Under the pieces are notes generated by a model. That model ran no database searches and had not been told where the DNA came from. It saw only the letters and a list, made by a program, of their open reading frames with translations. From assembly GCA_913061365.1 (NCBI GenBank), contig CAJXUT010000005.1, positions 1 through 37,804 on the forward strand: a stretch of DNA of 37,804 nt, written 5' to 3'. The position numbers and the translations under genes are program-made. The DNA comes from an uncultured Colwellia sp. (GTDB taxonomy: Bacteria; Pseudomonadota; Gammaproteobacteria; Enterobacterales; Alteromonadaceae). Below, piece after piece: positions 1-37,804 of this stretch (within the stretch, counting starts at the first letter, position 1; each line of letters begins with the position of its first letter).

Positions 1-41
1 CCTCTACGTCTCGTGGGCTCGGAGATGTGTATAAGAGACAG
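1..41. other. Illumina Nextera adapter contamination (i7 side): partial index CCTCTAC + GTCTCGTGGGCTCGGAGATGTGTATAAGAGACAG
   Basis: Positions 8-41 match the Nextera Read 2 transposase adapter exactly, including the 19-bp mosaic end AGATGTGTATAAGAGACAG; 1-7 fit the last 7 nt of a Nextera i7 index (TCCTCTAC). Confidence 0.98.
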
Positions 42-306
42 CATCTGTAAAGTCCGTTTGCTGTACTTCTAAAAACATAGGTACACCAGGAATACATTTT
101 AGTGCTTCAACTAAACGTTCACGGTTTTCAGGACTATCGTTTTTGGTATTTACCTCAACATTATCCCAGTTCATTCGTGTGGTTACTTGTTCATCAACAC
201 GACGCAATACATTTTTAATATTCGATTCTAATATTTTAGTAAAACGTTTACGAACAGGGCGAGATTTAATGGTGATTTCAGCTTGTAGCTTTACGATAAA
301 TTTCAT
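42..306 (-). CDS. thiI: tRNA 4-thiouridine sulfurtransferase ThiI, N-terminal fragment (3' part missing at contig end)
   Basis: MKFIVKLQAEITIKSRPVRKRFTKILESNIKNVLRR...WDNVEV...IPGV resembles the ThiI N-terminus; ATG at 306. The ORF-track C-terminus AVSYTHLRAHET is translated adapter. Confidence 0.9.
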
Positions 307-464
307 CGACAAGTAACCTAAATAGTAACGGTAAATAATTGCCGCGCATTATATACTCAAATGCACTCAAGATACACACCTATAGCCATTCAAGAAATAA
401 TTTCAAAGTGTACTTTGATTGTTCACGAAAATAGTTAGACGTATTTATTTAAGATAAAAAAGCC

Positions 465-499
465 TTAAGCCTGTTTAGCCTTATTGTAAACAGGCTTAA
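465..499 (-). terminator. Rho-independent terminator of pomAB
   Basis: TTAAGCCTGTTT/AAACAGGCTTAA inverted repeat just downstream of the pomB stop, followed on the minus strand by GGCTTTTTTATC. Confidence 0.8.
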
Positions 500-501
500 A
501 A

Positions 502-1440
502 TTATTGAATTACTTGAATTGGTTCGGTTTCTTTAGCTTTACCTTGGTTAATGGTTATTTCGACTCGACGATTTCGACGACGATTTAATGCATTAGTGTT
601 AGGAACTAAAGGCCTAGTATCAGCATGACCTGCAACAACTAACCTTGCCTGCTCAAACTCAGGAACTTTAATCATTTCATGGGCAATAGCTACTGCACGT
701 TTACTCGATAAATCCCAGTTAGAACTAAACAGTTCAGAATCAACACCTCGATTATCTGTGTTGCCTGAAATCATAATTTCACCCGGCACTGTATTTAATA
801 GCTCACCAATTTGTCTAATAATAGGTCTAAACTTTGGTTGTAGAAAAGCTGAACCAGAAGGAAATGAACCATTCTCTCTAATACGGATAGTAATTTGCTG
901 TCCTAACGACTCTAACTCTACTGCACCGTCTTGAATCTGTTGTTCTAATTGTTGTGCTATCTTTTTAACTAATTCATTTACTTCTTCTTGAGCTGCATTT
1001 TCCATTTGATCTTGCGCTTGCTGCAAAGCTTCAGCTGACAAGGCATCTTCAGTATTTTGTGATTGACCACCACGCTCACTACCACGTTGCTCTTGACGTC
1101 CACCCGCAGACGTTTCATCACCCGCTTGAAACTCTAACATTTGCTGAGTCATTTCCATGGTTTGCTGCTGAATGACTTCAATAGGTGTGGGTTCAGGTTT
1201 TCCTGGACGAAACTCTTGCGCGATAATACTAGTTCCCTTAGGAATATCTTTAACTTCAATTTTGTTTTGAACACCAAAAGCAAACTTCATTGAGCCAGCA
1301 ATTTGCTTAAACTTAAGAACATCCATTTCAGAAAAAGATAAAAGCAATACGAAAAAGCACATCAATAAAGACATGAGATCAGCAAACGTTCCCATCCATG
1401 CAGGTAATCCTGGAGGTGGACACTTACATTCTTCAGCCAT
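502..1440 (-). CDS. pomB: Sodium-driven flagellar stator protein PomB (MotB family, OmpA-like C-terminus)
   Basis: CPPPGLPAWMGTFADLMSLLMCFFVLLLSFSEMDVLKFKQIAGSMKFAFGVQ... closely resembles PomB; OmpA-like peptidoglycan-binding domain at C-terminus. Confidence 0.95.
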   Translation of the reverse strand: MAEECKCPPPGLPAWMGTFADLMSLLMCFFVLLLSFSEMDVLKFKQIAGSMKFAFGVQNKIEVKDIPKGTSIIAQEFRPGKPEPTPIEVIQQQTMEMTQQMLEFQAGDETSAGGRQEQRGSERGGQSQNTEDALSAEALQQAQDQMENAAQEEVNELVKKIAQQLEQQIQDGAVELESLGQQITIRIRENGSFPSGSAFLQPKFRPIIRQIGELLNTVPGEIMISGNTDNRGVDSELFSSNWDLSSKRAVAIAHEMIKVPEFEQARLVVAGHADTRPLVPNTNALNRRRNRRVEITINQGKAKETEPIQVIQ

Positions 1441-1466
1441 ACATACTCCTACGAATAGATTCTGTA

Positions 1467-2234
1467 TTACTCATCATCAGCAGTACCAATTTGACGCTTG
1501 CCTTCTGCAAGATAGTTTTTCAGTAAACCTTCAATTACGCGTGGATTTTGTCCATCTTGAATACCTAGTACAGCATCAAGTACTAACTCTTGGTTCATTT
1601 TTTCTTCTGCTAATCTTAACTCTAATTTTGCGGCAATAGGAATAGCAATAACGTTAGCTAAAAAAGCACCATAAAGGGTTGTTAATAACGCAACAGCCAT
1701 CGCAGGGCCGATCGATTTAGGATCATCCATATTTGATAACATCGCAACCAAACCGATTAAGGTTCCAATCATGCCCATTGCAGGTGCAACATCTGCTAAT
1801 GCCATCAACATTTTAGCGCCAGTATCATGTCGTTCAGTGGTAAGATCTATATCTTTTTGCAAGGTTGCACGTACTACATCAGCATCATGACCATCAACTA
1901 ACATATCAACGCCTTTCTGCATAAACGCGTTGGTTATTTCAGCTTCTTCTAATGCGAGAAAGCCACCTTTACGTGCCGCGTCAGCCATATCAACAGCTTT
2001 TTCAATTAGCTCTTCTGGCTTTTCTAATTTGAACATAAAGGCTTTGCCGATAATTTTACCAATCCCAAAAAATTGGCCTAAATTATAATTCGATAAAACA
2101 ACAAAAATTGAACCACCAAATACAATGATTACTGATTGAGCATCAACAAACATCATAATATCGCCAGCTAGTAGCATAGCCATAATTAGTAGGCCAATTG
2201 CACCTAGTATTCCTATTAACGTTGCTAAATCCAC
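1467..2234 (-). CDS. pomA: Sodium-driven flagellar stator protein PomA (MotA/TolQ/ExbB family)
   Basis: MDLATLIGILGAIGLLIMAMLLAGDIMMFVDAQSVIIVFGGSIFVVLSNY...; MotA-type TM layout; directly upstream of pomB. Confidence 0.95.
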   Translation of the reverse strand: MDLATLIGILGAIGLLIMAMLLAGDIMMFVDAQSVIIVFGGSIFVVLSNYNLGQFFGIGKIIGKAFMFKLEKPEELIEKAVDMADAARKGGFLALEEAEITNAFMQKGVDMLVDGHDADVVRATLQKDIDLTTERHDTGAKMLMALADVAPAMGMIGTLIGLVAMLSNMDDPKSIGPAMAVALLTTLYGAFLANVIAIPIAAKLELRLAEEKMNQELVLDAVLGIQDGQNPRVIEGLLKNYLAEGKRQIGTADDE

Positions 2235-2466
2235 AACAATCCCCTAAACAAACAACTTTTAAGCATTAATAAAATAATAGTACATCAAGCGCATAATATT
2301 CGCTAATGGTTATCATGATATTACTTAATCAATATCATTATATCGTCAGATAGCTCAATAACTTAACGATAAAATAGAGAATATACTGCAGGTTTATTTG
2401 ACCCAAGCCCCTAGCTAGGGTAAGTTTGCGCCTATACTTTAAAATAGCTGGGCCTAAGCAAAGATC

Positions 2467-2733
2467 ATGGCAAAGAAAAAACTAGAAAACCTTACTTTTG
2501 AAGAATCTTTAAGTGAATTAGATGCAATAGTGAATAATTTAGAGCAAGGTGATTTAAGCTTAGAAGAGTCCATGACATTATTTGAACGCGGCTTAAGTTT
2601 AAGTCAAGTAAGTCAAAACAAACTTCAATCAGCCGAACAAAAAGTAAAAATATTACTTGATAAAAATGGTGAAAAACAACTTTCTAATTTTGAGTTGTCT
2701 GCAGAAAATCATAATTCAGGTGATACTTTGTGA
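2467..2733 (+). CDS. xseB: Exodeoxyribonuclease VII small subunit
   Basis: LTFEESLSELDAIVNNLEQGDLSLEESMTLFERGLSLSQ..C-terminal helix typical of XseB; overlaps ispA start. Confidence 0.95.
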   Translation: MAKKKLENLTFEESLSELDAIVNNLEQGDLSLEESMTLFERGLSLSQVSQNKLQSAEQKVKILLDKNGEKQLSNFELSAENHNSGDTL

Positions 2734-3620
2734 GCAAACTAGTCGATCATGATTTTTATCAACAACGTATTGATAACTTCCTAGCAGATAAACTCGATCA
2801 ATTAGCCATTAATGACGAGAAACTTCATCAAGCTATGCGTTATGGTTTATTGATTGGTGGCAAGCGTATGCGCCCATACTTAGCCTACATTACAGGTGAG
2901 GCATTAGGTGCTAATTTATCTGATATTGATGGTGTAGCTGGCGCATTAGAATGCATTCATGCTTATTCTTTATTGCATGATGATCTACCTGCCATGGATG
3001 ACGATGACTTAAGACGTGGAGAACCCACTTGTCATAAAGCATTTGATGAAGCAACAGCTATTCTTGCTGGTGATAGTTTACAAACATTGGCATTTGATAT
3101 TTTAGCTAATCATAGTTTTTCTAAAGCAATACAGCCAAAACAACTAAAATTAATTCAACAGCTAATTTCTGCCTCGGGTTACCAAGGCATGTGTGGTGGT
3201 CAAGCACTTGACCTAGCCGCAACAAACCAACAAATACCCTTAGCAGAATTAGAAGTACTGCACTCATTAAAAACAGGTGCATTACTTGAAGCATCGGTAC
3301 TCATGGGTGCTGAATGTGCAGTTCAAGTATCTGAAAACGATAAGAAAGCATTAAAAGAATATGCCCAACTTATAGGCTTAGCTTATCAAGTTCAAGATGA
3401 CATTATCGATATTACTTCCACTGAAGAGCAGTTGGGTAAACCAAGTGGTTCAGACCTTGCTGCAAATAAAAGTACCTACCCAGCTTTGCTTGGTTTACAA
3501 GGTGCACAAGAAAAAGCTGAAAACTTATTTCAACAAGCACTTCAAGCTTTGACTAGTTTGCCTTACAATACGCACTCCTTAGCTGAATTTGCTACTTTTA
3601 TTGTTAAACGTGACCATTAA
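2730..3620 (+). CDS. ispA: (2E,6E)-farnesyl diphosphate synthase
   Basis: DDLPAMDDDDLRRGEPTCHKAFDEATAILAGD and YQVQDDIIDIT aspartate-rich motifs of short-chain polyprenyl synthases; xseB-ispA-dxs order. Confidence 0.95.
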   Translation: MSKLVDHDFYQQRIDNFLADKLDQLAINDEKLHQAMRYGLLIGGKRMRPYLAYITGEALGANLSDIDGVAGALECIHAYSLLHDDLPAMDDDDLRRGEPTCHKAFDEATAILAGDSLQTLAFDILANHSFSKAIQPKQLKLIQQLISASGYQGMCGGQALDLAATNQQIPLAELEVLHSLKTGALLEASVLMGAECAVQVSENDKKALKEYAQLIGLAYQVQDDIIDITSTEEQLGKPSGSDLAANKSTYPALLGLQGAQEKAENLFQQALQALTSLPYNTHSLAEFATFIVKRDH

Positions 3621-3675
3621 ACGCAGGCGTTTATCCGTTAAAGACTAAAATAAAAAGATATTATATAGAGCAACT

Positions 3676-5541
3676 ATGACTACAAACCTAGCTGATTATC
3701 CATTTCTTGCTCAGATCAATTCTCCAAAAGATTTGCGAAATATTTCCCAAGATCAATTGTCACGCATTAGCAATGAACTGCGAAGCTACTTATTAAATTC
3801 AGTTAGTAAAAGTAGTGGTCATTTCGCTTCCGGATTAGGCACAATTGAGTTAACCGTAGCCCTGCACTACGTATATAATACCCCATTCGATCATCTTATA
3901 TGGGATGTTGGCCACCAAGCTTACCCTCATAAGATTTTAACGGGTCGTAGAGATCAGTTGCACACTATTAGACAAAAAGATGGTTTACACCCTTTTCCTT
4001 GGCGAGAAGAAAGTGAATACGACACATTAAGTGTTGGACATTCAAGTACCTCTATTTCAGCTGCTTTAGGTTTAGCTGTGGCCGCTGAAAAAGAAGGAAA
4101 AAACAGAAAAACAGTTGCCGTTATTGGCGATGGTGCTATGACCGCAGGTATGGCATTTGAAGCGTTAAACCACGCAGGCGATATCAGAAAAGATATGCTA
4201 GTTGTATTAAATGATAATGAGATGTCTATTTCAGAAAATGTAGGTGCTTTAAATAATCATTTAGCAAAAATGCTATCTGGCAGTGTATATACTGGCTTAC
4301 GTGAAGGCAGCAAACGTATTCTGAATAATTTACCTCCAATAAAAGAATTAGCCAGTCGCGCAGAAGAACACCTTAAAGGCATGGTTGTACCTAGTACATT
4401 TTTTGAGGAATTAGGCTTTAATTATATTGGCCCAATAGATGGTCATGATGTTAATGGTCTTGTTGAAACCATCAAAAACATGCGTAGCCTTAAAGGCCCT
4501 CAATTACTTCATATTGCGACTAAAAAAGGCAAAGGCTATCACGCTGCGGAACAAGATCCGATAAAGTATCACGCGGTACCAAAATTCAATCCAAATGATG
4601 CAAACTTACCCAAAGCGAAGCCCGCTTTACCAACCTACTCTCAAATATTCGGTGATTGGTTATGTAAAACTGCAGAGGTTGATAAAAAGTTAGTTGCGAT
4701 AACACCTGCAATGAGAGAAGGCTCAGGTATGGTTGAGTTCAGTCAACGCTTTCCTGATCAATACTACGATGTTGCAATCGCAGAACAACATGCTGTAACT
4801 TATGCAGCAGGTCTTGCTATAGGTGGTCAAAAACCTGTTGTAGCAATCTACTCAAGCTTTTTACAACGTGGCTATGATCAATTAATTCATGATATTGCTA
4901 TCCAAAATCTACCAGTACTCTTCGCGGTTGATAGAGCAGGTATTGTTGGCGCTGACGGTGCAACCCATCAAGGTTCATTTGATCTAAGCTTTTTACGATG
5001 TATACCAAACCTTGTTATCATGGCGCCTTCAAATGAACGTGAATGCCAACTCATGTTAAATACGGGTCATCAACTTAATACACCATCAGTAGTCCGTTAC
5101 CCGCGCGGTAATGGTACAGGTGAAGTATTACCCAAAGTCGATGAAGTTATTGAACTAGGTAAAGGTTTAACCATTAATAGTGGACAAGAAATTGCGGTTT
5201 TGAGCTTTGGGACTATGCTTGGTGAAGCAAAGGTTGCAGCAGAAGAACTAAATGCAACTCTGATAGATATGCGCTTTATTAAACCGTTAGATCAACAGAT
5301 TATTGACGAAATAGTTAGTTCACATGAGTTAATAGTTACCGTAGAAGATAACGCTATTGCAGGCGGTGCAGGCTCGGGTGTAAACGAATACATTTTGTCA
5401 CAAGGCTACGCAATAAAAGTTCTAAATATAGGCATTCCTGATCAGTTTATCAAGCATGGTACTCAAGCTGAAGTTCATGAAGAGTTAGGCCTAGACAGTA
5501 TTGGGATTATCAATAAAATCAACCAATTTACTGGCATCTAA
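3676..5541 (+). CDS. dxs: 1-deoxy-D-xylulose-5-phosphate synthase
   Basis: [53 protein letters not shown] motifs of DXS. Confidence 0.97.
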
Positions 5542-5548
5542 TACCAAT

Positions 5549-5579
5549 AAAGGCATACCTATCAACTAGGTATGCCTTT
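5549..5579. terminator. Bidirectional terminator between dxs(+) and nqrM(-)
   Basis: Perfect 12-bp arms AAAGGCATACCT / AGGTATGCCTTT with 7-nt loop between convergent genes. Confidence 0.8.
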
Positions 5580-5625
5580 AATAATTCTTTAGGTATTCCA
5601 TTTAATCTTATATCAAAAGAATAAA

Positions 5626-5856
5626 CTATAAGTTAGCAACATCAATTCTATTTTCAAGATTACTTTCTAAAGCCGCTTTACGTTCACGCTCTTGACGTTT
5701 TTCACATGGATTATCGCAGTTACACTCTTTATCAATTCCAACACTTGCTAAGCCTCCACAGCTACCTGCAAGCGTCTTCTTCTGAAAAATATACCCTACA
5801 GCCATAGCTGCGCCGATAAGAAGAAAAAAGACAAAGGTAATTAAAAAAATCATCAT
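5626..5856 (-). CDS. nqrM: Na+-NQR maturation protein NqrM
   Basis: Short TM protein with SCGGLASVGIDKECNCDNPCEKR cysteine motif of the NqrM/DUF539 family; lies downstream of nqr/apbE. Confidence 0.92.
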   Translation of the reverse strand: MMIFLITFVFFLLIGAAMAVGYIFQKKTLAGSCGGLASVGIDKECNCDNPCEKRQERERKAALESNLENRIDVANL

Positions 5857-6008
5857 AATGCGTTATGCCTATTACTAATTTACTTTATTGTTAGACTACC
5901 AGACATAAATATAAACATTGTCGATAATCAGATTTGTTATTTAAGAACTACAACGACTGCTGTGTATTCTACATGAATATTCAGTCTCTGTATTTTTGAT
6001 ACTTAGTC

Positions 6009-7043
6009 TTACTTTAAATATTGTTTAAATTTTACCGTAAACTGTTCGCTAAAGCCATGCTCTGTTTTAGAAATAAACAAAGCTGCAATGTTATTTTTTA
6101 TCGCAAATGCCATTCCTTTTTCAGTTCCCATTACCATTAACGTCGTTGATAAGCCATCTGCTGTCATCGAAGAAGGATCAATAACCGTAACGGACACAAG
6201 ATTATGATCTATAGGTTTTCCGGTAGCAGGATCTATAATATGAGAGAAACGATGTCCATCAGCTTCAAAATAATTTCGATAATCACCCGAAGTTGCCACT
6301 GCATTATCTTTTGGTATAACAATCTGATGTACTGCTCTTTCTTCACCAGAAGGATCTAAAATAGGCTTTTCAATAGCAATAGCCCAGAGTTCACCTGTAT
6401 GTTTAAACCCTTTTAAGCGCATTTCCCCGCCGATTTCTACTAAATAGTTTGTTATGCCATTCGCTTCAATTAACTCAGCGACAATATCCACACCGTAGCC
6501 TTTTGCTATGGTTGATAGGTCGATATAAAGGCTTGGTATATCTTTAGATAGTTGCTGACCATCTAAATGCAAATTCTTTAAGCCTATTCTTGTTAAAGTT
6601 GCTGCTAGTAATTCTTCGTTTGGTGCTTTTTCTGGTCGTTGTTCAGGACCAAATCCCCATAAATTCACTAACGGACCCACCGTAATATCAAGCTTCCCCT
6701 CACTTAATTCGCCTAAACGAATCGATTCCTTTAAGACCCGAGCAAAACCAGCGGATACCTCAAAGTTTTCTGAAGAGGAAGATTTATTAAACCGTGATAT
6801 CTCTGAATTGGGAATATAAGTCGACATTTCTTGATTGACTTGCTTGAGCACTCCATCAATTTTTTGTTGTAGTTTTAAATTTGTTACCTGCTCAGGCGTT
6901 GCGACGACTTTGATATTATAAGTCGTTCCCATAGTACGCCCTTGCAATAGAATCTCACTTTTCGGCGAATTATTACTAGGAAAACAAGCGGTGATACTAA
7001 TAGATAAAATCACTATTAGCATTAATTTGATATTGTTCATCAT
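6009..7043 (-). CDS. apbE: FAD:protein FMN transferase ApbE (lipoprotein)
   Basis: LLQGRTMGTTYNIKVV, DLSTIAKGYGVD, GGEMRLKG motifs; lipobox-like SITAC. The ORF-track start at 7052 is probably too early; ATG codons at 7040 or 7043. Confidence 0.93.
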   Translation of the reverse strand: MMNNIKLMLIVILSISITACFPSNNSPKSEILLQGRTMGTTYNIKVVATPEQVTNLKLQQKIDGVLKQVNQEMSTYIPNSEISRFNKSSSSENFEVSAGFARVLKESIRLGELSEGKLDITVGPLVNLWGFGPEQRPEKAPNEELLAATLTRIGLKNLHLDGQQLSKDIPSLYIDLSTIAKGYGVDIVAELIEANGITNYLVEIGGEMRLKGFKHTGELWAIAIEKPILDPSGEERAVHQIVIPKDNAVATSGDYRNYFEADGHRFSHIIDPATGKPIDHNLVSVTVIDPSSMTADGLSTTLMVMGTEKGMAFAIKNNIAALFISKTEHGFSEQFTVKFKQYLK

Positions 7044-7101
7044 TACTTCCAAATTTATTATTTAAGTAAAAACACTTCAAAAATGCCTTTATATAAATAA
7101 T

Positions 7102-7123
7102 AAAGACGACCTAAGTCGTCTTT
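7102..7123. terminator. Terminator-like hairpin between nqrF and apbE
   Basis: AAAGACGAC-CTAA-GTCGTCTTT perfect 9-bp arms; followed on the minus strand by TTTATTATTTATAT. Confidence 0.6.
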
Positions 7124-7141
7124 AAATATATCTAAATTAGG

Positions 7142-7249
7142 CTGTAATTTGCAGTTAATCCGCTCTAGAACAAAAAGAAGGCGCGGAGTTGACGTTAGTC
7201 AATGAGCACCTTCGATGCCGTTATAGAGTGGAGTAGCAAAAAATTCAGT
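7142..7249. repeat. ~110-bp imperfect palindromic intergenic element
   Basis: Nested arms: CCGCTCTAGAAC (7160-7171)/GTTATAGAGTGG (7220-7231), GAAGGCGC (7177-7184)/GCACCTTC (7206-7213), TTGAC (7189-7193)/GTCAA (7198-7202), loop GTTA. Confidence 0.65.
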
Positions 7250-7253
7250 TTAA

Positions 7254-8477
7254 TTAGCCACCGAAGTCATCAAGAAGTATGTTCTCGTCTTCTACGCCTA
7301 AATCTTTAAGCATATGAATAACAGCAGCATTCATCATTGGAGGACCACACATATAGTATTCACAATCTTCTGGTGCTTCATGGTCTTTCAAATATTCTTC
7401 ATGAAGAACATTATGAATAAAACCAGTCATACCTTCCCAATTATCTTCTGGCTGTGGATCAGATAGCGCAACATGCCATTGGAAGTTATCATTATCAGCA
7501 GCTAAGCCGTTATAATCATCTTCATAGAACATTTCACGTTTTGAACGAGCACCATACCAAAAACTCATCTTACGTTTAGTTTTTAAACGCTTAAGTTGGT
7601 CAAAGATATGAGAACGCATTGGTGCCATACCAGCACCACCACCGATAAATACCATTTCATTTTCAGTTTCTTTAGCAAAGAACTCACCAAATGGACCTGA
7701 AATTGTCACTTTATCACCAGGCTTAAGGCTAAAGATGAAAGATGACATTTTACCTGCTGGTAAATGTAAACGTCCAGGAGGAGGCGTAGCAATACGCACG
7801 TTCAGCATAATAATGCCTTCCTCTTCAGGATAGTTTGCCATTGAATAAGCACGTAACGTTGGTTCATCAACTTTTGACTCTACATCAAAGAAGCCAAAAT
7901 GATTCCAATCACCTTTATATTGTTCATCAATATCAAAATCTTTATATTTCACATGATGCGCAGGTGCTTCAATTTGGATATAGCCACCTGCTTTAAACGG
8001 AACAGACTCACCATTTGGAATTTGCAGTTTAAGTTCTTTAATGAAAGTCGCTTGATTATCATTTGAGATAACTTCACATTCCCATTGTTGAACACCGAAG
8101 ATTTCATCTTCTACTTCAATTTCCATGTCTTGCTTAACAGCAACTTGACATGCTAAGCGACAACCAGCTTTAGCTTCACGCTTGTTAATATGACCTTCTT
8201 CCGTTGGTAGAATATCACCACCACCTGAATGAACATCAACACGACATTGGCCACAAGTACCACCGCCACCACAGGCTGAAGGAATAAAGATCCCTTGATC
8301 AGCTAATGCACCTAATAATTTGCCACCAGCGGCAGTAACTACTGCCTTTTCCGGATCACCGTTTATGCTAATCGTAACGTCACCGCTTGATACTAACTTA
8401 GATTTAGCAAACAAAATTACTAATACTAAGGCAATAACTATCGCTGTGAACATCGATACGCCGAGAATAATTTCCAT
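7254..8477 (-). CDS. nqrF: Na+-translocating NADH:ubiquinone reductase subunit F
   Basis: 2Fe-2S motif [20 protein letters not shown] reductase motifs [30 protein letters not shown]. Confidence 0.97.
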
Positions 8478-8507
8478 CGACCTTTCCTTATATTTTTATC
8501 TAAATAG

Positions 8508-9131
8508 TTACAGTGAAATACCGCCGAAAGACAAAAAGCCAAAGGCCATTAATCCTGCAGTAATAAACGTAATACCTAAACCTTTTAAGCCATTTGGTAC
8601 GTCAGAGTATTTCATTTTCTCGCGTAATCCAGCCATCAATACGATTGCTAACATCCAACCAACACCTGAACCAATGCCGTAAACAACACTTTCACCAAGA
8701 GTAAGGTTTTTTGCAACCATAAATGAAACCGCACCAAAAATCGCACAGTTAACGGTAATTAATGGCAAAAATATACCAAGCGCTTGATACAAAGCAGGGA
8801 AATACTTATCTAAAATCATTTCCAATATTTGTACTAAAGCAGCAATTACACCGATAAAGGTAATAAATGATAAGAAGCTTAGATCGATAGAGTTAGCTGG
8901 GTCAGTAATGCCCATCATGCCATCTAATGCACCTGGCGCTAGAATAGCTTGATAGATAATTTGGTTAGCAGGAACTGCTAGACCTAATACCACCACAACC
9001 GCAACACCAAGGCCAATAGCTGTACTAACTTTCTTTGATACCGCTAAGAAAGTACACATACCTAAGAAAAAGCTTAACGCCATATTCTCGATGAAAATGG
9101 TTTTAATAAAGATACTTAAATAATGTTCCAT
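8508..9131 (-). CDS. nqrE: Na+-NQR subunit E
   Basis: [34 protein letters not shown]; NqrDE/RnfAE family; operon position. Confidence 0.97.
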
Positions 9132-9133
9132 GA

Positions 9134-9757
9134 TTAATCTTCCTCAACTTGTTCTGGTTTCCACTGACGAATAGCCCAGATGGTTAAACCAATAATGAAG
9201 AATGAACTAAATGGTAGTACTAATAAACCGTTACCTTGATACCAACCACCATTTTGGGTAAGTTGTAAAATCTCAATACCGAAAAGAGTACCAAAACCAA
9301 GTAATTCACGGAAAAAAGCGACAACCAATAGTACAGCACCATAACCTAAACCATTACCGATACCGTCTAAAAAGCTCACACCTGGCTTTTCTTTCATAGC
9401 AAAAGCTTCAGCACGCCCCATAACGATACAGTTAGTAATGATTAAACCAATATAAACTGATAGCTCTTTCGACAATTGATAAGAGAAAGCTTTCAATACT
9501 TGGTCAACAACAATAACTAACGAGGCAATAATCGCCATTTGCACGATAATACGTACGCTTGACGGTATTTGGTTACGAATAGCAGAGATAAACAAGTTAG
9601 AAAATGCCGTTACCAACATAACTGCAATAGTCATGACTAACGCATTAGCCATTGAGCTTGTTACCGCTAATGCAGAACAAACACCCAATACTTGTAGCGC
9701 GATAGGGTTATTATCTACAACTGGTCCAAAAAGAACTTTTTTATTATCTGAAGACAT
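9134..9757 (-). CDS. nqrD: Na+-NQR subunit D
   Basis: [38 protein letters not shown]; NqrDE family. Confidence 0.97.
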
Positions 9758-10527
9758 TACTCAAGCCCTCCATTTTTAAAATTAGCAACGAAAGGACCAT
9801 AGCCCTCAGTACCTAACCAAAAGCGTAATGTGCTAGTCACACCATTACTGGTCAATGTAGCACCAGATAATGCGTCAACACCATTAATATCATTTTGTTT
9901 AGCGCCACCTTTAACCAACTGAATAGCTGGTTCGCCCTGTTCGTTGTACATTTTTTTACCTGGCCATAAAGCTTTCCATTTAGGGTTAAGTACTTCAGCA
10001 CCTAATCCTGGAGTTTCTTTAAGATCAGAGTAAACAACACTTCGAACGGTATTTAAATCAGGAGCTAGACCAACAAAACCATACATTAGATCCCATAAAC
10101 CAGAACCAACAATAGGTAATACTATGGTATCTAACTGACCTTGATCATCTTTTACTAAATAAATAACAGCACGATCAGCACGACGACTAAGGCCTGCTAT
10201 ATCATTCTCTGGCTTAGTACTTTTACTCGCATCACGAGAGTCTGCACGCTCGTCAAACGAATCTGTATCGCCATCAATAATTTTACCTGTTTCAAGTTCA
10301 ATCATTTTAGCTTCTACAAACTTAGCGTAAGTACCAACTATATCTGACCCTGCTTTTTCAATCAGACCAGACGCTTCTAGAATTTTAGTTTGTTTATCAA
10401 GTAATTTATTCGCTTGCTGTAGTGGTTTCAAACCAATGGCAGAAACAGATACTAAAGCAGCACACACCAAACAAACAACAAATACAAAACCTAACGTTTT
10501 GCCGACAGTTTCTTTATTACTAGACAT
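9757..10527 (-). CDS. nqrC: Na+-NQR subunit C (covalent FMN)
   Basis: FMN-binding motif [14 protein letters not shown]; start at ATG 10527 ([11 protein letters not shown]), overlapping the nqrB stop. Confidence 0.96.
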
Positions 10528-11722
10528 TACGAGCAAGCCTCCGTTTGATGTTACCTTGAACCACAAAGTAATCAAATAATGGTGCAAATAAGTTAGCGAA
10601 TAAAATAGCTAACATCATGCCTTCTGGGAATGCTGGGTTAACTACACGAACTAACACCACCATGATTCCAACTAAAGCACCAAACCAGTATTTACCTGTA
10701 TTAGTAAAAGAAGCTGATACAGGGTCAGTTGCCATAAACATCATACCAAAAGCAAAACCACCAATAACTAAATGCCAATGCCAAGGCATAGCGAACATAG
10801 CATTAGTATCACTACCAATTAGGTTGAATAAGAAAGACGTTGCAACCATACCACCAAACACACCTAACACGATGCGCCATGAAGCAATACCCTTATAAAG
10901 GATGTATGCACCACCAAGTAGAATAGCAAACGTTGATACTTCACCTACTGAGCCAGGAATAAAGCCCCAGAAAGCATTCCACCAATCAGCATTCATTGAG
11001 TAATCAATTAAACCTTGATTAGCTGAACTTAATGCTGTTGCACCTGAGAAACCATCCGCAGCAACCCAAACCGTATCACCTGAAATTTGACCAGGGTATG
11101 CAAAGAATAAAAATGCACGGCCCGCTAATGCAGGGTTTAAGAAGTTCTTACCTGTACCACCAAATACTTCTTTCGCAATAACAATACCGAAAGTAATACC
11201 GATAGCTACTTGCCATAAAGGAATCGTAGCAGGTAATATAAGTGCGAATAAAATAGAAGAAACGAAGAAACCTTCATTTACTTCATGACCACGCACTGCG
11301 GCAAAAAGTACTTCCCAAAAACCACCAACAATAAAGGTAACGGCATAAATAGGTAGGAAAAACATCGCGCCATAGAACATCATACTAAACCAGCCAGATT
11401 CAGCTGAAAGTGTTCCACCTAGCATAGCAAACAAGCCAGTTTGCCAAGTATCAGGCATTGCATAACCACTAGCTAAAGCATCAACTGCTTGGAAGCCAAT
11501 GTTGTACATACCAAAGAACATGGCTGGGAAAACCGCAAGCCATACAGTGATCATAATACGTTTTAAATCGATACTATCACGTACGTGAGTTTTGCCTTTA
11601 TTAACCATGCCAGGAGTAAATAACCCTGTTGCAACAGCTTCATATAAAGCAAACCACTTCTCATGTTTACCGCCTTTTTCAAAGTGCGGTTCTATATCTT
11701 CAATAAACTTTTTCAAGCCCAT
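10520..11722 (-). CDS. nqrB: Na+-NQR subunit B (covalent FMN)
   Basis: [29 protein letters not shown]; flavinylation-like motif [10 protein letters not shown]. Confidence 0.97.
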
Positions 11723-11724
11723 GA

Positions 11725-13062
11725 CTAACCTTCCTTCTCAATTGTGGTTAGGCAATCACGAAGGTACACGCCGTAATCTGTTTTGCCTGGGCAAACAAAT
11801 GTACAAAGCGCTAAATCTTCTTCGTCTAGCTCTAAAACACCAAGTTTTTGTGCTGTGTCGGTATCGCCGGCCACTAAATCACGCAATAACATGGTAGGTA
11901 AAATATCTAAAGGCATAACACGTTCAAAGTTACCAATTGGCACCATTGCACGTTCACTACCGTTAGTCGATGTGGTCATATTGAATAATTTTTTCGGGAA
12001 AAAATGAGACATATAAGCACGCGTTACAGAGAACTTATTTGGTCCAGGGTACATATAACCAATAAATTCTTTTTCACGACCTTCATTAACTAATGAGATT
12101 TGTACGTGGTAGCGACCTAAATAGCCGTGTACAGCGTTTGCTGTTGAGCCCATTAATAATGAACCAGAAACAACACGTAACTCACCACCCATTGCTTCAT
12201 CAGCAGTTAGTTCTGCTGTACTAGCACCAAGTACTGTACGAACTAAACGAGGATTTTTTGCAGCAGGACCAGATAAAGAAATAACACGTGAATTATCAAT
12301 TTCACCCGTGGTAAATAACTTACCGTAAGCGATAACATCTTGATAACCTATGTGCCAAACAAATTTATCGATACTAACCGGTTTGATGAAATGAATGTGC
12401 GTACCAACTAATCCCGCAGGATGTTTGCCAGCAAACTCATTTACTTGAACGGTTTTAGCAACAGGAATGTTCGCGCCTGGCGCTTTACTAACGAATATTT
12501 CACCGTCAGTTAAACGAGATAAAACGGATAAACCATTTTTAAACGCTTCTGCTTGCTCGCCAATCACAATTTCTGGATTAGCCGCAAGAGGATTAGTATC
12601 CATTGCGCTAACAAAAATTGCCGAAACAGTTGAATCTATAGCAGGTATCTTGCTGAATGGACGGGTTCTTAATGCAGTCCACAAGCCAGAGTCAACAAGA
12701 GTATTCAGTACTTCTATACGAGATAGAGAACTTAGTTCACTTGCTGGATGACTGGTAAACGTCACTTGTTCATCGCCGTCTACTTCAATAACGACTGATT
12801 GCAGAACACGTTTTTCACCACGGTTAATTTCTGTAACAACACCGGCAGCTTGAGCTGTGAATTTAACGCCAGGATTCTTTTTGTCTTCAAAAATAATCTG
12901 ACCTTTTTTAACGCGATCACCCACTTTAACAAACATGGTTGGACGCATACCCACAAACTCTTCACCTAATGTCGCAACGGTCTTGATGGACGGACCATCA
13001 TGGATTACCTGCTGTGGTGCACCTTTTACAGGTACATCTAAGCCTTTTTTTATTGTAATCAT
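11725..13062 (-). CDS. nqrA: Na+-NQR subunit A
   Basis: [43 protein letters not shown]; start at ATG 13062 rather than the track start 13125. Confidence 0.96.
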
Positions 13063-13613
13063 AAACACTTGCACTACTTTTGATGGGAGTATAAAAATTA
13101 GTTTATTAACTTCTATAATCAACACTCATACAATAAAACATATAAATATCAATTAGATAAATTAAAGCAACCAATTTCAGTGTATTTCAGTAAGACTAAA
13201 ACCTCACCTTATATAAAAAACTAAGGTTACGATAATTAGACCCACTGGCTCTAAGTTAAAATTTTCTGGCGCAAATACTATCACAAAAAGAGCTTTTTAT
13301 TCTATGGCAAGTACCAAGTTTTCTTTAAAAATTAGACTATAGTTGCATGCTTTGCCCATAAAACAGCCTAAACAGAAGGAGGAGATAAACGTGATTAATT
13401 ATTAAACAACAGCTTTCAGAATATTATTTCGTTTAAAGCGCTAATTCCGATTCAAAACAACTTTGGATCTGCCATCTCAAATTGCCTCAACACAATGTTA
13501 CCTTTATTGCCTTAAGCTAATTTTCAGTAGCCGGCCACTAATTAAAGAATTACTCCGTTTTAAACAAGTTACTGTTGTTGATTGCTAACGACAAATACTA
13601 GTAATTTGGTCAT

Positions 13614-13643
13614 AAAAAAACCGATGATAAACATCGGTTTTTT
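13614..13643 (-). terminator. Rho-independent terminator of fabV
   Basis: AAAAAAACCGATG-ATAAA-CATCGGTTTTTT immediately 3' of fabV. Confidence 0.85.
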
Positions 13644-13668
13644 GTAAAATGCATTTATGTGAAATCTA

Positions 13669-14859
13669 TTAACTCAAATGATTTATTTCTGCTAATGGGC
13701 TAACATCTTCATCATAATCAACACCATCAACATTAAAGCCAAACAGTTTCAAGAATTCGTTATGATATCCAACATAGTCTGTCATCTCGTCGATAGTATC
13801 TGTATCTACACTATGCCAAACATCAGTAATTCTCTGCTGAACACTATCTTCTAGTTCTTTATAGTTCTGACGAAAACGACCTTGCTCATCAAGACGTGGG
13901 GTATCGCTATAAATATTTTCTTTAAACAAGTTACTTATTTGTTCAATACAACCTTCATAGGTACCATCAGCTTTCATCACTTTAAACATGGCTGAAATAT
14001 AAAGTGGCATAATTGGAATCGCTGAACTAGCCTGCGTTACTACTGCATTTAATGACGTTACTCGCGCTTGACCTTCAAGGCTTGCTGTTGCGGCATTAAT
14101 AGCGGTTGCAGCTCTATCCAAATCTTCTTTAGCTTTACCGATTGTCGCTTTACCATAAATTGGCCACGTTAATTCTTTACCAATATAAGTATAAGCAACC
14201 GTTTTAACACCTTGTGCTAATACGTCAGCTTCTTTCAATGCATTTAGCCACAATTCCCAATCAGCACCACCCATCACATCAATGGTACCTTGAATTTCAG
14301 CTTCATCTGCCGCTTCAACAGAAATTGAATCAATAACACGTTTTGATGTATTTAAATTTTTAGTGGTAACACTTTGACCAATTGGCTTCAATGTTGATGA
14401 ATAAACTTCACCTGTATCTGGATCTGTTCTTCTTGGTGAGGCTAATGAATAAATAACTAAGTCGATTTTACCCATATCAGCTTTGATGGTTTCAATCGCT
14501 TTAGCTTTGATTTCATGTGAGAAAGCATCGCCGTTAATATTTTTTGAGTACACACCTGCTTCATCAGCCGCTTTTTGAAAAGCAGCCGTGTTATACCAAC
14601 CTGCTGAGCCAGTTTTCTTTTCTGTTGGCGGTTTTTCAAAGAAAATCCCTAACGTACTAGCATTATTACCAAAAGTAGCAGTTATACGTGAAGCCAAACC
14701 ATACCCAGTAGAAGCACCAATGACTAAAACATTTTTTGGACCGGTTTCGTTAGTTGCTTGACTTTTAACATATGAAATTTGTTCTTTCACATGGGCTTCA
14801 CAGCCAACTGGATGAGCATTAGTACAAATAAAACCACGAATTTTTGGCTTGATTACCAT
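13669..14859 (-). CDS. fabV: Trans-2-enoyl-ACP/CoA reductase FabV
   Basis: MVIKPKIRGFICTNAHPVGCEAHVKEQI, VLVIGASTGYGLASRI, Y-x8-K active site YGKATIGKAK. Confidence 0.96.
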   Translation of the reverse strand: MVIKPKIRGFICTNAHPVGCEAHVKEQISYVKSQATNETGPKNVLVIGASTGYGLASRITATFGNNASTLGIFFEKPPTEKKTGSAGWYNTAAFQKAADEAGVYSKNINGDAFSHEIKAKAIETIKADMGKIDLVIYSLASPRRTDPDTGEVYSSTLKPIGQSVTTKNLNTSKRVIDSISVEAADEAEIQGTIDVMGGADWELWLNALKEADVLAQGVKTVAYTYIGKELTWPIYGKATIGKAKEDLDRAATAINAATASLEGQARVTSLNAVVTQASSAIPIMPLYISAMFKVMKADGTYEGCIEQISNLFKENIYSDTPRLDEQGRFRQNYKELEDSVQQRITDVWHSVDTDTIDEMTDYVGYHNEFLKLFGFNVDGVDYDEDVSPLAEINHLS

Positions 14860-15001
14860 AAGAAAACCTTTTTAGATTGTTTTTATAAAGAATAAAAATT
14901 TTCGCTATTGTACCTTGCTCTAAGATTAAAGAGGTACGAGCAGTTGTTTAGATTATTCTACCGTTTAAATTGTTTAAGGTACATAGATAAGCAGAGTTGA
15001 A

Positions 15002-15316
15002 CTACTTACCTCCGCCTAAACAATTTGGAGACAAAGGAGTATTAGCAGCATAATAGTCATGCCACTCTTTTTCTGTATAGGTGTGTAACGCTAAAGCATG
15101 AATTTTTTCTGACAGCTCTTCTGCTAATACAGCATTTACTGCACGATGGCGTTTTATCAATCGCTCTGCATCAAAGTGATTTGATACTATGGTTACTTTA
15201 AAGTGTGATTCACTTCCCGGCGGTACATTATGGTTATTACTCTCATTAATTACATCAAGGTGTAGCGGGGAGAATGCGGATAAAAGCTTTTTTTCAATGG
15301 CTGAGGCTATAGACAT
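15002..15316 (-). CDS. bolA: BolA family transcriptional regulator/Fe-S protein
   Basis: SHFKVTIVSNHFDAERLIKRHRAVNAVLAEELSEKIHALALHTYTEKEW is BolA-like. Confidence 0.88.
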   Translation of the reverse strand: MSIASAIEKKLLSAFSPLHLDVINESNNHNVPPGSESHFKVTIVSNHFDAERLIKRHRAVNAVLAEELSEKIHALALHTYTEKEWHDYYAANTPLSPNCLGGGK

Positions 15317-15537
15317 TATTGTTCTCTAATAAGTGGAGGGTATTAATCATTTTAGCTAACTTAACGGTAGATGCTATGTACAAAAAAGCAAATGCACGCT
15401 GATTAGAGCTAACTTAATGGTGTCATTAAGAATTTATTTTAATAAATTTTAGCCCTCTTAAGCAACAAAATAACGCGATGGCGATATAAATATGTCACAA
15501 TAGCTTAACTAAAATCATTATCACTAAAACCTTTACT

Positions 15538-16737
15538 ATGTTAAGCCCTTTCTTTAAAAATGATAAGCAATTAAAACTTTCCCGTTTTCCTTTAGCCCAA
15601 GTAAATCGCAGTTTACAAGCCTGGGATGCAAGCGATGAATACTTACTTAATTACATTAAGACTGAGCAGTTAATTCAAACCAATACTCGAGTACTCATTT
15701 TCAATGACACCTTTGGTGCGTTAGCCACAAGTTTTTGTTCGCCCGTAGACTCTCCAGTGCCGTTAAGTGATAACAACACAGACGTTTTCTGTATTAATGA
15801 TTCTTATGTCAGTGGCCAAGGCATCAAGCATAATATCACCCAAAATCAACTGGCTAGTAATAATATTACCCAACTAAACAGTTTAGATATATTGCCTACC
15901 GATATAGACGTTATCTTATTTAAAATTCCTAAAAGTAAATCTTTATTAATTGCTCAACTACTGCAAATAAAGAAAAGTATTGAACATTATACAGAAGATA
16001 AAAACACCGTATTTATTGCAGCAAATCGTGCTAAAGAAATTCATAGTTCAACTTTAGCATTATTCGAAAAATATTTAGGCACAACTACAACATCATTAGC
16101 AGTAAAAAAAGCACGACTAGTTTTTTGTCAATTAGATCAAAAGCAGACCTATGAGTCTCCTTTCCCTACTGTTTGGCCACTAACAAATGAAGCATTAAAG
16201 CGTGATTTTATTATTAGTAACCATGCCAACGTTTACGCTAGAGAAAAACTTGATATCGGCGCTCGTTATTTTATTGAAAATTTACCTAAGGTAGAAAAAG
16301 ATTCTAAAGTGATTGATTTAGGCTGCGGTAATGGCGTTATTGGCCTTACAATATTAGCCAGCCAGCCAACAGCCAACATTCAGTTTGTTGATGAGTCACA
16401 TATGGCGATTACAAGTGCTCAAACAAATATTGAAAAAAACCTGCCTGAATTAGCATCACAGTGTCAATTTCATTTAAATGATTGTCTAACCGATATTGCA
16501 AGCAATAGTGTTGATTTGATTTTGTGTAATCCTCCGTTTCATCAACAAACTGCCACCACAGATCATATTGCATGGCAAATGTTTAAAGATAGCCATAGAG
16601 TATTAAAGAAGGGAGGAGAGTTACGCATAATCGGCAACCGTCAACTTGCTTACCACATTAAATTAAAGCGTATATTTGGCAATGAAAAGCTCATTGCAAG
16701 TAATGAAAAGTTTGTTACACAATCTGCAATTAAGTAA
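15538..16737 (+). CDS. rlmG: 23S rRNA (guanine(1835)-N(2))-methyltransferase RlmG
   Basis: LQAWDASDEYLL, NHANVYAREKLDIGARYF, VIDLGCGNGVIGLTIL, LILCNPPFHQQ. Confidence 0.93.
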   Translation: MLSPFFKNDKQLKLSRFPLAQVNRSLQAWDASDEYLLNYIKTEQLIQTNTRVLIFNDTFGALATSFCSPVDSPVPLSDNNTDVFCINDSYVSGQGIKHNITQNQLASNNITQLNSLDILPTDIDVILFKIPKSKSLLIAQLLQIKKSIEHYTEDKNTVFIAANRAKEIHSSTLALFEKYLGTTTTSLAVKKARLVFCQLDQKQTYESPFPTVWPLTNEALKRDFIISNHANVYAREKLDIGARYFIENLPKVEKDSKVIDLGCGNGVIGLTILASQPTANIQFVDESHMAITSAQTNIEKNLPELASQCQFHLNDCLTDIASNSVDLILCNPPFHQQTATTDHIAWQMFKDSHRVLKKGGELRIIGNRQLAYHIKLKRIFGNEKLIASNEKFVTQSAIK

Positions 16738-16768
16738 TTCTTAAAACAACAACAAGTGAAGTATCAAT

Positions 16769-17344
16769 ATGAAATTTAAAAAGCACTTATTATTAGCTAC
16801 CTCTTTAGTCATTACTTTTTTATTAAGTGCTTGTGCAAGTGCGCCAAGCCACTTAATTCTTTCTCCTGAAATAATTACACAGGGAAGTAAACTGCCTAGC
16901 AATAAACAAGCATCACTTAATGTTGTCGACATGCGCACAGCTAACCACATCATACAAATTTTGCGTGAAGGGGAAGCTGCTACATTAATTTCTGCTCATG
17001 ATAGGCTTGAAGACACAATCAATAAAAGCTTAAGTGAACACTGGCAAAAACAAGGTTTATCAATTGAGAGTAATGCAGTCAATTCAATACTTATTACAGT
17101 CGAAAAAGCACAAATAAATGTCGAACAAAAAACATTAAACTACCAAGCTGATAGTGAAATAGTTTTAAAAGTTGCGGTTAATAATAGTTTACAAACACTG
17201 ACAAGTACTTTTACCAACCGCGGTAATAGTAATGGCCCATTTAAAGCGGATATAGCGGTACTAGAACGTAATTTCAATCAACGCTTAGCTAATTTATTAG
17301 CGCAAATTTTAGTAAATGAAAAAATTAACCAATTTTTAAAATAG
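16769..17344 (+). CDS. YajG-family lipoprotein
   Basis: Lipobox LLSACAS; SHLILSPEI...NVVDMRT...L...HWQKQGL pattern resembles YajG. Confidence 0.75.
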   Translation: MKFKKHLLLATSLVITFLLSACASAPSHLILSPEIITQGSKLPSNKQASLNVVDMRTANHIIQILREGEAATLISAHDRLEDTINKSLSEHWQKQGLSIESNAVNSILITVEKAQINVEQKTLNYQADSEIVLKVAVNNSLQTLTSTFTNRGNSNGPFKADIAVLERNFNQRLANLLAQILVNEKINQFLK

Positions 17345-17369
17345 ATAAAACATTAAGAGGAACGATGTT

Positions 17370-17969
17370 ATGAAAAAAATTTTGATATTGGCCTTTCTTT
17401 TAATGTCTATAACATTACATAGTACGTCTAGTGATGCTAAAAATATTGCAATAGATCCAACTAATATTTTTCCAAAAGTAAAATTGGAAACATCAATGGG
17501 AGTGATTATTGTTGAGCTTGATCGAGTTAAAGCGCCAATGACTGTTGATAATTTTTTAACTTATGTCGTTACTGGCGAGTATAACAACACGATCTTTCAT
17601 CGCATTGTTGAGGACTTTATCGTTCAAGGAGGTGGATACGATATAGATTTCACTCCAAAAAAACTAAATAAAGATATCTTTAATGAATCAGGCAATGGCT
17701 TAAAAAACGAAAATGCTACTATTGCTATGGCTAAAGAAAGCCGTCCCCACACCGCTAATCGACAATTCTTTTTTAACATAAACGATAATACCAACTTAGA
17801 TCCCGGTAGACATTGGGGCTACGCCGTTTTTGGTGTAATCATTGAAGGTGAAGAAGTGCTTGAAGCAATAGCTAAAGTGAAAACAGACTACAATGACGTT
17901 GTTGGTTGGGAAGATGTTCCTATTGAGCCAGTTATATTAACTAAAGCAACGTTATTACCTGACGAGTAG
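17370..17969 (+). CDS. Periplasmic cyclophilin-type peptidyl-prolyl cis-trans isomerase
   Basis: Signal peptide; MGVIIVELDRVKAPMTVDNFLTYV, TIFHRIVEDFIVQGGGY, ANRQFFFNI. Confidence 0.92.
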   Translation: MKKILILAFLLMSITLHSTSSDAKNIAIDPTNIFPKVKLETSMGVIIVELDRVKAPMTVDNFLTYVVTGEYNNTIFHRIVEDFIVQGGGYDIDFTPKKLNKDIFNESGNGLKNENATIAMAKESRPHTANRQFFFNINDNTNLDPGRHWGYAVFGVIIEGEEVLEAIAKVKTDYNDVVGWEDVPIEPVILTKATLLPDE

Positions 17970-18214
17970 CTCAACATGCCATCGAGTGAATAAAAAAGAG
18001 AAATGATACATTTTTATCCCTTTATAATTTTTATAGTAACAAATCATTTTTTGACAAAAAGGCAATTGTCACCGATAACTAATAAATAGCCACAAACTAA
18101 ACAGCCAAAATGATTTGTACCGAACATACTTTTTAAAAGGTTAATTTTTTAAAAGTAAATAGAAAACCTAACATTTTACTTTACGTTGCAGGGAGAGCAT
18201 ATAAGGAATTATTC

Positions 18215-18544
18215 ATGATAATTGAGCAGTTTATCAATGGAAAAATCAAACAAATAAGTGCTTATATTAGCGCCGTCTGTGAGCAGGAATTACATTATAC
18301 TGAGCTAGATAAGTTCATTGTTGACACGATGGAAGAATGGGCCTTTTTAAATGTTACCGATGAAACCCCAAGTACAGCCCATGAAAGAGTTTTTTGGCAC
18401 TTAGTCCATGAAGTAGCACTACATGGAGCGCAAGCCTTACATCAAAATTTATTTTTTAAAAGTGAAATGAATACCTGTATAGACTTCTTCAACGGTGTTG
18501 GTGGTTATCCTATTGATTGTATTGGCTGGCGACCTATTTCCTAA
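18215..18544 (+). CDS. Conserved-looking hypothetical protein (109 aa)
   Basis: Complete ORF between two annotated genes with codon composition like its neighbours; family not recognised. Confidence 0.6.
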   Translation: MIIEQFINGKIKQISAYISAVCEQELHYTELDKFIVDTMEEWAFLNVTDETPSTAHERVFWHLVHEVALHGAQALHQNLFFKSEMNTCIDFFNGVGGYPIDCIGWRPIS

Positions 18545-18688
18545 CGCTATAATAACACCACAAATAAGGATTATTGTTGCAACCGTTAAGTGAAAAAGCT
18601 TACAAATGTAACAACACTCTTCTGCTTCGCACAACACTCTGATAAGCTTAAACTTATAAATATCATGTTAAAAATAAGCACCCTTTGA

Positions 18689-19954
18689 ATGCCCTCTTCT
18701 TTTAAACAAGCCATTCTCAACAAACGCATGTTAATCTGTATATTTACAGGCTTTAGCTCAGGCTTACCTTTGTTTGTTCTTTATCAATTAGTACCGGGTT
18801 GGCTAAGAGATCAAGGTGTTTCTTTAGCTGAAATAGGTTTGTTTTCTCTTATTGGCATTCCTTATGTTTGGAAATTCATCTGGTCCCCCTTAATAGATAG
18901 GTACTCTTTAGGAAGATTAGGCAGACGACGAAGCTGGATGCTAGCTACCCAAGTTTTATTACTTATCTCTATTGCTGCTTTTGGCATAGTAAGTCCAACT
19001 GAGAATATTTGGTCTGTTGCCTACCTCGCTGCCGCCGTTGCTTTTTTCAGTGCAAGTCAAGATATTGTTCTTGATGCTTACCGACGAGAATTACTGCCTG
19101 ATAATGAACTAGGTTTAGGTAACTCTATTCACGTACAGGCCTATAGATTATCTGGATTAGTCCCCGGCTCTTTAGCTTTTATACTTGCTGATCATATAAG
19201 TTGGCAATCAGTTTTTGTAGTTGTAGCTGCCTTCATGTTACTGGGTATTTTTCTCACGCTCTTTATTAAAGAATTAGATACTGAACAAGATGCGCCAAAG
19301 TCATTAAAAGATGCCATTGTTTTGCCATTTAAAGATTTCATTCAAAGTAATGGTTTAAAGTCAGCTGGCTTTACCCTCGCCTTTTTAGTGTTATATAAGC
19401 TAGGAGATAATATGGCGACAGCGCTACAAACTCCTTTCTTTATAGACATGGGATTTAGTAAAACAGAAATTGGAGTTATTGCTAAAACGTCCTCACTTAT
19501 TGCCATGACAGTAGGAATTGTGGTTGGTGGTATTGTGATGATCAAATTAAGTATAAACCGTGCCTTATGGCTATTCGGTTTTGTACAAATCATTAGTATT
19601 CTCGGTTTTGCTGCTCTAGCTGAGATTGGTCATAATAATGTGGCATTAGCTGTTGCAATGGGATTTGAATATCTTGGTGTAGGGTTAGGTACCGCAGCTT
19701 TTACAGCTTTTATTGCACGTACAACTAATCCTGCTTTTGCAGCGACACAAATAGCACTTTTTACAGCATTAGCCGTTTTACCAAGAACCTTTGCTAATGC
19801 AACCACGGGATTTATTGTGGAACAAATTGGTTGGACTCAATTTTATTTTTTATGCACTGCTTTAGCTGTACCAGGTATGTTAATGTTATTCAAAGTTGCA
19901 CCTTGGCATGACAAGCTTGAACAAAAAATGATAAAAGCAAACACGGGAGTTTAA
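18689..19954 (+). CDS. ampG: AmpG-like MFS muropeptide permease
   Basis: GFSSGLPLFVLYQLVPGWLRDQGVSLAEIGLFSLIGIPYVWKFIWSPLIDRY; 12-TM MFS AmpG signature. Confidence 0.85.
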   Translation: MPSSFKQAILNKRMLICIFTGFSSGLPLFVLYQLVPGWLRDQGVSLAEIGLFSLIGIPYVWKFIWSPLIDRYSLGRLGRRRSWMLATQVLLLISIAAFGIVSPTENIWSVAYLAAAVAFFSASQDIVLDAYRRELLPDNELGLGNSIHVQAYRLSGLVPGSLAFILADHISWQSVFVVVAAFMLLGIFLTLFIKELDTEQDAPKSLKDAIVLPFKDFIQSNGLKSAGFTLAFLVLYKLGDNMATALQTPFFIDMGFSKTEIGVIAKTSSLIAMTVGIVVGGIVMIKLSINRALWLFGFVQIISILGFAALAEIGHNNVALAVAMGFEYLGVGLGTAAFTAFIARTTNPAFAATQIALFTALAVLPRTFANATTGFIVEQIGWTQFYFLCTALAVPGMLMLFKVAPWHDKLEQKMIKANTGV

Positions 19955-19955
19955 A

Positions 19956-20126
19956 ATGATTAGACTATTTTTCCTTTTACCTATAGTTATGTGCTGTGTT
20001 TGGTGGTGGTATTTAAACAATAGAAATTATAGTTTAAAAGAAGGGTTAAAAGGCTTTATTTACATCTTGGTCTTTAATACTGTACTTGTATTATTTTTTG
20101 TAATGATGATTATCCTTACACATTAA
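19956..20126 (+). CDS. Small membrane protein (56 aa), absent from supplied ORF track
   Basis: ATG one base after the ampG stop; MIRLFFLLPIVMCCVWWWYLNNRNYSLKEGLKGFIYILVFNTVLVLFFVMMIILTH, two predicted TM segments. Confidence 0.6.
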   Translation: MIRLFFLLPIVMCCVWWWYLNNRNYSLKEGLKGFIYILVFNTVLVLFFVMMIILTH

Positions 20127-20197
20127 ATACGTTACTCAATTCTCTATTTGCTTTATCAAACTTAATTATAACGTCAAAATTGTAAGGGCTAAGATTA

Positions 20198-21037
20198 ATG
20201 CTTACTGTAGATCAAAATGTTTTAGATGATATAAGTCGTGGCTTTTCAGTGCCCGCTCAGCCTAAACTATTACTTAAATTACTACAAATACTGGCAGAGC
20301 CAAATCCAAATGCTAACGCTATTGCAGATTGTATCAGTAAAGATATTGCCATCAGTGCCGCTATTCTTAAAACCGTAAACTCCCCCTTATATGGTTTAAG
20401 TAGAACCATAACTGATATAAAAATGTCAGTTAACTACATAGGAATTTACGGTGTTGTAATGCTAGTGACAGGTAGCTTGCTAAAAAAAAGTTTTAACCCG
20501 AAAAATTGCAGTATTGATCTCGATTACTTTTGGAAAACAACGGAAGAAATATCGCGTGTCGCGGTATTATTAGGAGAGAAATACAAGTCACATATTGCCA
20601 AAGATAAGCTAGCAAACTTAGGGCTATTTCATGCTTGTGGCGTTCCGGTAATGGCAATGAAGTATAAAGATTATCAGCAAGTTATGAATAGCGCCCAGAG
20701 TACTCCTGAACTTTCGCTGATTGAAGCTGAAGAAAAACAATATCAGGTTAATCATACAACGGTTGGATATTATGTTGCGACTTCATGGCGTTTACCTAAA
20801 AATATTTGCCAAATTATTCTTCAGCATCATGATCGTGAATACCTCAGTAAACTTGATAATTCACCAGAGCAAGATCTATTTTCTCTACTGAAATTAGCTG
20901 AGCATATTATCTCATTAAAAAACTTAGGCTATGACTCAGCTGATTGGTCTTATATTAAAGCAGACATTTTATCTGTGTTGGCTATTAGTGAAACTGAGCT
21001 AGAGAGTGTTATAGCTGAAATCACATCACAACTATAA
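20198..21037 (+). CDS. HDOD domain-containing protein
   Basis: FSVPAQPKLLLKLLQILAEPNPNANAIADCISKDIAISAAILKTVNSPLYGLSRTITDIKMSVNYIG is the HDOD motif. Confidence 0.88.
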   Translation: MLTVDQNVLDDISRGFSVPAQPKLLLKLLQILAEPNPNANAIADCISKDIAISAAILKTVNSPLYGLSRTITDIKMSVNYIGIYGVVMLVTGSLLKKSFNPKNCSIDLDYFWKTTEEISRVAVLLGEKYKSHIAKDKLANLGLFHACGVPVMAMKYKDYQQVMNSAQSTPELSLIEAEEKQYQVNHTTVGYYVATSWRLPKNICQIILQHHDREYLSKLDNSPEQDLFSLLKLAEHIISLKNLGYDSADWSYIKADILSVLAISETELESVIAEITSQL

Positions 21038-21062
21038 GAGTAGAGTAATACCCATAATTTAA

Positions 21063-21443
21063 CTACGATAAATTATGGGTAAACTTAGACCATGATAATA
21101 ACAGAGCTCTAAAGTCTTCAATACCGCAAGCTGCACCTTGGTTGTCATCATAGTGAATATGATCAGACGTTAACATTTCAGATAACTCTTCATCGTCTTT
21201 ACTGGCATTAAAAAAAATTTCAACATCACCTTCGCTAATCGCAACAGAATACTCATGCCCCGTAATAACAATTTCGCTTTGTTGGCCTTTTTCTACCTTA
21301 TCAATGGCAGTTAACACTTGTGCTAACTTAGTCGCGCTATGCCCAAGCTCAACTTCAATCCATGGACCAAAGACTTCATGATCTAATGAGAACCGTGCTC
21401 TTGCTTCACCTGTTATTGCATCATGTATGAATTCATATTCCAT
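21063..21443 (-). CDS. yacL: YacL family protein (UPF0231)
   Basis: MEYEFIHDAITGEARARFSLDHEVFGPW...GHEYSVAISEGDVEI...GIEDF; YacL-like; start MEYEF at 21443. Confidence 0.8.
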   Translation of the reverse strand: MEYEFIHDAITGEARARFSLDHEVFGPWIEVELGHSATKLAQVLTAIDKVEKGQQSEIVITGHEYSVAISEGDVEIFFNASKDDEELSEMLTSDHIHYDDNQGAACGIEDFRALLLSWSKFTHNLS

Positions 21444-21617
21444 TGTTATTACCACTTTACCTTACAAAACAAACTATTACTTATTTCTCTATATTGTAGC
21501 AAAGAATAAGGTTATTAGCCCTCAAACCTATTATTAATTCACAAGTAAAGTAACAGTGCCGTTATCGATAATGATTGTAGTTTTCAATCAAAGTATGATG
21601 TGAAACATAATAAACAG

Positions 21618-22907
21618 TTATGCATTTACGGATAAGTTGACCTTAGTTAAAGTTGCGAAATACAAGCGTACTGTTTTACTCATCAAATAAAGTAACCACG
21701 AAAACTCAGTAAATAATAATAATGATAATAGCCAATAGGTACTCGGCATCATCAAGGTAAGTAGTAATATTCCACCCGTAGCAATATGTAAATAAAATAG
21801 CCATTGAGCATGCTTTTTATTCAAAAATTCATGCATATGTGGAATGGCTTGCATAGCAGCAAAGTTCATTAAACATTTTTGTTGTAAATGCGTGTAGCTT
21901 AAAAATGGCAGTATTTTTAACAGCATCCCCTGAATAACAGCCATAAGATAAAAGTAAAGATAACAGCAAGCAATAAGTAGTGTTTTTTGTTGCGCCACAT
22001 GTGAAGGTAAATATTTATCAGGTATAAAATAAAAGATATTTAATCCTACTAATGTAAAAGCAGCTAACTGCCAAAAACGAATAGTGCTATCGGGTATCTT
22101 TCGCTTTCTTTTTGAAATAACAAACAACAAGCTTAGTGCAAACACGCCATGTGTTAATACAATAAAAGGTGCAACAACTGTTGGTTTAAAAATTGAAAGC
22201 ACTAATAAAAAGAATAAGAAACTAGGTAAATAATGACTGATAATTTTAGGAAAACTTGGCGCTACATGAAACATAGGAATGACTTGAAAGCTGACAGAGA
22301 TAATCAGTATGCTTCCCCAGCCAGCCAAACCAAATAAAGCATGATTATTGGTTAATTCTTTACCTGTGTGACTAAACTCAAGCAACTCAAATCGCTGGCT
22401 CAGTAAAATAACTCCCATAAGTAGCACTATCAATAATGCAGTCATCGCAAGTCGAAAACCAATAATAGAGTCACCTTGACTCAACTTTTTCAATAAAACT
22501 AAAGTAAAGGCGATGAAATAAGTACCCAAACTACACACAAGCAGAATTAGTGAGCTAAAACCTAATACCGTATTTGGCCATATAAAGTTAGCCATCAAGC
22601 ATAATGTACCTAAAACTAGCGACGTATGGCAAAAATAGGTTATCTTCCTAGGCTTGGTAATGCCAATGCCACCAATAACCGGTAGTAATTGTAATAATGC
22701 TCCCATCATTACCATAGACAAAAACCCCAGAGTAAATCCATGAGTAAGTGCTAACATATATGGATGCCAACGACTTATCCATAAAGTCTCCCCTGAAAAT
22801 AATATCAAGAGAGCACATAAAATAACAAATAGTGGCGCTGTTAGAAAAAATCGAAAGGGTAAGTCAATAGGCGGTAAGGCATTAAAAGATAAGCCGTTGA
22901 TATTCAT
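21618..22907 (-). CDS. Polytopic integral membrane protein, NnrS/heme-copper-oxidase-like
   Basis: About 12 hydrophobic segments; HPYMLALTHGFTLGFLSMVMMGALLQLLPVIGG resembles NnrS-type membrane proteins; start overlaps the DUF2249 gene stop. Confidence 0.6.
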   Translation of the reverse strand: MNINGLSFNALPPIDLPFRFFLTAPLFVILCALLILFSGETLWISRWHPYMLALTHGFTLGFLSMVMMGALLQLLPVIGGIGITKPRKITYFCHTSLVLGTLCLMANFIWPNTVLGFSSLILLVCSLGTYFIAFTLVLLKKLSQGDSIIGFRLAMTALLIVLLMGVILLSQRFELLEFSHTGKELTNNHALFGLAGWGSILIISVSFQVIPMFHVAPSFPKIISHYLPSFLFFLLVLSIFKPTVVAPFIVLTHGVFALSLLFVISKRKRKIPDSTIRFWQLAAFTLVGLNIFYFIPDKYLPSHVAQQKTLLIACCYLYFYLMAVIQGMLLKILPFLSYTHLQQKCLMNFAAMQAIPHMHEFLNKKHAQWLFYLHIATGGILLLTLMMPSTYWLLSLLLFTEFSWLLYLMSKTVRLYFATLTKVNLSVNA

Positions 22908-23212
22908 TAATCTTCGCCTTTTTCTGAGCTCATACTTGCCATATCATGCATTTTTAACCAATGATTAAATACTCGTTGTAATTTTTGATGAAAAATGAAT
23001 AAGGATATATTATCGTCAGTGTGCACTTCGCAGTGGTATAGAAAACCAGCTTCACTTAATTTCTCATAGAGTGGAAAAGGTTGTCGTCTATGCTTGATTA
23101 ACAAGCAATCACCTTCAACGAGCTTTGCAAGGTGCGTGAGAATAACCGTCATAGGCTCAGGTGGCGCTAATTGACTCACATCAAGCTTTATAAAATTTAA
23201 GTGTGCTGACAT
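22907..23212 (-). CDS. DUF2249 domain-containing protein
   Basis: LDVSQLAPPEPMTVILTHLAKLVEGDCLLIKHRRQPFPLYEKLSEAGFLYHCE resembles DUF2249. Confidence 0.75.
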   Translation of the reverse strand: MSAHLNFIKLDVSQLAPPEPMTVILTHLAKLVEGDCLLIKHRRQPFPLYEKLSEAGFLYHCEVHTDDNISLFIFHQKLQRVFNHWLKMHDMASMSSEKGED

Positions 23213-23230
23213 AAATAATCGTGTAGCAAA

Positions 23231-23662
23231 CTAATTAGTTTTAAACTGTTCAATGATTTGCTCACCATCACTTATATTTTGATCCATCATTGGATAAAGC
23301 ATCATTTCTTCTTTCATATTATGCTGTTGCATCATCACCATAAGTGTTTCAGATAACCCTAAGTACTCATCTTTATTTTTTGCAGCCAAAGCATTGTCTA
23401 AATCTTGAACTAAAGCTCGCATTTGTTGGTGTTCCATACGCATAACTTGTGTTGGGCCTGAAGTCATTCCTGTTGCTTGTTCAAATTTAGGAAATAACGT
23501 GTCTTCTTCTTGGCTAAAGTGTTTACTTAGCTCTAATGCAAAACTTTGCCATTTTGTTAAAGCAAGTGACCAGTCAGCTTTTGCAACGGCTGCTTCAGCA
23601 TCGGTAAAAAACTCATCACACTCACGGTGCTTAGTAGTCATAAATTCAGGAATAGAGGTCAT
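23231..23662 (-). CDS. Hemerythrin (HHE) domain protein
   Basis: TTKHRECDEFF, KHFSQEEDTLFP, MRMEHQQMR, QQHNMKEEMMLYPMMD: the His/Glu iron-ligand pattern of hemerythrins. Confidence 0.88.
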   Translation of the reverse strand: MTSIPEFMTTKHRECDEFFTDAEAAVAKADWSLALTKWQSFALELSKHFSQEEDTLFPKFEQATGMTSGPTQVMRMEHQQMRALVQDLDNALAAKNKDEYLGLSETLMVMMQQHNMKEEMMLYPMMDQNISDGEQIIEQFKTN

Positions 23663-23984
23663 GGTAAATCCAATTAAAATTAAATATAAGGCTTAATTCT
23701 AACGAAAACCCTAAACAATGTTTTGACCTGTAATAAAGAACAGTTTCTAAAATAACATTTTCACGTCATAAATAAAAAAGAGAATAAAACACAAAAAATG
23801 AACAGATTATTAATTGCTATTCATTATTTTAAATCATAAGTCGCAACGGGAAATTATGATTACATAGTTAATATCCCTGCGTAAGCTAATATAGAAATAT
23901 GCTAATATAAAAACACACTCTATACTTTTTATTATTAATGTTTACATTGTTTCCTTATATATCCATTAAAACCTATGGTGAAAT

Positions 23985-26240
23985 ATGAACACAATTAGAT
24001 TAGAAAAGTTATTATCTCACCAACAAAATATATTATCTAAAATTGCTTTAGGTACCGCTTTAAACGATGTTCTAAACGATATTTGTTTATCTATTGAAGA
24101 AATTATTGATGATAGTTCTGCCAAATGTTCAATTCTGTCATTAGAGGGTGAACAGCTTTTTCACTGTGCCGCCCCCAATATAAGTGCTGAATACAGTCAA
24201 TTAATAAATGGTGTACACATAGGCCCAAACGTAGGCTCTTGTGGAACCGCTGCATATAGAAAATCGCGCGTGATTGTTGAGAATATAGAGACTTCACCGT
24301 TATGGGAAGATTATAAAGAGCTTGCGTTAGGTTTTGGTCTTAAATCATGTTGGTCAACACCCATTATTTCAACACAATCAAAAATTCTTGGTACATTTGC
24401 TATTTACCACAATATAGCTAAAGTCCCATCAACTAAAGATTTAGAGTTAATCGATTACTTCGTTCACTTTTCCAGTATTGCTTTAGAAAAAAACGTAAAT
24501 TTTCTTAAAGCAGAAAGGCTAATTGTGGATTTACAGCAAAGCAATGACAAATTCAAAGCCTTCACTCAAGTCATGCCAGATTTAACCTTTATTCTAGATG
24601 AAGAAGGTAAATATGTAGATATTTATGGTGTATCTGATGAGTTCTTGCATAATTCCCCCAATAGGCTAATTAACAGAAATTTAAATGATCTTTTTTCTAA
24701 AAATGATGCCTTACCCATTATGGCCATAATAGAAAAAACATTAGCATCAAATGAAATTCAAGTATTTGAATACGAGCTTGATGTTAAAAAAGGCAGAGTA
24801 GTTTTTGAAGGAAGAACAGCACCTATTAATGATTATCAGCCTGAGAATCCATCTAAAAGACACGTAGTCTGGATAGCTAGGGATATTACAGAACGAAAAA
24901 AAACAGAAAAGAAAGTAGAAAAATTAGCCTTTTTTGATCCCCTGACTAATCTTCCAAATAGAAGAATGCTCACCGAAAGGTTGAATATGTGTGTTGAGAG
25001 AGTAAAGCGTACTAAAAAAACTGGCGCTTTGTTTTTCTTAGACTTAGATAACTTTAAAAGAATCAATGATTCACTTGGGCATAGTGCTGGCGATGAGCTG
25101 TTAGTTGAATTAGCTAAAAGACTAAGTTCTGTTATAAGAGCATCTGATACTATTGCGAGAGTTGGCGGTGATGAGTTTGTTATTTTATTAGAATATATTG
25201 GTGAAAATAATGAACATGCGAATATTGAATCAGAGATAGTAGCCAAAAAATTACAAAGTGTATTTCATGAAAAATTTGCCATAGGAGAACTAGCATTTCA
25301 AGTAGGTTGCAGTATTGGTATTTGTTTAGTCGATAATGAAAACTTCCTAACAGACAACATTTTAAAGTTTGCTGATACAGCAATGTATCGTTCTAAAATG
25401 AAAGGTGGTAACAGCTACAGTTTTTATGATCCCGAGTTACAAACATTACTAGAAAAACAAACAGAACTTGAAACAGATATTGTAAGAGCCATTGCTTGTA
25501 ATGAGTTTTGTGCTTATTTTCAACCTCAAGTAAATATATTAGGCCAAGTAACGGGTGTAGAAGCACTCATTCGATGGGATCATCCCGGTAAAGGACTTAT
25601 AGCACCCAATGAATTTATTCCAGTCGCAGAACAATATGGACTAATTCAAGAGTTACAAAATATTGTACTACGTGATATCTGTACTCTTCTTAATCAATTA
25701 AATACAGACAAGTGTATTGATGAGTCATTTAGTATTGCAATCAATATTAGCCAATGTCAATTTAACTCATCTACGTTGAAGTCAGAATTACTCAAGACAA
25801 TAAATGATTTCAATATACGACCAGCACAAATTAAATTAGAAATAACAGAATCTATGCTTTCATCTGACATAGATAATACAATAAAACAAATGAACGAATT
25901 GAAAGAAAATGGGTTTGCTTTTTCAATAGATGACTTTGGTACAGGTTATTCTTGCTTAACACACCTCAGTGCATTCCCAGTTAAAGAACTCAAAATTGAC
26001 AAAAGCTTTATCGATAAAATACTAGATAACGGCACAGGATATAGTATTGTTCAAGTTATCATAAGCTTAGCCAAAAGCCTTAAAATTTCAATTGTTGCTG
26101 AAGGCGTTGAATCAGAAGAACAATTTGAAAAATTAAAAGGAATGAATATTGATTCAATTCAAGGATACTTAATTGCAAAACCAATGACTAAAGATGCCTA
26201 TTTATCATGGCATTTGAATAATATAACGAGCGGTACCTAA
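23985..26240 (+). CDS. GAF-PAS-GGDEF-EAL cyclic-di-GMP signalling protein
   Basis: GAF GSCGTAAYRKSRVIVEN...KSCWSTPI; PAS-like region; RASDTIARVGGDEF (I-site + GGDEF); EALIRWDHP, DDFGTGYSCL, LKIDKSFI, EGVE (EAL). Confidence 0.93.
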   Translation: MNTIRLEKLLSHQQNILSKIALGTALNDVLNDICLSIEEIIDDSSAKCSILSLEGEQLFHCAAPNISAEYSQLINGVHIGPNVGSCGTAAYRKSRVIVENIETSPLWEDYKELALGFGLKSCWSTPIISTQSKILGTFAIYHNIAKVPSTKDLELIDYFVHFSSIALEKNVNFLKAERLIVDLQQSNDKFKAFTQVMPDLTFILDEEGKYVDIYGVSDEFLHNSPNRLINRNLNDLFSKNDALPIMAIIEKTLASNEIQVFEYELDVKKGRVVFEGRTAPINDYQPENPSKRHVVWIARDITERKKTEKKVEKLAFFDPLTNLPNRRMLTERLNMCVERVKRTKKTGALFFLDLDNFKRINDSLGHSAGDELLVELAKRLSSVIRASDTIARVGGDEFVILLEYIGENNEHANIESEIVAKKLQSVFHEKFAIGELAFQVGCSIGICLVDNENFLTDNILKFADTAMYRSKMKGGNSYSFYDPELQTLLEKQTELETDIVRAIACNEFCAYFQPQVNILGQVTGVEALIRWDHPGKGLIAPNEFIPVAEQYGLIQELQNIVLRDICTLLNQLNTDKCIDESFSIAINISQCQFNSSTLKSELLKTINDFNIRPAQIKLEITESMLSSDIDNTIKQMNELKENGFAFSIDDFGTGYSCLTHLSAFPVKELKIDKSFIDKILDNGTGYSIVQVIISLAKSLKISIVAEGVESEEQFEKLKGMNIDSIQGYLIAKPMTKDAYLSWHLNNITSGT

Positions 26241-26313
26241 CTAGCATCTTATCTAATCGATTTAATATTTTTCATCCCGTTATTGATAGGATGTAATTGA
26301 CTACCTAGATAAA

Positions 26314-26796
26314 TTACACAGTACCTTTAACACCTAATAAATCTCGAATTGACTGAGTTATTTCATCAATACGATTCACATCAATTGGCGCAATAAAAAT
26401 GGTGTCATCGCCAGCTAAAGTGCCTAATATCCCCGCAGACTCACCCATACTATCAAGCATTCTTGATATTAACGGTGCACCGCCAATCCCCGTTTTCAAA
26501 ATAATTTGCATACTATTATGTTTAACACTTAATACAACAGACTCTATCGATTGTTTTGATTTTGGAACAGCTAATTCATCCGGTAAGATATAAATCATTT
26601 CATTATTAGCATTGCGTGTTTTTACCGCACCTAATTTAGAAAGTAAGCGAGATATCTTAGCTTGCGACATATTATCAAAACCTTGTTCTGACAAAGCTTC
26701 AGCTAACTGCCCTTGTGAACCGTGACATTGTTCTTTTAATAGACGTTTAAAGGCCTGGACTAGGTTTGATTCATGTTTTTTTCGCAAAGTGGTCAT
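26314..26796 (-). CDS. argR: Arginine repressor ArgR
   Basis: QGQLAEALSEQGFDNMSQAKISRLLSKLGAVKTRNANNEMIYILP; GILGTLAGDDTIFIAP. Confidence 0.95.
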   Translation of the reverse strand: MTTLRKKHESNLVQAFKRLLKEQCHGSQGQLAEALSEQGFDNMSQAKISRLLSKLGAVKTRNANNEMIYILPDELAVPKSKQSIESVVLSVKHNSMQIILKTGIGGAPLISRMLDSMGESAGILGTLAGDDTIFIAPIDVNRIDEITQSIRDLLGVKGTV

Positions 26797-26863
26797 ATCA
26801 AGTTCTATAAAATGGTGCTAATACGAGTATTCTACACTAGCTTTATTAAAATTAGCTATTTTA

Positions 26864-26877
26864 TGTATATATATGCA
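26864..26877. promoter_or_regulatory. Candidate ARG box
   Basis: TGTATATATATGCA matches 12 of 14 positions of the ARG-box core TGAATWWWWATTCA, upstream of argR. Confidence 0.4.
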
Positions 26878-26971
26878 AGTTTAAAGTGACTATTATTCAC
26901 GTCTATATCTCTTTACACTTTTTAAACAAAACCTTACTTGCCATCTTTTACAGAAACGATAAGCTAGTCAC

Positions 26972-28402
26972 ATGAAAACTCTTTTTACAAAAATGAATGC
27001 TTTACTGCTTACTATCCTCATACTAAGTGGCTGTAGTGCTAACTCATTTAATGACTTATTTAGTAGTTACAGTCAACAAATGAGGGGCGTAAAGCAGGCT
27101 CAAAATCAAGGAAACTTCCAGCAAGCCATTAGTTTAATACCAAAACGTAGTAGTCATGATGGTAGCTATAATTTAGGGTTATTAGAAAAAGCACGTTTAG
27201 AGTATTTAGCAAAGAATAACAATCAAAGTAGAAAAGGTTTTGCTCATGCTTATGAGCTTATCGAACAAAGCCAACAACAAGCTAAAATAGAACTTAGCCG
27301 TGGCCTTGAAAATGTCGCTGCCATTGTAAGTAACGACAACGCAGTACGCTATGATATTCCGTTGTATGAGCAAAGTATGCTCCATAGTTATCAAGCATTG
27401 AACTATATCACGCAACAAGACTTATCTGGTGCTTTGGTAGAAGTAAGGCGTGCCAATCAAGTTCAAGAAAAAGCATTAAAAGCGAATAGCGATAGTATTA
27501 ACAAAAGTCTAGCAAATGCCAATAATGAAAAGTTCAGTATAGATAACCTACCGCAACAATATCCCAGTATGAACCGTACTATTGGTGACGTGAAAAATGG
27601 CTTCCAAAATGCCTATACTTTTTACCTATCCGCTTTATTGTATGAAAGCGCAGGACAACCAAATGATGCTTACATTGATTTCAAAAAAGCATTAGAGATT
27701 TATCCCGATAACCACTATTTACAACAAGACGTATGGCGCTTAGCAAAGGCTTTACAAATGACTGACGATTTAGCTTTGCTTAAATCAACATTCCCCAGAA
27801 CTATTACGAAGAAAAATAAGCATAATAATAATCAGGGCAAAGTTATTTTTATTGTTGAAAACGGTATCGTAGAGGCTAAACAAGAAACATCGTTAAGTCT
27901 CCCTATTTATACAAGCCATAATGATGTTCGTTTATATAATGTTGCTTTACCTAGTTATTCTAACCAGTTAACCGTTTATTCCCCTTTAACACTTACTTAT
28001 CAGGGTAAACATTATCAAACAGAAGAAATTGTTCGATTACAATCATTAGCGGCGAAACAACTACAAGATAAACTGCCCGTTATTATCACCCGACAAATAA
28101 CACGCTTAATTGCTAAAGAAGAAATAAGACAAACATTAGCAAGGAAAGGTGGCGATATCGGCAATATATTCGCAAATATTTACAACATTGTTACTGAAAA
28201 AGCTGATACAAGAAGTTGGAGTACCTTGCCTGATAGTATTCAAATTTTAACGCTTAATTTATCCGCTGGCCATCATATGCTTAATATAGATATTAATGGT
28301 GTAAATAAACAAATTGAAGTATCCATAAACAAAAATAGACAAACATTAGTCACACTAAACTCCATCGGCGCTTATGTTGACTATAGTGTATTCAATCTAT
28401 AA
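26972..28402 (+). CDS. COG3014-like TPR-containing lipoprotein
   Basis: Lipobox ILSGCSA; N-terminal TPR-like helices; operon with YcfL/LpoB-like genes. Confidence 0.7.
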   Translation: MKTLFTKMNALLLTILILSGCSANSFNDLFSSYSQQMRGVKQAQNQGNFQQAISLIPKRSSHDGSYNLGLLEKARLEYLAKNNNQSRKGFAHAYELIEQSQQQAKIELSRGLENVAAIVSNDNAVRYDIPLYEQSMLHSYQALNYITQQDLSGALVEVRRANQVQEKALKANSDSINKSLANANNEKFSIDNLPQQYPSMNRTIGDVKNGFQNAYTFYLSALLYESAGQPNDAYIDFKKALEIYPDNHYLQQDVWRLAKALQMTDDLALLKSTFPRTITKKNKHNNNQGKVIFIVENGIVEAKQETSLSLPIYTSHNDVRLYNVALPSYSNQLTVYSPLTLTYQGKHYQTEEIVRLQSLAAKQLQDKLPVIITRQITRLIAKEEIRQTLARKGGDIGNIFANIYNIVTEKADTRSWSTLPDSIQILTLNLSAGHHMLNIDINGVNKQIEVSINKNRQTLVTLNSIGAYVDYSVFNL

Positions 28403-28433
28403 CACAAACCTATGATTACGAGGAGATAACACT

Positions 28434-28895
28434 ATGTTATTTATTAAAAAAGTATCACTACCCTTGGTGTTGTTTATATCAACTTTACTTATTAGTGCTT
28501 GTCAAAATATACCACCAGTAACTTCAGGTATAGGCAGTACAGAACTGAGTCCATCACAAAAGTATGAACAACACTTACAGATAGATAATAAAGAATTAGC
28601 AAAGCGAGTTCATATCAGCGATCTCAAATCACGCAAACAAAATGATTTTTTACAAGTCAATTTGAGCCTTACAAGTACGTATGAGAAATCATTACAACTG
28701 CAATACCAATTTGTGTGGTTCGACCAAAATGGTTTTATCATTGAAGCAGACAAAACGCCTTGGCAGCCGTTTGAACTGCACGGTATGCAAACCAAAACAG
28801 TTACGAGTTTAGCACCAACGCCACAAGTTGCTAAATTTAGCTTTTATGTACGAGAAGTTCCTGAAAAGTTCTATAAGTACAACTCAACAAATTAA
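28434..28895 (+). CDS. YcfL-family (DUF1425) lipoprotein
   Basis: Lipobox LISACQN; LQYQFVWFDQNGFIIEADKTPWQPFELHGMQTKTVTSLAPTPQVAKFSFYVRE is YcfL-like. Confidence 0.82.
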   Translation: MLFIKKVSLPLVLFISTLLISACQNIPPVTSGIGSTELSPSQKYEQHLQIDNKELAKRVHISDLKSRKQNDFLQVNLSLTSTYEKSLQLQYQFVWFDQNGFIIEADKTPWQPFELHGMQTKTVTSLAPTPQVAKFSFYVREVPEKFYKYNSTN

Positions 28896-28926
28896 ATAAA
28901 TTATTACTCCCATAAAGGACAATATT

Positions 28927-29529
28927 ATGAATAAACTACTTATGACCGCCAGCTTTAGCCTAGCTTTAATTGCATTAGGTGGATGTACAAACAAATCTGT
29001 CGTTCGTTATGGTGATGCCACAGCCGTTGAAACGACTAATATTAACTTTGGCTCAACTGATTTACAGAAAGTAGCAAGCCAAATGACAGACTCTTTACTG
29101 ATCTCCCCTGTTGTTGGTACCTTAACAGCGAATACACGCCCAATATTATTTGTTGAAAGTATTAAAAACAAAACTAGTGAGCATATTGATACTGAATCAA
29201 TCACTGATTCGATATCAACTAAATTATTACGCTCTGGTAAGTTTCGCTTTGTTGATATGGCTCGAGTTGCAGCAGTAAGGGAACAACTAAACTTTCAACA
29301 AAGTGGTGGCTTAGTCGATTCAAGTAAAGCAATAGCATTTGGTCAACAAGTTGGCGCGCAATATATGCTTTACGGTAATTTATCTAGCATAGTGAAATCG
29401 AATAAAGATAAGTCTGATGTATATTACAAGTTCACATTACGCTTACTAGACTTAAAAAGCGGTTTAGTAGAATGGGCTGATGAGACTGAAATACGCAAAA
29501 CAAAAGAGAAAAAACTAGTTAGCTGGTAA
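28927..29529 (+). CDS. lpoB: LpoB-like penicillin-binding protein activator lipoprotein
   Basis: Lipobox LGGCTN; LFVESIKNKTSEHIDTESITDSISTKLLRSGKFRFVD...QVGAQYMLYGNLSSI...LRLLDLKSGLVEWADETEIRK. Confidence 0.8.
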   Translation: MNKLLMTASFSLALIALGGCTNKSVVRYGDATAVETTNINFGSTDLQKVASQMTDSLLISPVVGTLTANTRPILFVESIKNKTSEHIDTESITDSISTKLLRSGKFRFVDMARVAAVREQLNFQQSGGLVDSSKAIAFGQQVGAQYMLYGNLSSIVKSNKDKSDVYYKFTLRLLDLKSGLVEWADETEIRKTKEKKLVSW

Positions 29530-29538
29530 GGAGGTTAC

Positions 29539-30015
29539 ATGAAAGCGATATCACACACCCTGTTAGCATTATGTTTATTATTTTTTTATTCCACTGATAG
29601 CTATGCTAATTATGACCGAAACAAGGCTGTGCCTGTAGAAAAGGTGCTTTTTGGCAAAGTAATCACTGTACGTAACATCAATCATGAAGAGTTAATACGT
29701 GACAAAAATAATGGTTGGCATAATTTTGGTGGGGCGCTTCTTGGTGGGGTAATTGGTCACCAATTTGGCGATGGCAGTGGTAGAGATGTTGCTACCATAC
29801 TTGGTGCTATTATTGGCGGTTCTATTGCAAATGATAGACAAAAACAACCGAAGAAAAAGATCACTTATTTAGTTGAGTTAATGATAGAAACTGAAAAAGG
29901 TGAACAGTTTATGGTACTACAAGATTATGATAGAACGATGGTTTTTCATGCCAATGACAAGATCAGAATGATCTATCTAGCTAACGATACCGTAAGAATT
30001 GATAAACAAAGATAA
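29539..30015 (+). CDS. Glycine-zipper (SlyB-like) envelope protein
   Basis: Signal peptide ...YSTDSYAN; GGALLGGVIGHQFGDGSGRDVATILGAIIGGSIAND glycine-zipper segment. Confidence 0.75.
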   Translation: MKAISHTLLALCLLFFYSTDSYANYDRNKAVPVEKVLFGKVITVRNINHEELIRDKNNGWHNFGGALLGGVIGHQFGDGSGRDVATILGAIIGGSIANDRQKQPKKKITYLVELMIETEKGEQFMVLQDYDRTMVFHANDKIRMIYLANDTVRIDKQR

Positions 30016-30038
30016 ACAAAGATAAACAAAGATAAACA
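30001..30038 (+). repeat. 10-bp tandem repeat (GATAAACAAA, about 4 copies)
   Basis: gataaacaaa gataaacaaa gataaacaaa gataaaca; overlaps the preceding gene's stop codon. Confidence 0.9.
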
Positions 30039-30124
30039 GGCACGCTTAACATTGAATAAGTAGTTGAGTGAAAACAATGACAATATTTCTATTTTAACTT
30101 TTACTAAAATATGAAAATGCTCAA

Positions 30125-30181
30125 ATGTTTATCACTCTTCTGCTTATGTTTATCACTTTTCTGTGATAACTCTGTGATAAA
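30125..30181. promoter_or_regulatory. Cluster of TTATCAC/GTGATAA half-sites
   Basis: TTTATCAC at 30128-30135 and 30149-30156, then GTGATAA at 30163-30169 and GTGATAAA at 30174-30181; function not known. Confidence 0.4.
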
Positions 30182-30515
30182 TACATTGAAACCTGTAAAA
30201 AAAGACATTGTTGAAGAAAAAATTCGACTAATTTTTTAAATCTGCTCAGTTTATCTCAATGCTCACAATCAATTTTTCAAAAATATTGTTTCTGTAACAC
30301 CCCATAAATAAATGGGATAAAAAGCCGTATAACAAACACTCCAACAGATATATTCAAGATTAAATTTACCTAAACCAGCGGTAATAAATCAAGTGCGTTT
30401 TTTAATTAATCCTTCGCTAAAACAGCCGTTTAAGAATTGTTATACTTTCGTGATACATAATTTTTTTTCTCTTTGTAAACTAAAGTTGAAATAATTTAGC
30501 TCACAAGGAAAAAAC

Positions 30516-31352
30516 ATGAAACTCTTTAAAGTAGCATCTGCGGTTGCATTAGCTTGTTCAAGCTCGGTGTTAATGGCACAAACAATTGACATTACAATTA
30601 CCAACCTTACTCATGCTCAGAACTTCACGCCGCGTTTAGTGATAGCTCATGATAGTTCAGTAGACGCTTTTGAGCCTGGTGTAGAAGCAACAAGCGCTTT
30701 GGCATGGCTTGCAGAAGCAGGTGTAATTGACGATGCACAAAATGCAGCATCTTCAGGGCAAAATTTTGAAGCACTTTTAGGTCCTACAGATACAGATAAT
30801 ACAAGTAATACTTGGCATCGTTTTGGCGGCTTAGTCGCTCCTTCTACAACCTCAGCATCATATTCATTTGATACTTTAGATAAACCTTACCTTTCAATTC
30901 TTACCATGTTAATCCCTACAAACGATGCATTTGCAGGTTTAGATAGCATTGAAATTCCAACAACTCCTGGCACGTATACTTATATGCTAAATGCATACGA
31001 TGCCGGAACCGAGCTAAATGACGAATTAAATAGCACGCGCACCGATATTGTAGAACAAGACACCGGTAACGCACTAGGTGGCTACGGTGTTCCTGGCGTT
31101 GCTGGAGTGGGCGCATCACCTGTAGCTTTAGGTGTAGGTGGAACAGGTGTTGCAGTAAAAGTTGGTTTTGCTGTTGACGGTTCTGCAATCGGTGCCAATG
31201 AAGTTGTTGACGGAACAGACGGTCCAGTACACATTCATAGAAATATTCTCGGTGATACCAGCTTAACTGATGGCGCTAGTGATTTGCAATCAACCGAACA
31301 CCGTTGGTTGAACCCTGTTGCTCGAGTAACCATTACTATCCCAGCACCTTAA
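30516..31352 (+). CDS. Secreted spondin domain-containing protein
   Basis: Signal peptide ...VLMAQ; ITITNLTHAQNFTPRLVIAHD...LTMLIPTNDAFAGLDS...YDAGTELNDE...VHIHRN...HRWLNPVARVTI, bacterial Spondin_N pattern. Confidence 0.88.
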   Translation: MKLFKVASAVALACSSSVLMAQTIDITITNLTHAQNFTPRLVIAHDSSVDAFEPGVEATSALAWLAEAGVIDDAQNAASSGQNFEALLGPTDTDNTSNTWHRFGGLVAPSTTSASYSFDTLDKPYLSILTMLIPTNDAFAGLDSIEIPTTPGTYTYMLNAYDAGTELNDELNSTRTDIVEQDTGNALGGYGVPGVAGVGASPVALGVGGTGVAVKVGFAVDGSAIGANEVVDGTDGPVHIHRNILGDTSLTDGASDLQSTEHRWLNPVARVTITIPAP

Positions 31353-31369
31353 TTTAGGGAGAACAGATC

Positions 31370-32191
31370 ATGAATATGAACAAAATAAACCTAGCGCTAT
31401 TACCCCTTATTGCCGTATTAGTAACTGGCTGTGGTGATGACGGCAAGGATGGTGCTCCTGGTCCTGCTGGCGTTGCCGGAGTTGACGGTACAGATGGTGT
31501 TGATGGCATTGACGGAGCTAATGGTAATCTTGCTGTTTTCACGGTGCAATTAACTAACCTAACTTACAGTCAACCATTTTCACCAGCAGCAATAGTTTTA
31601 CATGAGCCTGGTTATAACATTTTTATTGACGGTGAAAAGGCAAGTACAGCTTTAGAAGTACTTGCTGAGTCAGGTAACCCTAGCGATATCATTACCGAAG
31701 CAATAGCAACAACAGAGTATTTAGATGCAATTGCTAGTGACGGCGCAACTGCGCCAAGATCTATAGGCAATGTATCAACGTTACTAGTGCCCTTGTTAGA
31801 TGTTGATGATTTAAAAATCAGCCTAACAACAATGTTAGTAGATACAAATGATGCATTTACTGGTTTAAACGCAGCCGACATTAGTAATATGGCAGTGGGG
31901 CAATCTGTTAGCTTTATGGTGCCTTCGTGGGATGCTGGTACAGAAGCAAACACAGAAACAGCTAGCACAATACCAGGACCAGCAGCCGCTGCTGCCGGTG
32001 GTGGTGGAGCAAGTGCAGGTTTTGATGCTGCACGTGACGATCTCTTCGATCGAGTTCATTTTCACCCCGGCGCTGTGACTAATGCGAATGCTGATGACGC
32101 CAGTAAAGAAGGGTTAAGTACATCAATATTAACAGAAGCTGATCGTTGGGATAATCCAACATCAAAAATTGTAATAACACGTACGCGTTAA
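31370..32191 (+). CDS. Spondin domain lipoprotein with collagen-like Gly-X-Y segment
   Basis: Lipobox VLVTGCG; ten Gly-X-Y triplets (GDDGKDGAPGPAGVAGVDGTDGVDGIDGAN); spondin-like LTNLTYSQPFSPAAIVLHE, DTNDAFTGLN, WDAGTEANTE, VHFHPG. Confidence 0.85.
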   Translation: MNMNKINLALLPLIAVLVTGCGDDGKDGAPGPAGVAGVDGTDGVDGIDGANGNLAVFTVQLTNLTYSQPFSPAAIVLHEPGYNIFIDGEKASTALEVLAESGNPSDIITEAIATTEYLDAIASDGATAPRSIGNVSTLLVPLLDVDDLKISLTTMLVDTNDAFTGLNAADISNMAVGQSVSFMVPSWDAGTEANTETASTIPGPAAAAAGGGGASAGFDAARDDLFDRVHFHPGAVTNANADDASKEGLSTSILTEADRWDNPTSKIVITRTR

Positions 32192-32196
32192 TTAAA

Positions 32197-32229
32197 GTGA
32201 GTATATGCTCGTTAAGAGTAGATACTCAC
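32197..32229. other. Inverted repeat/stem-loop 3' of spondin lipoprotein gene
   Basis: GTGAGTAT (32197-32204)/ATACTCAC (32222-32229) with an inner CTC/GAG pairing. Confidence 0.6.
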
Positions 32230-32251
32230 CAGTGTATAAAACAAGTATATA

Positions 32252-32274
32252 AAGCCACCTTTCGGTGGTTTTTA
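32252..32274 (+). terminator. Rho-independent terminator after spondin genes
   Basis: AAGCCACC-TTTC-GGTGGTTTTTATTT. Confidence 0.85.
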
Positions 32275-32390
32275 TTTACAATTACCTCAACAAAATAGAA
32301 CAAATTTACCCAGTACCAAGTACACTATTAGCGAATAATATTTATATACAAATGAACTAGGCTTTCGCTCAGGTAAATTAGGGTACAAAG

Positions 32391-33149
32391 ATGAAAGATA
32401 AAATTTTAATTGTTGAAGATGAAACAGACATCGCCAACTTAATTCAAGTGCATTTGACAGAATTAGATATCGACAGTGATATTTGCTCTCATGGTCAACA
32501 GGCACTTGAACTAGCTTTGAATCAAAACTACCAACTTGTGATGCTTGACGTCATGTTGCCGGGTATGAATGGGCTAGATATTTGTCGCCAACTTCGCCAA
32601 ATAAAGCCTTTACAAGCCATCTTAATGTTAACGTCTAAAACCTCTGAAACTGATAGAGTTCTCGGTCTTGAATTAGGCGCAGATGATTACATGACAAAGC
32701 CTTTTAGTATTCGCGAATTACAAGCAAGAGTTCGTACTCAACTCAGACGAGTACATGCATTAAGTGATAAAAGTAAAACTGAGTTTGCTTCACAAAATGA
32801 AACAAGTCAATCAGGTCAAAATGAAGTACAAAGTAGTAATAGTACTTGCATAGGACAATTGTTAGTTGATCATCGTTATCACCAAGTAACTTATAAAGAC
32901 AACGTAATTAATTTAACATCAACAGAGTTTGAGCTTTTAGGCTTTCTTTGTAAAAACCCTGACCAAGTTTTCTCTCGTGCTCAGCTTCTTGATAGTGTTT
33001 GGGGTTATAACCATAGTGGTTATGAACATACAGTTAATTCGCATATCAATCGCTTACGTAACAAATTAGAAGAAGATTGCGCTGAACCTCAAATAATTCA
33101 AACTGTCTGGGGCGTGGGTTATAAATTAAATTCTAAAGGAGTTTACTAA
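32391..33149 (+). CDS. OmpR/PhoB-family response regulator
   Basis: ILIVEDETDIANLI, LVMLDVMLPGMNGLDICRQLR, LGADDYMTKPF; winged-helix HINRLRNKLEE...VWGVGYKL. Confidence 0.95.
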   Translation: MKDKILIVEDETDIANLIQVHLTELDIDSDICSHGQQALELALNQNYQLVMLDVMLPGMNGLDICRQLRQIKPLQAILMLTSKTSETDRVLGLELGADDYMTKPFSIRELQARVRTQLRRVHALSDKSKTEFASQNETSQSGQNEVQSSNSTCIGQLLVDHRYHQVTYKDNVINLTSTEFELLGFLCKNPDQVFSRAQLLDSVWGYNHSGYEHTVNSHINRLRNKLEEDCAEPQIIQTVWGVGYKLNSKGVY

Positions 33150-33151
33150 GT

Positions 33152-34627
33152 ATGCTTTCACTTTATCAACGCCTTGCTTTATCTGTTTGTTGCGCCTTTA
33201 TCCTCATCGCATCATTACTTTTTTATTGGAGTAACTCCCTAGCTGAGCAATCAAAGTTTCAAGCCGAACAAAAGCTTCATATAGAGCTTGCTGCACATTT
33301 AGCTCATGATAACCCATTACTACAAGATGGTGTTTATGATAAAAAAGCCTTAGAAAACTTATTTCATTCATTAATGATACTAGGCCCTTCTTTTGAATTC
33401 TATTTCTTAGATCCTGCCGGCAATATCATTACTTACTCAGCTGATCCAAGTAAAATAAAGCGTCAATCTGTTGAACTAAGCCCCTTAGTTGCTTTAATTG
33501 CTAATCCTGAAGCAGTTCCTATCTTTGGTGATGATCCTCGTAATATAAACAAACAAAAGATATTTTCTGCCGCGCCTATTTATCGCGGTGAAAATTTACA
33601 AGGTTATCTTTACGTTATCATTGGTGGTGAAATTTATGACTCTATTTTTGACCAAGTTAAAAATGATGTAAATTTACAGCAATACAGTACATTACTCATT
33701 GGTACATTATTACTATTATTACTCATGCTTCTTGCTGTTTTTCGCTATTTCACTAGCCCTATTAAAAAACTTGCAACAGACATGCAATCGATTAAAGCGG
33801 CTCAATTTGATCAATCGAAAGTGTCTTTAAGCCAATGGCAACAAGGTAAAAATAATGAAGTTCACCTGCTTGGTACTACCTTTAGAGAAATGGTTACACA
33901 AATTAATTCACAGTTAGCTCAGTTAACAGAAAATGATCGTATTCGACGTGAATTACTAACACACTTATCCCATGACCTACGTACTCCATTAGCGACTATG
34001 CAAGGCTATATTGAGACAATGGTAATTAAAGGAGATAACCTTTCATCACAAGAACAAACTGAATACCTTGCAACAGCCCAACGAAATGCTATGCAGTTAA
34101 AGCGCTTAATAGATCAAATATTTGAATTAGCTCACTTGGAAGATGGTCAAGTTACAGTGAATCTAGAAACCTTTGCTATTGGTGAGTTACTCCATGACAT
34201 CATGGCAAAATTTGCACTTAAAGCAAAAAGTAAAAATATTCAATTATCATTACAACCTCAACAATGCCGTTTTATTGTGTATTCAGATATTGCAAAACTT
34301 GAACGTATTATTACCAATTTATTAGAAAACGCACTTAGACATACAAATGAAGGTGGAGAAGTTGCCATCATTGTCAGTCAGTTAACAGATAAGGTAAAAG
34401 TGGCTGTAACAGATAATGGTTCTGGCATCAGTAAAGAAGATATCGCTTACATTTTTGATGCTAGATATCGTGCTAGCAATGCGATTGAGGATAGCACCCC
34501 TCATGCGGGGCTAGGATTAGCAATCAGTCAAAAATTAAGTAGAATTTTAAACTCTGAATTATTGGTAGATAGCCAGTTAGGCTTAGGTAGTAATTTTTCT
34601 TTATCATTACAAAGAGTAAAGCACTAA
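33152..34627 (+). CDS. Sensor histidine kinase
   Basis: Two TM segments, HAMP-like region, HLSHDLRTPLATMQGYIE H-box, NLLENALRHT, DNGSGISKEDI, HAGLGLAISQKL. Confidence 0.95.
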   Translation: MLSLYQRLALSVCCAFILIASLLFYWSNSLAEQSKFQAEQKLHIELAAHLAHDNPLLQDGVYDKKALENLFHSLMILGPSFEFYFLDPAGNIITYSADPSKIKRQSVELSPLVALIANPEAVPIFGDDPRNINKQKIFSAAPIYRGENLQGYLYVIIGGEIYDSIFDQVKNDVNLQQYSTLLIGTLLLLLLMLLAVFRYFTSPIKKLATDMQSIKAAQFDQSKVSLSQWQQGKNNEVHLLGTTFREMVTQINSQLAQLTENDRIRRELLTHLSHDLRTPLATMQGYIETMVIKGDNLSSQEQTEYLATAQRNAMQLKRLIDQIFELAHLEDGQVTVNLETFAIGELLHDIMAKFALKAKSKNIQLSLQPQQCRFIVYSDIAKLERIITNLLENALRHTNEGGEVAIIVSQLTDKVKVAVTDNGSGISKEDIAYIFDARYRASNAIEDSTPHAGLGLAISQKLSRILNSELLVDSQLGLGSNFSLSLQRVKH

Positions 34628-35658
34628 TATTGGTTTTGTGCCGTCAATGCTAGTATGTTATTTTGAGCATCAATAAGTTGTTTACTTACAACTTTTCGAT
34701 GCTGAATCGCTTGTTCAAGGGGTATGTAGCAAGTCGCACTGTTTTTCTCTGCAATCATAATGTGGTTTTCGCCTGCAACAATAGCTTGCACTGCTGCAAC
34801 TCCCATCTTAGTTGCTAGTAGTCTATCTTTAGGCACAGGTGAGCCACCTCGTTGAATATGCCCTAACACACAGGCCGTACATTCTATTTCTGCTAACTCT
34901 TTCAACTCTTTGGCTAGCTCAAAGGCACCACCTGGCCACAAATTTTCAGCAATCACAATAATATAGCTACTGTGGCGATTTTGTTGAGCCATTTTAATTT
35001 CTGCTGCCAAAGTTTCTAGCTGCTGTTGCTGCTCAGCTAAAGAAAAGTTTTCAAAAGAGAGTACTTTTTCTGCGCCGCAAGCAATCCCCACATTAAAAGT
35101 GATGTGTCCACTATGTCTACCCATTAATTCAATAAGGAAAATTCGCTCAAAAGCATCTGCGGTATCACGTATTTTATCTATAGCTTCAATGCCAGTATTC
35201 ACGGCCGTAGCAAAACCTATCGTAAAATCAGTACCATCAAGGTCATTATCAATAGTTCCGGGAATGCCAATAAGCTGTCCTTGCCAATAGTTTTTCAACG
35301 CGAGTAAACCGGTAAAAGAACCATCTCCTCCTACAACAACCAAAGCGTCAATAGCTTTTTCAGTTAATGTTTCAGCCGCTTTTTTAAGACCTTCTTCTGT
35401 GCGCATTTGTTCACAGCGAGCACTTTTTAAAAATGTACCACCACGATGAATAATACTTTTAACATGACCAAGTCCAATGGGTTTAGCTTCGGAAATGCTT
35501 TCGGCACAAATCAATCCATTATAACCGTGGAAAAAACCAATGACTTCAATATGATAATGATGAGCAGCTAAAACTACAGCACGAATAGCGGCGTTCATAC
35601 CTGGGGCATCGCCACCGCTAGTTAAAATAGCAATACGTTGACACTTCACATTCGACAT
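34624..35658 (-). CDS. pfkA: ATP-dependent 6-phosphofructokinase
   Basis: RIAILTSGGDAPGMNAAIR, VVGGDGSFTG, IGIPGTIDNDLDGTD, ELMGRHSGH; GGDGS and PGTIDND (rather than GGDDS/PKTIDND) indicate the ATP-type. Confidence 0.93.
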   Translation of the reverse strand: MSNVKCQRIAILTSGGDAPGMNAAIRAVVLAAHHYHIEVIGFFHGYNGLICAESISEAKPIGLGHVKSIIHRGGTFLKSARCEQMRTEEGLKKAAETLTEKAIDALVVVGGDGSFTGLLALKNYWQGQLIGIPGTIDNDLDGTDFTIGFATAVNTGIEAIDKIRDTADAFERIFLIELMGRHSGHITFNVGIACGAEKVLSFENFSLAEQQQQLETLAAEIKMAQQNRHSSYIIVIAENLWPGGAFELAKELKELAEIECTACVLGHIQRGGSPVPKDRLLATKMGVAAVQAIVAGENHIMIAEKNSATCYIPLEQAIQHRKVVSKQLIDAQNNILALTAQNQY

Positions 35659-35734
35659 ATGAATATTTCCTAAAAGCTTAAATTACTTAATTAGAAAACT
35701 ATACCACATCAAAAATATGAAGCATTAATAAGCT

Positions 35735-37755
35735 TTATGAATAACTTACCGAAACAGGAATAGTAAGTACTTTCTTACCTTTGTGCTTAAGCCAAAAGTA
35801 AACACCTACAAAACAGAGTAAAACTATAGCAATGTAAATACTTGCAATTAAAGGCGCTGCAAAGAAATTACCTATTTGAAAACATAGTGTTGCCATTAAA
35901 TAAGCAAGTAAGAAACTCCAAATAGCAGCAAAACCAGCCCAACGACTGCCTACTTCATTTTTTATTGCCCCCATTGCAGCTACACAAGGAGTATAGAGAA
36001 GAATAAAGAGTAAATAACTAAATGCACCTAATTGACCTGCAAAAGCTGATTGCATTATTTGATATGTAGTTAACTCAACTTCTTGATCTTGAGCAACTTG
36101 TTCCAAATCACTTAAATCGCCCACATCAATACCTAAAGGATCATCAGGGGCAATGCCCAATAAATTTTCCTTAATACTATCAATCGCTTCTTGCCAGCTC
36201 GTAAATAGTGATGGATCCTCACCTTCAGAGCTATTACTTGGGGAATATAAGCTATTAAAGGTTGCCACTAAAACTTCCTTAGCGAAAATACCCGTAATAA
36301 TTCCAACGCCAGCTTGCCAGTTATCTTCTTTAATTCCCATCGGTGTTAGTAAAGGCATAACTACTTGCGCACTTTGACTCAAAATAGATTTTTCACTATC
36401 TTGATGCCCAAAACTACCATCTGTACCAATAGAGTTTAAGAAGTTTAATAAACAGACAACAATAACAATGGTTTTGCCTGCACCTGTCACAAAGCCATAA
36501 GTACGCTGCCATACACGCTTACTTATCGCACCAACTTTAGGTAGTTCATAAGGAGGAAGTTCCATTATATTCAATGAACTGTTGCCAGATAACACAGTTT
36601 TTTTAAGTAAAAATCCGGTAAAAATTGCAGCCGCAATACCAATTAAATATAACAAAAAGACTAAATTCTGTCCGCTATCAGGAAAAAATGCAGCGGCAAA
36701 TAACGCATAAACGGGTAAACGCGCACCGCATGACATAAACGGAGACATCATGATTGTGGTAATACGCTCTCTTTCGCTGTCTAGTACTCTTGCCGACATT
36801 ACTGCTGGTACAGTACAGCCAAAGCCAACAATCAGGGGAACAAAAGCTTTACCTGGCAAACCAATTTTTTGCATTACACTATCAACAACAAAAGCTGCTC
36901 GCGCCAAATAACCAGAGTTTTCTAATAATGATAAACCAATAAATAAACAAGCTATAACCGGAATGAAAGTCGCTACAGTTTGCATACCACTACCGACACC
37001 TTCGACTATCGTTAATAACCATTGGGGTAAATTAAGAGGAGCAAGAAAATGTAATGGGTACTCAACAAACAGTGTTCCACTAAGAATGTCAAAGAAATCA
37101 ATAAAGGCACTACCCACGTTAATAGCGAACATGAATAATAAATACATCATGCCTAAAAATACCGGAATACCTGTTATAGGATGCAATACAAGGTTATCTA
37201 ATTTATCAGAGAAACGCGATTCGCCACCAGTGGCACTTGAGCGAGATAACACATCAATCACATAGTCTTGTCTTGCTTGAATTGCTGATGCACTTTCTAC
37301 TGGTAAGTTTTTATTTGGCTCTGCTTTAACAGCTTCGTTATCTTGGCTTTGTTGATTAATCTGTTGCTGAGCAGCTAATAGTTTTTGCTCTACTAGCGCA
37401 AGTGCATTTTTATCATGCGCACTCACCGCTACAACAGGACAACCAAGCTCTTCACTTAATTTATCAATATCAACGAGTGAATATTTCTGTCTGTCCAGTT
37501 TATTCAACACAACAATCATAGGTAAACCTAATTCAAGTAGTTGTGTAGTGAGATAAAGCTGACGGCTAATTTGATTAATATCAACCACATTAATCAAACA
37601 ATCAATATCGTTAGTTGCAATAAACTGTTGAGAAATAGTTAAATCTTGCCCCTGCTCTCCACGCTTTGCTAACGAATTTAAGCCAGGAAGATCTGAAAGA
37701 AAGGTATTAACACCGTTTAACTTTACCGATGTTTTTTTAGCAGCTACTGTAATAC
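35735..37755 (-). CDS. feoB: Ferrous iron transport protein B, 5'-truncated by contig end
   Basis: In-frame coding continues upstream of the track ORF to 37755 (ITVAAKKTSVKLNGVNTFLSDLPGLNSLAKRGEQGQDLTISQQFIATNDIDCLINVVD); G-domain DLPG and NKLD, Gate motifs GFGCTVPAVMSAR, MSPFMSCGARLPVYALF. Confidence 0.95.
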
Positions 37756-37804
37756 CTGTCTCTTATACACATCTGACGCTGCCGACGAAGAGGATAGTGT
37801 AGAT
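37756..37804. other. Illumina Nextera adapter contamination (i5 side): CTGTCTCTTATACACATCTGACGCTGCCGACGA + AGAGGATA + GTGTAGAT
   Basis: 37756-37788 match the reverse complement of the Nextera Read 1 adapter exactly; 37789-37796 fit the reverse complement of an i5 index (TATCCTCT); 37797-37804 match the start of the reverse-complemented P5 primer. Confidence 0.98.

Follow-up and report, generated by a model that had tools for sequence, protein, structure and literature searches.

A two-component system encoded beside paired spondin proteins in Colwellia appears to serve an envelope oxidative-damage response

The window analysed, 37,804 nucleotides of contig CAJXUT010000005.1 from an uncultured Colwellia sp., carries four open reading frames on the same strand that encode, as an earlier note on this DNA had described, a secreted spondin (S1), a lipid-anchored spondin paralogue (S2), a response regulator (RR) and a sensor histidine kinase (HK). 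These genes and the associated predicted regulatory features are listed in Table 1.

Table 1. Genes and predicted features of the spondin locus, in window coordinates.
Feature	Position	Strand	Basis or remark
Exact pair of predicted RR boxes GTGATAACTCTGTGAT, 11-bp period	30163..30178	+	no other exact pair in the window; lies 353 bp before S1
Degenerate pair of predicted RR boxes GTTATACTTTCGTGAT, one mismatch	30439..30454	+	77 bp upstream of S1
Predicted imported segment: both spondin genes and ~50 bp of promoter	30466..32184	+	DNA homology, trees, AU test
S1, secreted spondin (F-spondin domain), without lipobox	30516..31352	+	NF038123 175.8 bits; Foldseek 3q13 E 7e-10
S2, lipoprotein spondin, lipobox followed by a short collagen-like GXX stalk	31370..32191	+	NF038123 148 bits; Spond_N 32.8 bits
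Terminator-like stem-loop CCACC-TTTC-GGTGG, T-runs flanking on both strands	32255..32277		sequence
RR, OmpR/PhoB-family response regulator	32391..33149	+	Response_reg and Trans_reg_C
HK, sensor histidine kinase, periplasmic Cache-like domain (about residues 29-178)	33152..34627	+	HisKA and HATPase_c

S1 and S2 both passed the curated cut-offs of the NCBIfam profile NF038123 (spondin domain-containing protein; cut-off 40 bits, scores in Table 1) and, by weak matches, of Pfam Spond_N (PF06468; S1 26.8 bits, S2 as in Table 1, cut-off 24), placing them in the spondin (FS) family. When the AF2 model of S1 was searched with Foldseek, the sole structures below E 0.001 were F-spondin (3q13) and mindin (3d34). 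The single S1 sequence gave no meaningful match to the PDB, and an alignment profile was needed to align D137, D162 and E166 of S1 to the Ca2+ ligands D325, D354 and D358 of human F-spondin; all three positions were invariant among 59 aligned sequences. The TNDAF and DAGTE motifs that the earlier note saw in both spondins are genuine; their counterparts in F-spondin are its two Ca2+-ligand signatures, PSPDW and DAGTD. On these models, S1 and S2 are proteins of the F-spondin fold with predicted Ca2+-binding C2-like domains. They share with F-spondin and mindin the fold and the PSPDW/DAGTD-type motifs with their ligand residues, but differ in being single-domain proteins without reelin_N or TSR domains, in forming a secreted and lipidated pair, and in being encoded beside a two-component system (TCS). 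The S2 lipobox (VTGC) has a counterpart in 58/61 S2 homologues, and the lipobox pattern occurs in only 2/62 S1 homologues. The Collagen profile scored 20.6 bits on S2, under its cut-off.

A literature search for bacterial spondins found no function and one relevant paper (PMC6316408), Figure 8 of which draws two Spondin_N genes, an OmpR regulator and a kinase at the Pseudoalteromonas luteoviolacea LAAO locus, in a gene order identical to that of the window. The authors regarded those genes as belonging to a putative L-amino acid oxidase operon and gave no function, motif or wider survey (PMC6316408).

RR combines a receiver with a winged helix, HK carries HisKA and HATPase domains, and the two genes are adjacent, as in TCSs of the OmpR/PhoB type. 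The putative phospho-acceptors D53 of RR and H274 of HK were invariant in homologues, the recognition helix of RR (EHTVNSHINRLR) was nearly invariant among 94 regulators across the class, and Met75 of HK was present in 96/96 homologues. The HK sensor domain had no match in the PDB and none above cut-off in Pfam, where the best was dCache_1 (E 0.01). The best-scoring NCBIfam equivalogs listed for RR were all under their cut-offs. CreB, the second-best, reached 213 bits (cut-off 273) and HprR 154.6 (cut-off 353), and HK scored 124 against CreC (cut-off 356), leaving the pair outside both the CreBC and the HprSR/MsrPQ systems.

The earlier note had proposed a TCS dedicated to the spondin pair and a neighbourhood survey by which this could be judged. 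Indeed, the survey found an association far above chance, and gene neighbourhood, co-occurrence and a common promoter motif strongly support such a dedicated system. S1-S2-RR-HK was the sole block conserved in more than 50 relatives or loci with differing flanks, and the class as a whole showed four gene orders, RR-HK-S and a divergent one among them. Spondins were present in 62/369 sampled genomes of the class; 45 held both spondin and sensor (about 11 expected), 17 spondin only, 23 sensor only and 284 neither (Fisher p 1e-26, uncorrected for phylogeny). The spondin and kinase genes were neighbours, within 4.5 kb, in 31 of the 45 genomes with both, and in an independent collection the kinase adjoined a spondin in 53/80 loci. 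Four genomes (G061, G066, G082 and G090) carry a spondin pair without the TCS beside it, and the last three have no close kinase orthologue. The lipoprotein genes upstream in the window (26972-30015, LpoB-like and others) were considered as part of the module and set aside, being conserved with it in only a few close relatives. One spondin (L200) adjoins an NrsF homologue.

Neighbour tallies also bear on the adhesion or matrix pathway suggested in the earlier note, in which the spondins would serve as adhesins at the surface or as matrix components and the TCS would control attachment or biofilm. Homology of fold to F-spondin and mindin, which are proteins of the extracellular matrix, the secretion signals and the collagen-like stalk of the window's S2 are all compatible with such a role. 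No adhesion, pilus or polysaccharide family recurred beside the cassette, however, nor did any adhesion or biofilm gene recur after the motif described below, and the animal role is not transferable from fold homology; the suggestion is left unsupported and is most improbable.

The promoter motif consists of tandem 11-bp direct repeats, GTGAT-N6-GTGAT, just 5′ of S1. In tests of motif and regulon that were designed after the data were seen, the exact pair occurred in 43/62 loci against 0.07 expected, and in 43 of about 52 loci with the TCS adjacent compared with 0/9 without. Over the class it lies mostly 20-120 bp before S1, or before RR where the operon starts with RR. In the window, it is the degenerate pair that sits where L117 and most relatives have their boxes. 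Boxes also precede spondins that are unlinked to the TCS, and in L163 and L191 they are present although the spondins lack this kinase; the motif might be that of a different regulator, passed down together with the module.

The earlier note had also placed a terminator between S2 and RR and cautioned that it might uncouple the spondins from the TCS. A stem-loop with a T-run is present there. The terminator scan reported it for the minus strand alone, and its terminator-like sites as a whole were no more frequent than in shuffled sequence. In 36/52 loci S2 and RR are at most 61 bp apart, so the 199 bp of the window is a local peculiarity. Moreover, the predicted RR boxes upstream of S1 answer the concern, since RR can act at that site with or without a shared transcript.

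Comparison with relatives indicates that, in this genome, the spondins and the TCS have had separate histories. The imported segment is homologous to the DNA of L117, from another genus, at 76% identity, and homology to L114, of the same genus, is interrupted from 30009 to 32274 except for 127 bp. The AU test on trees for the origin of the spondin pair gave p 4e-50, and S1 and S2 of the window share only 45% identity with their counterparts in its closest relatives, with RR and HK having stayed. By these comparisons, the spondin pair of the window is one swapped in from another lineage alongside the resident TCS. Were motif and proximity only the remains of an old operon, retained without functional coupling, the spondins could have some unrelated task such as nutrient or metal binding, and genomes with spondins but no TCS, or with the TCS but no spondins, would be readily explained. 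This is improbable: four rearranged gene orders suggest that regulation was kept, unlinked spondins retain their boxes, and the swap of the pair left the TCS in place.

The likely nature of the response is indicated by other genes near the kinase or the motif. Kinase loci without a spondin have as neighbours MsrA, MsrB, DUF1223, thioredoxin-like and Met-rich secreted proteins; redox-gene enrichment beside the spondin loci themselves was weak compared with a control tally. In this genome, the best other three-box match lies 57 bp before a gene for a secreted MsrA-thioredoxin-MsrB, an MsrA/MsrB fusion and not MsrP; matches with two mismatches fell mostly within genes and were noise-like. Boxes with at most one mismatch preceded the MsrA-thioredoxin-MsrB gene in 11/12 TCS-bearing genomes that have it (the window's included) and in 0/6 without the TCS, a contrast that may partly be phylogeny, since one TCS-less genome (G018) keeps two boxes before its MsrAB (two mismatches over the three) and the remaining controls without the TCS come from other genera. 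Perfect boxes were found before secreted MsrAB in one spondin-less relative; in another they stand ahead of a peroxidase of the catalase family with cytochrome b561, and a one-mismatch site lies before YceI. Besides unlinked spondins, the operator-like motif outside this genome thus preceded secreted MsrAB, an SrpA-like (catalase-type) peroxidase and DUF1223. The recurrence of methionine sulfoxide reductases, peroxidases and thioredoxin-like proteins beside the kinase or 3′ of the motif supports the envelope sensing postulated in the earlier note and narrows it to oxidative damage. S1, S2 and an oxidised-protein repair enzyme thus appear, on sequence evidence, to be switched on by the adjacent TCS in what appears to be a regulon undescribed so far, and the likeliest role is a response to envelope oxidative damage with the spondins as effectors. 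A role of the spondins as Met-rich oxidant sinks was considered and rejected as general: Met has a median share of 4% in S1 homologues, compared with 2.1% in other proteins, yet in S1 of the window it accounts for only 0.8%.

The TCS might instead sense envelope Ca2+ or the surface/LPS state, the spondins being accessory ligand carriers or outputs in a three-component arrangement of the QseG-QseE/CpxP kind and the Msr genes secondary. The invariance of the ligand positions, the conservation of secreted and anchored partners, the near-constant adjacency of spondins to the kinase and the precedent of an outer-membrane lipoprotein as kinase accessory protein (PMC12691602) would fit this account. 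It is nevertheless unlikely, as the spondin-less kinase is flanked by oxidant-repair genes and not Ca2+ genes, and a tight kinase contact is hard to reconcile with a swap of S1 and S2 that left RR and HK in place.

The reading favoured here, held with reasonable confidence, is that the four genes are one module in which a TCS answers envelope oxidative damage and controls spondins and Msr repair. The periplasmic Cache-like domain of HK would sense a signal tied to such damage and, as is usual in the family, HK would phosphorylate RR. RR would then bind GTGAT-N6-GTGAT upstream of its target promoters, as suggested by the motif, by how widely it occurs and by the invariance of the recognition helix. 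Its targets would be the spondin operon, probably including the RR-HK genes in most genomes, and genes of periplasmic oxidant repair or removal, chiefly the motif-bearing secreted MsrA/MsrB. S1 would be released to the periplasm or outside and S2 held at the membrane by its lipid anchor. As predicted Ca2+-binding C2-like domains, the spondins would most likely bind an anionic envelope surface in a Ca2+-dependent manner and stabilise or shield it during Msr repair, which is the least certain step.

Comparable arrangements are known. The Escherichia coli TCS HprSR controls MsrPQ, such that envelope oxidants induce periplasmic methionine sulfoxide repair; the proposed system would work alike, with a different kinase and sensor, secreted MsrA/MsrB in place of the molybdoenzyme MsrP, another operator, and spondins added. 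In the SigF/NrsF system, with MsrP and MrpX, periplasmic Msr and Met-rich proteins are likewise induced by oxidants, but through a sigma/anti-sigma pair rather than a TCS. The CreBC operator of enterobacteria is TTCAC-N6-TTCAC; CreB is also an OmpR-family regulator with 11-bp direct repeats, but its repeat is GTGAA and the one here GTGAT.

Tentatively, these data may describe a class-wide envelope oxidative-stress response of gammaproteobacteria with a new Cache-like kinase and a GTGAT operator, in which Ca2+-binding spondin pairs would protect the surface as interchangeable effectors, passing between lineages while the regulator remains in place. With a conserved regulator, a predicted operator and predicted co-regulated repair genes, bacterial spondins gain a testable role, and a pathway with a new type of sensor becomes a candidate for the response to envelope oxidative stress.

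The earlier note had described a secreted and a lipid-anchored spondin followed on the same strand by a response regulator and a sensor kinase, and this arrangement was recovered (see table). A lipobox was present in S2, the lipoprotein spondin, and not in S1, the secreted one, a pattern kept among relatives' homologues (58/61 for S2 versus 2/62 for S1); the pairing of secreted and anchored spondins holds across relatives. In profile searches both proteins matched NCBIfam NF038123 far over the cut-off and Pfam Spond_N slightly over it, and the identities of all four genes were established computationally. At the contig end (37600-37804, minus strand) was a FeoB gene without its N-terminus; the terminal bases translate as ILFVGSVRCV, which, like the GSEMCIRDS that closes locus L248, resembles read-through of a sequencing adapter.

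Genes of the spondin module and predicted regulator boxes in the window
Feature	Position	Strand	Description
Exact predicted RR box pair	30163		only one in window
One-mismatch predicted RR box pair	30439		
S1	30516-31352	+	spondin, secreted, without lipobox
S2	31370-32191	+	spondin lipoprotein, short collagen-like stalk
RR	32391-33149	+	response regulator
HK	33152-34627	+	histidine kinase

The gene-neighbourhood survey that the note had called for demonstrated an association between spondins and the two-component system (TCS). Of 100 relatives, a number that includes the window's own genome, 62 had spondins, usually as a tandem pair, with the HK orthologue almost always directly downstream; S1, S2, RR and HK were the sole genes common to the fetched loci, and flanks varied by genus. 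In an even sample of 369 genomes across the class, spondin and HK sensor domain co-occurred in 45; 17 had a spondin alone, 23 the sensor alone and 284 neither (Fisher p 1e-26, a statistic that ignores shared ancestry). The two lay within 4.5 kb of each other in 31 of the 45. Gene orders varied (S1-S2-RR-HK, S1-RR-HK, RR-HK-S and divergent). The kinase adjoined a spondin in 53 of 80 loci of a separate collection, in Colwellia, Thalassotalea, Pseudoalteromonas, Shewanella, Alteromonas, Gilvimarinus and other genera. At L122 (genome G024, around 5840-6955) a spondin N-terminus was fused in-frame to a kinase C-terminus, a deletion having removed the remainder of S1 together with S2, RR and the beginning of HK. 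Three Alteromonas-group loci (L163, L326, L327) carried window-type spondin pairs and, in place of the usual TCS, a divergent OmpR regulator of another subfamily.

Tandem repeats with an 11-bp period are the pattern expected of OmpR-family regulators, and such repeats (GTGAT-N6-GTGAT) were detected computationally upstream of S1. An exact pair lay on the same strand within 400 bp upstream of S1 in 43 of 62 loci, against 0.07 predicted from its rate elsewhere; by context, it was present at 43 of about 52 loci where the TCS adjoins the spondin pair and at 0 of 9 where it does not. Class-wide, the motif mostly lay 20-120 bp upstream of the leading spondin gene; where the operon starts with RR, it preceded RR. 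The RR recognition helix, EHTVNSHINRLR, was nearly invariant across 94 regulators. RR would bind these predicted boxes, presumably activating rather than repressing its targets. Because the S2-RR gap was at most 61 bp in most relatives, RR probably controls its own gene too in most of them; the terminator between S2 and RR may make the window's locus an exception.

The motif was also placed, by sequence search, before genes for methionine sulfoxide reductases (Msr). With three boxes searched against this whole genome, the best match lay 57 bp upstream of an ORF of 460 residues, which has a signal-like N-terminus and combines MsrA, thioredoxin-like and MsrB domains. Boxes with at most one mismatch preceded the MsrA-thioredoxin-MsrB gene in 11 of 12 TCS-bearing genomes (the twelfth at two) and, at one mismatch, in none of six TCS-less genomes, five of which are of other genera; TCS-less G018 kept a two-box remnant there. 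In G076, where the kinase occurs and spondins do not, a secreted MsrA-MsrB fusion had two overlapping perfect sites before it; perfect boxes in G061 preceded a catalase-family peroxidase and then cytochrome b561, with an additional site before YceI. Spondins far from the TCS (L315, L125, L128) also carried boxes. Neighbours of spondin-less kinases included MsrA, MsrB, DUF1223, AhpC/TSA-type and Met-rich secreted proteins, these being commoner there than among the same loci's control genes; this enrichment was weaker beside spondin loci (rubrerythrin, thioredoxin-like, SCO1, one haem peroxidase). A small secreted family, GRGTGPVVYVTSQGLYYDS (L223:3092-3448, L305:1351-1716, L310:2043-2417), had no Pfam match and lay behind boxes in G053 and G088 and beside the kinase in G458. 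RR-type boxes preceded a CsgG/LpoB-like lipoprotein operon in G039 (L299:1448-2470), and LpoB-like lipoprotein genes lie directly upstream of the window's spondins. At L200:5026-5661 a single spondin adjoined a homologue of the anti-sigma factor NrsF, whose system is linked to oxidant response in other settings.

The window's RR and HK shared 85-89% identity with their counterparts in the two nearest relatives, and its spondins only about 45%, the sole such outlier among all close pairs. DNA homology to L117, from another genus, spanned 30466-32184, and homology to a same-genus relative started again at 32274. S1 clustered with Colwellia polaris, Colwellia sp. DT_21 and BRX10-3; the kinases these carry share only about 50% identity with HK of the window. 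Placement of S1 with the window's own relatives was rejected (AU test, p 4e-50). These comparisons therefore indicate that the two spondin genes travelled together as a cassette and came under a resident regulator. Mis-assembly is an unlikely explanation, though conceivable in a genome of 373 contigs; two matching joins would be required. That spondins can be swapped under a fixed kinase argues against their being specific kinase ligands.

The only matches below E 0.001 for the AlphaFold2 model of S1 (mean pLDDT 71, most of the core about 85-95) were human F-spondin (3q13) and mindin (3d34). For F-spondin, the crystal-structure paper (PMC3117680) lists as Ca2+ ligands D325 and D354 together with the D358 main chain; the motifs holding them are PSPDW and DAGTD. 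Bacterial P-TND-F and DAGTE motifs fall on these positions in a profile alignment, and D137, D162 and E166 were invariant in 59/59 aligned sequences; Ca2+ binding by the bacterial spondins is therefore likely. The periplasmic part of HK was predicted to form a Cache-like alpha/beta domain; it exceeded no Pfam cut-off, and sequence searching gave no relative of solved structure. Its Met75, invariant in 96 homologues, would suit oxidant sensing and proves nothing.

L-amino acid oxidases are a class of enzymes releasing H2O2. The module's gene order has one passing mention, beside such an oxidase in P. luteoviolacea (PMC6316408); among the papers covered by our literature search, none described the TCS, its motif or a function for spondins. 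We infer both the signal and what the spondins do: the RR-HK response would answer oxidative damage in the envelope, with the spondins as effectors binding the envelope in a Ca2+-dependent manner. That the regulon is part of an envelope oxidative-damage response is somewhat probable; this exact action of the spondins is considerably less so. E. coli already provides a known example of a TCS governing envelope oxidant repair; the kind would be common to both, whereas the sensor, the operator and the spondin output here would be new.
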